From Nitrospirota bacterium (GTDB lineage: Bacteria > Nitrospirota > JACRHL01): a stretch of 64,000 nt of DNA. Both the position numbers and the translations under genes were made by a program. The notes under the pieces were generated by a model. That model saw nothing but the letters and a program-made list of their open reading frames with translations, was not told where the DNA came from and searched no databases. This document shows, piece after piece, positions 1-64,000 of this stretch. Position 1 is the stretch's first letter. Each line of letters opens with the position of its first letter. The stretch is taken from assembly GCA_029858285.1 (NCBI GenBank), contig JAOUFN010000001.1, forward strand, positions 62,001 to 126,000, given 5' to 3'.

Positions 1-1
1 G

Positions 2-1342
2 CGTCTGCTGGCGGATGTTCAGGTGGACCAGTTGCAGTGGGACGAGGCGCTGCTGGCGGCTGGACATCTGGTGCGGCTGGAACCCTCGGATGCCACGTCC
101 CACGTGGTGTTGGGAATGGCGTATCTGGGGGCGCAGCGGGTGGAGGAGGCCATCGTCAGCCTGGAACGCGCCCTCGAACTGGCCCCCAACCACCCCCCGG
201 CGCTGATTGCCCTGTGCGATGCATTGTATCTGAACGGGGAGTTTGAGCGCGGATACGAATTAATCCGGCTGTTGCTGGATAGTCCCGGAGTCTCCCCCGG
301 GGTGCTGACCGCCTATGCCGCCATTGCCGAGGGGGTCGGTAAAACAGATGATGCCCTGTCGCGCATTGAACAGAGCCTTGCCGGGGAAAATCTGGATGCC
401 CGTGCCCGTCAGGGGCTGTGTTTTTCCGCTGGCGAGTTACTGGACAGGCGGGGGGATTACGACCGGGCCTTCGAGATGTATCACGAGGGCAACCGCTCGA
501 GCGCCGGAACCTTCAACCCGGAGGAATTTTCCCGTCAGGTGGACCGCCAGATCCAGGTGTTCGGTCACGCGGGACTGAAGCGACTGGCCCGTGCCCACAA
601 CCGCATTTCCCGTCCGGTGCTGATCGTGGGCATGCCGCGCTCCGGCACTTCGCTGGTGGAGCAGATCCTGTCCAGCCATCCACGGGTGCACGGCGCGGGC
701 GAACTGATGCACATCCAGCGCATCGCCACGTTCCGCACCCCCACCTGTTCACCGTCGGGCCAGGCGTATCCCGAGTGCCTGCGGGACATGACCCATGAGG
801 AACTGGACCATCTCGCACGGGACTACGACATGGATCTTGCCCGCATGGGGGAAAACGCCCTGCGGGTGACCGACAAGAATCCGCTGAATTTCATGCACCT
901 GGGGCTGGTCCACCAGATGCTGCCCCATGTGCGGGTGATCCACTGCCGACGCAACCCGGTGGATACCTGTGTGTCCAATTACTTCCAGAGTTTCGCCAGT
1001 TCCGCGCTGGCATATTCCAACGATCTGTCGCACCTGGGCTTTTACTATCGCCAGTACGAGCGGTTAATGGCCCATTGGCGGGAGGTTCTGGACCTCCGGA
1101 TGCTGGAGGTGGACTACGAAGAACTGGTGGCGGACCAGGAACGTGTCAGCCGGGCACTGGTGACGTTTGCCGGTCTGGAATGGGACGACGCCTGTTTGCA
1201 ATTCCACAAAACCCGGCGCACGGTGTCCACCGCCAGCGCCAAACAGGTGCGCAAGCCAATCTACAAGGGGTCTGTGGAACGGTGGCGGCGCTACGAAAAG
1301 CACCTGGGGCCGCTGCTGGAGGCGCTGGGTATTCAGCCGTGA
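2..1342 (+). CDS. TPR-repeat sulfotransferase family protein (5' end outside window)
   Basis: The reading frame is open to the left edge, so the true start is upstream; the first in-window start is GTG at 23. The N-terminal part holds tetratricopeptide-like helices (about residues 25-110, with AxxxLExALELAPNH-type spacing). The C-terminal part is a sulfotransferase domain: the PAPS 5'-phosphosulfate loop reads GMPRSGTSLVEQIL near residue 203 and the 3'-phosphate motif reads RVIHCRRNPVDTCVSNYF near residue 310. The family transfers sulfate from PAPS to protein or glycan acceptors; the substrate here cannot be told. The gene ends about 250 bases before the promoter of the next block, so it belongs to a different unit. 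Family assignment is firm, acceptor unknown. Confidence 0.85.
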   Translation, partial: RLLADVQVDQLQWDEALLAAGHLVRLEPSDATSHVVLGMAYLGAQRVEEAIVSLERALELAPNHPPALIALCDALYLNGEFERGYELIRLLLDSPGVSPGVLTAYAAIAEGVGKTDDALSRIEQSLAGENLDARARQGLCFSAGELLDRRGDYDRAFEMYHEGNRSSAGTFNPEEFSRQVDRQIQVFGHAGLKRLARAHNRISRPVLIVGMPRSGTSLVEQILSSHPRVHGAGELMHIQRIATFRTPTCSPSGQAYPECLRDMTHEELDHLARDYDMDLARMGENALRVTDKNPLNFMHLGLVHQMLPHVRVIHCRRNPVDTCVSNYFQSFASSALAYSNDLSHLGFYYRQYERLMAHWREVLDLRMLEVDYEELVADQERVSRALVTFAGLEWDDACLQFHKTRRTVSTASAKQVRKPIYKGSVERWRRYEKHLGPLLEALGIQP

Positions 1343-1589
1343 AGTGCGCGGTGCAGCCGGGCGGGGGCGGCTGCGGGCGGTTCCGGACCTGGAACACTAC
1401 AAATGCCCCCGAGTCCGGGTTGCCGCGCACGATGCCCCCGTTCCCTTTCAGGCGGAACGAGCGCCCCAATCCACCAGCACGGGGCTGGCACTCTACTGCG
1501 GCAGGAACCACGGCAGGAGACGGGGGGACCCATCCTGGTGAATGGTGGCGGTCCGGGCGCCTTCGTGGCAAAAAAAATGCCCCCGCCTA
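1343..1589. other. intergenic stretch, no gene seen
   Basis: GC-rich stretch between the sulfotransferase stop and the promoter at 1590. Short frames here have no recognisable domain or start signal. It ends in an A-run (1570-1577) just before the -35 element. I see no convincing hairpin-plus-T terminator for the upstream gene. Confidence 0.5.
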
Positions 1590-1618
1590 TTGACAATATA
1601 TAAGAATATTCTTATATT
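1590..1618 (+). promoter_or_regulatory. sigma70-type promoter of the ArsR/RND/rhodanese block
   Basis: A perfect -35 hexamer TTGACA (1590-1595) and a near-consensus -10 TATATT (1613-1618) are separated by 17 bp. Transcription should start near 1625, leaving a leader of about 45 bases before the ATG at 1671. The surrounding DNA is GC-rich, so this AT-rich element stands out. The spacer and -10 are occupied by the palindrome at 1598-1617, so the promoter should be repressible. Confidence 0.85.
1598..1617. promoter_or_regulatory. 20-bp perfect palindrome, probable ArsR-family operator
   Basis: The inverted repeat is perfect over 20 bp, centred between 1607 and 1608, with core AAGAATATTCTT. It covers most of the spacer and most of the -10 of the promoter at 1590-1618. 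AT-rich dyads over the promoter are the usual binding sites of ArsR/SmtB-family repressors, and one such repressor is the second gene of the transcript (1938). Autoregulation is inferred from this arrangement. Confidence 0.8.
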
Positions 1619-1670
1619 AATGCCATATGGTTTTTTTCGAGGCCTTTTTCACATCGGAGGACATTTCATC

Positions 1671-1892
1671 ATGACCGTCGACGAAGCATTGCGCGCAATG
1701 GCTGGTTCCTTTTTGCTCATCAGCCTGGGGTTGGCCCACTATGTCAGCGAATACTGGCTGTTGTTTTCGGCCTTCATCGGCCTCAACCTGTTGCAGTCGG
1801 CGTTTTCCAAGTGGTGCCCGGCCATGACCATCTTCCGCAAAATGGGTTTGCCCGAGGGCGGGAGCGGGTGTGGGGCCAAGGCAGCCGATTAG
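1671..1892 (+). CDS. DUF2892 (YgaP-type transmembrane) small membrane protein
   Basis: A 73-residue protein with two hydrophobic segments (about residues 8-27 and 29-45) followed by KWCPAMTIFRKMG and a short tail GSGCGAKAAD. This matches the DUF2892 domain, which forms the membrane part of the rhodanese YgaP and also occurs alone; a cysteine follows the second membrane segment as in that family. The start ATG has the Shine-Dalgarno CGGAGG at 1655-1660. It is the first gene of the block, 45 bases before the ArsR gene. The same pairing (DUF2892/rhodanese with an ArsR repressor) occurs in ygaVP of E. coli. Its own activity is unknown; it may anchor or pass on sulfane sulfur with the rhodaneses at 7332 and 7735. 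Confidence 0.8.
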   Translation: MTVDEALRAMAGSFLLISLGLAHYVSEYWLLFSAFIGLNLLQSAFSKWCPAMTIFRKMGLPEGGSGCGAKAAD

Positions 1893-1937
1893 GCTGTACG
1901 GTCAACCGGCTGAATCGCTGAACAGGGAGGCACGGAT

Positions 1938-2267
1938 ATGCGCGCCAACTGCATGGCCGACGTCAGTGACGAAAAACTGGATCGGGGAGCACGTTGCATC
2001 AAGACCCTGGCCCATCCTCTGCGCCTGAAGGTGCTGGCTGTTCTGGCCGGACGCGAGATGTCGGTGGGGGAAATCCTTGACGCCATCGGCACCACCCAGT
2101 CCAATGTCTCCCAGCACCTGTCGCAGTTGCGTGACAAAGGAGTGCTGGCGTCGCGGCGGGAGGGGAATCAGGTGTTCTATCGGGTACGCGATCCAAAGTT
2201 GTTCGACTTGCTGGCGCTGGTGAGAGAGTTGTTCTGCGACCGGCCTGTGGACGGGTGGGCGGCATGA
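1938..2267 (+). CDS. ArsR/SmtB-family transcriptional repressor
   Basis: A 109-residue winged-helix protein. The recognition region reads ILDAIGTTQSNVSQHLSQLR (residues 46-65), followed by the wing REGNQVFYRV. Its ATG sits 7 bases after GGGAGG (1925-1930). Cysteines are at 5, 20 and 100. Cys100, in LFCDRP near the end, corresponds to the C-terminal Cys of persulfide sensors such as SqrR, BigR and YgaV. Their other Cys, in the helix after the HPxR motif, is replaced here by Ala34; Cys20 just before HPLR could take its place. No ArsR-type CVCDL metal site is present. The stop overlaps the next start (ATGA). It most probably binds the palindrome at 1598-1617 and controls the whole block; the inducer is inferred, not shown. 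Confidence 0.88.
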   Translation: MRANCMADVSDEKLDRGARCIKTLAHPLRLKVLAVLAGREMSVGEILDAIGTTQSNVSQHLSQLRDKGVLASRREGNQVFYRVRDPKLFDLLALVRELFCDRPVDGWAA

Positions 2268-3415
2268 ACATCCGGTACCTCCGATTCCGTCTGCCACAAA
2301 TGATTTCAGCAGGCCGCAAGCAGGCCGTCACTCTGGTGGGGTTGGCCGGATTATTTGTCGCGGTGGCCGCGGCCCTGCTGGTCCTGATACCTTCCGGTCC
2401 GGACGTTTTACTGGCGCAAAACGTCACGCCCCCTTCCTCTTCGGAACCGGGAGAGGTCATCACGGTCGCCCCCAAGCAGGTGCCCCTGCGGGTGACGGTG
2501 TATGGGGCGGTTCACGCCGTGTCGGATTCGGTGCTGTCGTCCAAGCTGATGGCGCGGATCGTTCGCCTGCCCCTGCGTGAGGGCGAGCCTGTCCGTCAGG
2601 GCGACCTGTTGGTGGAGCTGGACCACCGTGACCTGGATTCCGATCTGGCCATTGCCCGTGCGGCGGCGGCACGCTCCGGGGCCGCACTGGTGGAAATGCA
2701 GGCCGAGTTCGAGCGTATCCAGCGGCTGTTCGAGGCCGGGGGCGCCTCCACCCGCGACGTGGAGCAGGCCACCAGCCAGAACACCCAGGCCCGGGAGGCG
2801 GTGGCCGAGGCCCGCGCCCAGGTTGAACGGGTGGAAACCCTCATCAACTATGCGCGCATTCTGGCCCCGGCGGACGGCCGCGTGGTGGAGCGTCTGGTGG
2901 AGGTGGGCGAAATGGCCACTCCCGGCCGACCCCTGATGCGGGTGGAATCGTCCGGCTCTCCGGAACTGTGGGCCGACGTGGCTCAGTCCGATCTGTCCCG
3001 CATCGAGGTTGGGGACACTGCCGCGGTCACCGTGCACGGCGTGGACGGGGCGTTGTCGGGAAAGGTGCTGCGCATCGTTCCGGCGGCGGACCCGCAAAGC
3101 CATACGTTTATCGTCAAGATTGTTCTCAAGCGCCATCCGGCGCTTGCGGGGGTGTACAGCGGCATGTTCGGGGAGGCCTCCATCAAGCACGGTAACGAAA
3201 CTGCCGTGACCGTGCCCGAGAGCGCTATCCTGCACCGTTCGGAGGTGGCCGGTGTCTATGTTCTGGATGCCGCCGGGACGCCGCGCTTCACTCTGGTGAG
3301 GCCGGGCCGCCGGGTGGGCAATGAACGGGTGATTTTAAGCGGCCTGTCGGGGGGGGAGCGCGTGCTGGTGGATGCCGCACAGGGGGCGCGCAGTCGCGCA
3401 GGAGGGGGGCGGTGA
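2264..3415 (+). CDS. RND efflux membrane-fusion (periplasmic adaptor) protein
   Basis: Start chosen at the ATG that overlaps the ArsR stop by 4 bases. The 383-residue product has an N-terminal membrane segment (about residues 22-43) and a HlyD/AcrA architecture: first lipoyl half around EGEPVRQGDLLVELDHRDL (residues 105-125), an alpha-helical hairpin rich in Ala/Glu (about 126-190), second lipoyl half (ILAPADGRVVERLVEVGE), a beta-barrel (about 225-300) and a membrane-proximal domain. It bridges the inner-membrane pump encoded next to an outer-membrane channel. No TolC-like gene is in the block. The next start GTG overlaps its stop, so the two are translationally coupled. Confidence 0.9.
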   Translation: MNIRYLRFRLPQMISAGRKQAVTLVGLAGLFVAVAAALLVLIPSGPDVLLAQNVTPPSSSEPGEVITVAPKQVPLRVTVYGAVHAVSDSVLSSKLMARIVRLPLREGEPVRQGDLLVELDHRDLDSDLAIARAAAARSGAALVEMQAEFERIQRLFEAGGASTRDVEQATSQNTQAREAVAEARAQVERVETLINYARILAPADGRVVERLVEVGEMATPGRPLMRVESSGSPELWADVAQSDLSRIEVGDTAAVTVHGVDGALSGKVLRIVPAADPQSHTFIVKIVLKRHPALAGVYSGMFGEASIKHGNETAVTVPESAILHRSEVAGVYVLDAAGTPRFTLVRPGRRVGNERVILSGLSGGERVLVDAAQGARSRAGGGR

Positions 3416-6400
3416 AGTCGGCACTGGGGCTGTCAGGGCGCACGGCGGCGGCGTTTCTCACCTCGCGCCTGACCCCTCTGTTCATTCTGGCCGCGTTGGC
3501 CGCCGGGGTGGTGGCGGTGCTGGCCACCGCCCGTGAGGAAGAACCACAAATCTCCGTTCCGCTGGTGGATGTGCTCATCCCTTATGCAGGGGCCAGCGCG
3601 TCGGAGGTGGCATCGCTGGTGACCACGCCCGCGGAGCGGGTGCTGGCCGAAATCCCCGGCGTGGAGTACGTCTATTCCGCCGCCATGCCCGGCATGGGCG
3701 TGGTGACCGTGCGTTTTGACGTGGGCGAGGATCAGACCGCCAGCGTCGCCAAGCTGTATGACAAGGTGATGAGCAACCGGGACTGGATTCCGGAAACCAC
3801 CGGGGTAGGCACCCCCGTGGTGCGTCCAACGGGCATTGACGACGTGCCGATTGTCACCTTCACGCTGTGGAGCGAGAGTCTGTCGGCCTCTGACCTGCGG
3901 CGCGTGGCGCACGCGGTGGAGGCAGAACTGGCGCGGGTGCCGGGCACGGCACGCATTGCCACCGTGGGCGGCTCGCCCCGGGAACTGCGGGTGGAACTGG
4001 ACCCTGCACGCATGGCCGGCTTCGGCGTCGCCCCGCTGCAGGTGGCGGGGGCGCTGCAACTGGCCAACCAGTCACTGCCGGCGGGCGAACTCATCGCCGC
4101 AGGACGCGAAATTCCGGTGCGAACCGGGGTGTTTTTGCGCGACGAGGACGAGGTGGCGCATCTGGTGGTGGGGGTGTGGGCCGGACGTCCGGTGCGGCTG
4201 GGGGAAGTGGCCGACATCCGCGAAGCTCCGGCGCAGCCCGACTCCTATGTGTGGTACGGCATCGGCGGCGCGCACGGCGGACATGGAACGGCCGAAGGTT
4301 CCGCGCAGGCGGCCACGACCTACCCGGCGGTGACCATCTCGGTGGCCAAGAAGGCGGGCCAGAACGCGGTGGCCATCGCCGAAAAGCTTACCGCCACCAT
4401 GGACGCCCTGCGCGGTGTGGTGATTCCCGACGCGGTGACGGTAACGGTAACCCGCAACTATGGCCACAGTGCGGATGAAAAGGCCAACGAACTGCTCAAA
4501 CACCTGTTGCTGGCCACCGTCGCGGTGGTGATCTTCCTTACCGCCACGCTGGGGCGGCGCGAGGGGGCGGTGGTGCTGGTGGCGATTCCGGTGACCATCC
4601 TGCTCACCCTGTTCGCCAGTTATCTGGTGGGCTTTACCGTCAACCGGGTGACCCTGTTCGCGCTGATCTTTTCCATCGGCATCCTGGTGGACGACGCCAT
4701 CGTGGTGGTGGAAAATATCCACCGCCGCCTGCAGGAAAACCCCACGGGAAACCTGAGGGAGATCACCGTGCACGCCGTCGAGGAGGTGGGTCGGCCCACC
4801 ATTCTGGCCACCTTCACGGTGGTGGCGGCGCTGTTGCCCATGGCCTTTGTGCGCGGACTGATGGGGCCGTACATGGCGCCCATTCCCATCAACGCCTCCC
4901 TGGCCATGCTGTTTTCGCTGGTGGTGGCGTTTGTGGTCAGTCCCTGGCTGGCCTACCGGCTGATGGCCGGAGGCGGGCACGGTCATGCCGCCTCCGGCGA
5001 TCACGCCCCGGAGCCGGCGTCCTCCACACGCATGGAAACCCTGTACCGGCGGCTGCTCACCCCCCTGTTCACCTCGCGCCGACTGCGTCTGTGGGTGCTG
5101 GGCGGGGTGGTCACCGCCATGCTGGCGGCGGTGTCTCTGGCGTATTTCAAACTGGTCACCCTCAAGATGCTGCCGTTTGACAACAAGAGCGAGCTGCAAC
5201 TCGTCATCGACATGCCCGAGGGGGTGGCCCTGGAAGAGACCGCCCGTGTCACCCAGGAGGTCAGCGCATTCCTGGCCGGTCACGCCGACGTGGAAAACTA
5301 TCAGGCCTATGTAGGGTCGGCCTCGCCGATGAATTTTAACGGCCTGGTGCGCCACTACTACATGCGCAGCGGGGCCAATGTGGCAGACGTGGTGGTGAAC
5401 CTCAGCGACAAACACCACCGGAACCGCCAAAGCCACGCCATCGCCCTGTCCCTGCGCGCTCCGCTGCAGGAAATCGCTCGCCGCCACGGCGCCAACCTCA
5501 AGCTGGTGGAGGTGCCCCCCGGTCCGCCGGTGCTGGCGCCCATCGTGGCCGAGGTTTATGGCCCGGACGACGCGGTGCGCAACCGTGTGGCGCGGGATGT
5601 GGCGCGGGTCATGTCCAACACCGAAGGCATTGTGGACGTGGACACCTTCGAGGAGGCGGACCGCCTGGAGACCCTCATCGTCCCGGACCGGGAAAAGGCG
5701 GCGCGTCTGGGGGTGGCGGAGGCCGACATCGTCGCCACCATCCACATGGGCCTCAAGGGGGTGTCTCCTACCGCCCTGCACCGCGCCGGGGAGCGCTATG
5801 CCATGCCGATCAGCCTGCGCCTGCCCCAGGAGATGCGGGAACACATCGGGAATGTCCTGTCCCTGCGGGTGGCCAGCAGCAACGGTGGACTGGTGCCGCT
5901 GCGGGAGATTGTGCAGGTCACCGAACAGCCCGCCACCAAGACTATTTTTCACAAAAACGGGCGTCCGGTGTCCTATGTGGTGGCCGATTCCGTGGGGGAA
6001 GAAGATTCACCCCTCTACGGTCTGTACCGGGCCTGGCGCAATATTCGGGACCAGGTAACCGTGCCCGGCGGGCAGCCGCCGCAGATGACCCTTATTTCAC
6101 CTCCGGATGACCGCGCCACCTACGGCATCAAGTGGGATGGCGAGTGGCAAATCACCTATGAAACCTTTCGCGACATGGGGCTGGCTTATGCGGTGGGGTT
6201 GCTGGTGATTTACCTGCTGGTGGTGGGGCAGTTCCAGACCTTTGGCCTGCCTTTGGTGATCATGGCGCCAATCCCCCTCACCGTGGTGGGTATTTTTCCC
6301 GGCCACGCCTTGATGGGCGCGCACTTTACCGCCACTTCCATGATCGGCATGATCGCACTGGGGGGGATCATCGTGCGCAACTCCATCCTTCTGGTGGATT

Positions 6401-6663
6401 TCATCCGCGCCCGGGAGGCCGAGGGGGTGCCGCTGACCGAGGCCATCATTCAGGCCGGGGCGGTGCGTACCCGCCCCATCGTGCTGACCGCGCTGGCGGC
6501 CATGGTGGGGGCACTGGTAATCCTGATGGACCCGATCTTCCAGGGCATGGCGGTGAGCCTTTTGTTCGGCATGTTCGCCTCCACCCTGTTGACGCTGGTG
6601 GTGATTCCGCTGGTCTACTTCATGGTCTACAGCGGTCGGGTGGTGGCTGTCGGGGAGGAGTGA
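3412..6663 (+). CDS. RND-superfamily efflux permease (AcrB/HAE1-like)
   Basis: At 1083 residues it has the usual length of the family. TM1 lies near residues 18-38; two large periplasmic domains separate the two halves. The TM4 signature with the proton-relay aspartates reads GILVDDAIVVVENIHRRL (near residue 422), and the C-terminal half has the matching helix with GGIIVRNSILLVDF. Start is GTG, overlapping the adaptor stop. The motif fits the HAE1/hydrophobic type rather than heavy-metal CzcA, but family motifs do not fix the substrate. Two His/Gly-rich stretches are unusual: GGAHGGHG near residue 285 and GGGHGHAASGDH near residue 522. They could bind metal but may only be linkers. Expression with rhodaneses suggests export of a sulfur-related or oxidising toxicant; this is inference. 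Confidence 0.93.
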   Translation: MKSALGLSGRTAAAFLTSRLTPLFILAALAAGVVAVLATAREEEPQISVPLVDVLIPYAGASASEVASLVTTPAERVLAEIPGVEYVYSAAMPGMGVVTVRFDVGEDQTASVAKLYDKVMSNRDWIPETTGVGTPVVRPTGIDDVPIVTFTLWSESLSASDLRRVAHAVEAELARVPGTARIATVGGSPRELRVELDPARMAGFGVAPLQVAGALQLANQSLPAGELIAAGREIPVRTGVFLRDEDEVAHLVVGVWAGRPVRLGEVADIREAPAQPDSYVWYGIGGAHGGHGTAEGSAQAATTYPAVTISVAKKAGQNAVAIAEKLTATMDALRGVVIPDAVTVTVTRNYGHSADEKANELLKHLLLATVAVVIFLTATLGRREGAVVLVAIPVTILLTLFASYLVGFTVNRVTLFALIFSIGILVDDAIVVVENIHRRLQENPTGNLREITVHAVEEVGRPTILATFTVVAALLPMAFVRGLMGPYMAPIPINASLAMLFSLVVAFVVSPWLAYRLMAGGGHGHAASGDHAPEPASSTRMETLYRRLLTPLFTSRRLRLWVLGGVVTAMLAAVSLAYFKLVTLKMLPFDNKSELQLVIDMPEGVALEETARVTQEVSAFLAGHADVENYQAYVGSASPMNFNGLVRHYYMRSGANVADVVVNLSDKHHRNRQSHAIALSLRAPLQEIARRHGANLKLVEVPPGPPVLAPIVAEVYGPDDAVRNRVARDVARVMSNTEGIVDVDTFEEADRLETLIVPDREKAARLGVAEADIVATIHMGLKGVSPTALHRAGERYAMPISLRLPQEMREHIGNVLSLRVASSNGGLVPLREIVQVTEQPATKTIFHKNGRPVSYVVADSVGEEDSPLYGLYRAWRNIRDQVTVPGGQPPQMTLISPPDDRATYGIKWDGEWQITYETFRDMGLAYAVGLLVIYLLVVGQFQTFGLPLVIMAPIPLTVVGIFPGHALMGAHFTATSMIGMIALGGIIVRNSILLVDFIRAREAEGVPLTEAIIQAGAVRTRPIVLTALAAMVGALVILMDPIFQGMAVSLLFGMFASTLLTLVVIPLVYFMVYSGRVVAVGEE

Positions 6664-6745
6664 CGGCGGCAAGGGGGGCGCGGGATGGACATTGCCGGGC
6701 CGGTGGGGCATATACTGAAAAAAACCTCGGGTGGGAGTTCGACCC

Positions 6746-7300
6746 ATGCATAAGAATTCTTGCGCAATTTCATTCCGGCGGGCACGCCGTGCAACTCTTG
6801 TGGCCTTGGCACTGGCAGGGCTGGCACTGGCGGCCACGACGGCGGTCGCCAGCGGCGAAACGGACGCCGCCCGGGCCGACCGGCTGGAGCGGGAACTGGC
6901 CGATCTGAAGGCCCACATGGGGCCGATCGCCGACATGAACGGGGTGCCCCTGGCGGAACTGAAGGCTTTTGCCGGGGTGCTGTCGCCGGAAATGCGCGGG
7001 CTGGCCATCGACCTGTCGGCCAAGTCGGGCGAATATTGCCTGCGCGATCCCCAGGGGGGCCGTTTCATGGTGCATGTGTCGGAGCGTCCGACGCAAACGC
7101 CGGAGGACGTACTCTATTTTGTGGCCGCCGATTCGCTCACCGGTGCCGGGCTGGATGTGGCCAAACTGCCGACCCTGCCCATGGAATTGGGTAAAATGAC
7201 TCCGCGCCAGTGGTATTTTTACAGCGGCGATTATGTGGAGCCGCATCACCGGGGCAAACTGGGCCGCGAATACCTGGTGCTTGCGCTGGACATCCGCTGA
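6746..7300 (+). CDS. exported protein of unknown function
   Basis: I do not recognise this 184-residue protein. From the ATG at 6746 it has a basic start, a hydrophobic core (ATLVALALAGLALAATTAV) and a probable signal-peptidase site near ASG-ET at residue 36. A coiled-coil-like stretch (ADRLERELADLKAHMG) follows, then a mixed alpha/beta part with one cysteine in GEYCLRDPQGG and a C-terminal HH in VEPHHRGKLGREY. An in-frame GTG at 6731 is an alternative start. It lies between the RND pump and the rhodaneses on the same strand, with an 82-base gap before it, so it probably acts in the periplasm as part of the same system. Confidence 0.6.
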   Translation: MHKNSCAISFRRARRATLVALALAGLALAATTAVASGETDAARADRLERELADLKAHMGPIADMNGVPLAELKAFAGVLSPEMRGLAIDLSAKSGEYCLRDPQGGRFMVHVSERPTQTPEDVLYFVAADSLTGAGLDVAKLPTLPMELGKMTPRQWYFYSGDYVEPHHRGKLGREYLVLALDIR

Positions 7301-7331
7301 CCGGCCGGGAAGATTTTCGACGAAGGATTGA

Positions 7332-7745
7332 ATGGGAGTGCCGAACGTCATTTCGGTGGTGCTGGGCACCGTGTTGCTGGGCGCACTGTTCGGGCCGACT
7401 CTCCTGTGCGCCATCAAGGGTGTGAAGGGAATGAGCGCGGCGGAATTGCGTCGGCTGCGCAAGGGGATTGAGCGCAAGAATTTACTGCTCCTCGACGTGC
7501 GCAGTGATGGTGAATTTCAGGGCGGCCACATCAGCGGCGCCAGGCACCTGCCTCTGGACCGGCTCAAGGAGGGGTTGCCCCTGCTGGACGCCCTCAGGGA
7601 GCGGAATGTGGTGGTGGTGTGCGCCTCCGGGCGGCGCTCGGCTCTGGCCGCCCTGCGCCTGAAAGGGGCCGGGTTCAACAACGTGTATAACCTCAGTGGC
7701 GGCATGCTGGCGTGGGGCAAGGAGGACGTTGTTCGTGGCAAGTAA
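7332..7745 (+). CDS. membrane-anchored rhodanese-domain protein 1
   Basis: A 137-residue protein: an N-terminal membrane anchor (residues 5-27) and one rhodanese domain. The catalytic loop reads VVVCASGRRSALAA with the active cysteine near residue 97; the CDC25-like loop has the six-residue form typical of sulfurtransferases. LLLDVRSDGEFQGGHISGARHLP is the standard N-terminal half of the fold. A rhodanese moves sulfane sulfur from a donor to thiols or cyanide. AAGGAT-type Shine-Dalgarno at about 7322-7327. The next gene overlaps its 3' end by 11 bases. The domain could face either side of the membrane; the sequence does not decide this firmly. Confidence 0.88.
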   Translation: MGVPNVISVVLGTVLLGALFGPTLLCAIKGVKGMSAAELRRLRKGIERKNLLLLDVRSDGEFQGGHISGARHLPLDRLKEGLPLLDALRERNVVVVCASGRRSALAALRLKGAGFNNVYNLSGGMLAWGKEDVVRGK

Positions 7746-8265
7746 TGCAGCAATTGGGGCGGGACATCCGCATCCCCACCGGCCGGGCCGCTTCGGTCAT
7801 CTGGTCACGGTGCTGCGCTGGGCGCTTGTCGCCCTGGTGCTGCTGGTGCTGCTGACCATGCTGCTGCCGCCGGGCATCCACGGCATGGGGAGTATTTCCG
7901 CCACGGAACTGAACAGCCGTCTGGGTGCCGGAGTGGCGGGAACGGGGGGGACCACCGGTATTTCCAACCATATTTCCAATATTTCCGGGCGTGCTGATGT
8001 GCCATTGGTGCTGGACGTGCGCACCGGCCCTGAGTTCCGTTCCGGCCACATCGCCGGGGCGCTGGGAGTGCCACTGCACATGGTGCCGTTCCGGTTGGGC
8101 ACGCTCTCGGCCCTGAACGGGCGGGAGGTGGTGGTGGTGTGCCTGTCGGGACACCGTTCGCGGGTGGCCGGTCTGCTGCTGCGTCTGGCGGGGTTTTCCC
8201 GGCTGGAGAACCTGGACGGAGGCATGGCGGGGTGGATCGCAAAAGGGCTGCCGTCCGTGTCCTGA
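7735..8265 (+). CDS. membrane-anchored rhodanese-domain protein 2
   Basis: The start is set at GTG 7735 because a full AAGGAGG (7719-7725) lies 9 bases before it; this gives 176 residues and an 11-base overlap with the first rhodanese. A basic leader is followed by a strong membrane segment (WALVALVLLVLLTMLLPPG) and a rhodanese domain with LVLDVRTGPEFRSGHIAGALGVP and the catalytic loop VVVCLSGHRSRVAG. It is a diverged duplicate of its neighbour, with a Gly/Thr/Ser-rich insertion before the domain (GVAGTGGTTGISNHISNISG). Two anchored rhodaneses in a row suggest a sulfur relay at the membrane. Function beyond sulfur transfer is inferred. Confidence 0.85.
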   Translation: MASNAAIGAGHPHPHRPGRFGHLVTVLRWALVALVLLVLLTMLLPPGIHGMGSISATELNSRLGAGVAGTGGTTGISNHISNISGRADVPLVLDVRTGPEFRSGHIAGALGVPLHMVPFRLGTLSALNGREVVVVCLSGHRSRVAGLLLRLAGFSRLENLDGGMAGWIAKGLPSVS

Positions 8266-8342
8266 ATCGTCCGGATGGATGACAACACCGGCTCTCCACC
8301 GGGGTACGCCGGGGGGACCACAAGGAAAAGGGGATTTCTATC

Positions 8343-9335
8343 ATGATGCACATGGGCGGAAAGATACTGACGGGAATGGCGGGTCTGGCGGCGTTGGCGG
8401 GGCTGATGATGACTGCCCCGGCCGCGCTGGCGGCGGATTGGACGGGGATGCCCATGGTGGCCTACCCGAAGGACAACGCGTACTCCCCGGCCAAGGCGGA
8501 ACTGGGCAAAAAACTGTTCTTTGAACCGCGCCTTTCGGGCTCCAACATCATGAGCTGCGCGACCTGTCACAATCCGGCACTGGGGTGGGCGGACGGCCTC
8601 AAGCTCGGCAAGGGGCACAACATGGGGCAACTGGGCCGCCATACCCCCACGGTGATCAACAGCGCCTTCTCATCGGCCCAGTTTTGGGACGGCCGCGCCG
8701 CCACACTGGAAGATCAGGCCAAGGGCCCCATCGTGTCCGCCGGTGAGATGAACCAGGACGCCACGGAACTGGTGACGGAACTTTCCGCCATCCCTGGCTA
8801 TGTGGCGGCTTTTGCCCAGGTGTTCCCCGGCGAGGCCATCTCGCTGGACACCATCGCCAAAGCCATCGCCACTTATGAGCGCGAGGTGGTCAGCGACAAC
8901 TCCGCATTCGACACCTTCATGCGCGGCGACGCTACCGCCATCAGCGATTCGGCGCGGCGCGGCTGGGACCTGTTCCGGGGCAAGGCCCAGTGCCTGAGCT
9001 GCCATTCCGGCCCCAACTTCAGCGATGGCCGTTTTCACGACATCGGCGTGAATGACGGCGATCCGGGGCGCGGCAAGGTGAGCGGGAAATCCGGCGACCA
9101 GTTCAAGTTCAAGACCCCCACTGTGCGTGACGTCACCCGCACTGCCCCATTCCTGCACAATGGTCAGGAAGCCACTCTTCTGGACGTGGTGAAATTCTAC
9201 AATCGGGGTGGCGATCGCAAGGGGAGTGAAATCAAGGCGTTGGGGCTGTCCGATGCAGACATGGCGGACCTGGTGGCATTCATGAAAAGCCTCACCGGCA
9301 GGCCCGTGCTTGTGACTTTGCCGGAACTTCCCTAG
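8343..9335 (+). CDS. MauG/CcpA-like di-haem cytochrome c peroxidase
   Basis: A 330-residue exported protein with a signal peptide ending near ALAAD (residue 31). Two CxxCH haem sites are present: MSCATCHNPALGWADG (about residue 77) and QCLSCHSGPNFSDG (about residue 220). The body matches the di-haem peroxidase family: GRHTPTVINSAFSSAQFWDGRA and, at the C-terminal end, KTPTVRDVTRTAPFLHNG. These periplasmic enzymes reduce peroxides or oxidise protein or small-molecule substrates with electrons from small cytochromes. ATGs at 8343 and 8346 are both possible, preceded by AAGGAAAAGGGG. Within the block it may oxidise a sulfur compound or protect against peroxide; that role is inferred. Confidence 0.9.
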   Translation: MMHMGGKILTGMAGLAALAGLMMTAPAALAADWTGMPMVAYPKDNAYSPAKAELGKKLFFEPRLSGSNIMSCATCHNPALGWADGLKLGKGHNMGQLGRHTPTVINSAFSSAQFWDGRAATLEDQAKGPIVSAGEMNQDATELVTELSAIPGYVAAFAQVFPGEAISLDTIAKAIATYEREVVSDNSAFDTFMRGDATAISDSARRGWDLFRGKAQCLSCHSGPNFSDGRFHDIGVNDGDPGRGKVSGKSGDQFKFKTPTVRDVTRTAPFLHNGQEATLLDVVKFYNRGGDRKGSEIKALGLSDADMADLVAFMKSLTGRPVLVTLPELP

Positions 9336-9367
9336 AATCAAGGCCGATAGCAAAAGGACATAACCTC

Positions 9368-9760
9368 ATGACCAACTATGGAATTGAGCGCAACCTCAAG
9401 GCGGGTTACGAGCAGGCGGTGGAGCAGGTGACGGCGGCCCTCAAGGAGCAGGGTTTCGGCATCATCACCAGCATCGACGTGAAGGCCACCATGAAGGCCA
9501 AGCTGGACCGGGATTTCCGGCGCTACGTGATCCTGGGCGCCTGTAATCCGGAGTTCGCCTGGCAGGCCCTCAACGCGGAGCCCGGCATCGGTCTGCTGCT
9601 GCCGTGCAATGTGGTGGTGGAGGAAGTAACGGGCGGTGGCAGCCGGGCGTCGGCCATTGATCCGGAAACCCTTCTGGGAGTGACCGGGCGGGACGACCTG
9701 AAGGACATGGCGCTGGAGGTCAAAACCCGCATCACGCGGGCGCTCGACAAATGTGTCTGA
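9368..9760 (+). CDS. DUF302 domain protein
   Basis: A 130-residue protein without signal peptide that matches DUF302 along its length: paired beta-alpha elements with KEQGFGIITSIDVKATMKAKL and the typical YVILGACNPEFAWQAL followed by GLLLPCNVVVEE. Two cysteines (in GACNP and LPCNV) are characteristic of this family. The biochemical function is not established. It recurs next to oxidative-stress and sulfur genes, which fits its place 32 bases after the MauG-like gene. GC content and strand match the rest of the block. Confidence 0.85.
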   Translation: MTNYGIERNLKAGYEQAVEQVTAALKEQGFGIITSIDVKATMKAKLDRDFRRYVILGACNPEFAWQALNAEPGIGLLLPCNVVVEEVTGGGSRASAIDPETLLGVTGRDDLKDMALEVKTRITRALDKCV

Positions 9761-9865
9761 AGACAGTGGAACACTGCGGCGGGGTTTTCGGTAATGGCGC
9801 CGGGCCCCCTGCCGGGTGACTGACAAGCGGGGCGAGGGTGGCGCGCCGCAACCGGGGAGAAAAAA

Positions 9866-11254
9866 ATGAAGCGGATTGTTTGTGTGACCGCTCTGGCGGC
9901 CCTGATGGGTTCGGCGGCACCGGTTTGGGCTACCAACGGCTACCAGTTGACCGGCGTCGGGCAGATGCAGAAGTCCATGGGTGGCGCGGTAACCGCTGCT
10001 CCCATGGATACCATGACCGCCATCAGCAACCCCGCCGGCATGGCGCGGGTGGGGCAGCGGGCGGATTTTTCCATGGAAGCGTTCATGCCGGTGCGCTCGG
10101 TGGATTTTGCCGCTCTAAATGCGCCGGGGACCCTCAACACGAGCACCGAGGGTGGCTCGGAGCTTTACGGCATCCCGTCCGTAGGGTGGGTGGCCAACGC
10201 CTTTGGTCGTGACAACTATTACTTTGGCGGGGGTATGTTCGCCACCAGCGGCATGGGGGTGGATTACGAGCAGATCACCCTGCAGAGCGCCGCATCTTCC
10301 GGTTTGCCAAACGACATTACGTTCAACGGCTACAGCTCCATCGCCTTCTGGAAAATGGCCCCCACGCTGGCCTGGAACCAGAACGACAGCACCAGCATCG
10401 GCCTTAGCCTGAACGTGGATTATCAGTCACTGACCTTCCGTGAAAAACTCGGTCAGGTGCCGTTCTGGGATGCTCCCCCCGGCCCCAGCACGATCACCCA
10501 GCGCGATGTGAACTTTGACCTTGGTCGCCCCACCAGCCAGTTGGGGGTTGGATTCACCGTAGGGGTACTGCGGGACATCGGTGACACGGTAACGGTCGGC
10601 TTCAACTACGCCAGCAAGCAGGAATTCGGCGACGGCGAGTTCCGGGTTGGTGCGGGTGATCTGGCGATCTTCAATGGCGCCGTGGGTCTACCCGGTGTCT
10701 ACAAACTGGGCGTTGATTATCCGCAGCAGGCCGCCGTTGGCGTGGCGGTGAAGCCGAGTAATCGTGTGTTGGTGGACCTGGACGTGAAATGGATCAACTG
10801 GTCCGCCACCCACGATCAGGTGAGCCTCAAGGGCCCGGCCAACTCGTTTGACACGAATGGTGATGGCATTGGCGACGCCAGCGCCACCCAACTCGCCTTT
10901 GGCTGGGACAACCAGGTGATCTACGCCCTGGGCGTGCAGTTCGTCGCCACCGAAGACCTCAAGCTGCGGGCCGGTTTCAACTACGGCAAATCCCCCATCG
11001 GCCGTGAGGACGTGATGAATAACCTGATCTTCCCGGCGATCGCCGAAAAACACCTGATGATCGGTGCCGATTATCAGTTGGGGGAGCACTGGGGCATCGG
11101 CGGCACCTTCATGAAGGCGTTCAAAAACAGCGTCACCGGAGTGGGGGACGTTCCGGCCGGTTTCCAGTTCGGCACACCGTTTATGGCCGACTCGAACATG
11201 AAGATCTCTCTGGAGGAAACTTCCCTCGGCCTGCTGCTGGACTACAAATTCTGA
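9866..11254 (+). CDS. FadL/TodX-family outer-membrane transport protein
   Basis: A 462-residue outer-membrane beta-barrel with a signal peptide cleaved near VWA-TNGYQ (residue 22). The family start is clear: NGYQLTGVGQMQKSMGGAVTAAP and SNPAGMARVGQRADFSMEAF, corresponding to the N-terminal hatch of FadL. The protein ends in an aromatic residue (LLDYKF) as BAM substrates do. FadL-type channels pass hydrophobic molecules such as fatty acids or aromatics through the outer membrane. It is the last gene of the block, 105 bases after the DUF302 gene, with GGGGAGAA before the ATG, and is followed by a terminator at 11384. Its pairing with an RND pump suggests a lipophilic substrate such as elemental sulfur or an organic compound; this is speculation. 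Confidence 0.9.
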   Translation: MKRIVCVTALAALMGSAAPVWATNGYQLTGVGQMQKSMGGAVTAAPMDTMTAISNPAGMARVGQRADFSMEAFMPVRSVDFAALNAPGTLNTSTEGGSELYGIPSVGWVANAFGRDNYYFGGGMFATSGMGVDYEQITLQSAASSGLPNDITFNGYSSIAFWKMAPTLAWNQNDSTSIGLSLNVDYQSLTFREKLGQVPFWDAPPGPSTITQRDVNFDLGRPTSQLGVGFTVGVLRDIGDTVTVGFNYASKQEFGDGEFRVGAGDLAIFNGAVGLPGVYKLGVDYPQQAAVGVAVKPSNRVLVDLDVKWINWSATHDQVSLKGPANSFDTNGDGIGDASATQLAFGWDNQVIYALGVQFVATEDLKLRAGFNYGKSPIGREDVMNNLIFPAIAEKHLMIGADYQLGEHWGIGGTFMKAFKNSVTGVGDVPAGFQFGTPFMADSNMKISLEETSLGLLLDYKF

Positions 11255-11273
11255 CCGGGGCGGGCACGGCCCG

Positions 11274-11300
11274 CGGCGAATCACGGCGAATCACGGCGAT
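11274..11300. repeat. 10-bp direct repeat, 2.6 copies
   Basis: The unit CGGCGAATCA occurs at 11274 and 11284 and partly at 11294, between the FadL stop and the terminator. It is a minor tandem duplication with no evident function. Confidence 0.7.
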
Positions 11301-11383
11301 GACCGGCATTTGACCATCCACGAGCCATGGCGCAGCGGATGGCGCAATGTCCCCGTGGCAGCCCCGAGCAGCGGGCATCCGCA

Positions 11384-11427
11384 CAAAAAAAGGCCGGGCA
11401 GACACCGCGTCTCCCCGGCTTTTTTTA
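11384..11427. terminator. bidirectional rho-independent terminator
   Basis: A run of A (11384-11391), a GCCGGG stem, a loop, CCCGGC and a run of T (11420-11426) give a symmetrical terminator between the convergent FadL gene (ends 11254, plus) and DUF486 gene (ends 11453, minus). It can end transcription from both sides. Confidence 0.85.
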
Positions 11428-11452
11428 CCTGTCAACAGGTAGGTGACCCGCG

Positions 11453-11791
11453 TCAGCGGAACATGAAATAGAGAGCACCCATCAGGCAAAAACTGGCCCA
11501 CAGGTAGTTCAGCCCCAGCGGCTTTTGCATGTACAGCGCCACGAAGGGCACAAACACCGCCAGCGCGATCACCTCCTGCAGGATTTTGAGCTGGGGCAGG
11601 CTCATGGTGGTGTAGCCGATGCGGTTGGCGGGCACCTGGAGCAGGTATTCGAACAAGGCCACCCCCCAACTCGCCAGCGCGGCGACCATCCACGGCTTCG
11701 CGCTCAGGTTCCTGAGGTGAGCGTACCACGCGAACGTCATGAAAATATTGGAGAGGCCCAACAGCAGGGCGGTCTTGAAAATCACCGGCAT
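11453..11791 (-). CDS. DUF486 family (DMT-like) small membrane protein
   Basis: A 112-residue protein with four predicted membrane helices. It matches DUF486: the start reads MPVIFKTALLLGLSNIFMTF, and the family signature AWYAHLRNL and the IGYTTMSLPQLKILQEVI segment are present. ATG 11791 fits the family length best; an in-frame GTG at 11803 would add four residues. The family resembles a half-size drug/metabolite transporter; no substrate is known. It follows the ABC exporter operon by about 70 bases on the same strand and may be its distal gene. Confidence 0.85.
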   Translation of the reverse strand: MPVIFKTALLLGLSNIFMTFAWYAHLRNLSAKPWMVAALASWGVALFEYLLQVPANRIGYTTMSLPQLKILQEVIALAVFVPFVALYMQKPLGLNYLWASFCLMGALYFMFR

Positions 11792-11859
11792 GTCCGGAAA
11801 CACTCCACAAGGGGACCAAGCCGGGCCATTTTACCGCCGCGCGCCCGGTTTCCGCAGGG

Positions 11860-12711
11860 CTATTCGCGCACGCTGAACGACCACACCGCCAAGGCTCCCA
11901 TGACCAGGCCGAACCCGGCGATCACGCACAGATCCAGCGCGATGGGACGCTCTGCGACGCCCATGGTCACCCAGCGCAGGGCGTCCACGCCGTAGGTGAG
12001 GGGGTCCACATGCACCAGGACGGTCATCCACGTGGGCAGCCCCTTCAAAGGGAACATGGCGCCGGACAAAAAGAAGATCGGCAGCACCACAAAGTTCATG
12101 ATGACGGTAAACCCCTGCATGCTGCGCATGCGCGCCGCCGCCGCCAGCCCCATGGCGGTGGTGGAAAAGGCCACCAGAAACATCACCGGCACCAGAGTCA
12201 GCACCATCAGCGGAGTGAGAGGAACCCCGGCCACCGGCGCCAGCAGCAGCATCACACACCCCTGTCCCAGGGACACGGTGGCGCCCCCCAGCACCTTGCC
12301 GAAGGTGACCGCCCAGCGCGACACCGGCGCCACCAGCACCTCGCGCAAAAAGCCCACTTCGCGGTCCCATATCACCGAGATGGCGGAAAACGCCGAGGTG
12401 AACAGGATGGTCATGGCCAGGATGCCGGGAAAGATGAACGCCATGTAGGCGGCGCGGGAATTCCCGTGCTCCGTCAATAGCCGCGACATGCCGCCCATGC
12501 CGGCCCCCATGCCGTTGTTGCCGAGGCTGGTCCCCAGACCAGTGCCCAGAATCAGCAGAAACAGGGTGGGCTGGATCAGCGAGCCGATGATGCGTGGCCG
12601 GTCGCGCACAAAGCGGCGCACGTCCCGCAGCCAGATGGTGTAAATGCCCATCAGGTTGCGGCGCAGTGCGGACGAGCGGAAGGATTCGGGCGATGGGGAC
12701 AACTGGTTCAC
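11860..12711 (-). CDS. ABC-2 type exporter permease (DrrB-like)
   Basis: A 283-residue inner-membrane protein with six predicted helices and an ABC-2 signature in its C-terminal half (FFLSGAMFPLKGLPTWM, then LTYGVDALRW). It begins with an amphipathic cytoplasmic segment (YTIWLRDVRRFVRDRPRIIG) as usual for NodJ/DrrB proteins. A Gly/Met-rich loop (LGNNGMGAGMGGM) sits in the first periplasmic part. Its ATG overlaps the ATPase stop by 4 bases, so the two form one exporter. Such pairs export antibiotics, lipids or polysaccharides; the substrate cannot be read from the sequence. Confidence 0.9.
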   Translation of the reverse strand: MNQLSPSPESFRSSALRRNLMGIYTIWLRDVRRFVRDRPRIIGSLIQPTLFLLILGTGLGTSLGNNGMGAGMGGMSRLLTEHGNSRAAYMAFIFPGILAMTILFTSAFSAISVIWDREVGFLREVLVAPVSRWAVTFGKVLGGATVSLGQGCVMLLLAPVAGVPLTPLMVLTLVPVMFLVAFSTTAMGLAAAARMRSMQGFTVIMNFVVLPIFFLSGAMFPLKGLPTWMTVLVHVDPLTYGVDALRWVTMGVAERPIALDLCVIAGFGLVMGALAVWSFSVRE

Positions 12712-13706
12712 CGGCCCCTCCGGGCGCTGGCCTTGATGTTGGCGAAATGGTCCGGAGTGTCGTCGCGGATGGTCTTTCCGGTAAGGGACAGAAACACGTC
12801 TTCCAGCGTCGGTCGGTGCACCTCCACCCGCTCCACGGCCACCGGTAAATCGGCCAGCAGTCTGGGCAGGAAGGCGGCGCCATCCTTCACCTGCAAGCTG
12901 ATGCCGTTGCCTGTGGCCTCTGCGTGCAGCCCGTGACGCCTGGACAGGTGGGCCAACAGGGCGTCCGGCTCCAGGGTACCCAGTTGCACCCGGTCCAGTC
13001 CCACCCCGGCCTTGAGGGCGGCGGGGGTGTCCAGGGCGATGATGCGCCCCTCGTCCATGACGGCGATGCGGTCGCAGTGTTCCGCCTCTTCCATATAGTG
13101 GGTGGTCAGAAAAATGCTGAGGCCGTGATCGGCCTTCAGGCGCAACACGTAGTCCCAGATCAGCCTGCGGGTTTGCGGATCAAGACCCAGGGTGGGTTCG
13201 TCCAGGAACAGCAGCACCGGACGGTGCAGCAGGCCACGGGCGATTTCCAGCCGCCGCTTCATGCCGCCGGAAAACGTCCGCACCAGGGAGTCGGCGCGGG
13301 GCGTCAACGACACCATTTCCAGCAACTCGGGGATGCGCCGGTCGCGCTCGGTGCGGGGTACGCCGTAGAGCATGGCGTGAAAAACCATGTTCTCACGGGC
13401 CGTCAGGCGTTCGTCCAGACTTGGATCCTGAAACACCAGACCAATGTGCTGGCGCACTTGATGCGGCTCGGCCAGGACATCGTGGCCCGCCACCCGGGCG
13501 CTGCCGCCACTGGGGGAGAGCAGGGTGCAGAGCATGTTGATGGTGGTGGACTTGCCCGCACCGTTGGGGCCAAGAAAGCCGAAGATCTCACCTTGATGGA
13601 CGGTCAGGTCCACGCCGCGCACGGCCTCGATCACGCGGCCCTTTTCGGCAAAGGTGCGCGCCAGCCCCCGTGCCTCGATGACCGGCGCCTGTGTCGCGGG
13701 GTTCAC
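12708..13706 (-). CDS. ABC exporter ATP-binding protein (DrrA-like)
   Basis: A 332-residue ATPase with all nucleotide-binding motifs: Walker A GPNGAGKST (near residue 50), signature FSGGMKRRLEIARGL (near 144), Walker B LLFLDEPTLGLD followed by the switch histidine in TTHYMEEAEHCDRIAVMDEG. The C-terminal extension (about residues 245-310) is typical of the DrrA/CcmA-like subfamily. It pairs with the permease at 11860. Both neighbours overlap it by 4 bases (lolA upstream, permease downstream), so it is produced with the envelope genes ftsK and lolA. Confidence 0.93.
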   Translation of the reverse strand: MNPATQAPVIEARGLARTFAEKGRVIEAVRGVDLTVHQGEIFGFLGPNGAGKSTTINMLCTLLSPSGGSARVAGHDVLAEPHQVRQHIGLVFQDPSLDERLTARENMVFHAMLYGVPRTERDRRIPELLEMVSLTPRADSLVRTFSGGMKRRLEIARGLLHRPVLLFLDEPTLGLDPQTRRLIWDYVLRLKADHGLSIFLTTHYMEEAEHCDRIAVMDEGRIIALDTPAALKAGVGLDRVQLGTLEPDALLAHLSRRHGLHAEATGNGISLQVKDGAAFLPRLLADLPVAVERVEVHRPTLEDVFLSLTGKTIRDDTPDHFANIKASARRGR

Positions 13707-14467
13707 CGGGATTTGCCACCCCGGGATTTGCCACCGCCGATGGCGGCCTCGGGACGTACCACGTTGGTGTCCGGCGGGGCGGAAAAGCGGAAGCGGGAGG
13801 CGGCAATGGCCGGATTGACCTGCTGGTGGGAGAAGGTGATTTCCGACTGGTTGCCGCCGGGCATTTCCAGCGCCACCTTGCGGATGAGCCCGTCATCGCC
13901 CACGTCCAGAAGCACCTGTTGCGGCGCCTGGGGATCCCGTTCGCGGGGGGTGAGGACCAGTTGCCCGGAGGTGGCGCCAGGTTTTACCCAGTAGGCTTCG
14001 CCGATGCGGGTGACGTCGGCCAGCAGGAAGATGGGGATCTGGCGGTCGGACGAGGGGCTCAGGCTGCTGAGGATGGCCTGCCGCATATCCGGCGTGTGCA
14101 CCACAATCTCGCGGTCATTGACGTAGATTTGTTGATTGCTCCCCTCGCGGTAATCCCAACGCATCTTGCCGGGGCGGACGATCTCCACCACGCCCGCAAA
14201 GCGCCTGGGGGTGGAAAAACCGGCAAAGCGCGATTCCTGAACGAACTCGGCGGACAGGGAGCGAACCCCCTTGAAGGCCCCCAAAAGCCGGTCGAAGGTG
14301 GGGACGTCGGTCCGGGTATCGGCCGGTGCATCCGCAGGCGCCGTGGCCGGGGCGGAAGCTGCTGCGGCCGGGTCCGCGAGGGGGGCTTCGGCGCTGGACG
14401 TCTGCGCACACCACAACAGGGCCGCTCCCATCAGCAGGGCGGCCGGGACAAGCTTTCTTCCCATCAC
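13703..14467 (-). CDS. lolA: outer-membrane lipoprotein carrier protein LolA
   Basis: The 254-residue product is somewhat longer than typical LolA because of an Ala/Pro-rich linker after the signal peptide (about residues 28-55). The carrier domain is clear: RLLGAFKGVRSLSAEFVQ, RFAGVVEIVRPGKMRWDY and a later IYVNDREIVVHTPD. LolA takes lipoproteins from the LolCDE complex across the periplasm to LolB. It directly follows ftsK with an ATGA overlap, the common proteobacterial order ftsK-lolA. The C-terminal end carries a short GGGKSRGGKSR repeat not usual for the family. Confidence 0.92.
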   Translation of the reverse strand: MMGRKLVPAALLMGAALLWCAQTSSAEAPLADPAAAASAPATAPADAPADTRTDVPTFDRLLGAFKGVRSLSAEFVQESRFAGFSTPRRFAGVVEIVRPGKMRWDYREGSNQQIYVNDREIVVHTPDMRQAILSSLSPSSDRQIPIFLLADVTRIGEAYWVKPGATSGQLVLTPRERDPQAPQQVLLDVGDDGLIRKVALEMPGGNQSEITFSHQQVNPAIAASRFRFSAPPDTNVVRPEAAIGGGKSRGGKSR

Positions 14468-16815
14468 AGCATCTGTTCTCCCGGCTGGCGAATGAGTATC
14501 TGGCGGGGGCGGCTGCCGTCGGCGGGTCCAACGATGCCGTCCTCCTCCATCAATTCGATGATGCGCGCCGCGCGCGGGTAGCCGATGCGCATGCGGCGCT
14601 GAATGAACGATGCCGATGCCTTGCCGGTTTCCGCCACCAGGGCGATGGCCTTGTCGTAGGTCACGTCGCGTTCGTCCGAACTGGCGTGGCCGCCCCCGAA
14701 CCCCCCGCTGGTATGGACATCGCTCATGGCGCCGGGATCATCGTCCACATCCAGCAGCCCCTCCTGGTATTGCGGGGCCTGTCCCTGCTTGATGTGGTCC
14801 ACCACCTGATGCACCTCGGCATCGGACACGAAGGCGCCGTGGACGCGCCGGAGGACACCGGAGCCGGAGCCCATGAACAGCATGTCGCCCTTGCCCAGCA
14901 GCGCCTCGGCGCCATTGCCGTCGAGGATGGTGCGGGAGTCGGTGCGGGTGGTCACCTGAAAGGCGATGCGGGACGGGAAATTGGCCTTGATGAGGCCGGT
15001 GATGACGTCCACCGACGGGCGCTGGGTGGCCAGGATCAGGTGGATGCCCGCCGCACGGGCCATTTGTGCCAGGCGTGCGATGGGCTCCTCGATTTCGCGC
15101 TGGGCCACGGCCATCAGGTCGGCCAGCTCGTCCACGATTACCACGATGTAGGGCAGGTGGCCGTGCTCGATGGGGGTTTCGCCCTTTTCCAGGGTTTCTT
15201 CCCGTGCCAGGGCGACGCGCTCCCGGAATTCCGGCGTGTTCACTTTTTCGTTGTAGCCGACGATGTTGCGAACTCCGGCCAGTTGCATCATCTGGTAGCG
15301 GCGCATCATCTCGATCACCATGCGCTTGAGCAGCTTGACCGACTCCTGCGGGCGGGTGATGACCGGGTGGATCAGATGCGGGATGCCGTCGTACACGGAC
15401 AGTTCCAGCATCTTGGGGTCCACCATCGCCAGTTTGACCTGCTCCGGCGTGGAGGAATAGATGATGGACAGGATCATGGAGTTCAGCCCCACGCTCTTGC
15501 CGGAGCCGGTGGAGCCCGCCACCAGCAAGTGCGGCATGACCGCCAGGTCGGTCACCACCGGGGCGCCAAAAATGTCCTTGCCAAGGGCCAGGGGGATGCG
15601 CAGATTACCGGCGCTGAACTGGGGCGATTGCAGCAGTTCCTTGAAGGCGATCATCTCGCGGTGAGAGTTGGGAATCTCCACCCCCACCACGTTTTTGCCG
15701 GGAATCGGGGCCTCGATGCGTACCCGCGTGGCGCTCATGGCTAGGGCCAGATCGTCCGCCAGGCCGGCGATCTTGCTCACCTTGACGCCGGGGGCGGGGG
15801 AAAATTCGTACATGGTGACCACCGGGCCGGGATGCACCTCCATCACCTTGCCCTCAACGCCGTAGTCCGCCAACTTCTTTTCCAGCACCTGGGCCGAGGC
15901 GAGGAGTTCTTCCTTCGACAGACGGCCAACCGGGGGGACCGGGTCGCTGAGCAGGTCCAGGGACGGTACCTGATAGCTTCCGGGCTCGCGCATGAAGGAA
16001 AGATCGGCCTGCCGGGCGGCGGGGGCGACGGGGGGAGCGGGCTCGGCGATGCGCGGCGTGGGGCGATGGGGGACGGGGTGGTGGGGCTCGTCCGGCTCTA
16101 CCCGGTGGTTGCGGCGCTCGGCAGCCGGGGGGACTTCCAGTTGGGGCTGCGTGCGGCGCTCCTCGATATACTGGCGCAGGGCGAGGGCACCGGTGCGGGC
16201 GGTGTGCCACATGGTGCGCAGGGTGAGCGCCGGGCCCATCACCAACGCCAGCAGGAACAGGGTGAGCACGACAATGGTGGTGCCCACCGGGGCAAAGCCC
16301 GGCAGCAGCACGGCGTTGATCAGGTCGCCCGTCAATCCCCCGGCGTGGCCGAACAGGATGCGTCCGTCGGCAAGGGTCCACACCGTGTTGCCCCACAGGT
16401 CCATCAGGGCCGGGGTGGCAACGAAGAACAGCAACCATCCCACCAGCCGCAGGCGCGAAGGGTGGATTTCACCCCGTTTCAGGGCGGTAACTGCCGCCGC
16501 CAGCACCAGAATGGGCAAAAAATAGGCGCAGGCGCCGAAGAGCTGAATCAGGCTGTCGGCCAAAAGGGCCCCGCCGCTGCCCGCCAGATTGCGCACCCCG
16601 ATGCGGCTCAGTCCGCCATCGGCAGTGGCGTGGTGGATGCCACTGGAGGTCCACGACGGGTCGTCCACCCGGTAACTGGCTAGGCTCACTACCATCAGGG
16701 TGGCGGACGCCAGCAGAAGGATGCCCACCACTTCCTTGAGCAGCCCCTGTTCCCGTGGGTCACGGGCGGACAGCCGGTTTCCGGTTTTGCGCTCTCGGTT
16801 CTCCAGGGTGCGCAC
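14464..16815 (-). CDS. ftsK: DNA translocase FtsK
   Basis: A 783-residue septal DNA translocase. Four N-terminal membrane helices lie within about residues 28-205, followed by a short Pro-rich linker (about 230-275). The motor domain has Walker A VAGSTGSGKSVGLNSM and Walker B YIVVIVDELADLM, and the C-terminal winged-helix gamma domain starts near DVTYDKAIALVAETGKAS and is preceded by a Gly-rich hinge. The start is GTG 16815, with TAAGGAGG (the RNase J stop is inside it) 4 bases before. It segregates chromosome termini and activates XerCD at division. The linker is shorter than in E. coli FtsK, as in many other bacteria. Confidence 0.95.
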   Translation of the reverse strand: MRTLENRERKTGNRLSARDPREQGLLKEVVGILLLASATLMVVSLASYRVDDPSWTSSGIHHATADGGLSRIGVRNLAGSGGALLADSLIQLFGACAYFLPILVLAAAVTALKRGEIHPSRLRLVGWLLFFVATPALMDLWGNTVWTLADGRILFGHAGGLTGDLINAVLLPGFAPVGTTIVVLTLFLLALVMGPALTLRTMWHTARTGALALRQYIEERRTQPQLEVPPAAERRNHRVEPDEPHHPVPHRPTPRIAEPAPPVAPAARQADLSFMREPGSYQVPSLDLLSDPVPPVGRLSKEELLASAQVLEKKLADYGVEGKVMEVHPGPVVTMYEFSPAPGVKVSKIAGLADDLALAMSATRVRIEAPIPGKNVVGVEIPNSHREMIAFKELLQSPQFSAGNLRIPLALGKDIFGAPVVTDLAVMPHLLVAGSTGSGKSVGLNSMILSIIYSSTPEQVKLAMVDPKMLELSVYDGIPHLIHPVITRPQESVKLLKRMVIEMMRRYQMMQLAGVRNIVGYNEKVNTPEFRERVALAREETLEKGETPIEHGHLPYIVVIVDELADLMAVAQREIEEPIARLAQMARAAGIHLILATQRPSVDVITGLIKANFPSRIAFQVTTRTDSRTILDGNGAEALLGKGDMLFMGSGSGVLRRVHGAFVSDAEVHQVVDHIKQGQAPQYQEGLLDVDDDPGAMSDVHTSGGFGGGHASSDERDVTYDKAIALVAETGKASASFIQRRMRIGYPRAARIIELMEEDGIVGPADGSRPRQILIRQPGEQML

Positions 16816-16824
16816 GGCGCCTCC

Positions 16825-18504
16825 TTACATTTCCAGAATCATCGGCATCACCATGGGGCGCCGCCCCATGGTGCGCTCAATGTGCTTGCGCAGCCGGTTG
16901 CGGATACGCACCCGCACCACCTCGGGGTCGGAGCGGGATTCCCGGTCCAGGGAGCCCAGCGCCTCAATGGCCACCGCCTTGAGTTCCACCATGAATCCGG
17001 CGGAAGCGTCTTCGTACACGAAGCCGCGGGTGAGGAGTTCCGGCCCCAGCAGCAGTTCTCCGGTGCTCAGGTTAAGCCCGACGACGACCACCAGAATACC
17101 GCCTTCGCTCAGGTTTTGCCGATCCCGCAGCACCACGGTGCCCGCATCGTGAAACGTGTTGCCATCCACAAAGGTGCGTCCGGCGGTGACATTTTCCAGG
17201 CGTTCGGCACCCGCCTGTCCCAGGCGCATCCGCTGGCCGTTTTCCAGCACAAACACCCGTTCCGGCGGTACCCCGGTCTGCTCCGCCAGACGGGCGTGGT
17301 TGATCAGTTGCCGAAGTTCGCCGTGTACCGGGATGAAATAGCGCGGCCGCACCCATTGGAGCATCTTGGTCTGCTCATCGCGGGCGGCGTGTCCGGAGAC
17401 GTGAATTTCCGACAGGCGGGCATGGACCACCTTGGCGCCCTGGCGGTAGAGGTGGTTGATGACCCGCCCGATGGGCAGTTCGTTGCCGGGAATGGCGCGG
17501 GAGGAGAGCATCACCGTGTCTCCGGCGCGGATGCAGACGTCGCGGTGCTCCCCCATGGCCATTCGCGACAGGGCGCTGAGGGGTTCCCCCTGGCTACCGG
17601 TGGTAACAATTACCACGGGCGCCGAAGGGTCGTCGCGCAACTCTCCGATGGGCACCACGGCCCCCGGCGGGTATTTTAAAAAACCCATTTCGTGGGTGAT
17701 GCGGGTGTTCTGCTCCATGCTGCGACCGACAATGGCGGTGCGCTTGCCCGCCGCGTGGGCGGCCTCGATCACCTGCTGCACGCGGTGGATGTTGGAGGAA
17801 AAAGTGGCGACGATGATGCGTCCGGGAATCTGGGTGAACAGGGTGCGCAAGGTTTTTCCCACTTCGGTTTCGCTGCGGGTGTGGCCCGGCTGCTCGGCGT
17901 TGGTGGAGTCGGACAACAGGGCCAGCACCCCCTTGTCGCCATAGGCCGTCAGGCGCGCTTCGTCGAGCAGTTCGCCGTCCACCGGCGCCGGGTCGACCTT
18001 GAAATCGCCGGTGTGGATGACCACCCCGGCGGGGGTGGAGATGGCCAGGGCTGCGGCGTCGATGATGCTGTGGGTGACGCGGATGTATTCCACCGAAAAC
18101 GGCCCCGCAGAGACGCTCTGACCCGCCCGCACGGTGATCAGTTTGGCCACGTCGGAAAGCTGGAACTCGGCCAGCCGCGAGCGCACCAGGGCCAGCGTCA
18201 TGGGAGTTCCATAGATCGGCACGTCCACTTCGCGCAGCAGGAACGGCAGGGCTCCGATATGGTCCTCGTGGCCGTGGGTGAGGAATACGGCGAGCAGGCG
18301 GTCGCGGTTTTCGACCAGATAGGTGAGGTCCGGGAATACCAGGTCCACCCCTGGCATGTCGGCGTTTGGAAACAGCACGCCGCAGTCCACCACGATCAGT
18401 TTTTCCGCGTATTCCAGGACCATCAGGTTCATGCCCACTTCGCCCAGCCCCCCCAGTGGGGTGACAGTCAAAGTGTCGGAATGGGTGTGAGTGGCGTTGG
18501 GCAT
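16825..18504 (-). CDS. rnj: ribonuclease J
   Basis: A 559-residue metallo-beta-lactamase/beta-CASP nuclease from ATG 18504; an in-frame extension upstream (to 18648) is low-complexity and of the wrong length for the family. Zinc ligands are seen in FLTHGHEDHIGALPF (about residue 75) and HTGDFKVDP; beta-CASP residues follow in LLSDSTNAEQPGHT, TTGSQGEPL and IHVSGHA. It has combined endonuclease and 5'-3' exonuclease activity on RNA. It is the first gene of an operon with ftsK, nine bases upstream of the latter. RNase J is common in Firmicutes, actinobacteria and alphaproteobacteria and rare in enteric gammaproteobacteria, so it helps place the organism. Confidence 0.93.
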   Translation of the reverse strand: MPNATHTHSDTLTVTPLGGLGEVGMNLMVLEYAEKLIVVDCGVLFPNADMPGVDLVFPDLTYLVENRDRLLAVFLTHGHEDHIGALPFLLREVDVPIYGTPMTLALVRSRLAEFQLSDVAKLITVRAGQSVSAGPFSVEYIRVTHSIIDAAALAISTPAGVVIHTGDFKVDPAPVDGELLDEARLTAYGDKGVLALLSDSTNAEQPGHTRSETEVGKTLRTLFTQIPGRIIVATFSSNIHRVQQVIEAAHAAGKRTAIVGRSMEQNTRITHEMGFLKYPPGAVVPIGELRDDPSAPVVIVTTGSQGEPLSALSRMAMGEHRDVCIRAGDTVMLSSRAIPGNELPIGRVINHLYRQGAKVVHARLSEIHVSGHAARDEQTKMLQWVRPRYFIPVHGELRQLINHARLAEQTGVPPERVFVLENGQRMRLGQAGAERLENVTAGRTFVDGNTFHDAGTVVLRDRQNLSEGGILVVVVGLNLSTGELLLGPELLTRGFVYEDASAGFMVELKAVAIEALGSLDRESRSDPEVVRVRIRNRLRKHIERTMGRRPMVMPMILEM

Positions 18505-18722
18505 GTGGCAGGAATCCGGGGGCTCTGGACCGGTGGCAGCCGGGGTTGGGCGAGTCGCCCTTGGTGCCCGCCAATGTAGCACAACGGGCGGCGGTTCGCC
18601 GCAAAAACCCGTTGCGGGGCCCGGAGCGGGGATGCCCCGGATGTTCACCCATGAGGATTATTCAACGCTGGATTGCGGACTGCGGGCTTGACCGGAAGCG
18701 GTCGGTTACGAAAGATTAGCGC

Positions 18723-19676
18723 GTGAACAGCCCATCCCCCATGTCAGACGCCCGCAATAAAAACCACTGGAATCCGACCCGGCGGAGAAAGGCCGTGCGC
18801 CGGGTGACGGCGGGATTGTGCGGCGCCGCGCTGCTGGCGCTGTGGCCTGGATGGAGCCCGGTGGCGGGCGGGGCCGACGACGAGGCGCCACCCCCGCCCG
18901 GTGTGCTGCTCAATGCCCCCCTGGCGCACTACGCCTATCAGGCCGGTGAGTATCTGGGCTACCGCATCAGTTGGTCCGGCGCAAATGCGGGGCATTCCGC
19001 CATGGAAATTGCCGAGGGGGTGGCGGTGGACGGCAGCCCGGTGCTGGAAATCATCTCCACCGCCGAATCCGGCGATTTCGTGTCGGTATTCTTTCCGGTA
19101 AAGGACCGGGTGGTCAGTCAACTCGACGTGGTGGAGCAGATACCGCGCCGCATCCACATCGACCAGCGTCACGGCCGCCGTACCCGCGTCCGCACCGTGG
19201 TGTTCGACCAAGCGGGACAAAGCGCCACCACTTTCCAGCCAGGGCGCGATCCGGTGACGGTCAAAACCCCGCCCCGGGTACACGACATCCTCAGTTGCCT
19301 GTATTACTTCCGCAGCCTGCCGGATCTGACGGAAGGCAAGACCAGCTACATCGACGTGCACGAGGGCAAAAAAAACTGGCGGCTGGCGGCTACCGTGGAG
19401 GGGCACGAAAAGATCAAGGTTCCGGCGGGAAAATTCGACACCGTGCGGGTACGGGCCGAAGTACGCTTTCGGGGGGTGTTTTACGACCGGGGCGAGGTAC
19501 ACCTGTGGCTGACCGACGATGTCCATCGCATCCCGGTGCGGGTGCGGGTGAAGATTCAGATCGGCTCAGTGGTCATTGATCTGACCGATCTGCGTCTGGG
19601 CACCCCGGCGCCCGAAGCGGTTGTGTCGCACCCCGCCGCCGAGCCGTCCGGCACCGGATCGCCAGCCACCCCCTAG
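18723..19676 (+). CDS. DUF3108 domain exported protein
   Basis: A 317-residue protein with a long basic leader and a signal segment (VTAGLCGAALLALWPGW). The mature part matches DUF3108: YQAGEYLGYRISWSGANAGH near the start and, further on, RVHDILSCLYYFRSLPDL and VPAGKFDTVRVRAEV. The fold is a periplasmic beta-structure of unknown function, often near envelope genes. The start may be GTG 18723 or ATG 18741; neither has a strong Shine-Dalgarno. It is divergent from RNase J and convergent with the degP-like gene, whose stop lies about 40 bases beyond. Confidence 0.82.
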   Translation: MNSPSPMSDARNKNHWNPTRRRKAVRRVTAGLCGAALLALWPGWSPVAGGADDEAPPPPGVLLNAPLAHYAYQAGEYLGYRISWSGANAGHSAMEIAEGVAVDGSPVLEIISTAESGDFVSVFFPVKDRVVSQLDVVEQIPRRIHIDQRHGRRTRVRTVVFDQAGQSATTFQPGRDPVTVKTPPRVHDILSCLYYFRSLPDLTEGKTSYIDVHEGKKNWRLAATVEGHEKIKVPAGKFDTVRVRAEVRFRGVFYDRGEVHLWLTDDVHRIPVRVRVKIQIGSVVIDLTDLRLGTPAPEAVVSHPAAEPSGTGSPATP

Positions 19677-19717
19677 GGCCCGTCACCACCCTCTCCGGAA
19701 GTGTAAACAGGCCCTGG

Positions 19718-21376
19718 TTACTGCTTCGGTGTCGGCCCGGCGGGCGGGGCCTGCAACACCACATAGCGCCCACCCTTGTCATTGGTGATGCGCAGCAGGA
19801 TGCGGCTGTCCGGCGCACGTTTTTTCAAAATCGCTTCCAGCATGGCCACGTCGGTGACCTCCATGCGGTTCACCTCGCGGATTACGTCGCCCTCGCGGAT
19901 ACCCTGGGCGTAGGCGCTGCCGCGGGTGTCCACACTGGTCACCACCACGCCGCCGCCGTTGATGTCCAGTTGCTGGGCCAGCTCCGGGGTAACGGTTTGC
20001 AGGTCCATGCCCAGGGTCATGTTCTGGCGCCGGGGCGGTGCCGTTGGCGCCGAAACCGGCATGGCGCTCTCGCGGCGCGCCAGCGCCACGTCCAAGGTTC
20101 CCTGCTTGCCATCCCGGAGGTAACCGAGCTTGGCGGTGCTGTTGGGGCGCAATCCGGCGATCAGACGCGACAGGGTGTTGGGGGAGGTCACGGCGGTGCC
20201 GTTCAAGGATACGATCACGTCCCCCGGCTTGAGGCCGCTGCGGGCCGCGGGTTGATCCGCAAACACCTCGTTGACCAGCACTCCGGCGCTGGATTTCACG
20301 TTAAAAGTCTCGGCCAGATCGTCGGTGATTTCCTGAATGCCGATCCCCAGCCAGCCGCGCTCCACCTGCCCGGTGGCCAGTAGCTGACCAACGACGTCGC
20401 GCACCATGTTGGAGGGGATGGCAAAGCCGATGCCCTGCGCGAAGCTGATGATGGCGGTGTTGATGCCGATCACCTCGCCGTTGATGTTGAGCAGGGGACC
20501 GCCCGAATTGCCGGGGTTGATGGGGGCGTCGGTCTGGATGAAATTTTCGTAATGGGCCAGATTGACCCCCTCGCGGCCTACGGCGCTGACGATGCCGACG
20601 GTGGCCGAACTGTCCAGCCCGAAGGGGTTGCCCACCGCCAGGGACCATTGGCCGGGGCGTACATGGTCGGAGTTGCCCAGGGGTAATACCGGCAGCATCG
20701 CATCGCCCTCGGGGCGCGCCAGGCGCAGCACGGCGATGTCGGTCTCCGGGTCGCGCCCCACCAGTCGGGCGGTGTAGTGGCGTCCGTCCGGAAGCCTCAC
20801 CTGCATGGTGTCGGCCTTGCCGATCACATGGGCATTGGTGATGACGTTTCCGGCCTGATCGAGGATGAATCCGGAGCCGTTGCCGGGCTCGTCATCGGGG
20901 GAATTTCCCTCCCCAGGCATGCCGTGGCCAGGGGGCAGGTTCGGTGCGCCGTCGGGGCCACCCGGGGAGTGGGGGGAGAACATCATGCCCATGGGCGGGT
21001 CCACGGGGGTGATGCTGACCACCGCCCCTTCCACCTGGGCGATGATTTCCACAAATGTTCCCTCCATGGCCCGCAGCAGGTCGATGCCCTTGGGCGCGGG
21101 GGCCGGGGCAGGTTTTGGGGCGGGTTTGGGGGCCGGCCTGGGAGCCGGTTTGGGGGCCGGTTTCTTTTTTTCCGCTATCGGTGTGGCGCTTATGGCCCAT
21201 GGTGATGCCGGTAACAGTGCGGGATTTTCCAGCGCCGGGGACGTGGCCCACGCGGCATCCGGAAGGGGGGTGGGCAGGGTCAACAGGGTCAGTCCGGCGG
21301 TAATGGCCAGCACGCGGCAAAAGAATTGCGGCGTCGATCGTTGCACCAGACGTTGGATCAGGGGAAATTGGGTCAC
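19718..21376 (-). CDS. DegP/HtrA-family periplasmic serine endoprotease
   Basis: From GTG 21376 the product has 552 residues: signal segment (about 18-44), a repetitive Pro/Ala/Lys linker (about 72-96, units of PAPK), the trypsin-like domain and two PDZ domains. The catalytic triad is visible as His183 (NAHVIGKAD), Asp213 (DPETDIAVLRL) and Ser291 (NPGNSGGPL). The first PDZ contains GLKPGDVIVSLNG, the second IREGDVIREVNRMEV. It degrades or refolds damaged envelope proteins. The frame continues upstream to 21532 without a better signal peptide, so GTG 21376 is preferred, though its Shine-Dalgarno is weak. A Gly/Met/Pro-rich insertion (about residues 127-167) in the LA loop region is unusual. 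Confidence 0.92.
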   Translation of the reverse strand: MTQFPLIQRLVQRSTPQFFCRVLAITAGLTLLTLPTPLPDAAWATSPALENPALLPASPWAISATPIAEKKKPAPKPAPRPAPKPAPKPAPAPAPKGIDLLRAMEGTFVEIIAQVEGAVVSITPVDPPMGMMFSPHSPGGPDGAPNLPPGHGMPGEGNSPDDEPGNGSGFILDQAGNVITNAHVIGKADTMQVRLPDGRHYTARLVGRDPETDIAVLRLARPEGDAMLPVLPLGNSDHVRPGQWSLAVGNPFGLDSSATVGIVSAVGREGVNLAHYENFIQTDAPINPGNSGGPLLNINGEVIGINTAIISFAQGIGFAIPSNMVRDVVGQLLATGQVERGWLGIGIQEITDDLAETFNVKSSAGVLVNEVFADQPAARSGLKPGDVIVSLNGTAVTSPNTLSRLIAGLRPNSTAKLGYLRDGKQGTLDVALARRESAMPVSAPTAPPRRQNMTLGMDLQTVTPELAQQLDINGGGVVVTSVDTRGSAYAQGIREGDVIREVNRMEVTDVAMLEAILKKRAPDSRILLRITNDKGGRYVVLQAPPAGPTPKQ

Positions 21377-21767
21377 GCTAAGATTCCGTTGATGATGGGT
21401 TCCGCTGATGTGTCGCACCGTGCCTGCGGAGTGTGGCGGACCGGGTGAGCGGTCCGCCAGGCTTCTCTGCGGGCCTTTTGTGAGCCTTCGCAGGCCGTCA
21501 CGGGGGAGGCCTGGCTCATTTATCCCGTTCATTCGCCCGGCCCATTATAGGGACTTTATAACCGTGCGCGGAAGTATTCGCCACCCTCCGCACCGGGCCA
21601 CTTGCGACCGACCGCCCCGTCTTTGGCGTGGGGTCTTCCGTTGCGCAAGCGGGGTATCTGCAATAGAATCGGCACGTCTGGTTGAACACTGTATTTTTCC
21701 CGGCCCCTGCTTTGTCGGCTCCTTCCCGCCGTTCCTGTCCGGGGCCGATAGCCATAGTGGTCTCTTC
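21377..21767. other. divergent intergenic region
   Basis: This 390-base region separates the degP-like gene (minus) from the PP-loop gene (plus). Apart from the candidate promoter at 21641 I find no gene. Both flanking frames run into it as open but featureless extensions. Confidence 0.5.
21641..21669 (+). promoter_or_regulatory. candidate sigma70 promoter for the PP-loop gene
   Basis: TTGCGC (21641-21646) and TAGAAT (21664-21669) are 17 bp apart. The -10 matches consensus in five of six positions, the -35 in three. Position about 100 bases before the ATG at 21768 is plausible. Confidence 0.4.
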
Positions 21768-22943
21768 ATGATTCCCATCGTTATGATTCCCACCGTTCCT
21801 CCGTCGGCCGATTTTCCGGTTTCCGCTGACGCCTCCGGGCACGCGGAGGCTCCGCGTGCGCCCCGGGCCGTTGCCCTGGTCTCCGGCGGGCTCGACAGCA
21901 CCCTGGCGGTGCGCATGATGCAGGAGCAGGGGGTGCAAGTGGAGGGCCTGCATTTTTATACCGGCTTCTGCATCACCGAGCAGCAGCGCCGTTCCGGCAA
22001 CCCCAAGGCGGCAAACCGCCCCAACGACGGTCTGCGCGCCGGGGTGGAACTGGATATCCCGGTGGAGATCGTGGACATCTCCCGCGAATATCTGGAGATT
22101 GTCACCCATCCCAAGCACGGCTACGGGGCCAATGTGAACCCGTGCATCGACTGTCGTGCCATGATGCTGCGCAAGGCGGGGGAGATCATGCGTGAACGGG
22201 GCGCCGATTTTGTCATCACCGGCGAGGTGCTTGGCCAGCGCCCCATGAGCCAGAACCGCAAGGCCATGGACGTCATCGAGGACGAGGCCGGGCTTTCCGG
22301 GCGTCTGCTGCGCCCCCTGTCGGCGCGAAACCTGCCCATGACCGAGGCCGAGCGCGGTCACCTGGTGGATCGGGATCAGCTGAAGGGCATGTCGGGCCGT
22401 ACCCGGAAGCCGCAAATCGCCCTTGCTCAGGAGTTGGGGGTGGATGCCTACGCCCAGCCGGCAGGCGGCTGCTGCTTTCTTACCGACGAGAATTTTGCCC
22501 GCAAGTTCCGTGACCTGTTTGCCCACGACCCGGACCTGCACCTCGACCACGAGCAGATCATGCTGCTCACCGTGGGACGGCACTTCCGTCTCAAGGGGGG
22601 AATGAAGGTGGTGGTGGGGCGGAATGCCGGGGAAAACCTTATGGTGCAGGGGCTGGTGGAACGCTCCGTGATCCCTGGCGCACAGTTGATGGTGGTGGAA
22701 GACCGCAAGGGACCGACGACGGTGGTTGCGGGCGGCTCCAACGCCGCCCTGGACGCCGCAGACGCCAGGGACAACATGGCCGATCTGACCGTGGCCGCCG
22801 CCCTCACCGCACGCTATTCCGATGCACCGGAGGGGAGTGAGGTGGCCGTGCGGCTGTGGAACCCTGCCTGCCAGCCGCAGGCCGACGGCCGGGTGTTCAA
22901 CATCACGGTTGTCAGGGACGGGTTCGACGACCTGCGGGTATAG
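21768..22943 (+). CDS. ThiI/MnmA-like PP-loop ATP pyrophosphatase (probable tRNA thiolation enzyme)
   Basis: A 391-residue protein whose PP-loop reads LVSGGLDSTLAV (residues 38-48). Conserved cysteines occur at GFCITEQQ (Cys67), NPCIDCRAMM (a CxxC about residue 127) and AGGCCFLT (about residue 225), which suit persulfide or metal chemistry. The C-terminal part (about 270-390) looks like the NFACT-R/DUF814-like domain fused to such enzymes in some bacteria. The family adenylates a tRNA uridine and replaces oxygen by sulfur; related proteins are variously annotated as ThiI or MnmA. Start ATG 21768 gives an extended N-terminus; ATG 21783 is an alternative. It is a single gene, 220 bases before the sensor kinase. 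Confidence 0.75.
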   Translation: MIPIVMIPTVPPSADFPVSADASGHAEAPRAPRAVALVSGGLDSTLAVRMMQEQGVQVEGLHFYTGFCITEQQRRSGNPKAANRPNDGLRAGVELDIPVEIVDISREYLEIVTHPKHGYGANVNPCIDCRAMMLRKAGEIMRERGADFVITGEVLGQRPMSQNRKAMDVIEDEAGLSGRLLRPLSARNLPMTEAERGHLVDRDQLKGMSGRTRKPQIALAQELGVDAYAQPAGGCCFLTDENFARKFRDLFAHDPDLHLDHEQIMLLTVGRHFRLKGGMKVVVGRNAGENLMVQGLVERSVIPGAQLMVVEDRKGPTTVVAGGSNAALDAADARDNMADLTVAAALTARYSDAPEGSEVAVRLWNPACQPQADGRVFNITVVRDGFDDLRV

Positions 22944-23164
22944 CCCGGAAGGTTTCTGCGCCGGTGGCGCAACCCACCTCCTTCAAGCTCCCCTGCGCCT
23001 TTCGGGCGCATTTCGCACCCCCTTCCGGGTTGATTTGCCGGGAGCGGACCTTCTACCCTTCTCCCATCAACTGACGGCGGTGGTCCTGACAGGGAGCGGC
23101 CCCACGGTATGTGGGGGGCCCGGTGTCTCGCTCCCGCCCGACCGGGTCGGGAACGGAGCTTGCG

Positions 23165-24985
23165 GTGACCATTTCGCACTACCTCAGGCTGACGCTGGCG
23201 GTCTCCATCGGACTGGTGTTCGCGGTGGGGGTGGCCGGGGTGTGGATGCGCGACTGGCTGCATCAGGAAGCCTACGAAAATCTCCACCGCGAGATGGAAG
23301 TCCTGCTCAACCTGGAACGGGTGGAAAACGGCGTGCTGACCGCCCTCGGCGCCCAGGAAGCGTTTCTGTCGCGGTCGTCGTCGGGGGTGCACGAGGACGA
23401 ACAGGCCATGGCGGGGCCGGTGTATTCGGCCATTGCCGATACCCGTGGCGCAATCGCCGCCATCGAGCGGCTGGAGACACAGGAGGGGACTCCCCTCACC
23501 ACCCATCAGTCGGAAATCGATATCGGCCTGGCGCTGTTCGAAACCCGCACACGCCGTCTGGCGCGGCTGGCGCACCTGCGGGGCCGGGTCGGCTCCGGCC
23601 TGGCGGCGCGCCTGGACAAGTCTGCCGAAGACCTGGAACAGCACCTGGAACAGATCGAGCGGCGGGCCGGGGCCGCAGGTGACAACGGGCGCGTGGTGGC
23701 GCTGGGAAAGCTGCGCATGCACATGTTGTCCATGCGCCGGTGGGAAAAGGATTATTTTCTGCAGGACGACCTGATGCTGTTGTCCCGCGCCCGCGTGCAT
23801 GCCGTGCAGATCGAGCGCGAACTTGGGCGGCTGCCGCTGGGGGCGGCGGAACGGCGGACGGTGATGAGCCGCATGCGGGAATACATGGGGCATTTTGAAC
23901 GCCTGGCCCTGATCGACGTGCAGATGGCGGAGGAGCGCACCGAGGTGGCATCCACGGCGGAGGGGCTCACTCGGGCGCTGGGCGCCTATGTAAGCGAGGA
24001 GCGACTGTCCCTGGCCAATGCCGAGGCGCGCCAGATCAGGCGCCAGCGCGCCGCCACCGCCGCCATGTTCGGCCTGTTCCTGGCGGTTTTGCTGGGGGCT
24101 GCGGTGCTGGCGTTTCGCCTTACCCGGCGCATTACCGGCAGTCTGGAGAACCTGCTTGCCGCCACCCGGGAAATGGGGGAACGGGGTGACTGCCCGGAGA
24201 TCCACACCGGCCACGACGACGAATTCGCCCGTTTGGCGGAGAGTTTTAACAGCATGGTCGCCCAGTTGCGGGAGGTTTACCGGCAGTTGGTGCAGAGTGA
24301 AAAACTGTCCGCCACCGGCAAGCTCAGCGCCTCCATTGCCCACGAGATCAACAACCCCCTGTTTGGCATCCAGGGGTGTCTGGAGCGGGTTCAGAAACGC
24401 CTCGGCCCGGAAGATCCGGACCGTCGCCTGGTGGAACTGGCGGTGCGCGAGAGCCACCGCATCGCCCGGCTGGTGCAGGGATTGCGTGATTACCACCGCC
24501 CCTCCGACCGCACCATGGCGCCGGTGTCCCTGCTGGACACCCTGGACGACGTGTTCCTGATCAACGAAAAATACATCCAGACCGCCAGTGTGACTCTTCA
24601 CCGCGATCTGCCCAGGGACCTGCCATTGGTGAACGGCACACGGGATCAATTGCAGATGGTGTTCGTCAACCTGCTCACCAATGCCGTGGAGGCGATGCCG
24701 GAGGGAGGCGGACGGATCACGGTGGCCGCCCGGCAGGAAAAGGGCCTGGTGGTGGTGCGGGTGACCGACTCCGGAAAGGGAATTTCGTCCGAGGCCCTGC
24801 CGCGTATTTTTGAGCCGTTCTTTTCCACCAAGCCAGAGGTCAAGGGGGTGGGGCTTGGGTTGTCCATCACCTACGGCATCGTCAAACGCCACGGCGGCGA
24901 AATCTCCGCTGTTTCGGAGCCGGGCCGTACGATCTTCACTGTTTCCCTGCCGGTCCTGTCCGGCCCGCTGCCCGAAGCGCCCTGA
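23165..24985 (+). CDS. membrane sensor histidine kinase
   Basis: Start chosen at GTG 23165 with GGAG 6 bases before; 606 residues. TM1 lies at about residues 7-27, a helical periplasmic sensor domain of about 270 residues follows, and TM2 is at about 295-318. Then come HAMP (LENLLAATREMGERGD), a dimerisation/phosphoacceptor helix with His in ASIAHEINNPLFGIQ and an HATPase domain with N-box FVNLLTNAVEAMPEGG, G1 VTDSGKGIS and G2 GVGLGLSITYGIVKRHGG. The class resembles NtrB/ZraS kinases. No response regulator gene is adjacent, so the partner is elsewhere. The next gene starts five bases after the stop, but is functionally unrelated (DNA repair). Confidence 0.9.
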   Translation: MTISHYLRLTLAVSIGLVFAVGVAGVWMRDWLHQEAYENLHREMEVLLNLERVENGVLTALGAQEAFLSRSSSGVHEDEQAMAGPVYSAIADTRGAIAAIERLETQEGTPLTTHQSEIDIGLALFETRTRRLARLAHLRGRVGSGLAARLDKSAEDLEQHLEQIERRAGAAGDNGRVVALGKLRMHMLSMRRWEKDYFLQDDLMLLSRARVHAVQIERELGRLPLGAAERRTVMSRMREYMGHFERLALIDVQMAEERTEVASTAEGLTRALGAYVSEERLSLANAEARQIRRQRAATAAMFGLFLAVLLGAAVLAFRLTRRITGSLENLLAATREMGERGDCPEIHTGHDDEFARLAESFNSMVAQLREVYRQLVQSEKLSATGKLSASIAHEINNPLFGIQGCLERVQKRLGPEDPDRRLVELAVRESHRIARLVQGLRDYHRPSDRTMAPVSLLDTLDDVFLINEKYIQTASVTLHRDLPRDLPLVNGTRDQLQMVFVNLLTNAVEAMPEGGGRITVAARQEKGLVVVRVTDSGKGISSEALPRIFEPFFSTKPEVKGVGLGLSITYGIVKRHGGEISAVSEPGRTIFTVSLPVLSGPLPEAP

Positions 24986-24989
24986 CGCG

Positions 24990-27701
24990 ATGACCACGGG
25001 GGTAACCCAGGGGGAGTTGTTCACCGTCGTCGAGCAGGGGCCCGAGGTGGTGCTTACCGCCAACCGCCGGCTGGCCAGTCACCTGCGACAGCAACACGAT
25101 GCCCGGCAGCTTGCGTCCGGAAAAGCAGCCTGGGAACAGCCCCGGATCATGCCGTTGACGGAATGGGTGCGGCGCGAGTGGGAGGCCTCTTTGCAGCCCC
25201 GGGCGCTGCTTACCGAGCATCAGTCGCTGGCGGTATGGGAGCGTATTGTCGAAGCGGACGAGTCGGTGCGCGGGCTGCTTGATCGGGGGCGTCTGGCGCG
25301 GCGCGCGCTGGAGGCGTGGACCCGCTGCCGGGAGTGGTGCCTCGACCCCGGCGACTGGGGGGCAGTATCCCCCGAGGCCGGGGTGTTTGCACGCTGGGCT
25401 GGGCGCTGGCGTCGGGAGTGTGAACAGAATCTCTGGGTGGACGCGTCGGACGCTCTGGCGACGCTCATTGAGGGGTTTTCCGCCATGGGAAGTGCGGTGC
25501 CGGAGTTCGTGCGTCTGGCCGGATTCGACTCCATCCCGCCGTTGGTGGAACGGCTGGTGGATACGCTGCGCGTGCGGGGGGGGCGGGTCAGGGTGGATGT
25601 GCCACCACGGGCCGCCGAAGGCGCGGTGCGGGTGGCCGTGACGGACGTCGACGCCGAGGTGGAGCTGTGCGCCCGCTGGGTGCGGCGACACCTGGCGGGC
25701 GGGGCGGAGAAAATTGGCATTGTGGCCACGGACCCGAATGCGGTGCGCTTTGCCCTGCTGCGATCCCTGCGGGATCAACTGGCCCCCGGTCAGGTGGGCA
25801 TTTGGGAGGGGCGCGGGCCGGTGTCGGTGTCCCTCGGGATACCGCTGGCCCACACACCGCCGGTAGCCGCGGCGCTGGCACTTTTGGCGGTGGGGCGTGG
25901 GGCGATGGAGGCGGACCGCTGGGGGCGCCTGCTGGGGTCACCGTTCATTGCCGGGGCCGAAACCGAACGGGTGCCCAGGGGCCGGTTGCACGAACGCCTG
26001 CTTTCCCGCGGACCCCGCGCGCTGTGGCCCTCCCGCCTGCTGGACTGGGTGGGGGAGCAGTTTCCAGCGCCGGACGGGGAACCGGAAAGGCTGCCTCTGC
26101 CCCGCCTGAGGGAGGTGCTTTCGGCGTGGTGCGCGACGCTTGCCGCCGCCCCCGCGCGAGCCCGTACCAGCCGCTGGGCGACACTGTTTCAGGAGCGCCT
26201 GGCGGCGCTCGGATGGCCTGGAGAACGCCCCCTGGACAGCGAGTCGTACCAGACGGTTCAAAGTTGGGAGGAGGCGCTGGGCCGTCTGGCGGCGCTGGAC
26301 ACGGTGCTGCCCCCCGTTGCGGCGGAGGAGGCACTGCGCCGCCTGCTGGCGATATGCCGCGAGATGCCGTTTCAGCCCCAGGACGAGGGGGCCGCGCCGG
26401 TGGCTCTGCTGGGCACCCTGGAGGCCGTTGGCATGTCCTTCTCCCATCTTTGGGTGATGGGCATGGCCGATGCCGCGTGGCCGCCGCCACCCGATCCGAA
26501 TCCGTTCATTCCCTACCGCTTGCAGCGAGAGGCGCGCATGCCCCACGCCTCGCCGGAGGTGCAACTCGACCATGCCCGCACCGTGACCGATCGCCTGCTG
26601 GCGGCGGCACCCGCGGTGGTGGTGAGCCATCCGCTGCTGCTGGAAACACGCGAGGCCGGGCCCAGCCCGCTGATTCGACACCTCCCGGAGGTCACCCCGG
26701 ATGTGCTGGACGCCGCCCCCGACCTGCGTCTGGCGCGCCAGATCGCCGAGGCGGGGAGAACCGAATCCGTGATCGACACCAATGCCCCGCCGGTGCCCGC
26801 CAGGGGCTCGATTCGGGGCGGCACGGGGTTGTTTACCGATCAGGCCGCATGCCCGTTCCGGGCCTTGGCCCGCTACCGGCTGGGGGCGTCGCGCGCCGAA
26901 GGGCCTGGTCTCGGGCTGGGCGTCCTTGAGCGCGGCGATGTGGCCCACCGGGTTCTGCACCGGCTTTGGAACGATCTGAAAGACAGCACCACCCTGGAGG
27001 GGCTGTCACCGGAGGAACTGCGTGACCGGGTGACGGCAGCCGTCGACCCGGTGGCGGCGGAAGCGGTGGAGCAACGCGCGCTGGGAGGGCGGTTTCTGGA
27101 CGTGGAGCGGGAGCGCCTTGCCCGGCTGGTGCTGGAGTGGCTTGAGGTGGAGCGGAAGCGCGGGCCGTTCCGCGTGGCCGGGGCCGAGCAACAGGCCTCC
27201 GCCACCATCGGCGGGGTGTCTGTGGACCTGCGGCTGGACCGCATCGATATTCTGCCGGATGGCCGGGAGGTGCTCATCGATTACAAGACCGGCACCACCC
27301 ATGCCGCCCGCAAGGACTGGGACGGTGCCCGCCCGCGCGCCCCGCAGTTGCCGCTGTATGTGTTGACCCGACCGGAGGGGAGTGCCGCCGCCGTGGCCTT
27401 CGCCCGGCTCAAGCGGGGCGACCTGAAATACGAGGGGCAGGCGGCGCGGGACGGCATTTTGCCTCCGGCCCACCGCTCCCGGGATGCGGTGCTTGGTGAC
27501 AACGGCTTCCAGAATCGCGTGGCCGAATGGCGCGTGGCCCTGGAGGGACTCGCCGAAGCCTACCTGCGAGGCGACGCGGCGGTGGATCCGCTGGATGGCA
27601 CCCAGACATGCAAGTACTGCGACCTGACCCCCCTGTGCCGTTACAACGAGCGTGGCGGGAACCCGACAGGCGATGGTGGCGAGGGGGCTGGTGATGAGTG
27701 A
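24990..27701 (+). CDS. AddB-like PD-(D/E)XK nuclease subunit of a recombination complex
   Basis: The start is set at ATG 24990, five bases after the kinase stop (903 residues). The N-terminal two thirds resemble an inactive helicase fold with VLTANRRLASHLRQQH where a Walker A motif would be. The C-terminal part is a RecB-like nuclease: LRLDRIDILPDGREVLIDYK with the catalytic D...DYK. An iron-sulfur cluster site is indicated by QAACPFRAL and CKYCDLTPLC (one Cys, then CxxC and C), as in AddB proteins. With the overlapping helicase it should process double-strand ends for RecA loading. It is shorter than B. subtilis AddB and matches the proteobacterial 'probable DNA repair protein' subfamily. 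Confidence 0.85.
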   Translation: MTTGVTQGELFTVVEQGPEVVLTANRRLASHLRQQHDARQLASGKAAWEQPRIMPLTEWVRREWEASLQPRALLTEHQSLAVWERIVEADESVRGLLDRGRLARRALEAWTRCREWCLDPGDWGAVSPEAGVFARWAGRWRRECEQNLWVDASDALATLIEGFSAMGSAVPEFVRLAGFDSIPPLVERLVDTLRVRGGRVRVDVPPRAAEGAVRVAVTDVDAEVELCARWVRRHLAGGAEKIGIVATDPNAVRFALLRSLRDQLAPGQVGIWEGRGPVSVSLGIPLAHTPPVAAALALLAVGRGAMEADRWGRLLGSPFIAGAETERVPRGRLHERLLSRGPRALWPSRLLDWVGEQFPAPDGEPERLPLPRLREVLSAWCATLAAAPARARTSRWATLFQERLAALGWPGERPLDSESYQTVQSWEEALGRLAALDTVLPPVAAEEALRRLLAICREMPFQPQDEGAAPVALLGTLEAVGMSFSHLWVMGMADAAWPPPPDPNPFIPYRLQREARMPHASPEVQLDHARTVTDRLLAAAPAVVVSHPLLLETREAGPSPLIRHLPEVTPDVLDAAPDLRLARQIAEAGRTESVIDTNAPPVPARGSIRGGTGLFTDQAACPFRALARYRLGASRAEGPGLGLGVLERGDVAHRVLHRLWNDLKDSTTLEGLSPEELRDRVTAAVDPVAAEAVEQRALGGRFLDVERERLARLVLEWLEVERKRGPFRVAGAEQQASATIGGVSVDLRLDRIDILPDGREVLIDYKTGTTHAARKDWDGARPRAPQLPLYVLTRPEGSAAAVAFARLKRGDLKYEGQAARDGILPPAHRSRDAVLGDNGFQNRVAEWRVALEGLAEAYLRGDAAVDPLDGTQTCKYCDLTPLCRYNERGGNPTGDGGEGAGDE

Positions 27702-30700
27702 CCAACTGCCCGATGCTGCCGCCCGCGCCGCCGCACTCGATCCGGCGCGTTCCTTCATCGTCCAGGCCCCCGCCGGGTCGGGCAAGACCGGGCTGCTTAT
27801 CCAGCGGCTGCTCATCCTGCTGGCGGGGGCACGCCAGCCGGAGGAAATTGTGGCCATTACCTTTACCCGCAAGGCGGCGGGGGAAATGGCGGAACGCATC
27901 CTCAGGGCGCTGGACGCCGCAGCGGAAAATTCTGTTCCCGACGATCCCCACGCCCGCGTCACCTGGGAACTCGCCACCAGGGTACTGGCCCGCGACAAGG
28001 AATGCGGCTGGAATCTGCGCGACAACCCGGCGCGGTTGCAGGTACAGACCTTTGACGCCTTTTGTCTGGGGCTGGTGCGGCGTCTGCCGTTCCTGTCGGA
28101 ACTGGGTGGCGGCATCGGCATTGCCGAGGACGCCCGTGGCCTGCATCGGCTGGCGGCGGAACGGCTCATGGGGCTGCTGGACCACGACCAGTACGGCGCG
28201 GCGGTGGCCACCCTGCTGGCCCACGAGGACGGCGATGCCAATCGCGCTGCCGAGGGGGTGGCCGGGATGCTGGCGCGGCGTGACCAGTGGCTGCGCCATC
28301 TGGACCTGGGGGTGGACGACGACGGCCTGATCGCCGCCCTCACCGACGGCATCCGCCGCGTGGTGTTCGATGCCCTCGAAGATGCGGCGGAAAAGCTCTC
28401 ACCGTGGGCCGGGCGACTGGCTCCTCTGGTGCGCCAGTTCGCCGCTGCCAGGGACGTGAACGTGGACGATGCCTTTGCCTGCCGGAGGGACGACCGGCTG
28501 GAGGATTGGCAGCATTTGGTCGACTTGCTACTGACCGGAAAGGGGGAGTTGCGCCGGACGGTGACCGCCCGCGAAGGTTTTCCGGCGGGGAAGGAGGGGC
28601 AGTCGGCCAAGCAGGAGATGGCGGCCATCCTGAGTGAACTGGCGGATTTGCAGGGGGTTTCCGAAATGCTCGGGGAGCTGCGCACCCTGCCGCATCCGGA
28701 GGAGGTGGCCGCACACCGCGATACCCTGTTGCACCTGCGCCATGCCCTGCATCTGGCGGCGGCGCTGCTGCGCGAGGTGTTTTCCGAGCGCCGCCAGGGG
28801 GATTTTGCCGAGGTGGCCGCCGGGGCCCTGCTGGCACTGGGCGATGAAGACCGCCCCACGGACCTGGCCCTGGCGCTGGATACCGCGATCGGCCACATTC
28901 TGGTGGACGAGTTCCAGGATACCTCCCACGGCCAGTTCAACCTGCTGGCGCGGCTCACCGCCGGGTGGACTCCGGGGGACGGCCGCAGCCTGTTTCTGGT
29001 GGGCGATCCGATGCAGTCCATCTACCGCTTCCGCGACGCGGAGGTGGGGCTGTATTTGCGTGCCCGGCGTTTCGGCATTGGCCAGATCCGCCCGGAGCCC
29101 CTGTTCCTGTCGGCCAACTTTCGCTCCCGGCCGGCGGTGGTGGCGTGGGTCAACCGCGCCTTTCCCCACGTGTTGCCGGAGCGGGAGGACATCAGCCGGG
29201 GCGCGGTGCGCTACGAACCGTCCCACGCGGTGCGCGGGAATGCTTCCGGCGCGGCGGTGGAAGTTCACCCCCTGGCCCTGAAGGACGATGCGGAGGAGGC
29301 GCGCATCGTGGCGCGGGTGGCCGCGCAGGCGCTGGCCGAAAGCGCCGATGGCCGGGTGGCGGTACTGGTGCGCGCCCGGGGTCACCTGTCCGCCATCCTG
29401 CCCGCGCTGTCGGCGGCGGGGATTCCGTATCGGGCGGTGGACATCGATCCCCTGTCCAACACCCCGGTGGTGCGCGATCTAATTGCCCTCACCCGCGCCA
29501 TGTCGTTCCCCGCCGACCGGGTGGCGTGGCTGGCGGTGCTGCGCGCCCCGTGGTGCGGACTGACCTTGGCCGACCTGCTGGTGGTGGCCGGGGAACCCGG
29601 TACGGCCATTTGCGATCGGCTGGCTCCCGACGCGCTGCCGACGCTTCTATCCGCCCTGTCGGCGGATGGCAGGGGGCGGCTGGCGCGGGTGGTCGAAACC
29701 TTGACCGAAGGGCTCGACCGGCGCGGGGCGGGGCGGCTGGCGGGGCGGCTGGAAACCGCCTGGGTGCGGCTGGGCGGACCGGGCTGCTATGGAGCGGACG
29801 CCCTGCGTCAGGCAGACCGTTATCTGGAACTGCTGGACGGGCTGGATGACGGTGGCCCGCCCCCTTCGCCGCTGGCGCTGCAACAGGTGGTGGCGGACCT
29901 GTTTGCCGAGTTCCCCGGCGCGGTGCGGGTGGAGGTCATGACCGTGCACAAGGCCAAGGGGCTGGAGTGGGACACGGTGATCCTGCCCGGTCTGGGGCGT
30001 TACACCAAGGGCGACACCGGCTCCCTTCTGGGGTGGATGGAACGTCCGGTGCGCGGCGCCGAGGGGATCAGTGATCTGATTCTGGCCCCGGTGGGGGAGA
30101 GGGGCGGAGAGCGCGATGCGGTGTATCAGTGGATTCACCGCACCCACCGGGAACGGGCGCGTCACGAGGAGGGGAGGCTGCTGTATGTGGCCGCCACCCG
30201 CGCCCAGCGCCGCCTGCACCTGATCGGCCACGCCGCGTGGAAAGAGGATCACTTTGTCGCCGACTCCCGCTCCCTGCTGGCGCGGCTGTGGCCGGTGGTG
30301 GAGAGCGCGTTTGCCGATTTGGACCCGCCGGGGGACGAGGGGGCCACGGTGCGGCCATTGCCGCCGCCGTTGCTGCGACTGCCGGTGGATTTTGCCCTGC
30401 CGCGCCCGGCAAAGCCGGTGGGCCGTCCCGGTCCGGCTCCGGAGGTGGACCCCTATGCCCCGTCTTTCACCTGGGCGGGGGATATGGCTCCGGCGGTGGG
30501 AACGGTGGTACACCGCGCCCTGCAACGCATTGCCGGAGACGGGTTAACCGCCTGGGATGTGCGGCGTATACGCGAAGCCACTCCGCGCTGGGCGGCGGCG
30601 CTGACCTCTCTGGGCATGGCGCCCGAGGTGGTGGCGGCGGGGGCGGAGCGGGTCGTTAGGGTCCTGTCCCACGCCCTTGGGGACGAGCGGGGCAAGTGGG

Positions 30701-30999
30701 TGCTGGCGCCCCACGCGGAGGCGAAGAACGAGTTTGCGGTGGGTGGGGTGCTGGCGAACGGCCAGGTCATCCACCGGGTGATGGACCGCACCTTCGTGGC
30801 CGACGGGACGCGCTGGATCATTGACTACAAAACCGGTGGCCACGCCGGGGGCGGCCTGGAGCAATTTCTGGCCGAGGAACAGCGCCGCTACACCCCTCAG
30901 TTGGAGGAGTACGGCCTGCTCATGCGCGGCCTGGATGATCGGCCGATTCGGCTGGGGCTGTATTTCCCGGCGATCAGCGGGTGGCGGGAGTGGGGGTGA
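27694..30999 (+). CDS. AddA-like UvrD-type helicase-nuclease
   Basis: From ATG 27694 (8 bases inside the upstream gene) the product has 1101 residues. SF1 helicase motifs are complete: Walker A APAGSGKTGLLIQRL (about residue 24), motif II ILVDEFQDTS, motif III LVGDPMQSIYRFRDAE, motif IV ANFRSRPAVVAW, motif V VMTVHKAKGLEWDTVIL and motif VI LLYVAATRAQRRLHL. A C-terminal RecB-type nuclease ends the protein with WIIDYKTGG, a run of glutamates and YTPQLEEYGLLMRGL. Overlap and order match an AddB-AddA pair that resects DNA ends. In-frame starts at 27652 and 27691 also exist; 27694 has GAGGGGG before it. Confidence 0.88.
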   Translation: MSDQLPDAAARAAALDPARSFIVQAPAGSGKTGLLIQRLLILLAGARQPEEIVAITFTRKAAGEMAERILRALDAAAENSVPDDPHARVTWELATRVLARDKECGWNLRDNPARLQVQTFDAFCLGLVRRLPFLSELGGGIGIAEDARGLHRLAAERLMGLLDHDQYGAAVATLLAHEDGDANRAAEGVAGMLARRDQWLRHLDLGVDDDGLIAALTDGIRRVVFDALEDAAEKLSPWAGRLAPLVRQFAAARDVNVDDAFACRRDDRLEDWQHLVDLLLTGKGELRRTVTAREGFPAGKEGQSAKQEMAAILSELADLQGVSEMLGELRTLPHPEEVAAHRDTLLHLRHALHLAAALLREVFSERRQGDFAEVAAGALLALGDEDRPTDLALALDTAIGHILVDEFQDTSHGQFNLLARLTAGWTPGDGRSLFLVGDPMQSIYRFRDAEVGLYLRARRFGIGQIRPEPLFLSANFRSRPAVVAWVNRAFPHVLPEREDISRGAVRYEPSHAVRGNASGAAVEVHPLALKDDAEEARIVARVAAQALAESADGRVAVLVRARGHLSAILPALSAAGIPYRAVDIDPLSNTPVVRDLIALTRAMSFPADRVAWLAVLRAPWCGLTLADLLVVAGEPGTAICDRLAPDALPTLLSALSADGRGRLARVVETLTEGLDRRGAGRLAGRLETAWVRLGGPGCYGADALRQADRYLELLDGLDDGGPPPSPLALQQVVADLFAEFPGAVRVEVMTVHKAKGLEWDTVILPGLGRYTKGDTGSLLGWMERPVRGAEGISDLILAPVGERGGERDAVYQWIHRTHRERARHEEGRLLYVAATRAQRRLHLIGHAAWKEDHFVADSRSLLARLWPVVESAFADLDPPGDEGATVRPLPPPLLRLPVDFALPRPAKPVGRPGPAPEVDPYAPSFTWAGDMAPAVGTVVHRALQRIAGDGLTAWDVRRIREATPRWAAALTSLGMAPEVVAAGAERVVRVLSHALGDERGKWVLAPHAEAKNEFAVGGVLANGQVIHRVMDRTFVADGTRWIIDYKTGGHAGGGLEQFLAEEQRRYTPQLEEYGLLMRGLDDRPIRLGLYFPAISGWREWG

Positions 31000-31034
31000 G
31001 GGTGAGGGTGAGGCTTTGCCTGCTCTTTTAACCC

Positions 31035-31065
31035 TCCAGGCTTGCCACTTTGGAACAAGCCTGGA
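31035..31065. repeat. perfect 10-bp inverted repeat
   Basis: TCCAGGCTTG and CAAGCCTGGA flank an 11-base loop. It lies 35 bases after the addA stop and about 80 bases before the terminator hairpin at 31146. It lacks a T-run, so it is an RNA hairpin protecting the transcript end or a protein site rather than a terminator. Confidence 0.7.
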
Positions 31066-31145
31066 AGATTTAAAGAGGACGGTTTGTACGAGTCTGGTTT
31101 GACCGGAATGTCTCCGGCTTTATTGATTTTTCCGTTCGAATATTG

Positions 31146-31170
31146 TGGCCCGGCACGGGCCATTTTGTTT
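31146..31170 (+). terminator. rho-independent terminator of the addBA transcript
   Basis: TGGCCCG/CGGGCCA form a 7-bp stem with a GCA loop, followed by TTTTGTTT. It ends the plus-strand unit just before the convergent phosphomannomutase gene. Confidence 0.8.
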
Positions 31171-31189
31171 CTTGTCTACGGAGTGGGGC

Positions 31190-32566
31190 TCAATGCCCGC
31201 CCGCCGGTTTTCCCCCCAGTTCGTGGATCAGGCCGGAGACCTCCTTCAGCCGCACGTCCCGATCCGTGGCGGTGCCCGCCTCCAGATTCAGGCGCAACAG
31301 GGGCTCGGTGTTGCTGGCGCGCAGGTTGAACCACCAGTCTCCACACTCAACTGTCAGGCCGTCCAGCTTGTCGGGCTTCGTTCCCGTCGCCGCGTAGCGC
31401 CGCTCGATCTCCGCCAGCACCGGCCCCACCTCCGGCACTCGGTAATTGATCTCGCCGGTGGCAAAATAACGCCGCAGCGGCGCCATTTGTGCGGACAGGG
31501 GCGCGGCGTTGGCTTGCAGGCGGTTGATGACGCGGATCAGCGCCATCAGCCCGGAGTCGGTGTTGGCCAGGTCGGCAAAGTAATAGTGGCCCGAAAGCTC
31601 GCCCCCGAACTTCGCCCCGCGTTCGCGCATCAGTGCCTTCATGAAGGCGTGGCCCACACGGCCCCGGATCGGCTCACCCCCCAGTTCGCGGATGCGCTCC
31701 GGAACGGCTCGGGAACTGCGCAGGTCGTGCAGGATCGGGCAGCCGGGGTGGTTTTTCAGCACCTCTTCCGCCAGCAGGCCGATGAGCAGGTCGCTGGGAA
31801 TGATGGTGCCCTGTTCGTCGGTGAACATGCAGCGGTCGGCGTCGCCGTCAAACGCGGCGCCCACGTCGCAAGCGTGTTTTTTGGTGGCTGCCTGTACGTC
31901 CGCCATGTTCTCGGCCTTGAGCGGGTCGGCCTCGTGGTTCGGAAAGGTGCCGTCCAGGTCCCAGTAAAGCGGCACGGCGGTCAGTTCCGGGTGGCGGTCG
32001 AAGAATTTCCGGATGAAATGCCCACCCATGCCGTTGGCGCAGTCCACGGCGATTTTGAGGGGGCGGGTGATGGGGCTCAGGAAGGCGTCCATGGCATCCA
32101 TGTAGGCGTCCAGCGCCCCTTCCTGGCGGCTCAACTTTCCCAGTGGGCGGGGGGTGGGGGGGCCGTCCCGCTGCCAGGCGTGGACTTGCTTTTCGATCTC
32201 GCCGATGCCGGTGTCAAAACCCACCGGACGCGCTTCGGACAGGCTGACCTTGAAGCCGTTGTAGTGCCCGGCGTTGTGGGAGGCGGTGACGCTGACGCTG
32301 GCGTCGGCGCGATAGTGGACGTTGGCCCAGTAGTTCATGGGCGTGGAGCCCAGCCCCGCGTGCAGCACGTCGCGCCCGGCCTCGCGCAGCCCGAGGATGA
32401 GGGCGTCGGAAAGTTCCGGCGAGTGGGTGCGCATGTCGTGGGTGACCAGCACCATACCACTTTTGAGCCATTCCCCAAGGGCCCGGCCAATGAGGTGGGC
32501 CAACTCGGGGTTGAGTGGGTCGGGGACGGTGCCGCGGATGTCGTACGCCTTGAAGATGCCAGCCAT
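31190..32566 (-). CDS. phosphomannomutase/phosphoglucomutase (AlgC/ManB type)
   Basis: A 458-residue alpha-D-phosphohexomutase. The start region FKAYDIRGTVPDPLNPELAH is typical. The phosphoserine loop is VSVTASHNAGHYNGFK (about residue 94), the metal loop DGDADRCMFTDEQG (about 237), the sugar-specificity loop GGELSGHYYFAD (about 318; GEMSGH in other members) and the phosphate-binding loop RASNTEPLLRLN near the C-terminus. It interconverts hexose 1- and 6-phosphates for GDP-mannose or UDP-glucose supply, so it feeds LPS and exopolysaccharide synthesis; the acylation cluster at 35292-38975 may use such glycans. It follows the ankyrin gene by about 100 bases on the minus strand. Confidence 0.93.
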   Translation of the reverse strand: MAGIFKAYDIRGTVPDPLNPELAHLIGRALGEWLKSGMVLVTHDMRTHSPELSDALILGLREAGRDVLHAGLGSTPMNYWANVHYRADASVSVTASHNAGHYNGFKVSLSEARPVGFDTGIGEIEKQVHAWQRDGPPTPRPLGKLSRQEGALDAYMDAMDAFLSPITRPLKIAVDCANGMGGHFIRKFFDRHPELTAVPLYWDLDGTFPNHEADPLKAENMADVQAATKKHACDVGAAFDGDADRCMFTDEQGTIIPSDLLIGLLAEEVLKNHPGCPILHDLRSSRAVPERIRELGGEPIRGRVGHAFMKALMRERGAKFGGELSGHYYFADLANTDSGLMALIRVINRLQANAAPLSAQMAPLRRYFATGEINYRVPEVGPVLAEIERRYAATGTKPDKLDGLTVECGDWWFNLRASNTEPLLRLNLEAGTATDRDVRLKEVSGLIHELGGKPAGGH

Positions 32567-32665
32567 GGGAAATCTCCCCTACAAAAAACAGAAAAATGGG
32601 CCGTCACGAGGCACGATAGGAGGGGGCCGAGGGTGCTGTCAACCTTGCCCGGATTCGGGCCTTGG

Positions 32666-33439
32666 CTAAGGCGCGGGGGGGACGGTTTGCAGCAGGTTCA
32701 GGACGGCGGGACTGGGCGGGCTTGCGTTGCGGGCGGCGGAAAGGGGGGTGTTGCCCGAGGTGTCGGGGATGACGGGATCGGCCCCGGCGGCCAGCAGCAG
32801 GCGGACCAGTTCCGCGCTGCCCGCCACCGAGGCGTAGTACAGCGGCGTGCGCCCCATCACGTCCCGGGCGTTGGGGTCCGCTCCCGCCTTCAGCAGGGCC
32901 TTGAGCAGTTTCCCGCGATCGGGGGTGTCCCATCCCTCCGTGCGTGGTTCCGGCAGGAATGCGGCGCCAGCGGCGTGGTGCAGGGCCGTGAGGCCGTTCT
33001 GATCGACGCTGCCCGCGCGGGCCCCGCGTCCGAGCAGGTAGTTCACCATGTTGGCGTGGCCCGCCTGGGCGGCGGCCATCAGCGGGGTACGGGTGGTAAG
33101 GGGTTTCTTTCTGGTCGGGCGTCCTTCGAGGGGCGCCGCAGACTGGAGGAGAATCTCCGCCACCTTCAGGTCGCCCAATTCCGCCGCCTGCACCAGCCCC
33201 TCCCCCAGCACCGAGGGGGAGAACATCTCGCCACGGCCAAACAGCACCCGCTCGCGAATGGCGTTGACGTCGTGCTGGCTCACCGCCGCCGTCAGCCATC
33301 GGCGCTGTGCGGCCAGTTCCTTCGCCGGCGGGTCGAACAGGCTGTCGGGGGTGGCGCAGCCGGAAAGCCCGAGCAGTCCCCACAGCAGTCCGGCCGCAAG
33401 TGGTAAAACAACGACGCGGGGGAGGGAAAAAAGGCTCAT
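32666..33439 (-). CDS. ankyrin-repeat lipoprotein
   Basis: A 257-residue protein with a lipoprotein signal (lipobox LSGC, Cys at about residue 27) followed by ankyrin repeats. Repeat consensus pieces are seen in TPLMAAAQAGHANMVNYLLGRGA, LTALHHAAG, ADPNARDVMGRTPLYYASVAG and DPVIPDTSGNTPLSAARN (long motifs abbreviated at their ends), giving four or so repeats. It should be a scaffold anchored to the envelope; partners are unknown. The start overlaps the stop of the rRNA methyltransferase gene by 4 bases, so it is co-transcribed with RNA-modification genes of no obvious functional link. Confidence 0.85.
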   Translation of the reverse strand: MSLFSLPRVVVLPLAAGLLWGLLGLSGCATPDSLFDPPAKELAAQRRWLTAAVSQHDVNAIRERVLFGRGEMFSPSVLGEGLVQAAELGDLKVAEILLQSAAPLEGRPTRKKPLTTRTPLMAAAQAGHANMVNYLLGRGARAGSVDQNGLTALHHAAGAAFLPEPRTEGWDTPDRGKLLKALLKAGADPNARDVMGRTPLYYASVAGSAELVRLLLAAGADPVIPDTSGNTPLSAARNASPPSPAVLNLLQTVPPAP

Positions 33440-34230
33440 AAGGCGGCTCGCTGGCGCAGGGCTTCGTACAGCAGCACCGCGCAGGTAACGGAGACATTCA
33501 GGGAATCCGCCGCTCCGCGCATGGGCAGCTTGAGGTGAAACGACGCGGCGGCGCGAAGTTCCGGGGACAGCCCCGCGTGCTCCGCCCCCACCGCAATGGC
33601 ACAGGGACCAGCCAACGGCGCCGCCGTGTACAGGTGTTCCGCGTCCGGCGTGGCGGCAACAAGGGGGATGTTGAGGGCATACAGCCAGTCGGCGACGCGC
33701 TGTGGTTCCGCCACCGCCAGGGGCACCGAAAACAGGGTGCCACGGCTGGAGCGCACCACATTGGGTCCGAACGGGTCGCAGCCGGGGCCGCTCACGATCA
33801 CGCCGTGGACGCCCACGGCGTCGGCGGTGCGCAGGATCGCCCCCAGGTTGCCGGGCTTTTCTACCCCTTCCACCACCACGAGCAGGGCCGGTTTGGGGGG
33901 GAGGATGTGGTCCAGGCCGGTTTCCGGGCGTTGCGCCACCGCCACCAGGTGGTCCGGTGCATCGCCGTAGGCCACCTTGCGGAACGCCTCGGGGGCGACC
34001 TCTTCCACCACCACACCGCGTGCGGCGAGGCGGTGGGCGAACTCTGCTTCTTCATGGCTGGCGCGGTCGGCGGCCAGAAAAATTTCGATCAGGGTGATGC
34101 CGCGTTCATCGGCCAGGCGTGCGGCGCGCAGGCCATCGATCAGGATCTGGCCGCTCCTTTCCCGCTCCCGGGTGCTTTCCCGCAGGCGTGCGGCGGCCTT
34201 CAGGCGCGGGTTCTGCGTGCTGGTGATCAC
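33436..34230 (-). CDS. TrmH/SpoU-family RNA 2'-O-methyltransferase
   Basis: From GTG 34230, which overlaps the upstream stop (GTGA), the product has 264 residues. An N-terminal substrate-binding domain (about 1-95) begins STQNPRLKAAARLRE. The SPOUT knot follows, with motif 1 VVVEGVEKPGNLGAILRTAD, motif 2 IAVGAEHAGLSPEL and motif 3 LPMRGAADSLNVSVTCAVLLYE. This is the TrmH/RlmB class, which methylates a ribose of rRNA or tRNA. Target not identifiable from sequence. The gene sits between a second RNA methyltransferase-type gene and the ankyrin lipoprotein, in one overlapping minus-strand set. Confidence 0.9.
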   Translation of the reverse strand: MITSTQNPRLKAAARLRESTRERERSGQILIDGLRAARLADERGITLIEIFLAADRASHEEAEFAHRLAARGVVVEEVAPEAFRKVAYGDAPDHLVAVAQRPETGLDHILPPKPALLVVVEGVEKPGNLGAILRTADAVGVHGVIVSGPGCDPFGPNVVRSSRGTLFSVPLAVAEPQRVADWLYALNIPLVAATPDAEHLYTAAPLAGPCAIAVGAEHAGLSPELRAAASFHLKLPMRGAADSLNVSVTCAVLLYEALRQRAAL

Positions 34231-35138
34231 CGGGCGTCCCAGGCGCTCCAGCGAGCCCAGGTGCCGGAAGGGAGAACCCGTCCGCCGTCGGCCTCGGGGA
34301 TGGTCATCTCGCCGCTGGCGAATTCCCCCAAACCCTCCCCGGAATTTTTCGCATCCTCCGGGGGTACGACCTCGGCCAACAGATTTTGCATCACCAGCGG
34401 AGAAAATCCCGGCGTGTGGCCGCTGAGCAGAATGAATCCACCCCAGCGGGCAAGCAGGGTGCGGCAGTTCTCTAGCAGCGGCGGCAGATGGTCCTCGATT
34501 TTCCACACCTGCCCCTTGCTGCCGCGCCCGAAACTGGGGGGGTCCAGAATAATTCCGTCGTAGAGCCGTTCGCGGCGCATTTCGCGCTGCACGAATTTTT
34601 GCGCGTCGTCCACCATCCAGCGGCAGGGGGCATTGCCCAGGCCGGACAGTTCGGCGTTTTCCCTGGCCCAGTCCACCACACCCCGGCTGGCGTCCAGGTG
34701 GGTGACCGAGGCACCCCCAGCCAGAGCGGCCAGGGAACTGCCGCCGGTGTAGCCGAACAGGTTGAGCACCTCCGGTGCGCGCCCCAGACGGCGGGCCGCG
34801 GCGCGCACCTGTCGGGTGATCCACTCCCAGTTGGCGCGTTGCTCCGGGAACACACCCAGGTGGCCAAAGCCGGTGGTTTTGATATGAAACTTTGCGTCCC
34901 CCAGCGCGATGTTCCAGGTCTCGGGCAGGGAGCGCTGGTTTTTCCAGGTCATCTCCTCCTCGCCCTTGCGGATGAACACGGCGTCGGCGGCGTCCCATGC
35001 ATCTTCAGGCAAGCGGGGACGCCACACCGCCTGGGCGGCGGGCCGCACCAGCAGCCAGGGGCCAACGCGCTCCAGCTTGCGGCCGTCGCCGGAGTCGAGG
35101 AGTTGATAGGTGTCGTGTGGGGGCGTGTTACGGGACAT
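34227..35138 (-). CDS. class I SAM-dependent methyltransferase (RlmI/RlmK-like)
   Basis: Start set at ATG 35138 (MSRNTPPHDTYQLLDSGDGR), giving 303 residues; the frame runs on upstream without support. The SAM-binding motif I reads VLNLFGYTGGSSLAALAGGA (about residue 131), followed by the acidic loop VTHLDASRGVVDWARENAEL. The catalytic-site region YDGIILDPPSFGRGSKG (about 208) is typical of 5-methylcytosine 23S rRNA methyltransferases such as RlmI, though the PUA domain of RlmI is missing. It starts an operon with the TrmH-type gene, consistent with rRNA modification. The exact base is unknown. Confidence 0.85.
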   Translation of the reverse strand: MSRNTPPHDTYQLLDSGDGRKLERVGPWLLVRPAAQAVWRPRLPEDAWDAADAVFIRKGEEEMTWKNQRSLPETWNIALGDAKFHIKTTGFGHLGVFPEQRANWEWITRQVRAAARRLGRAPEVLNLFGYTGGSSLAALAGGASVTHLDASRGVVDWARENAELSGLGNAPCRWMVDDAQKFVQREMRRERLYDGIILDPPSFGRGSKGQVWKIEDHLPPLLENCRTLLARWGGFILLSGHTPGFSPLVMQNLLAEVVPPEDAKNSGEGLGEFASGEMTIPEADGGRVLPSGTWARWSAWDAR

Positions 35139-35291
35139 GCGGCCAACATGGTGGCGCGGCGGACAGGAAGGGTCAAGCCCGGGGCGTTGCGGGGGTGCAG
35201 GGCCAGCCTTGTCATCCGGTGGGCAACCCGCTAGCATGGCGGCCGTCCACCGGGGTGTTCGGCCAGGAAATTTTGCCATCCCGGCGAAATC

Positions 35292-36431
35292 GTGCTGCGC
35301 GGCCCCCGCCTCATCACGGGTTTGTGCTTGGAATCTCCCCAAAATCGTTCCGTTTCTCTCCGTGACGGGCGCGTCTTTCATGCCGATGTCCTGCGCGTAG
35401 TGGCGATGCTGGCGGTGGTGACCATCCACCTCACGCCGCAATTGATGCGCAGCTATGACAATTTGCCGCTGTGGCAGTGGCTGGCCGCGGATGTGGCCAA
35501 CGCCCTCACGCGCTGGTGCGTGCCGGTGTTCGTGATGCTCAGTGGCGCGTTTTTGCTGGATCCGTCCCGGGACGGCGGTGCCGGGAAATTTTTGCGCCGA
35601 CAGGTGCCCCGGGTGTTGATTCCCACCCTGTTCTGGTCCGCATTTTACCTGTATGACCGCTGGGTCGGCGTGGGCAGGCCGTCGGGCGAGGGGGTAAAAA
35701 TGGCACTGGACGGCCTGCTGTCCGGCGTGCCCACCCCGCATCTGTATTTTCCGTACCTGATCCTCGGGCTGTATCTGCTGACACCGCCGCTGCGGCTGTT
35801 CGTGCGTACCGCAACACCGAGGGACATGGCCTATGCCATTGGCCTGTGCCTGGGCGTTGCCATGCTGACGCGAGGGCTGTCCATCCTGGGGCTGGTGGGG
35901 ACGGGGGAATCGGTGTTTACCCAGTTCATTCCGTACATCGGCTACTACCTGGCGGGATTTTTCCTGAAAGACCTGTCCCTGTCCGCCCGTCAGCGAAGCG
36001 GCCTTTATATCCTGCTGTTGATGGCCATGGGGGTTGCCGCCGTGGCCACGGCGCACCTGGTGCCCCGCTTTGGAGCCGGAGGGCGGGGCACGTATTTTTT
36101 CCAGTACCTGAGTCCGACGGTGGTGGTGATGTCGCTGTGCGTGTTCGGGCTGTTCGTCACCTCGCCGCTGTTGCGGGATGACGGGCCGGTACCGATGGGA
36201 TTCCGGCGGTTTATCTTCGGGGTGGCGTCACCGGCCTCCTTTGGCGTTTACCTGATTCACCCGCTGGTTATCCGCCATGTGGGCAAGGAACTGCAGGTGA
36301 GGCCGACAGGTTTCGATTCCTGGGGGGGGCCGTGGGTGGGGATTCCCCTGACCTTGGTGCTGGTGGTTGCCCTGAGCACCACCCTGGTGTGGGGGGTACA
36401 GCGGGTGCCATACCTGCGCCGCCTGCTGTGA
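35292..36431 (+). CDS. acyltransferase 3 (OafA/YrhL-type) membrane protein
   Basis: A 379-residue integral membrane protein with about ten helices. The family start is VFHADVLRVVAMLAVVTIHL near residue 28, including the catalytic His (TIHL) and the Arg before it; further on come VPVFVMLSGAFLLD and, near the end, SFGVYLIHPLVI. These proteins move acetyl or other acyl groups onto surface sugars. Start GTG 35292 has only a weak Shine-Dalgarno. It is followed by an MBOAT acyltransferase and an SGNH-like protein, making a three-gene glycan-acylation cluster. Divergent from the RlmI-like gene. Confidence 0.87.
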   Translation: MLRGPRLITGLCLESPQNRSVSLRDGRVFHADVLRVVAMLAVVTIHLTPQLMRSYDNLPLWQWLAADVANALTRWCVPVFVMLSGAFLLDPSRDGGAGKFLRRQVPRVLIPTLFWSAFYLYDRWVGVGRPSGEGVKMALDGLLSGVPTPHLYFPYLILGLYLLTPPLRLFVRTATPRDMAYAIGLCLGVAMLTRGLSILGLVGTGESVFTQFIPYIGYYLAGFFLKDLSLSARQRSGLYILLLMAMGVAAVATAHLVPRFGAGGRGTYFFQYLSPTVVVMSLCVFGLFVTSPLLRDDGPVPMGFRRFIFGVASPASFGVYLIHPLVIRHVGKELQVRPTGFDSWGGPWVGIPLTLVLVVALSTTLVWGVQRVPYLRRLL

Positions 36432-36591
36432 AGGGACCGCCACCGGAGCCATCTGGACGAATTTGCCGTTGGCGGGTACACTTCGCGACTGGGACCCCGG
36501 CCGGTTTGGATGCTCTGGTTGCGGGTGTGTTTGCGGTTGTTTCCTCAGTGGTGTGTGGTGCCGCGCCATTTTCGCCGGGTCTTGTCTCCCC

Positions 36592-37998
36592 GTGTTATTT
36601 AATAGCTATCCATTTCTTGGCCTGGTGATCCTCACCATGGTGGCGTACTACCTGCCACCCCTGCGAGACTGGCAGCGCCACACACTGATCGTCGCCAGTT
36701 TTGTTTTTTACGCCGCCAACCAGCCGTGGCTGTTGCTGTTGCTGGTTTGCTCCATTGCCGTCAACGTGGTGACCAGCCATTTTGTTTACCACGGCAGCCC
36801 CCCCCGCCGCACCACCTATGCCGCGCTGGGGGTAGGCCTGAATCTGGCGGTTCTGGCGTTTTTCAAATACAGCCCGCTATTCGGGAAAAGCTTTTTTTCC
36901 GGTACCGGGTCGGTGGGCGAGTTTCTTGTTTCCATCCCGTTGCCCATCGGTATTTCATTTTTCACATTTCAGGGTATCACCTTGCTGGTGGATACCCTGC
37001 GGGTGCAGGAGGAGAGGGCTGAATTCGCGCTGCCGCATGGCTTTTTCGGTCGCCATGCGGTCAATACCACGCTGTTTATCGCCTTTTTTCCGCAACTGGT
37101 GGCCGGCCCGATCGTCAAGGCCCACGATTTTGTTCCCCAGATTGTCCCAAAATTTTTCCGGGACATCGACTGGGACGCCTGTTTCCGGGCTCTGGTGACT
37201 GGCTATTTTCTCAAGATGGTGGTGGCCGACAATCTCAAGGACCACACATTCTGGATTGCCCGACAGTCATTCAAAATTGCACCTGGCACCGACCTGCTGG
37301 TCATGCTGTTTGGCTATTCCATCCAGATATTCGCCGATTTTGCCGGCTACTCCCTGATTGCCATCGGGTGTGCCAGTTTGTTTGGCTACCGATTGCCGCA
37401 AAATTTCAACTTTCCGTACATCTCGCGAAGTTTTTCCGAGTTCTGGCGGCGCTGGCATATTTCGCTGTCATCATTCCTTCGGGAATACCTTTATTTCCCC
37501 CTGGGTGGTAACCGCAGGGGCGGGGTGCGCACCTATGTGAATCTGATGGTGGTGATGTTGCTGGGCGGATTTTGGCACGGAGCAGCCTGGAGCTATATGG
37601 TGTGGGGTGGGTGTCACGGTGTGGCCCTTGCGGTCGAGCGATTCTGCGGTCGTTATGTGACACTGCCGGACCTGCCGTTGGTGAATGCCCTGCGCATGCT
37701 GGGGGTATTTGTCTTTGTAACTGCTGCCTGGCTGCTGTTCAAGTTGCCGGATTTTTCGCAGGCGGTGGACTTCGCGCGGGCTGTCGAGGCGAATATGGGG
37801 CTCCCCCCGGACTTGCAGCGCTGTTTTTTCATTGCCGCATACAGCGTTCCCGTCATCCTGTGGCACTTGCACCATCTGTGGGGAAAGCCGGTTCTGGCCC
37901 GGGTGCCGGGCCTGGCCGCGGTCGCATACGGCTTCATGCTGTTTTTAATCGTCACCAATAGCGGGGCACCCGGCGCCTTTGTCTACTTCCAGTTTTGA
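36592..37998 (+). CDS. MBOAT-family O-acyltransferase (AlgI-like)
   Basis: GTG 36592 is chosen because it gives the exact family start (LFNSYPFLGLVILTMVAYY) and 468 residues; the frame extends upstream to 36463 with Cys-rich nonsense. Signature segments: GISFFTFQGITLLVDTLR (about 125), SFSEFWRRWHISLSSFLREY (about 285) and the catalytic His in GGFWHGAAWSYMVWGG (about 330). MBOAT proteins of this class carry acyl groups across the inner membrane for O-acetylation of alginate, cellulose or peptidoglycan. The DNA is visibly more AT-rich than its neighbours, which may mean acquisition by transfer. The SGNH-like gene downstream should be its periplasmic partner. Confidence 0.9.
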   Translation: MLFNSYPFLGLVILTMVAYYLPPLRDWQRHTLIVASFVFYAANQPWLLLLLVCSIAVNVVTSHFVYHGSPPRRTTYAALGVGLNLAVLAFFKYSPLFGKSFFSGTGSVGEFLVSIPLPIGISFFTFQGITLLVDTLRVQEERAEFALPHGFFGRHAVNTTLFIAFFPQLVAGPIVKAHDFVPQIVPKFFRDIDWDACFRALVTGYFLKMVVADNLKDHTFWIARQSFKIAPGTDLLVMLFGYSIQIFADFAGYSLIAIGCASLFGYRLPQNFNFPYISRSFSEFWRRWHISLSSFLREYLYFPLGGNRRGGVRTYVNLMVVMLLGGFWHGAAWSYMVWGGCHGVALAVERFCGRYVTLPDLPLVNALRMLGVFVFVTAAWLLFKLPDFSQAVDFARAVEANMGLPPDLQRCFFIAAYSVPVILWHLHHLWGKPVLARVPGLAAVAYGFMLFLIVTNSGAPGAFVYFQF

Positions 37999-38006
37999 GG
38001 CATGAA

Positions 38007-38975
38007 GTGAGGCTGATCTGGACATCGCTGGTGACGACCGCCGCTCTGCTGGTCGGGTACGCCATCGCTTTGCCTTGGGTGCCTGCGGCGGGGCGGGGGG
38101 CGGCCGAGACCGGACATGCTACCAATGTGACCCGCCTTCAGCGGTATATCTATGAGCGTCTGGATGCACCGGTAGTGATCGTGGGCACTTCGCTGGCCGC
38201 CCGGTTGCCACCGGAATTACTCCCTGCGGACGCCGTGAACCTGTCCCAGAGCGGAGGCAGTGCATTGACCGGATTGCGGGTGATTGTGCGCTCCGGAGCA
38301 GCCCCGAAACTGGTGCTGATCGAGAGTAATTTGCTGACACACCCGTTCGACCGGAGTAGCGTTGACGCCCTGTTTACCCCGGTGGTCAGTCAGGTGCGGG
38401 GGTGGGCCCCCATACTGCGCGAGGACAACCGGCCGATTTCCGCAGCGGTAATTCTGACAGCCATTTCGGTGGAATATGGCCTTGGCCGGCTGCGCTACGA
38501 GGGCTGGTTGGGGGGGAGTGGTTGGTCCACATCGGGGGAGGTCCGGCCCGCGTCCTCTCCGGAGGATGTGTTTGGCGCCATCTTTGCGCAAATTGAGGAG
38601 ACATACGGGCAGCGCCCTTCAGACAGGGAACTGCGGGAGATGACGGGCCAGTTGGATGAAATGGTGGGAACTTTGCTCCGCCGTGGATGCCGTGTGGCGT
38701 TTTTCGAAATGCCCGTGCATCCGTCGCTGATCAGTTCCCCACTGTTACGTGCGAACCGGGAAACCATTTTGGCGCATTTTTCCGACCGGGGGCTTCCATA
38801 CCTGACTCCGGGGAGCGCCGGAGGCCTTCAGACCACAGACGGGGCGCATCTGGATTCCCAGGCTGCCGCGATGGTGGCCCGTGCCCTGGCCAGGGTGGTC
38901 GGGGCAATGGGAATTGTCACCCAGCCGTTCCCAGGCGGAGGCGCCGGGGTACCTATTCCCGAAACCGCTGGGTAA
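38007..38975 (+). CDS. SGNH-hydrolase-like membrane-anchored protein, MBOAT partner
   Basis: GTG 38007 has GAGG 7 bases before it and is preferred over the in-frame TTG at 37995; 322 residues. An N-terminal membrane anchor (about 4-24) is followed by an SGNH-type fold: block I APVVIVGTSLAARLPPELL (about 55, with the nucleophile Ser), and the terminal DGAHLD with the Asp and His of the triad. AlgJ/AlgX- and PatB-like proteins with this fold take the acyl group from an MBOAT protein and pass it to the polymer. It ends inside the 3' end of nadE (convergent overlap of 23 bases). Substrate unknown. Confidence 0.75.
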   Translation: MRLIWTSLVTTAALLVGYAIALPWVPAAGRGAAETGHATNVTRLQRYIYERLDAPVVIVGTSLAARLPPELLPADAVNLSQSGGSALTGLRVIVRSGAAPKLVLIESNLLTHPFDRSSVDALFTPVVSQVRGWAPILREDNRPISAAVILTAISVEYGLGRLRYEGWLGGSGWSTSGEVRPASSPEDVFGAIFAQIEETYGQRPSDRELREMTGQLDEMVGTLLRRGCRVAFFEMPVHPSLISSPLLRANRETILAHFSDRGLPYLTPGSAGGLQTTDGAHLDSQAAAMVARALARVVGAMGIVTQPFPGGGAGVPIPETAG

Positions 38976-40656
38976 TGGGCATGCGGCGGTCGCGGCCGAA
39001 GGCGCGGGGGGTGATGCGCACCCCGGGAGGGGCCTGACGGCGCTTGTATTCGGCCCGGTCCACCAGCGACACCACGCGCTGAACCGTATCCGCGTCAAAA
39101 CCCATGGCGACAATCTCGGCCACCGGGCGGCACTGCTCCACATAGGCTTCCAGCACCGCGTCCAGAATCGGGTAGGGGGGCAGGGAGTCGCTGTCCTTCT
39201 GGTCTGCCCGCAACTCGGCGGTGGGTTCGCGCTCGATAATGGCTTCCGGGATCGGCGGCGCGGCCTCGGTTGAATTGATGTGCCGGGACAGGGCGTAGAC
39301 CATCTGCTTGGGCAAATCCTTGATGACCGCGAAGCCGCCTGCCATGTCGCCGTACAGAGTGGCGTAGCCGACGGCCATTTCGCTCTTGTTGCCGGTGGTC
39401 AGCACCATGCTGCCGAACTTGTTGGACAGGGCCATGAGCAGGTTGCCGCGCACCCGCGATTGCAGGTTTTCTTCCGCCTCGTTGGCCGGACACCCGCTGA
39501 ACAGGGGGGCCAATGTCTCCAGAAAGCCCTGGAACAACCCCTCGATGGGAATCTCGTGCAGGGTCACGCCGATGCGTGCCGACAGTTCGCGGGCGTCCGC
39601 TCCGGACTGGTCGGCCGAATAGCGGGACGGCATGTAGATGCAGGTGACGTTGTCCGGTCCCAGCGCCTCGGCGGCCAGCACCGCCACCAGTGCCGAGTCG
39701 ATGCCGCCGGACAGCCCGATCACCGCCTGGCGGAAACCGTTTTTGCCCAGGTAATCGCGGATTCCCGTCAACAGGGCCTGGCGGACCTCTTCCAGCCGTG
39801 GCAGTGGCGCGCACAGGGTGGGGGAGACGGCGTCGGACAGTGGCTCCAGTGGGGGGGAGGCAATCTGCACGGCAGCGGGGGAAGGGGCTGCCGGGGCAGG
39901 GGGGAGGGAGAGGTCGGCGACAAGCAGTTCTTCGGCAAATGCCCCGGCGTGGGCGAGGGTTCTGCCGTCGGGGCCCACCACCATGCTCTGGCCGTCGAAC
40001 ACCAGTTCGTCCTGTCCGCCCACCTGGTTGACGTAGCAGATGTGGGCATTGCCCGCGCGGGCGCGCTCCGCCAGCATGGCCTCGCGCTCCTCACGCTTGC
40101 CCGCGTGGTAGGGCGAGGCGTTCAGGTTCAGGATCAGGCGTGCCCCGGCGGCAGTCTGGGCACGTACCGGGCCATCGGCCACCCAGATGTCCTCACACAC
40201 GCTGACGCCGATCAGGACCGCTCCGTTCCCGTTTCCCGGCCTCCGATCCCCGAACCGGTGGATCGGAGGCGGGCCGCCGGGGGTGAAGTAGCGTTGTTCG
40301 TCGAATACGCCGTAGTTGGGCAGATGCACCTTGTGGTACACAGCGGCGATTTTCCCCTCCGCCAGGAGCGCAGCCGCGTTGTAGAGGCGTCCGGCGGCGT
40401 CGCGGTCCACAAAGCCGACCACGGCGAGGATGCCGGTGCTGGCGGAGGCAATGCCGTCCAGTGCGGCGCGGCCCCGATCCACAAAGCGGGGGTGAAAAAG
40501 CAAATCCTCCGGGGGGTAGCCGCATACGGACAACTCCGGAAACACCACCACGTGGGCGTGCCGCTGGCGCGCCGCGTGGATGTATTCCACGATGAGGCGG
40601 GCGTTGTCGTCCACGGCCCCCACCGTGGGGTTGATCTGGGCCATGGCGATGCGCAT
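38953..40656 (-). CDS. nadE: glutamine-dependent NAD+ synthetase
   Basis: From ATG 40656 (MRIAMAQINPTVGAVDDNA) the product has 567 residues. The N-terminal nitrilase-type glutaminase has the Glu (VVFPELSVCGYPPEDLL), Lys (HKVHLPNYGVFDE) and Cys (GVSVCEDIW) of its triad. A Pro/Ala-rich linker (about 270-300) follows, and the synthetase domain contains the PP-loop GLSGGIDSALVAV and TTGNKSEMAVGY. It amidates nicotinic-acid adenine dinucleotide in the cytoplasm. The frame extends upstream to 40812 without family similarity, so those starts are rejected. Its 3' end overlaps the convergent SGNH-like gene. Confidence 0.94.
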   Translation of the reverse strand: MRIAMAQINPTVGAVDDNARLIVEYIHAARQRHAHVVVFPELSVCGYPPEDLLFHPRFVDRGRAALDGIASASTGILAVVGFVDRDAAGRLYNAAALLAEGKIAAVYHKVHLPNYGVFDEQRYFTPGGPPPIHRFGDRRPGNGNGAVLIGVSVCEDIWVADGPVRAQTAAGARLILNLNASPYHAGKREEREAMLAERARAGNAHICYVNQVGGQDELVFDGQSMVVGPDGRTLAHAGAFAEELLVADLSLPPAPAAPSPAAVQIASPPLEPLSDAVSPTLCAPLPRLEEVRQALLTGIRDYLGKNGFRQAVIGLSGGIDSALVAVLAAEALGPDNVTCIYMPSRYSADQSGADARELSARIGVTLHEIPIEGLFQGFLETLAPLFSGCPANEAEENLQSRVRGNLLMALSNKFGSMVLTTGNKSEMAVGYATLYGDMAGGFAVIKDLPKQMVYALSRHINSTEAAPPIPEAIIEREPTAELRADQKDSDSLPPYPILDAVLEAYVEQCRPVAEIVAMGFDADTVQRVVSLVDRAEYKRRQAPPGVRITPRAFGRDRRMPITQRFRE

Positions 40657-40805
40657 GGTAATGGCGGGTGCGGTCACGCGGATACTCCGTGGCGTGTGGC
40701 CGGGCGGCACGGCTGATTCGGCAGGTGACCCGGCAAAGGTTCGAGCCATTATACGGGGGGTTGGGGGGATGAGGGGGGAAGGCTGCCGGGGAGGTTCAAG
40801 TGCGG

Positions 40806-40835
40806 TTGACAATTCCGTCCTTAAGCTGGTCTAAT
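40806..40835 (+). promoter_or_regulatory. sigma70-type promoter for the ferredoxin-NADP reductase gene
   Basis: TTGACA (40806-40811) and TCTAAT (40830-40835) are 18 bp apart; the start of transcription would be near 40842, about 110 bases before the ATG at 40955. The -35 is perfect and the -10 differs in one base. Confidence 0.65.
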
Positions 40836-40954
40836 TCCCGGTCCCGTTTTATTGTCGTGCCCGACGCCGTGTGTAACCGAGCCAGAGCCGTGCCCCGCTT
40901 CTTGTGCGGGCCGGGCCACCCCTGACCCTGAACCGTGACGTAGCGAGGAAATCG

Positions 40955-42037
40955 ATGTCCGACACCACCAGCACTGCCGTAGAAGACTTTGTCCTGGAAT
41001 CCGGAGAGGTGATCTCTTCCGATCAGATCATCGACATTACCGTGGTCGGCGCCGGGCCCGCCGGTTTGTTTACGGTGTTTTCCGCCGGTGTGCAGGAGGC
41101 CCGCTGCCGGGTAATCGACAGCATGCCGCAGGTGGGCGGACAGCTCACCGCGCTGTACCCGGAAAAGGTCATTTACGACGTCCCCGGCTTCCCCAAGGTG
41201 ACCGCCAAGGACCTGGTGGACCGCCTGTATGAGCAGGCCCAGCAGTTCAACCCCGAGATCCACCTGAGCGAAACCGTGGTCAACGTGGAGCGCCTCAAGC
41301 ACCGCATTCTGGCAGTGACCACGGATCGCGGCAACGTGCACTATTCCCGCTCGGTGGTGATCGCTGCGGGCATCGGCGCCTTTACCCCGCGCCTGCCGGA
41401 CGACGAGGTGTTCGCCGGGTTCGGCGAGGAGCACGGCTTTTATACGGCAGTGCGCGACAAGTCCAAATTCAAGGGCCGCGAAGTGGTCATTCTGGGCGGC
41501 GGCGACTCGGCGGTGGACTGGGTGCTGGGGCTGGCCGAGGAGGCCCGCTCCCTGGCGGTGGTGCACCGCCGCAACGAGTTCCGCGCCATGGGCCACAGCG
41601 TGACCAAGATGCGCGAACTGGCCGAAGAGGGAAAGGTGAATGTCATCACCCCCTACAACTTCAAGTCCGTGGACACCGACAACAACGGCCATGTGACCGG
41701 CGTGACCGTGGAAGACAAGGGGGGTGCCGAAATGCACCTGAAGTGTGACCGCCTGCTGTGCCTGCTGGGTTTCAAAAATGACCTGGGGCCGATCGTGGAG
41801 TGGGACCTGCGCTTCGAGGACAGCGCCATCAAGGTCGAAGCCGACATGCAGACCAACATCCCTGGTGTGTTCGCGGTCGGCGATATTGCCTCGTACCCGC
41901 AGAAGATCAAGCTCATCCTCACCGGCTTTGCCGATGCTTCCATCGCGGTGCAGAACTGCATCCCGTACATCCGTCCGGGCAAGAAGGCCTCCCATGTGTT
42001 CACCAGCGTGCGCGGTCTGCCCGCCGGCAGCAAGTAA
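40955..42037 (+). CDS. thioredoxin-reductase-like ferredoxin--NADP+ reductase
   Basis: A 360-residue flavoprotein with the FAD motif VVGAGPAGLFTVF (about residue 28), the NADPH motif VILGGGDSAVDWVLG (about 170) and the FAD-closing GVFAVGDIASYP (about 305). It lacks the CxxC of thioredoxin reductase at the position between the two nucleotide domains, which identifies it as the YumC-like ferredoxin-NADP reductase type. It moves electrons between NADPH and ferredoxin or flavodoxin. ATG 40955 follows GAGGAA (40945-40950). A strong promoter (40806) and terminator (42067) suggest a single-gene transcript. Confidence 0.92.
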   Translation: MSDTTSTAVEDFVLESGEVISSDQIIDITVVGAGPAGLFTVFSAGVQEARCRVIDSMPQVGGQLTALYPEKVIYDVPGFPKVTAKDLVDRLYEQAQQFNPEIHLSETVVNVERLKHRILAVTTDRGNVHYSRSVVIAAGIGAFTPRLPDDEVFAGFGEEHGFYTAVRDKSKFKGREVVILGGGDSAVDWVLGLAEEARSLAVVHRRNEFRAMGHSVTKMRELAEEGKVNVITPYNFKSVDTDNNGHVTGVTVEDKGGAEMHLKCDRLLCLLGFKNDLGPIVEWDLRFEDSAIKVEADMQTNIPGVFAVGDIASYPQKIKLILTGFADASIAVQNCIPYIRPGKKASHVFTSVRGLPAGSK

Positions 42038-42066
42038 GCCGTTCCGGCCGAAGGCACACCACATTC

Positions 42067-42111
42067 CGGCCACCAGGCGCCCCTGACGGGGTGCCGGTGG
42101 CCGTTTTTTTT
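42067..42111 (+). terminator. rho-independent terminator
   Basis: CGGCCACC (42067-42074) pairs with GGTGGCCG (42096-42103), with an inner CGCCCC/GGGGTG pairing, and is followed directly by eight T. It ends the ferredoxin-NADP reductase transcript. Confidence 0.9.
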
Positions 42112-42201
42112 CCGTCCCCCCCGGCTTGACACCCCCGCCACGGGGCGTAGAATTCCGGTCCGAACGCTGTGGGAGCCACTCTCTGACATGGGTAACAGTC
42201 C

Positions 42202-43290
42202 TTGAGAAGCTTCCCCTCCCGCCAGCAGGGGGATTTCTTCGACGCCCTGGCGCGTCTGCGTCCTCCCCTGATCCTCACCATCCTGCTGCTGCTGGTGGGA
42301 ACCCTCGGGTACATGGCGATCGAGGGCTTTCCGTTCGTCGACGCCATGTACATGACCGTCATCTCGGTGGCCACGGTCGGCTTTGGTGAAGTCCACCCCC
42401 TGTCTACCGGTGGGCGGCTGTTCACCATGGGCCTGATCATGGGCGGCTTCGCGGTGTTCTCCTACTCGGTGGGTGTGTTCGTCGAGGTCATCACCCGCCG
42501 CGACATTTTTGGCCTGTTCCGGATTCAGACCATGGAATCGCGCATCAAATCCCTTGCCGATCACTACATCATCGTCGGCTATACCACCATTGCCCAGGAA
42601 CTGGCGCGCATTTTTCGCCGCCGCGGCATGCTGTTCGTGGTGGTGGAGCCGGATGCGGAACGGGTGGAGATGCTCAAGCACGATCAGGTGGAGTTTTTCA
42701 TCCAGGACGACTATTTTCGGCACGAAACCTATCGCAAGGCGGCGGTGGGCACGGCGCGGGGCATCATCACCTCTTTTGAAAACGATTCCGACAATATCAC
42801 CGTGGTGGTCACCGGTCGCATCGTGGAAGAGGCCACCGGGCGCGATCTGTTTATCGTCAGCACCTGCTCCAACGAAGAGTCCAAGGTGCGTCTGGAGCGG
42901 GTGGGGGCCGATTATGTCATCAGCCCCGACACCCTGATCGGCAACCGCATCGGCGCCCTGGCCCTGCGGCCCCCCACCCTCGGCTCGCGCAGTGTGCTGG
43001 AGCAAGTGGCGTTCGGTGAAACCACCGATCTGGACATCCGCGAGATGCTGTTGCCCGAAGGGGTGCCGATGGTGGGCAAGAGTGTGCGCGATTCCGACCT
43101 GCGCCGCCTCACCGGCGCCTACATTGTGGCCATCACCCATGAGGGGCGCCGGCCCCACATCAACCCGTCGCCGGACGAGATCCTGCGCGCCGGGGACACG
43201 CTGATGGTCATCGGCACCCCCCGGCAACTGGATACCCTGGAACACCTGCTCAGGCCCACGGCTGCGGCGGGAGTGAACGGCACAACCTGA
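42202..43290 (+). CDS. ion channel with RCK (TrkA-N/TrkA-C) domains, putative potassium channel
   Basis: A 362-residue protein starting at TTG 42202. Two membrane helices (about 22-42 and 74-100) flank a pore loop with the selectivity filter SVATVGFGE (about 58). A cytoplasmic RCK-N domain (about 118-240) and an RCK-C domain (about 270-355, KSVRDSDLRRLTGAYIVAI) follow. The nucleotide-binding loop, usually GxGxxG, reads VGYTTIAQEL here, so ligand binding may differ. The filter TVGFGE allows potassium. The gene is followed after 24 bases by a DUF6394 membrane protein. Confidence 0.88.
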   Translation: MRSFPSRQQGDFFDALARLRPPLILTILLLLVGTLGYMAIEGFPFVDAMYMTVISVATVGFGEVHPLSTGGRLFTMGLIMGGFAVFSYSVGVFVEVITRRDIFGLFRIQTMESRIKSLADHYIIVGYTTIAQELARIFRRRGMLFVVVEPDAERVEMLKHDQVEFFIQDDYFRHETYRKAAVGTARGIITSFENDSDNITVVVTGRIVEEATGRDLFIVSTCSNEESKVRLERVGADYVISPDTLIGNRIGALALRPPTLGSRSVLEQVAFGETTDLDIREMLLPEGVPMVGKSVRDSDLRRLTGAYIVAITHEGRRPHINPSPDEILRAGDTLMVIGTPRQLDTLEHLLRPTAAAGVNGTT

Positions 43291-43314
43291 TGAACCGACA
43301 GGAGAAGCATCGCA

Positions 43315-43668
43315 ATGGACTGGGGTAAAGTCGCATCCATTTTTTTCATCCTCATGGCCCTGACCAGCAACGCCAGCTTTGTCTACGGCGGCGATTCGTA
43401 CAACCTGGTCATCACCGTGGCCATGAGCCTCATCGCCACGCTGCTCAAGCTCGGCTCGCGCAAGACACTGGGCGCCGAACTGATGGCCACAAGTCTTGTG
43501 GCCGACCTGCACCTGATTCCCGCGCTGGTGGCGTTTTTCGGTTTCGGGGAGGTCACCATGGCCAAGGGGTTGGCCATTGGCGCCCTGGTTGCCAATGTGA
43601 TTTCGGTCGCCTTGATTACCATCGACACGATTCTTGATACCATTAAAGAAGAGAACGCGATCTACTGA
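43315..43668 (+). CDS. DUF6394-like small membrane protein
   Basis: A 117-residue hydrophobic protein with four probable membrane helices (about 5-24, 30-46, 58-76 and 84-106). The sequence contains TLLKLGSRKTLGAELMATSL and a charged end (EENAIY). I believe it belongs to the uncharacterised DUF6394 family, seen next to ion channels in several proteobacteria, but this is from memory of the family and not certain. With the channel gene 24 bases upstream it may be an accessory subunit. An ACAGGAG Shine-Dalgarno lies before the ATG. Confidence 0.65.
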   Translation: MDWGKVASIFFILMALTSNASFVYGGDSYNLVITVAMSLIATLLKLGSRKTLGAELMATSLVADLHLIPALVAFFGFGEVTMAKGLAIGALVANVISVALITIDTILDTIKEENAIY

Positions 43669-43762
43669 TCCGACAGGGGGTGTAACCGCCCCCCGATTTT
43701 CCTGCCCCCCGGGGGCGCCGCGCCCGCGGGTGCGGCGGCTGCGGGTGTGGCCTCCTCGATAG

Positions 43763-44833
43763 ATGAGCACGACGCCCCGCATGACCACTGATCACCTGTT
43801 TCTACGCGCCTGTTTCCGCCGCCCGGTGCCGCGCCGTCCGGTCTGGATGATGCGCCAGGCCGGGCGCTACCTGCCCGAGTACCGCGCTACCCGCGCCAAG
43901 GCGGGGAATTTTCTCAATCTGTGCAAAAATCCGGAGCTGGCCTGCGAGGTCACCCTGCAACCCATCGACCTGATGGGGGTGGACGCCGCCATCCTGTTCT
44001 CCGACATCCTGGTGATACCGGAAGCCATGGGTATGGAACTGCGCTTTCTGGAAGGCGAGGGCCCCAGCTTTCCCGCCCCCATCACCTCCGCCGCCGACGT
44101 GCGGCGTCTGGGCGACCCGGACCCGGAGGTGGAACTGGGTTATGTCATGGACGCCCTGCGCCTGATCCGCAAGGAGCTCGACAACCGGGTGCCGCTGATC
44201 GGCTTTACCGGCGCGCCGTGGACCCTGGCCACCTACATGGTGGAGGGGGGAGGATCGAAAAACTTCGCGCTCATCAAGCGCATGCTCTACGCCGAGCCCG
44301 AAACCCTGCACCAGTTGCTGGAAAAGACCACCCAGGCGGTGATCCGCTACCTCACTGCCCAGGTGGCCGCCGGAGCCCAGGCCCTGCAGATTTTCGACAC
44401 CTGGGGCGGGGTGCTGTCCAAGCCCGATTTTCTGGAATTCTCCCTGCGTTACATCCACCGCATTGTCGAAGCCGTGCCGCGCCAGACGCCGACTGGCGAA
44501 AAACTGCCGGTGATCGTGTTCGTGAAGGGTGGCGGCCAGTGGCTGGACGAGATCACCGCCACCGGCTGCGATGTGGTGGGGCTGGACTGGACCGTGGACC
44601 CGGCGCAGGCCCGCAAAATCATCGGCGGCCGAACCGCCGTGCAGGGAAACCTGGACCCCACCACCCTCTATGCGCCACCCGCCGTGATCGAACAGCGCGT
44701 GGCCGCCATGCTGCGCGCCTTCGGTGACGCGCCAGGGCACATCGTCAACCTGGGACACGGCATTTTGCCCGACATCCCGGTGGAACACGCCCGGGCGTTC
44801 ATCCGCGCCGGACAGGCCGAGGTGGGCAAGTGA
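43763..44833 (+). CDS. hemE: uroporphyrinogen decarboxylase
   Basis: A 356-residue enzyme with the two family signatures [17 protein letters not shown] (about residue 25) and [19 protein letters not shown] (about 146). It removes the four acetate carboxyls of uroporphyrinogen III to give coproporphyrinogen III. ATG 43763 or ATG 43781 may start it. The next gene, hemN, catalyses the following step and its GTG overlaps the hemE stop, so the two are coupled. Haem demand is high here given the cytochromes c elsewhere in the window. Confidence 0.96.
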
Positions 44834-46263
44834 CGCCGCCGATCAAACCCACGTCGAATGCCCCGGTGGTGGTGCCGGGGGGGCATGGCCCGGTGGTCAT
44901 CAACCGCGAGCTCATCGCCAAGTACGACAAGCCGGGGCCGCGGTATACCAGCTACCCCACCGCGCCGCACTTTTCCGAAAGCTTCAACGGCAGCGCCTAC
45001 CTGGCCGAGATCGACCGCAGCAACCGGGACGAGGCCGACCGCGACCTGTCCCTGTACTTCCACATCCCGTTCTGCGACACCCTGTGCTGGTACTGCGGCT
45101 GCAACGTGGTCATCACCCAGAAGCGCGAAAAGGCGCTGCCTTATGTGGACTACCTCAAGCGCGAGGTGGATCTGGTGGCGGAGCGCATCGCCAAAGGGCG
45201 CAAGGTCACCCAGTTGCACTGGGGCGGCGGCACCCCCACCTATCTGGAAGCAGAGCAGATCCGCGACATCATGAGCCACGTACACGCCCGCTTCGACCTG
45301 GCGGACGACATGGAGGCCAGCGTCGAACTGGACCCCCGCGACTGCACCAAAGAACGGTTGGCGGCGCTGCGGGATTTTGGTTTCAACCGCGCCAGCATGG
45401 GTATTCAGGATTTTGACCCGGTGGTACAGGCCCGCGTCAACCGCATCCAGCCGGAAGACCTTACCTGGAAGGTCATCAACTGGTGCCGGGAACTGGGGTA
45501 CAAGTCGGTCAACGTGGACCTGATCTACGGCCTGCCCCTGCAAACCACGGAGCGCTTTGAACACACCGTCGAAGAGGTGATCCGCATCAATCCGGAGCGC
45601 ATTGCCACCTTCAACTACGCCCACGTGCCGTGGCTCAAGAAGCATCAGGTGATGATTAAAGAGGACGAACTGCCGTCCCCGGAGGAAAAACTGCGGCTGT
45701 TCGAGATGATCTCCACGCGCTTTCACGACGCGGGTTACGAGTTCATCGGCATGGACCACTTCGCCAAGCCCGCCGACCCCATCGCCAGGGCCCAGCGCGA
45801 GGGCACGTTGTATCGCAATTTTCAGGGTTACACCACCCACGCCGGGTGCGATTTGTACGCCTTCGGCATCACCGCCATCAGCCAACTGCGTCGCTGTTAC
45901 AGCCAGAACGTCAAGAAAATCCCCGAGTACTACGCCGCCATCGACGCAGGCCATCTGCCGGTGGAGCGCGGCGTGCTGCTGAGCGAGGAAGACCTGTTAC
46001 GGCGCGACGTCATCACCCGGCTGATGTGCAACTTCGAGCTGAATCCGGCGGACTTCGAGGCCGAATACGGTATTGATTTCGGCACTCATTTCGCCAAAGC
46101 CATGGAGCTGTTCGACGGGTTTGAAGCCGACGGGTTGGTGGTGCGCGAGGGGGGGGAAATCAAGGTCACCCCGGCGGGTCGCATGCTCATCCGCAACATC
46201 GCCATGCCCTTCGACGCCTACCTGGGCACCAAGCCGGGGCAGCGCTTCAGCCGCACGGTTTGA
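44830..46263 (+). CDS. hemN: oxygen-independent coproporphyrinogen III oxidase
   Basis: A 477-residue radical SAM enzyme. The cluster motif is [11 protein letters not shown] (CxxxCxxC, about residue 78), preceded by [10 protein letters not shown]. The family start is [18 protein letters not shown], and the HemN-specific [11 protein letters not shown] and [17 protein letters not shown] segments are present, distinguishing it from HemW. It oxidatively decarboxylates coproporphyrinogen III without oxygen, so the organism can make haem under low oxygen. GTG start overlaps hemE by 4 bases. Confidence 0.95.
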
Positions 46264-46904
46264 ACCGGGGCGGGGAGCCTCGCCAGGCGCATTCGCGCAC
46301 CTTGCAGGGCCGATTCCGCTTCATCGCGTCACCACCGCGCCGGAACTCGCCCCGCCCTGCCCCCCCCCACCGTGTCCGTGACGTGGGCGCTTCGCGGCGC
46401 GGGAAGCCAGATGACATCTCTTTATCCGTCAATGGGTTGCGCGCTTCCGTGCGCAAAATTTTCCAGCAATGCCAGGCGGTTGCGAGGCGTGTTGGTGCTT
46501 GCGCAGAATGCGCCCCGGTGGTCGTGCGCCATCCCGCAGGGTTACGGGTTTCGACCGCGTTCGGTCTTTCGCGAGGCGGGAAATGCGGGGTGTGGTGAAA
46601 ACCCCTGCGGAAATTACCCAAGTGATTGATATGGCGGATAAATTAAACCCACACGGTGGTTTGTATCCCGGTGTTTTTCGCAGGATTTCGAGGAGGCCGG
46701 ACACGAATTTTCAATGGGTTGCAGGGACGAATTTCCGCCTTGTGGTGACAAAACCCCCTCAGCGAAGTGATTTGGCGGGGACAGGCAACCCCAGTGTTCG
46801 ACGGGATCGGTACGAACGGGATTGGCTTCGGGGATGAAGAATGGCGCGGCCCGGTTTTCGAGGAACCGGGCCGCACACATCCGTCTGTTACTTCACCCGG
46901 GGGA
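46264..46904. other. gene-poor stretch
   Basis: About 640 bases without a convincing gene. The DNA from about 46560 on is less GC-rich than the surroundings and its short frames have no domain. A few words recur: TCAATGGGTTGC near 46429 and 46722, and GTGGTGA followed by an A-run and C-run near 46590 and 46742. These may be traces of a degraded element. The hairpin at 46846 lies at its right end. Confidence 0.5.
46846..46874 (-). terminator. 11-bp perfect inverted repeat, probable terminator of the methyltransferase gene
   Basis: GCGGCCCGGTT (46846-46856) and AACCGGGCCGC (46864-46874) form a very stable hairpin with a 7-base loop, 30 bases downstream of the minus-strand stop at 46905. The T-run is poor on both strands, so termination may be weak or rho-assisted. 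Confidence 0.55.
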
Positions 46905-47750
46905 TCAGATCCGGGTTGCTTCCACGTCCAGGTATTCGCTGTCCAGCCATGTGGTGCCGTCGGTGGCCTTGTTGAAAGTCTTGTATACCTCCACCAGATC
47001 TCTCCGGAGCGCTTCCTCCCCCTTCTGCCCCACGGCGGAAAATGCCCGTGTGGTGGGGCCGTAGTAGTTTCGGAACAGTTCCACCACCCCCTCAGGCCGG
47101 AACGGGTAGCGCCACAACGGGTAGCGCTTGCGGGTGAGGGTGATGTCCCTGAAATTTCCGCTCAGCCGCTGCAACACGGTGTCCTCGTCGCCCCACAGGG
47201 AGTAGGGCACCACGCCGGGGGTCGGTGTCACGTGTTTTCCGATCACCTTGAACAACTGACCGACAAATCCCTGGGGGGTCCAGTTGGCCATCCGCAGGCG
47301 CCCCCCCGGGCGGCACACGCGGGCGAACTCCGCTGCCACCTTGTCCGGTTGTGGCGCAAACATGGCGCCGATGAGGCTGGTGACCATGTCGAATGAGGCG
47401 TCCGGGAAGGGCAAATCCTCGGCATCACCGTCCATGAACTGCGCCTCCAGCCCCTCCATGCGGGCGCGGCCCTGGGCGTGCCTGACCAGATTGGTGGCAA
47501 TGTCCACTCCGGTCACGTTCACCCCGGCCCGCGCGGCGGGGATGGCGATCTGCCCCGTGCCGCAGCCGACATCCAGAAGCTCCGTGCCGGGGGCGATGGC
47601 CCACCCCTCCAGGATCTGGATGGCGCCGGCTTCCATGAAGCGGGCGAAAGAGGCGTAGTCTCCGTCCATCCAGGTGGCTTTCAGCTTGTCCTTGACGGCA
47701 TCCATGCCGGGTGTGTTTGGGGAAACGGAGGGGTCGGTTTGCGTAATCAT
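46905..47750 (-). CDS. SAM-dependent methyltransferase (UbiE-like class I)
   Basis: ATG 47750 follows GGAGAAA and gives 281 residues. Motif I is ELLDVGCGTGQIAIPAARAG (about residue 51), then NVTGVDIATNLV and DLPFPDASFDMVTSLIGAMF; GGRLRMANWTPQG is the motif III region. The enzyme methylates a small molecule or lipid; the substrate is unknown. It is divergent from an HxlR regulator with an operator-like palindrome between, so it is probably controlled by that regulator. A hairpin follows its stop. Confidence 0.85.
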   Translation of the reverse strand: MITQTDPSVSPNTPGMDAVKDKLKATWMDGDYASFARFMEAGAIQILEGWAIAPGTELLDVGCGTGQIAIPAARAGVNVTGVDIATNLVRHAQGRARMEGLEAQFMDGDAEDLPFPDASFDMVTSLIGAMFAPQPDKVAAEFARVCRPGGRLRMANWTPQGFVGQLFKVIGKHVTPTPGVVPYSLWGDEDTVLQRLSGNFRDITLTRKRYPLWRYPFRPEGVVELFRNYYGPTTRAFSAVGQKGEEALRRDLVEVYKTFNKATDGTTWLDSEYLDVEATRI

Positions 47751-47883
47751 GATGATTTCTCCATCTGTTAAAATGCCTCGCATCCACTGAATCGTGTTGC
47801 GCCCTTGGCGGGGGTTTTTCCGCGCCGTTGGTGTAACGATATCGGGGGTGGAGGGGGGCAACCAGTGCTGAAAATGGAGTGGC

Positions 47884-47924
47884 CCACTACGGGTTGCAGA
47901 GTAATCCACTACGGATTCCGTAGT
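47884..47924. promoter_or_regulatory. operator-like repeats between the methyltransferase and HxlR genes
   Basis: A 17-bp palindrome (47908-47924; arms ACTACGGA and TCCGTAGT around one T) is preceded by a half-site copy: CCACTACGGGTT at 47884-47895 and CCACTACGGATT at 47906-47917, exactly 22 bp (two helical turns) apart. This is the layout of a dimeric winged-helix regulator site. It lies about 20-60 bases before the HxlR ATG (47947). Confidence 0.65.
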
Positions 47925-47946
47925 TCCAGTCTCTCAGGTGGATACC

Positions 47947-48630
47947 ATGATCGAATATGGCCAGTTTTGCCCGGTTTCCAAGGCGGCGGAGGTGCTGGGA
48001 GAGCGGTGGACGTTCCTCATCATTCGCGGGCTGTTGGGTGGCGCCACCCGGTTCAATACCATTCACCGGGGGGTTTCCAGAATTTCGCCCACCGTGCTGA
48101 ACAAGCGCCTGCAGGAGCTGGAGGCGGCGGGGATCATCGTCAAGAAACGCATCCGTGAGCAGCGGGGTTACGAGTACCACCTTACCGAATGCGGGCGCGA
48201 CCTGGGGCCGCTGGTGATGGGACTGGGGGAGTGGGGTATGCGCTGGGCGCGCAGCACCATGACCGACGAGGAACTGGACGTGCAGCTGTTGATGTTCGAC
48301 ATCCAGAACCGCATCAACCCCTCGTCCTTGCCGGGTGGGCGGACGCTGATCAAATTCCGCTATACCGATCTGGACGATCACAACCGGTGGTGGATCAAGG
48401 TGGATGGAGATGTGGACCTGTGCACGGAATATCCGGGTGGCGACGTGGACGTGCATTTCACCACCGACCTGCGCACCATGACCGAGGTGTGGCTGGGCGA
48501 TCTTTCCCTGCGTGACGCGCGTGCCAGCAAGCGTCTGGTGGTGACCGGCACTGCGGCTTTTCTGCACAACCTGAGCAGTTGGTTGCAGCTTTCCGCCTTT
48601 TCCGGAATCGGACCGGGGAAGATGGGATAA
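47947..48630 (+). CDS. HxlR-family winged-helix regulator with C-terminal extension
   Basis: A 227-residue protein. Residues 1-100 are an HxlR domain: CPVSKAAEVLGERWTFLIIR, the recognition segment ISRISPTVLNKRLQELEAAG-like (starting near residue 45) and the wing RGYEYHLTECGRDL. The remaining 110 residues (KFRYTDLDDHNRWWIKVDGD and VDVHFTTDLRTMTEVWLGD) look like an SCP2-type ligand-binding domain. ATG 47947 has AGGTGG 5 bases before; GTG 47938 is an alternative. A Cys at residue 11, at the position of the redox Cys of HxlR proteins such as HypR and YodB, suggests thiol sensing. It probably controls the divergent methyltransferase. Confidence 0.85.
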   Translation: MIEYGQFCPVSKAAEVLGERWTFLIIRGLLGGATRFNTIHRGVSRISPTVLNKRLQELEAAGIIVKKRIREQRGYEYHLTECGRDLGPLVMGLGEWGMRWARSTMTDEELDVQLLMFDIQNRINPSSLPGGRTLIKFRYTDLDDHNRWWIKVDGDVDLCTEYPGGDVDVHFTTDLRTMTEVWLGDLSLRDARASKRLVVTGTAAFLHNLSSWLQLSAFSGIGPGKMG

Positions 48631-48708
48631 ATTTTCCGGGGTGGCGGGCTGTTCCCGCCGGGAATGCGCCTGCCGGAGCTCCCCGACCGCTGCGGGCCGT
48701 GCCCGCCG

Positions 48709-50778
48709 CTAGCCGGTGACCTGGAGGACTTCGGCCAGGGTGGTGGTGCCTTCGCGGGCCTTTTCCATGGCGCTGTCGCGCAGGGTCACCATGCGCTCCA
48801 TGCGGAGCGCCTCGCGGCGCAGTTCATCCGACGACACGTTGCGCGCCACCAACAGGCGCAGTTCCTCGTTCATCAGCAGAATCTCGATCACCGCCATGCG
48901 GCCCTTGAAACCGGTGTTGTTGCACTGCTCGCACCCCTTGTGGGTGTAGTACTGGATGTCTTCCCCCGTGGGCAGTTGCAGGCGTTCGATCACCTCCGGG
49001 GTGAGGGTTTCCGGCTGCTTGCAGTGCTTGCACAGCTTGCGCACCAGACGCTGGGCGCAGATCATCTCCAGGGCGCCCGCCAGCATGTAGGGCTCCAGCC
49101 CCATGCCCACCAGACGCGACACCGTGCTGGGGGCATCGTTGGTGTGCAGGGTGGAAATCACCAAATGGCCGGTCATGGCCGCTTTCAGGGCCACGTCCAC
49201 GGTCTCGCGGTCGCGCATCTCGCCGATCATCACCACGTCCGGGTCCTGGCGCAGGATGGAGCGCAGCGCCGCCGGAAAGGTCATGCCGATCTCCGCGTGC
49301 ACCTGCACCTGTTTGACCGACGGAAGGTCGTATTCGATGGGGTCTTCCACCGTCACCACGCTCACGTCCGGGGTACACACGCCGCGCAGGGCGCTGTAAA
49401 GGGTGGTGGTTTTGCCGGAGCCGGTGGGGCCGGTCACCAGAATGATGCCGTGGGGGGCCTCCAGCCCGCGCAGCAGCATCTTGAGGGAGCGCTCCGCAAA
49501 GCCCAGGTCGTCCAGCCCCAGGGGGACCGCAGCCTGATCCAGAATGCGGCAGACAACGGTTTCGCCGTGGCGCGAGGGCAGGGTGGAGACGCGGATGTCC
49601 ACCTGCCTGCCGTCGAATACCACCTGGGCGCGGCCGTCCTGGGGCAGGCGGCGTTCCGAGATGTCCAGCCCCGACAGCACCTTGATGCGCGAGACGATGC
49701 CTGGCTTGGCCGCGCCCGGCAGCACCTCCTTGTCGTGCAGCATGCCGTCGATGCGGTAGCGCAGGCGCACGTCGTCCTTGCGCGGCTCGATGTGGATGTC
49801 GCTGGCGCCGATGGAAATGGCCTCGGCCAGGATTTTGTTGACCATGCGCACCACCGGCGCCTCGTCGGCGGCGGACATGAGCACGTCGTTGGTGGGGGCG
49901 GGGGCGGCCTTGGGCAGTTCGGCGATGATGGGTTGCGGTTCGTCGTCGAACAGCGGGGTGTTGAGCAGGCGGCGGATGGTGTCGGGCTCGGCGATGCCGA
50001 AGTGCACCGGGTCGCCCTTCCGCACGCGGCGGAACAGGATGTCGATGATCTCCAGATCGAACGGATTGCTGAGCACGAACAGGATGCCGACGCTCAGGTC
50101 GTTGGTCGCCAGCACGTCGTGAATTTCGCAGTATTTGGTGGGTAACACCCCCAGCAGCACGGAGTTGGGGTCCACCTGGGGGACGAATCTTACCCCCAGG
50201 TAGTCGGCGATGTGCGACGCCAGTTCCGCGCGGCGGATGCCCAGCAGGGTGGGAATTTTATTGAGGTCGGAAGGGCGGGCGTCGGAGAGCTGAATGGCTT
50301 TTTCCGGCGAAACCTCCAGGCGGTCCTGGAGGGCGCGGAGAAACTGGTTGAAGTCGAGCAGGTGCAGCTTGGCTTCGGTGAGCTGCCCCCCCACACTGTC
50401 GGCGCCGCTCTTCATGTGGCGCGACACGGCGTCGAGCAATTCGGCCGCCTCGATGGGTTTTTTCAGCAGGTCGGCGGCGCCGGAAGCCAGCGCCTTGCTG
50501 CGGTCTTCGTCGGATACCACATGGGACAGCAGCACCACGGGGATGGTGTGCAGCTCGGCATCCTCGCGCAACTGGGTGAACAGGGCAAAGCCGTCGGAGG
50601 CCATGGTTTTGACGTCGGCCAGGATCAGGTCGGGGCGGGTGATGCCCAGCACCTGGTTGGCCTCCTTGGTGTTTTCGACCAGGATGACGTCGTAGCGGTT
50701 TTCCAGTTGCACCGATACCAGCACCCGGTTGACCGAGTCCGCATCGAGGCAAAGTACCTTGGATTTTTCTGCCGCCAT
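48709..50778 (-). CDS. receiver domain-GspE/PilB fusion ATPase
   Basis: A 689-residue protein from ATG 50778. Residues 1-120 form a response-regulator receiver: acidic pair CLDADSVNRV, phosphoacceptor Asp in DLILADVKTMASDG, switch Ser/Thr LLSHVVSDED and Lys in LLKKPIEAAEL. Residues about 150-260 are an MshEN-like domain, and about 300-689 the secretion ATPase: Asp box IGASDIHIEPRKDDVRLRYR, Walker A GPTGSGKTTTLYSAL, Walker B DPDVVMIGEMRDRETVD, His box GHLVISTLHTND, and a four-cysteine zinc site (LCKHC...CEQC). It should power a type II secretion or type IV pilus-like machine under phosphorylation control. No other secretion genes are adjacent. Confidence 0.9.
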   Translation of the reverse strand: MAAEKSKVLCLDADSVNRVLVSVQLENRYDVILVENTKEANQVLGITRPDLILADVKTMASDGFALFTQLREDAELHTIPVVLLSHVVSDEDRSKALASGAADLLKKPIEAAELLDAVSRHMKSGADSVGGQLTEAKLHLLDFNQFLRALQDRLEVSPEKAIQLSDARPSDLNKIPTLLGIRRAELASHIADYLGVRFVPQVDPNSVLLGVLPTKYCEIHDVLATNDLSVGILFVLSNPFDLEIIDILFRRVRKGDPVHFGIAEPDTIRRLLNTPLFDDEPQPIIAELPKAAPAPTNDVLMSAADEAPVVRMVNKILAEAISIGASDIHIEPRKDDVRLRYRIDGMLHDKEVLPGAAKPGIVSRIKVLSGLDISERRLPQDGRAQVVFDGRQVDIRVSTLPSRHGETVVCRILDQAAVPLGLDDLGFAERSLKMLLRGLEAPHGIILVTGPTGSGKTTTLYSALRGVCTPDVSVVTVEDPIEYDLPSVKQVQVHAEIGMTFPAALRSILRQDPDVVMIGEMRDRETVDVALKAAMTGHLVISTLHTNDAPSTVSRLVGMGLEPYMLAGALEMICAQRLVRKLCKHCKQPETLTPEVIERLQLPTGEDIQYYTHKGCEQCNNTGFKGRMAVIEILLMNEELRLLVARNVSSDELRREALRMERMVTLRDSAMEKAREGTTTLAEVLQVTG

Positions 50779-50959
50779 CGGCTGTCCCTCTGTCCCTTTC
50801 CGCGCCCCCCTCGCGGATCCTTCGGCGATGGATCGGGGGCAAGGCTGCATACCCGTCCGCATATCCTTTCGGACAATCGGGCGGGACAGAAAAGAAAAAA
50901 TGATCGGGTAACGTGCAGCGGGAAGACCGGTTTCGGGGTCCGCCCCACGGCAGGGGAGA

Positions 50960-51436
50960 TTACACGGGGTGCAGGCCGGGGGTGTAGACGGTTTTGCCCG
51001 TGGCGGCGTCGCGGGAGGCGGTGAGCACCTGGCTGCGGGGCGTGGCCCCCTCCGCCGCCACCGAAACGTGGCACCAGGCGCCGAATTCGTGGATGAGCTG
51101 GTCGAAGGGGAATTGCATGGCGATCAGGCGTCCACACACTTCCAGGGGTGTGGCGCCACCGGGCATGACGATGTCCGCCGCCAGCCCGAGGGTGTGCTGG
51201 GAGGTGCGGGCGCCGCCAATGGCGCGGTTGAGTTTGGGGCAGCGGTAGCCGGAATTGATGTGCACCGCCCCCCATTGCTCCCGCAACGGCTGCAGCACCG
51301 CGCGGCAGAGGCGTTCCAGGTTGTGGAATTGCGGGCTGTCCGGGGCCACGTCGTTGGCAATTCCCTTGCGGATGGCGGTCTGGGACAGGGTGAATTCGGC
51401 CAGCGAGAAATTCTTCGACAGCAGGATCTGTGGCAC
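50960..51436 (-). CDS. M15-family (Peptidase_M15_3) peptidase-like protein
   Basis: A 158-residue protein: KNFSLAEFTLSQTAIRKGI at the start, then INSGYRCPKLNRAIGG, SQHTLGLAADI with the zinc His and Asp, and HEFGAWCHVSVA with the last zinc His. This is the small D-Ala-D-Ala carboxypeptidase-like M15 type common in phages and bacterial chromosomes. It has no signal peptide, so it would need a holin or other export route to reach peptidoglycan. No other phage genes are nearby. Confidence 0.83.
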   Translation of the reverse strand: MPQILLSKNFSLAEFTLSQTAIRKGIANDVAPDSPQFHNLERLCRAVLQPLREQWGAVHINSGYRCPKLNRAIGGARTSQHTLGLAADIVMPGGATPLEVCGRLIAMQFPFDQLIHEFGAWCHVSVAAEGATPRSQVLTASRDAATGKTVYTPGLHPV

Positions 51437-51575
51437 GGCAAAAAAATCCCCATGTGGCGGCGGTGGTCAGTCGAAGCCGGGAACTGGAACCCCGGCGCGC
51501 TGGACGCCACAGATTAAACCGGAACGGGGCGGGGGGGAAATGGGGCTTCGGATCGGGTCGGGGGAGGTCCCGACG

Positions 51576-51989
51576 CTAGCTGCCGGCGTAGTGGTCGATC
51601 TCGACGGTGAGCTTGATCTCGCGCAGGATGGCGGCCACCTTTTCGCAGGTTTCAATGTCGCCGGAGTAACAGACGGCGCGGCCCTTGCTGTGGGCCTCCA
51701 TGACGATTTCGAAGGCCTTGTGCACCGAGACGCCCACCGCCTTTTGCACTTGCAGGACGACCTCTTCGAGGGTGTGTACGTCGTCGTTGTAGAGGATGAC
51801 GAAGTAGGGCAGGGCGGGTTCGGTTTCGGCGTCGGTGATTTCCGCCACGCCGACGCCGGGGGCCTCGGAGGGGCCGTCGGCGGCAAGGGGAGGCCACAGC
51901 AGGGCCGCCGCATTCGGAAAAACGCCCGAACGCGCGAGAAATACAGGGAAAATGGGAGAAAACGTCAGCACGATCCGTTCCACGTCCAT
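51576..51989 (-). CDS. clpS: ATP-dependent Clp protease adaptor ClpS
   Basis: The ClpS core is clear: PYFVILYNDDVHTLEEVVLQ (N-degron pocket with YNDD), KAFEIVMEAHSKGRAVCYSG (MxxxHxxGxA) and a terminal ETCEKVAAILREIKLTVEID. ClpS delivers proteins with destabilising N-terminal residues to ClpAP. The start is uncertain: ATG 51989 gives 137 residues with an unusually hydrophobic leader, while GTG 51848 would give a near-minimal domain of 90 residues. Neither has a good Shine-Dalgarno. It lies between an M15 peptidase gene and prfB, with no clpA next to it. Confidence 0.85.
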   Translation of the reverse strand: MDVERIVLTFSPIFPVFLARSGVFPNAAALLWPPLAADGPSEAPGVGVAEITDAETEPALPYFVILYNDDVHTLEEVVLQVQKAVGVSVHKAFEIVMEAHSKGRAVCYSGDIETCEKVAAILREIKLTVEIDHYAGS

Positions 51990-52074
51990 ATCCGGCGCCG
52001 CAAACCGGACACCCTTACGGCACTGATCCATCCGAGAGGGGACCCCGAACTGCCCCTGCCACACAATTGCACAT

Positions 52075-53202
52075 CTAGCCGTTGATTTTGCCGGATTCCG
52101 CCATGCGGTGCAACAGCCAGGAACGGATGAACGGGTCCAGATCGCCGTCCATCACCGCTTGCAGGTTGCCGGTTTCGTGTCCGGTGCGGTGGTCCTTGAC
52201 CATCTGGTAGGGGTGGAATACATAGCTGCGGATCTGGCTGCCCCAGGCGTTTTCCAGTTTTTCGCCGGTGATCTGGTCGAGCTGCTGTTCGCGGCGCAGC
52301 AGTTCCACCTCGTAGAGACGGCCCTTGAGCACCTGCATGGCCTGGGCGCGGTTCTGGTGCTGGGAGCGTTCATTCTGGCACTGCACCACGATGCCGGTGG
52401 GGATGTGGGTGAGGCGCACCGCCGAACTGGTCTTGTTGACGTGCTGGCCGCCGGCGCCGGAGGAACGGAAGATGTCCACCCGCAGGTCCTTGTCGTCGAT
52501 GACGACTTCGATGTCCTCGGGCAGATCGGGGGAGACGAACACGCTGGCGAAGGAGGTGTGGCGGCGCTTGGCGGCATCGAAGGGCGAGATGCGCACCAGG
52601 CGGTGGACGCCGGTTTCGGCCTTGAGGTAACCGTAGGCGTTGGTGCCGCGCACGTTGAAGGTAACGCTCTTGATGCCCGCTTCCTCGCCGGGGAGCAGGT
52701 CGATGAGTTCGGTCTGAAAACCCTCGTGGTCCGCCCAGCGGGTGTACATGCGATAGAGCATGGAGGCCCAGTCGGCGCTTTCGGTGCCCCCGGCGCCGGG
52801 GTGGATGTTGACGATGGCGTCGCAACCGTCGGCCTCGCCGGAGAGCATCAGTTCCAGTTGGCGCTTTTCGGCGAAGGCGGTGACCTCTTCCAGCCTGGTG
52901 AGGATTTCCGGCAGCAGTTCGTCCCCCCCCCCCTCTTCCTCCGCAAGCTGGACCAAAACCTGCAAATCCTCCACCCGGCCGCTGAGCTGGCGGCAGCTTT
53001 CCAGAATTTTTGTCACTTCGGCGTGGCGGCGGTTGACCTGCTGGGCGCGCTCCGGGTGGTCCCAGAAGCCGGGGGATTCCATTTGCAGGTTGAGATCCGC
53101 CAACTCATCGCTGAGGCGCTCCACCCCCTGGTGGGCGATCATCTCGCTCACCATTTCCTCGATCTCGTTGAGGCGGACTTTTGAAGTAGCCAGGGTTTCC
53201 AT
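52075..53202 (-). CDS. prfB: peptide chain release factor 2
   Basis: A 375-residue release factor with the RF2 stop-codon reading motif SPF (RISPFDAAKRRHTSF, about residue 203) and GGQ loop SSGAGGQHVNKTSSAVRL (about 245). HPGAGGTESADWASMLYR is also present. No in-frame UGA and CUUUGA slippery site is seen near codon 25, so the autoregulatory frameshift of many prfB genes is absent here. RF2 ends translation at UGA and UAA. It is followed on the minus strand (transcription order) by clpS and preceded by lnt, a frequent neighbour. Confidence 0.95.
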   Translation of the reverse strand: METLATSKVRLNEIEEMVSEMIAHQGVERLSDELADLNLQMESPGFWDHPERAQQVNRRHAEVTKILESCRQLSGRVEDLQVLVQLAEEEGGGDELLPEILTRLEEVTAFAEKRQLELMLSGEADGCDAIVNIHPGAGGTESADWASMLYRMYTRWADHEGFQTELIDLLPGEEAGIKSVTFNVRGTNAYGYLKAETGVHRLVRISPFDAAKRRHTSFASVFVSPDLPEDIEVVIDDKDLRVDIFRSSGAGGQHVNKTSSAVRLTHIPTGIVVQCQNERSQHQNRAQAMQVLKGRLYEVELLRREQQLDQITGEKLENAWGSQIRSYVFHPYQMVKDHRTGHETGNLQAVMDGDLDPFIRSWLLHRMAESGKING

Positions 53203-53265
53203 GGGGTAACATTCTACCGCGAGGCGGGGGTGCTGGTGGAGGGGGGGACGGGGCGGGGGGACGGT

Positions 53266-54888
53266 TCAGAGGTCGTCCACGGCGGCGGCCCGGCCCCGGT
53301 TGCCGCGCCACAACGCCGCGCCTAGCGTCAGCAGGGCGAGCCCGCTGGCTGACCGGGAGAACAGGTTGCCGTGGCGCGAATAGAACGGTGCGGGCGGGGC
53401 GCGCCGGTCGATGGAGGCGATCACCACGGCCTCGGAGTTCAACCCGGCGCGGGCCTGCGTGATGCCGTAGGGGTCGACCACGCCGGAGATGCCGGTGTTG
53501 GCGGAACGCAGCACCCAGGTGCGGTTTTCCACCGCGCGGAACGCGGCGTTGGCAAAGTGCTGCTCCGGGGCCGCCGAGGTGCCGAACCAGGCGTCGTTGG
53601 TGATGGTGACCAGAAAGGCGGCGCCGTGCACGAAACGCTGCCGCACCAGTTCGGGGAAGATCAGTTCGTAGCACACCGCCAGCCCCGCGCCCCCGCCGGG
53701 AAAGGGCAACACGGCGGGGCCGGAGCCGGGCAGCATGTCGCCGATGCCCTGGGTCAGGCGGCGCACGAAGGGCAACCAGTGCTCCAGGGGCACATATTCC
53801 CCGAACGGCACCAGGTGCTCCTTGGCCACCATTCCCGCCGATGCGCCGTCCGGCGCGATCAGGTAGGCGCTGTTGCGGGAGGCCACCCGGTTGGTGTCGA
53901 ACACCGGCGACAGGGCGCCCACCAGCAAGTGGGAACCGGTGGCGCGGGCCAGTTCGCGGATGCGCTCCAGATGGGCCGGGGAGCTTTCCAGCACCAACGG
54001 GGCCGAGGCCTCGGGCCAGACGATCAACTGCGGCCTTTTTTCCGGCGCGATCCCCTCCGCAGTGGAACGGGTCTGCCGCTCCAGGCGTTGAAAAATCTCC
54101 TCCAGGCGCAGGGGGTCCCACTTGATGTCCTGGGGGATGTTGGGTTGCACCAGCGCCACGCGCAGCGGCCCGGCGGGGTCCGGGTGCTGCTGGTGGTGGA
54201 GGCTCAGGGAGGCGATGCGCACCTGGCCATAGGCGGCCACGCACACCGGCAGCAGGAACATGGCCAGCCCGTGGTTGAAGAAATGCGCCTGCCGGTAGCC
54301 GCGGGTGCGGTCCATGAACGGCATCACCAAGGCATACAGGCACAAATTGATGGTGGCCAGAAACCACGACACGGCGTAGATGCCGCCAAAATCGGCCAGT
54401 TGAATGGTACGGATCTGCCCATAGGCCGACAGGCCGAGGAGGTTCCACGGCAGGCCGGTCAGCAGACTGGTGCGCAGGTACTCCAGCGCCACCCACCACA
54501 GGGGGGCGAACAGGGCCACCGGCACCGGGGTGCGGCGTTCCACCAGCCGAACCCCCAGGGCGAAGGCGCCCAGATAGAGCCCCAGATAGGCGGCCAGCAG
54601 CAGCGCTGCGGCGGCAGCCAGCAGCCAGGGCAGACCGCCGAAGGTGCGCATCACCTGAACCACCCAGCCCATGCTGACGAGAAACGCCACGGTGCCCGCG
54701 CCCCAGCCGAGCAAAAACGTGCGCCGGAGGCTGGTTTCTCCGTTCACCGCCAGCAGCAGGGGCACCAGCGCGAACCACGCAAACAGGCCGGGGCCGACCC
54801 CCGGTGCCGCGGCACCGAGCAGGACCCCGCTGGCGAGACTCAGCAGCAGCGGCAGCGCCGGGCGGCCGAAGCGGCGCACGGGGGTCAT
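53266..54888 (-). CDS. lnt: apolipoprotein N-acyltransferase
   Basis: A 540-residue inner-membrane enzyme. About eight N-terminal helices (residues 10-225) are followed by a periplasmic nitrilase domain with the catalytic Glu (LIVWPEASAPLVLE), Lys (KEHLVPFGEYVPLE) and Cys (LAVCYELIFPEL), and a last membrane helix. It adds the third acyl chain to lipoproteins, which are then handled by the Lol system (lolA at 13703). Its ATG overlaps the stop of the DUF3105 gene by 4 bases. Confidence 0.95.
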   Translation of the reverse strand: MTPVRRFGRPALPLLLSLASGVLLGAAAPGVGPGLFAWFALVPLLLAVNGETSLRRTFLLGWGAGTVAFLVSMGWVVQVMRTFGGLPWLLAAAAALLLAAYLGLYLGAFALGVRLVERRTPVPVALFAPLWWVALEYLRTSLLTGLPWNLLGLSAYGQIRTIQLADFGGIYAVSWFLATINLCLYALVMPFMDRTRGYRQAHFFNHGLAMFLLPVCVAAYGQVRIASLSLHHQQHPDPAGPLRVALVQPNIPQDIKWDPLRLEEIFQRLERQTRSTAEGIAPEKRPQLIVWPEASAPLVLESSPAHLERIRELARATGSHLLVGALSPVFDTNRVASRNSAYLIAPDGASAGMVAKEHLVPFGEYVPLEHWLPFVRRLTQGIGDMLPGSGPAVLPFPGGGAGLAVCYELIFPELVRQRFVHGAAFLVTITNDAWFGTSAAPEQHFANAAFRAVENRTWVLRSANTGISGVVDPYGITQARAGLNSEAVVIASIDRRAPPAPFYSRHGNLFSRSASGLALLTLGAALWRGNRGRAAAVDDL

Positions 54889-55511
54889 TCGGGGCCGGGG
54901 CCGGAGGCGGGGAACGGGAGGTTGGGCTCGGGCGGGGCCGAGTGGCCGTGGGCGCCCACCGGGTGGTGGTCCACGCCGTGGAATTCATCGAAAAACGCCT
55001 GCATCGCCCGCCTGCCCGGTTCGTCCAGCCGCTCCAGGGACAGTGTGTGTACCCAGGCCGCCAGCACCACGGGGGCATCCAGCGTGGCAATGGGAGTGAC
55101 AATGACCATGGGGTATTTTTCCGCCCATTTGGTCAGTTCCGACACCTGCTCCGGACACCCTTTGGGGCAGCGGTAGCCGATGACGATGCCGCCGTGCTCC
55201 AGGTTGTGGATGAACACCTCGGGGGCGATGGAAACCTTGCTGACCCCCCAGGGGGCGGTGTACGGCGTGTGCGGGCCGGAAGTGCCGGGATTGCTGTTGT
55301 AGGGCGGATGCGGAAACTGGGGGCTGGGGATGTGATCGTGACCCAGGTCGGCGTGGGCCACCACCTGCGGGCCGGCGCTGTCCCGGCCCGGCGAGCCGGC
55401 GCAACCCCACACCAGGGCGGTGGCGCACAACAAGGCAATGGTGACAGAGGCCTTGCGGGCACGGCGGTCCAGGGGAGATTGCGGGGCATGCCGCCTTGGT
55501 GGATTGCACAT
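54885..55511 (-). CDS. DUF3105 lipoprotein
   Basis: From ATG 55511 the product has 208 residues. A basic leader and hydrophobic stretch end in TALVWGCAGS, a lipobox-like site. The rest matches DUF3105: HIPSPQFPHPPYNSNPGTSG, then HNLEHGGIVIGYRCPKGCPE and VVLAAWVHTLSLERLDE. A His-rich tail (HHPVGAHGHS) follows. Function unknown; the conserved histidines and cysteines could bind a metal. It starts the lnt-prfB-clpS set. The frame continues upstream to 55601 without support. Confidence 0.8.
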   Translation of the reverse strand: MCNPPRRHAPQSPLDRRARKASVTIALLCATALVWGCAGSPGRDSAGPQVVAHADLGHDHIPSPQFPHPPYNSNPGTSGPHTPYTAPWGVSKVSIAPEVFIHNLEHGGIVIGYRCPKGCPEQVSELTKWAEKYPMVIVTPIATLDAPVVLAAWVHTLSLERLDEPGRRAMQAFFDEFHGVDHHPVGAHGHSAPPEPNLPFPASGPGPE

Positions 55512-55775
55512 GGGGCGCGAGTTTGCCGCAGGTGGTGCCGTTATGTAAAGAGTCGGTGCGGTGGCGCGTGTCCGGCGGGATGGAGAGGAAGGGGTTGACA
55601 TGTGCCCTGCCGTCTCAATACGCTAACCGAAAGATTCCGTAGCTTGTTTGAGCGGAAGCGGACTTTGGGGGCTGCCGGGTGCGCGGCAGGCCTTCTTGTT
55701 GTGGACGTGATGGCCGGATTAGGTCCGACCGTCCGATTGTCGCACCCCAAAGCGAACTTTAAAGAGAGGTTTGTC

Positions 55776-56201
55776 ATGAAGGTGAAGCATTTCGCAATTG
55801 CCGCTCTCGCGGTTGCGTTTGCGATGTCCTCGGCTGCCGCCATGGCGGCGGAGAAGGATCCCATCCCGGCGCGCGCCCCGGCCAGCGCCAAGGGCGACAA
55901 GAACCCGGTTGCCAGCAATGCTGCTTCCGTGGAGCAGGGCAAGCAGCTGTTCCAGGACATCGGCTGCAACGGCTGTCACGGTGACGGCGGCAACGGTCAG
56001 GGCCCGGCCTCGGCCGGCATGGAGCCGTCCCCGCGTAACTTCACCAACGGTGCGTGGCAGGCTGCCCGTGCCGATGGTGAACTGAAGTACACCATCTTCC
56101 ACGGCGCCGACGGCACCGCGATGATCGCCAACGAGGCGATGTTCGAGGATCCGGCGGACGTGTGGCACGTGGTCAACTTCATCCGCTCGCTGAAGAAGTA
56201 A
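55776..56201 (+). CDS. monohaem c-type cytochrome 1
   Basis: A 141-residue exported cytochrome. ATG 55776 has AAGAGAGG in front (55761-55768) and starts a signal peptide ending near AMA-AEK (residue 25). The haem site is GCNGCH (about residue 66), and a later Met in GTAMI (or EAMFEDP) may be the sixth ligand. It ends in WHVVNFIRSLKK. It shares this layout and many residues with the cytochromes at 56218 and 57080, so the three are tandem duplicates. It carries electrons in the periplasm; partners are unknown, but a MauG-like peroxidase is encoded elsewhere in the window. Confidence 0.92.
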   Translation: MKVKHFAIAALAVAFAMSSAAAMAAEKDPIPARAPASAKGDKNPVASNAASVEQGKQLFQDIGCNGCHGDGGNGQGPASAGMEPSPRNFTNGAWQAARADGELKYTIFHGADGTAMIANEAMFEDPADVWHVVNFIRSLKK

Positions 56202-56217
56202 GCGGGGTCGATCCCGT

Positions 56218-57030
56218 TTGCCGATTCGCCCGGAGATGGTCCTCAAGGTCGTTCTCCGTGGTGTGTTGTTGATGGCCCTCTTCCCCTGGCTGATGCCGGG
56301 GGGGGAGGGCCGTTTTTTGTTCGCCACTTCGGTGGCCGCCCAGGAACCGGGCGCCGAGGCGCCGGTCACTGATGCCGCGCCGCCGGAGCCTTCCGCCGGT
56401 GCGGCCCCCGCCGGTGCGGCCCCCGCCGGTGCGGCCCCCGCCGGTGCGGCCCCCGCCGATGCGGCCCCCGCCGGTGCGGCCCCCGCCGGTGCGGCCCCCG
56501 CCGGTGCGGCCCCCGCCGGTGCGGCCCCCGCCGGTGCGGCAGGTGAAACCGCTGGGGAAACCGCCGGGGAAACTTCACTTCCGAAACCGAAATACCTGCA
56601 TGACCTGCGCCCGCCGGGGCCGACGGTGGACTGGAAAACGGTGACCAATCCGGTGGCTGCTGACCCGCAATCCCTGTTGCGGGGCAAGGGCCTTTACGAT
56701 GGCAAGGGCATGTGCATCGTGTGCCACGGCCTGCTGGGAGACGGATTGGGTCCGGCCGCCGAGCAATTCAAACCGGTTCCGCAGGCCTTTTTTGACCCGG
56801 ACTGGCATGCCGGATCCACCGATGGGGAACTGATGGGGGTTCTTCGGGAGGGGAAAGAAAACACCGGCATGGTGCCCTTTGTTCCCGAATACCTCACCGA
56901 GGAAGAAGCCTGGGATGTGATCAACTACATTCGCACCTTCCGGGGCCACACCAGCGAGGGCTACCAGAACCTCATGGAAAACAGGCGGAGGTCGCAGAAA
57001 CCGAATGCCGCCGGAGGGTCGGGGGGTTGA
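56218..57030 (+). CDS. c-type cytochrome 2 with AGAAP-repeat linker
   Basis: A 270-residue exported protein: a membrane/signal segment (about residues 9-27), a linker of ten AGAAP-type pentapeptides (about 60-109), three GETA units, then a cytochrome c domain with MCIVCH (about 166) and an end WDVINYIRTFRG matching its neighbours. TTG 56218 is taken as start because the ATG at 56236 has its Shine-Dalgarno only one base away; either is possible. The long flexible linker should let the haem domain swing away from the membrane to reach partners. It starts 16 bases after cytochrome 1. Confidence 0.85.
   Translation: MPIRPEMVLKVVLRGVLLMALFPWLMPGGEGRFLFATSVAAQEPGAEAPVTDAAPPEPSAGAAPAGAAPAGAAPAGAAPADAAPAGAAPAGAAPAGAAPAGAAPAGAAGETAGETAGETSLPKPKYLHDLRPPGPTVDWKTVTNPVAADPQSLLRGKGLYDGKGMCIVCHGLLGDGLGPAAEQFKPVPQAFFDPDWHAGSTDGELMGVLREGKENTGMVPFVPEYLTEEEAWDVINYIRTFRGHTSEGYQNLMENRRRSQKPNAAGGSGG
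56395..56544 (+). repeat. 15-bp in-frame tandem repeat, ten units
   Basis: The unit GCCGGTGCGGCCCCC is repeated ten times without frame change, the fifth with GAT for GGT and the last ending GCAGGT. The units are almost identical in DNA, so the array is recent and probably variable in length. It codes for the AGAAP linker of cytochrome 2. Confidence 0.95.
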
Positions 57031-57079
57031 CCCCCTTGTGGCCTGTCAGGTTGGCGCGGACATGAAAGGGATTTGGCCC

Positions 57080-57547
57080 ATGCAGCATGCAAAGATTTAC
57101 GCGGGTGCCCGTCTGATGTTGACGGCGGTGGCGGTGGCGGCCTGTCTGTCGGTTGTGGCCGCCGGGGCGGCACTCGCGGCGGAGCGGGAACCGCTTAAAC
57201 CCCGGGTGCCGGGAGACCGGCTGGAGGAACTGCGCAAGCAGGCGAATCCGGTGGCGGTCACGGCGGAATCCATCCAGCGCGGCGAAGCGGTGTTCCGCGG
57301 CGTCGGTTCGTGCAACGTGTGCCACGGCGAGACCGGGGACGGCAAGGGCATCGGCGCCTCGGGGTTGGACCCGTCTCCCCGCGACCTGACCAACGCCAAG
57401 TGGCAGAAGGCGCGCAGCGACGGTGAATTGATGTGGGTGCTGAAACACGGCAGCCCCGGCACCGCCATGATCACCGTGGTGCCAGGCCTCATCTCCGAAG
57501 AGGACGGCTGGAACGTGATCAACTTCGTCCGCAGCCTGAAAAAATAG
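57080..57547 (+). CDS. monohaem c-type cytochrome 3
   Basis: A 155-residue exported cytochrome starting at ATG 57080, with AAAGGGA 8 bases before; ATG 57062 is an alternative. The signal peptide ends near ALA-AER (residue 34). The haem site is SCNVCH (about 79). The domain resembles cytochrome 1 most closely (SGLDPSPRDLTNAKWQKARS versus AGMEPSPRNFTNGAWQAARA) and ends WNVINFVRSLKK. Third member of the tandem set. Confidence 0.9.
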   Translation: MQHAKIYAGARLMLTAVAVAACLSVVAAGAALAAEREPLKPRVPGDRLEELRKQANPVAVTAESIQRGEAVFRGVGSCNVCHGETGDGKGIGASGLDPSPRDLTNAKWQKARSDGELMWVLKHGSPGTAMITVVPGLISEEDGWNVINFVRSLKK

Positions 57548-57558
57548 GGTTTCCCCGA

Positions 57559-58344
57559 ATGGTGGCGCCGCAAAATGCAACGGGAACTCCCACCCGGGAC
57601 AACGAATTTGTGAGCAAGCTGCCGCAGATCACGATCTTTTTCTGGATCATGAAGATCTGCGCCACCACACTGGGCGAGACGGCGGGGGATCTGCTGTCCA
57701 TGACACTGGACGTGGGCTACGCCCTCAGCTCCGTGATCCTGATCGGGTTCTTTTTCGTCACCCTTTTCGCCCAGTTTGCCGTCCACCGCCATCACCCGCT
57801 GCTTTACTGGTCCGTCATCCTTTCCACCAGTACCGCCGGGACCACCATGTCGGACTATATGGACCGCACTCTGGAACTGGGTTACCTGAAGGGTTCGGCC
57901 ATTCTGCTGGCCATCCTGGTGGCCATCCTGGTGTTCTGGCGTCTGACCGTGCGCGACCTTTCGGTGGTCAACATCCGCACGCGCAAGGTGGAGTCGCTCT
58001 ACTGGGCCGCCATCCTGTGTTCCAACACCCTGGGCACGGCGCTGGGGGATTTTCTGGCGGACGATTCGGGGCTCGGATTCGGCGGCGGGGCGCTGCTCAT
58101 CTCCAGCCTGATCGGCCTGACGGTCGTCGGCTACCGCTTTACGTCCATTTCCCGCGTGGCGCTGTTCTGGGTGGCGTTTGTACTGACCCGTCCGTTTGGC
58201 GCGACCATGGGCGATTTGTTGACCAAGTCCCACGAAAACGGCGGTTTTGGATTCGGCACTGTCGGTTCTTCCGCCGTGCTGGCGGTCCTTTTGGGGGTTT
58301 TCGTGGTCCACGCCATGCGCACCCACAGGGCGCTGGCGGCCTGA
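57559..58344 (+). CDS. COG4705-type integral membrane protein
   Basis: A 261-residue protein with about seven to eight helices. It has an internal repeat seen in KICATTLGETAGDLLSM, STSTAGTTMSDYMDRTLELG, CSNTLGTALGDFLADDSGLG and FGATMGDLLTKSHENGGFGFG: each copy has a small-residue run followed by GD or SD. This is the layout of the COG4705 'membrane-anchored protein' family. Function unknown; conserved Asp residues in membrane segments suggest ion transport. It starts 11 bases after cytochrome 3, so it is probably in the same transcript. ATG 57559 or GTG 57610 may start it. Confidence 0.83.
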   Translation: MVAPQNATGTPTRDNEFVSKLPQITIFFWIMKICATTLGETAGDLLSMTLDVGYALSSVILIGFFFVTLFAQFAVHRHHPLLYWSVILSTSTAGTTMSDYMDRTLELGYLKGSAILLAILVAILVFWRLTVRDLSVVNIRTRKVESLYWAAILCSNTLGTALGDFLADDSGLGFGGGALLISSLIGLTVVGYRFTSISRVALFWVAFVLTRPFGATMGDLLTKSHENGGFGFGTVGSSAVLAVLLGVFVVHAMRTHRALAA

Positions 58345-58355
58345 CCCGGGGATTT

Positions 58356-59387
58356 TTACTGCCCTTTCAGGTGCCCGCGCAGGCGGGGGTCCAGGGCGTC
58401 GCGCAACGCCTCGCCCAGCAGGTTGTAGGACAGCACGGTCAAAAAAATCGCGCAGCCGGGGAACACCGCCAGCCACCACGCAAAGGTGTTGCCCCGCGCC
58501 TCGTTCAGAATCGAACCCCAGGTCACCACGTCGGCGGGCACGCCGATGCCCAGGAACGACAGCCCCGACTCCACCAGAATCGCCCCGGCAATGCCGAACA
58601 CCACGCTGACGATGATCGGGTCCATGGCGTTGGGCAGGATGTGGCGGAACATGATGCGCCCCGATTTGGCCCCCAGCGCCTCGGCGGCGGTGACATAGTC
58701 CATGCCCCGCGCGCGGGCGAATTCGTTGCGGGTAAAGCGCGCAATGCCCACCCAGCCGGTAAAACCGATCACCGCCATGATGTAAAAGATGGACGGCTCG
58801 CGCACAAAGGCGCTGATGGTGATGATGAGGAAGAACGTCGGAATCGCCATCATCAGCTCGAACAGGCGGTTCACCAGCAGGTCGATGAGCCCCCCGAAAT
58901 AACCCGCCACCGCTCCCAGCAGAATGCCGATGACGGCGGCGATGCCCACCGCCACCACGCCGATGGTCAGGCTGATGCGCGCCCCGTGCACCATGCCCGC
59001 CGCGATGTCGCGCCCGAGCTTGTCGGTGCCCAGCACATGCTCGCTGGAAGGGGCGGTCAGGGAATTCATGAGGTCGATGCCGGAAGCGCGGTAGGGGATG
59101 GGGGCAAACACCCCTTGCGAGCGCGGCAGGCGTGAAAAATCCACCCCCAGAAGGGGCTGTGGCCAGTGCACCAGTCCGGTGTCCACCAGCATGCCGCGGA
59201 AGGCCGGGAAATAGCGCTCCCCTTGATGCACCATGGTGTAGGGACGGTCGTTGGCGATCAGGTCGGCGCCCAGGGCGCACACCAGCAAGGGAATCAGCAG
59301 CAGCAAGGACGCGCGCGCCGTGCCGCTGGCCTTGAGCCGCTGCCACAGCTCACGGGTCGGCGCCGAGGGCGACGTTCCCGGTTTCAT
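58356..59387 (-). CDS. oligopeptide-type ABC transporter permease (OppC/YejE-like)
   Basis: From ATG 59387 (overlapping the OppB stop by 4 bases) the product has 343 residues. One N-terminal helix, a long periplasmic insert with GVDFSRLPRSQGVFAPIPYR, and LGTDKLGRDIAAGMVHGARISL then lead into the five-helix core. The EAA loop reads EALGAKSGRIMFRHILPNAM. The extended N-terminal insert is typical of YejE/microcin-C-type permeases. It forms the second half of the channel with OppB. No ATPase gene follows in the window; the next gene is convergent. Confidence 0.92.
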   Translation of the reverse strand: MKPGTSPSAPTRELWQRLKASGTARASLLLLIPLLVCALGADLIANDRPYTMVHQGERYFPAFRGMLVDTGLVHWPQPLLGVDFSRLPRSQGVFAPIPYRASGIDLMNSLTAPSSEHVLGTDKLGRDIAAGMVHGARISLTIGVVAVGIAAVIGILLGAVAGYFGGLIDLLVNRLFELMMAIPTFFLIITISAFVREPSIFYIMAVIGFTGWVGIARFTRNEFARARGMDYVTAAEALGAKSGRIMFRHILPNAMDPIIVSVVFGIAGAILVESGLSFLGIGVPADVVTWGSILNEARGNTFAWWLAVFPGCAIFLTVLSYNLLGEALRDALDPRLRGHLKGQ

Positions 59388-60418
59388 GCCACCCCCCGGC
59401 CGCGGAAGTTGATGCGCGGGTCCACCAGTGTGAGCAGCACGTCGGACAGCAGGATGGAGATCAGGGTGACCACGCTGCCCATGGTGAACACCGCCATGAT
59501 CACCGGGTAATCCCGCGCCAGCACAGCCTGAAAGCCCAGTTGGCCAAGACCGGGAATGGAAAAAATGCTCTCGATGATGATGCTGCCGCCGATCAGGGAC
59601 GGCAGGATGCCCGCCAGAATGGTGACCATGGGCACCAGAGAGTTGCGCAGGGCGTGCTTGTAGACCACCACCCGCTCGGTGAGCCCCTTGGCGCGGGCGG
59701 TGATGATGTAGTTCTGGGAAAGGGTTTCCAGCAGGCTGCCGCGCATGAAGCGCGACATTTCGGCAAAGCCACCGTAGGAAAGCACCAGCACCGGCAAAAA
59801 CAGGTGGGCGCCCAGATCGGCGGCGCGGCTGTACCACGGCCATGTTTCCGAAAAGGCGGTGGAGTGCAGGCCGCCGGGGGGGAAAACGTCCATAAAATCG
59901 CCGCCGCCCAGGAACACGATGGCCAGAATCGCCACCCAGAAGGTGGGCAGTGAAAACAGGATAAACGCCCCCACCGTGGTGAGGCGGTCCATGAACGTAT
60001 AAGGGTGGGTGGCGGAATAGATGCCCAGGGGGATGGCCACCGTGTAGATGAGCACGATGGACAGCACGTTGAGCAGGATGGTGATGGGCAGGCGTTCGGC
60101 AATTTTTCCCCACACCGGCTGCTGGTCCTTGAAGGATTCGCCAAAGTCGAGGGTGAGGATGTTGCCCAGCCAGGTGAAGTACTGCACGTGCAGGGGGCGG
60201 TCGAGGCCAAACTGGCGGCGCCAGTCGGCCACCGCCTGATCCACGGCCACGCGTTTTTCGGTGCTCAACCCGGCGCCGGAGGCCGCCCCCAGTCCGCCAC
60301 CGGCCATCAGTTCACCCGGATCGCCGGGGGCAAAGTGGATGATCAGGAACGAGATGAGGGTGATCCCGATGAAGGTGGGGATCATCCACAAGGTGCGAAT
60401 AAACAGGTAACGGCCCAC
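59384..60418 (-). CDS. oligopeptide-type ABC transporter permease (OppB/YejB-like)
   Basis: A 344-residue permease with six helices. It begins GRYLFIRTLWMIPTFIGITLISF, has the family insert with HFAPGDPGELMAGGG, and the EAA loop ARAKGLTERVVVYKHALRNSL. The end reads LVDPRINFRGRGVA. It pairs with the OppC-like protein. The substrate-binding protein gene lies 44 bases upstream. The YejB-like length and insert point to a peptide or peptide-like substrate. Confidence 0.92.
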   Translation of the reverse strand: MGRYLFIRTLWMIPTFIGITLISFLIIHFAPGDPGELMAGGGLGAASGAGLSTEKRVAVDQAVADWRRQFGLDRPLHVQYFTWLGNILTLDFGESFKDQQPVWGKIAERLPITILLNVLSIVLIYTVAIPLGIYSATHPYTFMDRLTTVGAFILFSLPTFWVAILAIVFLGGGDFMDVFPPGGLHSTAFSETWPWYSRAADLGAHLFLPVLVLSYGGFAEMSRFMRGSLLETLSQNYIITARAKGLTERVVVYKHALRNSLVPMVTILAGILPSLIGGSIIIESIFSIPGLGQLGFQAVLARDYPVIMAVFTMGSVVTLISILLSDVLLTLVDPRINFRGRGVA

Positions 60419-60462
60419 GGGGCATCATCCTGTCGCAGCGGCAGTCACGGGCGCGGAGCCGG

Positions 60463-62277
60463 TCACGGAGCGGGGGCCTCCGCCGGTTCCTGCCGGTATT
60501 TCTGCAAATTGGCCGGCACCCACCAGCGGCTGGTGACGGGGCCGCCGATGGGCAGCACTTCCACGTTGCGGAAGCGATTGCTGTAGGCCAGTACCGACTC
60601 CCCCATGAACAAGAAGGTGTAGGGCTGCTCCTGGTGCAGGATGTGCTGGAATTCCCGGTACATGTCGATGCGCTTTTGCGGGTCGAACTCCCGGCGGTAG
60701 GTTTCGAGGATCTGGTCCACCCGCGCGTTCCTGAAACTGATGTGGTTCGAGCCGCCGTCCGCAATCTGTGAGGAGTGCCACACCTGGTACTCGTCCGGCT
60801 CGGTGACCCCCATGGACCAGCCGAGGATGATGGCGTCGAAATTGTGGTCGCGGACCTCCTTCAGGAAGATGGTCCAGTCCACCTCGCGGATGCGCGCGTC
60901 CACCCCGTGGCGGCGCATTTCGTCCTGAATCGCCAGGGCCACGCTTCTGCGTACCTCGTTGCCGTTGTTGATCTTGATTTCGAAGGACAGGGGCGTGCGC
61001 TTGCCGTCCAGTTCCTTGTCCAGCACGCCGTCGCCATCGGTGTCCTTCCACCCGGCCTCGGCCAGCAGTTGCCCGGCGGCGGTGGGGTCGAAAGGCAGCG
61101 GTTGCAGGGTTTTGTCGTATTCGGGGCGGAAGCTGTAGATGGGGCCGACCACGACCATGCCCATGCCCTTGAGGATGCTCTTCACCATGCCCTCGCGGTC
61201 GGTGAGCATGCCCAGGGCGCGGCGCACCTTCACATCGCGGAACATCGGGCGGGCGTTGTTCCAGCCCAGATAGGTGTATTGGGGCGAATAAAATTTGAGC
61301 TTGGTGAAATTTGCCGTAAAGCGTTCCCCGGAGGTCTGTTGCAGGTGTTGCAGGGGATTGAGGCCGAGCATGTCCAGGTCGCCCGCCTTCAGGTTCACCA
61401 GCGCGGCGTCGGTGTCGTTGATGATGCGGAACAGCAGGCGGTCGACGTGGGGCGATTCGATCTCCGGAACCTGGTAGCCCCAGTAGTCGGGATTGCGGTC
61501 CAGCACCACTTTTTCGCCGGTTTTCCACTCGCGGAAGATGTAGGGGCCGCTGCCCATGGGGTTGCGGCTGAAATTGCGGTTGAACTGGTCGGCAAAGGCG
61601 GTGACCTGACGATCCACCGCCGGGTCGCGGGTGGCGATCTGGCGCACCGTCACGTGCTCCAGGTCGCCCTTGGGGTCGTAGTAGTGGCGGGGCAGGACAC
61701 TGATGCTGCCGAGCACGCTGTCGTTGAGAAAATACGGCTCGGAGATGGTGAAGCGGATGGTGTCGTCGCCCACCAGCACGGCATCCTTGACCGACTCGTA
61801 GTAGACGCGCAGAAACGGCGCGTTGACCTTGGCGCACTTGATGGCCTTGACGGAGAACAGCACGTCCGCCGCAGTTACCGGGTGGCCGTCGGAAAAGCGT
61901 GCGTCACTCCGGATGCGGAAGGTGTAGGTAAGGTGGTCGGTAGAGATTTCCGGCAGGGCGGCCGCCAGCAACGGACGCAGGGCCACGGTTTCCGGGTTGC
62001 GGTCGAGGAGGGTTTCGAAAATGTTGCCCAGCACCACGCTGGCCCCCGAATCGTTGCTGGTGAGGGGGTTGAGTTGCTCCGGGTCGGACAGCATGTGGCG
62101 CACCAGCCAGTCGCCGTTGACCGGGGGGCCGTCGTTTGCCCCCCCCCTGGCGGTGCCGGAAGGAGTGTCCGGCCTGGAACAGGCGGCCAGGGCAAGCAGG
62201 CCCGCCAGGGCCAGGGAAAACAGGGCCATGCGCACGGTACGGCGGGCGGGGACGGATGACGGCAGGGGGCGGTTCAC
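60463..62277 (-). CDS. peptide-type ABC transporter substrate-binding lipoprotein (SBP_bac_5)
   Basis: GTG 62277 is taken as start (604 residues); it gives a basic leader and a lipoprotein signal ending LLALAAC (Cys near residue 32). ATG 62229 would keep the same lipobox. The SBP_bac_5 family start is PEQLNPLTSNDSGASVVLGN, followed by TYTFRIRSDARFSDGHPVTA and MGSGPYIFREWKTGEKVVL. Such proteins bind oligopeptides or similar compounds and pass them to the OppBC channel. The frame continues upstream without family similarity. Confidence 0.9.
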   Translation of the reverse strand: MNRPLPSSVPARRTVRMALFSLALAGLLALAACSRPDTPSGTARGGANDGPPVNGDWLVRHMLSDPEQLNPLTSNDSGASVVLGNIFETLLDRNPETVALRPLLAAALPEISTDHLTYTFRIRSDARFSDGHPVTAADVLFSVKAIKCAKVNAPFLRVYYESVKDAVLVGDDTIRFTISEPYFLNDSVLGSISVLPRHYYDPKGDLEHVTVRQIATRDPAVDRQVTAFADQFNRNFSRNPMGSGPYIFREWKTGEKVVLDRNPDYWGYQVPEIESPHVDRLLFRIINDTDAALVNLKAGDLDMLGLNPLQHLQQTSGERFTANFTKLKFYSPQYTYLGWNNARPMFRDVKVRRALGMLTDREGMVKSILKGMGMVVVGPIYSFRPEYDKTLQPLPFDPTAAGQLLAEAGWKDTDGDGVLDKELDGKRTPLSFEIKINNGNEVRRSVALAIQDEMRRHGVDARIREVDWTIFLKEVRDHNFDAIILGWSMGVTEPDEYQVWHSSQIADGGSNHISFRNARVDQILETYRREFDPQKRIDMYREFQHILHQEQPYTFLFMGESVLAYSNRFRNVEVLPIGGPVTSRWWVPANLQKYRQEPAEAPAP

Positions 62278-62958
62278 GGGAATTTCGAGCCTCGGTGTGG
62301 GTGTGCCTGAGGGGGAGGGCGGTGTCGCCACCGGCTGCACGGCGGGCCGGTGAGCGCCCCCCCGACGGCGGTCATCGCCGCCTTTGTCCCACCGGCATGG
62401 CCTGGGCCGGGAATCTAGCAAAGGCCCTCCGGTGTGTCAAACGGCAGCGGGACGAATGGCAAGGTTGTCGCAAGGGTCATTGAAAATCCGGGAATATCCT
62501 GTTTGCCATATTTCGGGTATTGGTGATACCATGAAAAACTGAGACAGGGGGCCGGCGTTGGTCAATCAGGAACGCCCGCCCGCTGTGAGGGTGATTTTGA
62601 CCGCCAGAGGTAGCGTGGGGTGTTCAAGCCCGTAATCGGCTCGGCCCGGCGGCGGAAGTACAGAGGGTTTTGGAAGATATCTCGGCCCGGATCGAGAGCT
62701 GCCCGGTGCGTACGGAGGGTACGCGGACCCCGGCGGTGGATCGACGGGCCCTTAGCGGGGATCGGTCACCATGACCGCAGCACGTCCACGTGGCCGTGCG
62801 TTTCCCGGCCACGAATCGAACGCCCCCGGCAGCCGGGAGTGTTCGCTCAACGCACCGGTTCCAACCGGTGGCGCGCGTTTTTCGGCGGGGTGGTGCCTGT
62901 GGCGCCGGTTCTCCGTTGACGCACCCCTCTCCTCCGTCCGTTTCCTGCAGCCGACCCG
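62278..62958. other. gene-free, hairpin-rich stretch
   Basis: No gene of note between the binding-protein gene (minus) and yacG (plus). The AT-richer part at about 62475-62550 probably holds promoters; it has a GGTAT/ATACC hairpin at 62516-62530. The right part (62680-62882) is dense in stable inverted repeats, described separately. Frames here have no domain. Confidence 0.5.
62706..62882 (+). ncRNA. candidate structured RNA or yacG leader
   Basis: Five perfect or near-perfect stem-loops follow each other: GCGTAC/GTACGC (62708-62724), CGGTCA/TGACCG (62763-62777), CGTGGCCG/CGGCCACG (62789-62813), a 13-pair stem with one mismatch from CGAAC to GTTCG (62817-62845) and CACCGGTT/AACCGGTG (62853-62870), then TTTTT at 62878-62882. 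I could not fit it to tRNA, tmRNA, RNase P RNA or 6S RNA. Orientation is assumed from the T-run. It may instead be the leader of yacG. Confidence 0.25.
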
Positions 62959-63147
62959 ATGCGCGTAACGTGCCCCACCTGTCGGCAGGTCACCACCTGG
63001 GAAGAAAATAAACACCGCCCGTTCTGTTCCGAGCGTTGCCGGACCATGGATCTGGGGGCCTGGGCCAGCGAAAGCTACCGGTTTGCCGGTGAGCCATCCG
63101 CTGACCTCCCCACGTCAGGTCCGGAATCGGACACTCCGGAGGATTGA
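62959..63147 (+). CDS. yacG: DNA gyrase inhibitor YacG-type zinc protein
   Basis: A 62-residue protein with the family's zinc site: [20 protein letters not shown] and then [17 protein letters not shown], giving CxxC...CxxxC. YacG proteins bind GyrB and inhibit DNA supercoiling; they are usually 55-70 residues long. ATG 62959 is the only reasonable start. It is preceded by a long gene-free, structured region and followed after about 90 bases by the CbiE-like gene. Confidence 0.92.
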
Positions 63148-63237
63148 TCCTGGGCAGTTGCCCTTGGGATCGTGACCGCGGCGCATGCGCGCCGCTTTCG
63201 GAGTGGCGGGTGGATTCAAAAAAGGATTTTGTGACCA

Positions 63238-64000
63238 ATGGCCAAGGAAATTATTTTGATCGGTGTCGGCCCTGACGGGCGCGACTCCCTGTCCCCCAAA
63301 ACCGTGGAGTTGCTGCGGGGCTGCCAGTTGCTGGTAGGCGGCAAGCGGGTTATCAGCCAGTTCGAGGATTTTAATCTCCCCACCTATTCCATGACCGCCA
63401 ACCTGCGTCAACTGATCGACGTGGTGGAGGGCGCCGAGGCCGACGTCCTTTCCGGGCGCGCCGTGGTGGTGGAGGCCCGTGGCGGCAGCGCCGGTGATGA
63501 TGACGACGACGGCTATGAAGACGGCGGCGGCAGCGATGACGGCGACGAGGGGGATGACGACGGCGACGACGACGGCACCGAAACCGCCGCCGAGGGGCAG
63601 GCGGGCGAAGGCCAGAGCGGTGAACCGCGCCGCGAGGGGCGCCGCCGTGGACGCCGCCGTCCTTCCCCGCGCAACCGGGGCCGGGGTCGGCGCGGCCAGG
63701 GGGGTGGCGAAGGCGGCGGCGAAGGTGGCGGGGACAGTGGCGGAGAGGGCGGTGGTCAGTCGGCTGGCGGGGGCGAGGGCGCCTCTGGCCGTTCGGTGGT
63801 CGATGCTCCCGCCGACACCCGCGAAATGGCCTTTCAGATTGGCGATGACGACCTTGAGCACGGCGGTGAACTGCCGCTGGACGCAGAGCAGACCGGGGAA
63901 TCCGGCGCTGCGGCGGGGGTAGACGCCGCCACAGTGGTGGCCGATGTGCAGCCGGAGGTTCAGGCGGAAGCCCGGCCGGAAACCTCGTTGCCGGAGGCCG
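63238..64000 (+). CDS. CbiE-like N-terminal segment joined to an acidic/RG-rich tract (3' end outside window)
   Basis: The frame is open from ATG 63238 (AAGGA about 9 bases before) to the right edge, 254 codons. Residues 4-45 match the start of tetrapyrrole methylases of the CbiE/CobL type (IILIGVGPDGRDSLSP and LLRGCQLLVGGKRV). Near residue 76, at VVVEA, where CbiE has VVVLASGDP (SAM site), the sequence instead enters a low-complexity tract: Asp/Gly-rich 84-118, Arg-rich 131-153 (REGRRRGRRRPSPRNRGRG), Gly/Glu-rich 154-184, then a Glu/Ala-rich stretch to the edge. The RG tract resembles nucleic-acid-binding tails of RNA-degradation proteins. Whether the methylase domain resumes beyond the window cannot be seen. 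Confidence 0.75.
   Translation, partial: MAKEIILIGVGPDGRDSLSPKTVELLRGCQLLVGGKRVISQFEDFNLPTYSMTANLRQLIDVVEGAEADVLSGRAVVVEARGGSAGDDDDDGYEDGGGSDDGDEGDDDGDDDGTETAAEGQAGEGQSGEPRREGRRRGRRRPSPRNRGRGRRGQGGGEGGGEGGGDSGGEGGGQSAGGGEGASGRSVVDAPADTREMAFQIGDDDLEHGGELPLDAEQTGESGAAAGVDAATVVADVQPEVQAEARPETSLPEA

Follow-up and report, generated by a model that had tools for sequence, protein, structure and literature searches.

A repressor-gated ten-gene block joining an RND pump with rhodaneses as a probable reactive-sulfur operon

Introduction

The removal of excess persulfide and polysulfide is only partly understood; oxidation and the export of thiosulfate or sulfite have been described, and to the best of our knowledge, no persulfide exporter has been proven. 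Persulfide sensing of the BigR/SqrR type employs a cysteine pair in α2 and α5 (PMC10509353), and RND genes have already been noted beside sensors of this type (PMC12423496). In Azospira suillum PS, the genes Dsui_3440-3443 (SQR, RND pump, MFP and an unknown gene) are highly expressed under H2S, mutants of this operon show fitness effects under H2S, and a DUF2892 gene is raised about 10-fold, while H2S oxidation is not slowed by deletion of the operon (PMC5358917). In Synechocystis, the suoSR/suoCT system has an ArsR-like repressor with SQR, in which SuoT is an arsenite transporter and SuoC has no known function, and the sqr operon reportedly includes a DUF302-type gene (PMC5061849).

Here we analysed a 64-kb stretch of DNA (the window), in which a block of ten genes on the same (+) strand at 1671-11254 is, judging from its sequence, probably a repressor-controlled operon that copes with reactive sulfur, meaning persulfides and polysulfides derived from sulfide.

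Results

Organization of the block

The open reading frames agreed with the sequence-only reading in number, order and strand, with ArsR second and three overlaps of 4 to 11 bases, and the gene families named in it were borne out by Pfam profiles, apart from an exported protein that has no match. The block begins with a DUF2892 membrane protein with a YgaP-like TM domain (1671-1892; PF11127, E=1.4e-11), which is followed by an ArsR-family repressor (1938-2267; PF12840/PF01022), an RND periplasmic adaptor (MFP; 2264-3415; PF16576, and 178 bits on TIGR01730, over the cut-off) and an RND permease of 1083 aa (3412-6663; PF00873, 491 bits). ArsR overlaps the adaptor by 4 bases (ATGA), with GTG 2255 as an alternative adaptor start, and the adaptor overlaps the permease by 4 bases (GTGA). 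Downstream are a family-restricted exported protein (6746-7300), two membrane-anchored rhodaneses overlapping by 11 bases (rhodanese 1, active site CASGRR, 7332-7745, PF00581 E=5e-21; rhodanese 2, active site CLSGHR, GTG start, 7735-8265, PF00581 E=6e-13), an exported di-haem enzyme of the CCP/MauG family (8343-9335; PF03150, 197 bits), a cytosolic DUF302 protein (9368-9760; PF03625, 83 bits against a cut-off of 23) and a FadL/TodX-type outer-membrane channel (9866-11254; PF03349, E=1.7e-28, 99.7 bits against a cut-off of 29.7).

The near-consensus promoter that had been claimed ahead of the block (TTGACA-17-TATATT, 1590-1618, + strand, 11/12 matches) is the best of four sites found in the 13 kb scanned, where 2.0 ± 1.5 sites with at least 9/12 matches are expected, and it recurs upstream of the block, at the same position and spacing, in all three relatives (G003, G001 and G002). 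A perfect 20-bp palindrome at 1598-1617 (ATATAAGAAT/ATTCTTATAT) covers its spacer and -10 box; no other palindrome of at least 18 bp was present in the window, and ten Markov-random sequences contained none of 20 bp. This palindrome is very likely the ArsR operator, because the site and its spacing recur in two of the three other family members (it has diverged in the third). Its core AGAATATTCTTATATT is retained in L037 and L038, and the right half is retained in L138. With an operator-like site inside the promoter and kept in relatives, the proposal of a repressor gate stands. The palindrome, which falls between and over the promoter hexamers, was absent from the list of the sequence-only reading. 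A weak promoter-like site (9/12) also lies ahead of the DUF302 gene.

The one terminator that had been noted corresponds to a strong hairpin at 11386-11426, just past the last gene of the block; folding of the surrounding 71 bases gave z = -6.2, and a consensus scan did not place this hairpin among its sites. This intrinsic terminator is probably common to the block and the convergent gene 11803-11453. From this layout, a single promoter and a single terminator would serve all ten genes, and extra transcription starts could lie in the 77-105-base gaps before the di-haem and FadL genes.

Cysteines of the ArsR repressor

The window ArsR, for which a good AlphaFold model was available (pLDDT 90), has Cys5, Cys20 (α1) and Cys100 (α5), and no Cys was found between residues 21 and 99, so the α3 CxC metal/arsenic motif is lacking. 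Kinship with BigR/SqrR was upheld in part: sulfurtransferase or sulfide-oxidation neighbours are present (rhodaneses in the window block, SQR in relatives' blocks), as is the α5 Cys, but Ala34 occupies the position of the BigR α2 Cys, leaving only the α5 member of the pair, and the protein scores 74 bits on the BigR equivalog NF040642, below the cut-off of 155. The classical persulfide-sensor Cys pair is held by eleven other pump-linked ArsRs, and a CxC metal-type motif occurs in several pump-linked ArsRs of a Thermodesulfovibrio-like group.

Sulfur-transfer and exported proteins

The DUF2892 Cys is invariant among ten aligned proteins, and the DUF302 protein has two invariant Cys, in GACNP and LPCN. 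By charge bias, rhodanese 1 is predicted to face the cytoplasm and rhodanese 2 the periplasm; they are encoded separately from DUF2892, unlike the fusion of rhodanese to the DUF2892 membrane domain in YgaP. The DUF302 protein had been regarded as a new component, but it is not new to such systems, because the sqr operon of Synechocystis was already reported to carry a DUF302-type gene (PMC5061849). The exported protein 6746-7300 is present in 4 of 61 genomes, the window's own included; Pfam and NCBIfam profiles gave no match to it, and a PDB fold search with its weak AlphaFold model (pLDDT 61) gave none at E<=0.001.

The di-haem enzyme carries two CXXCH motifs (CATCH and CLSCH) together with PF03150, as expected of the CCP/MauG family, and scores 285 bits on the MauG equivalog TIGR03791, below its cut-off of 444. 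In MauG, a Tyr stands where cytochrome c peroxidases have a Met as haem ligand. The Tyr of KFYNRGG in the window enzyme is aligned with the Met of KIM in a Geobacter peroxidase, a residue that is probably the haem ligand. The gene lies in two of the four family blocks, and the other two genomes carry it outside the block; given this absence, we no longer count the oxidation of sulfur species by this enzyme, as proposed earlier, among the core steps. The lipophilic product and the role of the FadL-like porin are guesses.

RND pump and adaptor

The permease is AcrB/MexK-like, with PF00873 and a paired Asp in TM4 (D427/D428), the proton relay, which is invariant among eight aligned permeases. It scores below the cut-offs of both the CusA/CzcA heavy-metal model TIGR00914 (255 bits against 701) and the multidrug RND model NF033617 (439 bits against 1250), and its nearest solved structure is MexK, a distant match of 218 bits over about 1,050 residues. 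RND genes of uncertain orthology are also mentioned in Leptospirillum ferriphilum salt and Allochromatium pyrite data, which we left aside, and papers on Thiohalobacter and Lutibacter shed no light on the pump.

In a metal-stress efflux system, the pump would export metal ions or the metal-sulfide complexes formed where sulfide encounters metals, and ArsR would be a metal or metalloid sensor. The CxC metal/arsenic motif of the Thermodesulfovibrio-like repressors agrees with this, a thiolate metal site could be formed by Cys5/Cys20/Cys100, and metal sulfides were proposed as the exported species by the authors of the Azospira study (PMC5358917). However, the window ArsR has no α3 CxC, the permease stays far below the cut-off of the heavy-metal model, reaches 439 bits on the multidrug model and has the two-Asp proton relay, and the block is devoid of metal enzymes; we consider metal efflux unlikely.

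Conservation in the family and across phyla

The sequence-only reading had staked its proposal on the genes keeping together in relatives, and they do, most of them in four genera. Each of the four genera sampled in the family has DUF2892, ArsR, the two rhodaneses, DUF302 and FadL, and most block genes keep the same order. MauG, SQR, TolC and a CARDB gene vary among the family blocks: SQR (sulfide:quinone oxidoreductase) and TolC lie inside the block in two relatives (G001 and G002), and the blocks of the window and one relative have the MauG-like gene, with neither SQR nor TolC. In the window's genome, no close SQR and no SoxY were found, and the sulfite/nitrite reductase matches showed no separate DsrA/DsrB-type pattern.

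The pump core (adaptor, RND pump and DUF2892) spans many phyla, and its repeated neighbours in unrelated phyla are SQR, rhodanese, DUF302, OsmC and thioredoxin, lying on the pump's strand in the named loci. Together with the eleven ArsRs holding the sensor Cys pair, these neighbours support the sulfur link proposed from the sequence. SQR lies less than 10 kb from the pump, on the same strand, in 14 of the 45 phylum genomes holding both (three families), and the Salegentibacter locus has the order SQR-TolC-MFP-RND-DUF2892-DUF302-rho-rho. Among the fetched loci, near/far enrichment was strong for DUF2892, TolC and ArsR. For SQR (P=0.02), rhodanese (P=0.03) and DUF302 (P=0.08) it was weak, in part owing to long operons that reach into the 'far' zone.

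If the pump exported hydrophobic toxicants in general (solvents, quinones and biocides), as MexJK or TriABC do, and the sulfur genes served as damage control, this would fit MexK as the nearest solved structure and the FadL/TodX-type channel that closes the block. In unrelated phyla, however, SQR, rhodanese, DUF302 and persulfide-sensor ArsRs are repeatedly linked to the pump, which points to a sulfur-specific role and makes such export improbable. A chance assembly of several independent transcription units, functionally linked only in the pump core, would explain the inconstant MauG, SQR, TolC and CARDB genes and the 9/12 site before DUF302, but it is very improbable given the order of most genes held in four genera, the three coding overlaps and the one conserved promoter-operator.

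Discussion

For the reactive-sulfur operon favoured here, the following mechanism can be proposed. First, an ArsR dimer on the palindrome inside the promoter would, with good reason, be expected to block RNA polymerase. Second, sulfane sulfur may form a bridge between ArsR cysteines and so free the promoter; the bridged residues would probably be Cys20 and Cys100, not the classical pair. Third, DUF2892, the two rhodaneses, one predicted on each inner-membrane face, and the two-cysteine DUF302 protein would bind and hand on sulfane sulfur. Fourth, the RND pump and adaptor would expel a putative sulfur-bearing or sulfur-damaged product, with the outer-membrane channel presumably supplied from elsewhere in the genome. 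In two relatives, SQR encoded within the block would feed sulfane sulfur in; the blocks of the window and of the closest relative have the periplasmic MauG-like enzyme and lack SQR and a dedicated TolC. The H2S response of the Azospira operon, whose pump may or may not be an orthologue, speaks for this reading. Against it count the missing α2 Cys of the window ArsR, the CxC motif of some pump-linked ArsRs, the lack of a close SQR, of SoxY and of a separate DsrA/DsrB-type pattern in the window's genome, and the unslowed H2S oxidation after deletion of the Azospira operon. We also suggest, tentatively, that the pump may represent a widespread RND subfamily that exports reactive sulfur species or their adducts, is fed by rhodaneses on both membrane sides and, in this lineage, is switched by a new α1-α5-Cys ArsR sensor.

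The pump core, found in many phyla next to SQR, rhodaneses and persulfide sensors, is a concrete and testable candidate for persulfide/polysulfide removal, and some RND pumps catalogued only as multidrug may natively perform reactive-sulfur removal. If the ArsR variant is true, sulfur sensing would have evolved on a second cysteine geometry.

Compared with the BigR/SqrR/YgaV regulons (ygaVP and the bigR operon), the window block shares an ArsR with a C-terminal α5 Cys, an operator over the promoter, and both DUF2892 and rhodanese among the regulated genes. It differs in the Ala34 and additional α1 Cys of its ArsR, in the unfused DUF2892 and rhodanese, in the inclusion of an RND pump, and in an operator unlike ATTC-N8-GAAT. 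The Azospira operon, like the blocks of two relatives, unites an RND pump, an adaptor and SQR, whereas rhodanese, DUF302, MauG and FadL are not reported in it; neither an RND pump nor a rhodanese is reported for Synechocystis suoSR/suoCT. MexJK, a multidrug pump of Pseudomonas aeruginosa, belongs to the same permease superfamily but is only a distant match, and we know of no sulfur genes in its operon.

In Vibrio metoecus (L100), as in the window, an MFP and a 49%-identical RND lie behind an ArsR, with DUF2892 adjacent. There, a persulfide-sensor-type ArsR, one of the eleven, precedes two YeeE-like genes, MFP and RND (the RND frame is broken by a stop). DUF2892 and a CoA-disulfide-reductase-like protein ending in a rhodanese domain are encoded divergently from the sensor; the YeeE-like transporters and this rhodanese fusion distinguish the locus from the window. 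We suspect, and do not claim, that the Vibrio pump is VexIJK, for which the paper gave no locus tags.

In conclusion, a literature search for DUF302, rhodanese, ArsR and RND in combination found no paper, and this kind of system is known already, because an H2S-induced operon of SQR and RND genes has been reported, as have RND genes next to persulfide sensors. What the window adds to it, as yet undescribed, is its particular assembly of genes and its ArsR sensor variant.

Results

All ten genes of the block (1671-11254) proved to be real, in the order and on the strand given by the sequence-only reading, and their Pfam families are, in gene order, DUF2892, ArsR, RND adaptor (MFP), RND permease, none (an exported protein), rhodanese, rhodanese, CCP/MauG, DUF302 and FadL/TodX. 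Coding regions overlap by 4 bases at both ArsR/MFP and MFP/RND, and by 11 bases between the two rhodanese genes. TTGACA-17-TATATT at 1590 was the best promoter of four sites in the 13 kb scanned, and a strong terminator is predicted at 11386-11426, past the end assigned earlier to the block. The genome carrying the block is 2.56 Mb. A TPR-sulfotransferase protein is encoded upstream (23-1342), and G003, a genome of another genus in the same family, has two tandem paralogues of it (L037 3117-6332).

The block was compared among the window and three other sampled genera of its family. G003 carries DUF2892-ArsR-MFP-RND-(CARDB protein)-exported protein-rhodanese-rhodanese-MauG-DUF302-FadL, the last of which is truncated where its contig stops, and G001 carries DUF2892-SQR-ArsR-TolC-MFP-RND-exported protein-rhodanese-rhodanese-DUF302-FadL, where SQR is sulfide:quinone oxidoreductase. 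The broken contigs of G002 hold DUF2892-SQR-ArsR-TolC and rhodanese-rhodanese-DUF302-FadL; a homologue of the exported protein is on a separate small contig, and RND was not found in this assembly. Because of these contents, SQR and TolC mark one pair of blocks (G001 and G002) and MauG the other (window and G003), and the MauG homologues of G001 and G002 (64-68% identical) sit outside the block. Outer-membrane efflux proteins are encoded on two other contigs of the window's genome, and the pump could use these. In a conserved locus (C43 of the window's genome, G001 C3, G002 C52 and G003 C110), an outer-membrane efflux protein adjoins a second di-haem peroxidase; in G001 and G002, the two flank a weak SoxY-like protein.

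The active-site Cys is retained in rhodanese 1 (CASGRR) and rhodanese 2 (CLSGHR). Rhodanese 1 is predicted to be N-out/C-in (flanking positive residues 0 vs 5-7 in three genera) and rhodanese 2 N-in/C-out, clearly in G001 (6 vs 1) and weakly in the window (2 vs 1), with no orientation favoured in G003 (2 vs 2); with these opposite predicted orientations, one rhodanese would lie on each membrane face. Two Cys of DUF302 are invariant in an alignment spanning the window's family, Acidobacteria, Bacteroidota and Thermus, and in DUF2892 a W/F-Cys motif is invariant and a Cys-containing tail is frequent. The MauG model gives the di-haem protein a high score, and a Tyr of the protein aligns with a Met of the peroxidases, whereas its nearest PDB structures are bacterial cytochrome c peroxidases (216 bits vs 72 for MauG).

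A perfect 20-bp palindrome, ATATAAGAATATTCTTATAT, occupies the promoter spacer, extends into the -10 box and looks like a putative repressor operator. Matching layout and spacing were found upstream of the block in the three other genera (TTGACAGACTATTAGAATATTCTTATATT, TTGACTTATAATAAGAATATTCTTATATT and TTGACATATTATAATTATATTCCTATATT), although the left half of TTGACATATTATAATTATATTCCTATATT has diverged, unlike the other two. The window palindrome differs from ATTC-N8-GAAT, the site described for SqrR and YgaV (PMC9774250). Outside the family, eleven pump-linked ArsRs have the BigR/SqrR-type alpha2/alpha5 Cys pair, at least eight have the metal-type CxC, and others have neither motif. The window ArsR and its three family orthologues have no alpha2 Cys and share Cys5, Cys20 and Cys100; in a confident predicted model, alpha1 (11-24) contains Cys20, and alpha5 (87-100) ends with Cys100. 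Alpha1 and alpha5 Cys also occur in two related ArsRs, presumably Leptospirillum-like (L052 and L053). Since the alpha2 Cys is missing, the window ArsR, judged from its sequence, is not in the described persulfide-sensor class by that class's defining feature, but it may still work like those sensors.

A permease profile search of named genomes gave at least 589 relatives, of which the best 80 come from Pseudomonadota, Acidobacteriota, Bacteroidota, Nitrospirota, Verrucomicrobiota and others. In the permease tree, the window's family groups with Pseudomonadota pumps and not with Nitrospira pumps, and therefore its pump may have been acquired horizontally. Other genomes of the phylum show matches to a named Nitrospira locus and fall together with named loci of Nitrospira and Thermodesulfovibrio, so that the phylum is probably Nitrospirota.

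In the pump loci compared, 60 DUF2892 genes were near the pump (within 4 kb), 59 of them on the same strand, and one was farther away (P=6e-19); the corresponding near and far counts were 35 and 3 for ArsR and 49 and 5 for TolC. Near genes on the pump's strand were SQR (11/11), OsmC (8/9), thioredoxin (8/8), rhodanese (11/13) and DUF302 (5/5). Pump and SQR are both present, usually one each, in 45 genomes of the phylum sample, and coordinate comparison placed them less than 10 kb apart and on one strand in 14 of these, where well below one genome is expected by chance (genomes of about 3 Mb); the 14 cases fall in three families, mostly one Nitrospira-like family, and are thus not independent. 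Raw counts of label changes on the approximate FastTree permease tree were at least 10 for SQR, 8 for rhodanese and 5 for DUF302. Much of the window's set recurs in a distant phylum, in Salegentibacter (Bacteroidota; L121), as SQR-TolC-MFP-RND-DUF2892-DUF302-rhodanese-rhodanese.

Several other arrangements were observed. In Vibrio metoecus (L100 5549-13162), a BigR-type ArsR, two YeeE-like genes, MFP and RND (one in-frame stop near 10585) diverge from genes for DUF2892 and for a rhodanese-domain protein that resembles CoA-disulfide reductase. In one Nitrospira-like genome (G126, L043 11888-13141), the same RND pump is followed directly by a MauG-like gene, a separate instance of this pairing. 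A small Pfam-less protein is encoded directly 3' of RND at L108 13245-13553 and seven other loci (Bacteroidota and one Calditrichota genome). In Nitrospira sp. UBA6493 (L078 5472-8898), SQR, Rieske-like and cytochrome b-like genes directly precede DUF2892-MFP-RND, and sulfide oxidation may be coupled there to a bc-type complex. SLAC1/TDT-family exporter and CsoR-family repressor genes near the pump in Comamonadaceae (L093 16192-17612, L087, L092 and L098) are possibly another sulfur sensor-exporter arrangement.

Discussion

The wide comparative evidence supports the proposal that the block serves in sulfur stress. Neither a close SQR nor SoxY was found in the window's genome, and therefore tolerance seems likelier than energy metabolism for this system. 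Its sulfite/nitrite reductase matches, from a search with models not specific to dsr, are two-domain proteins and do not resemble a DsrA and DsrB pair. The window's genome has a further sulfur locus (C11, L146 6939-8618), in which an SQR-like flavoprotein (30% identity) adjoins a DsrE-like protein and an ArsR fused to a rhodanese.

In the literature searched, no publication was found that has DUF302, rhodanese, ArsR and RND together, and parts of the set have been described. RND genes near persulfide-sensing ArsRs were noted in 2025 (PMC12423496). In Synechocystis, the sqr operon includes a DUF302-type gene (PMC5061849), and the ArsR-like SuoR represses the SQR gene suoS (PMC4307280). An Azospira suillum operon that encodes SQR, an RND pump, an MFP and an unknown protein is highly expressed with fitness effects under H2S, a DUF2892 gene is about 10-fold up, and deletion of the operon did not slow H2S oxidation (PMC5358917), a pattern more in keeping with tolerance than with the oxidation step.
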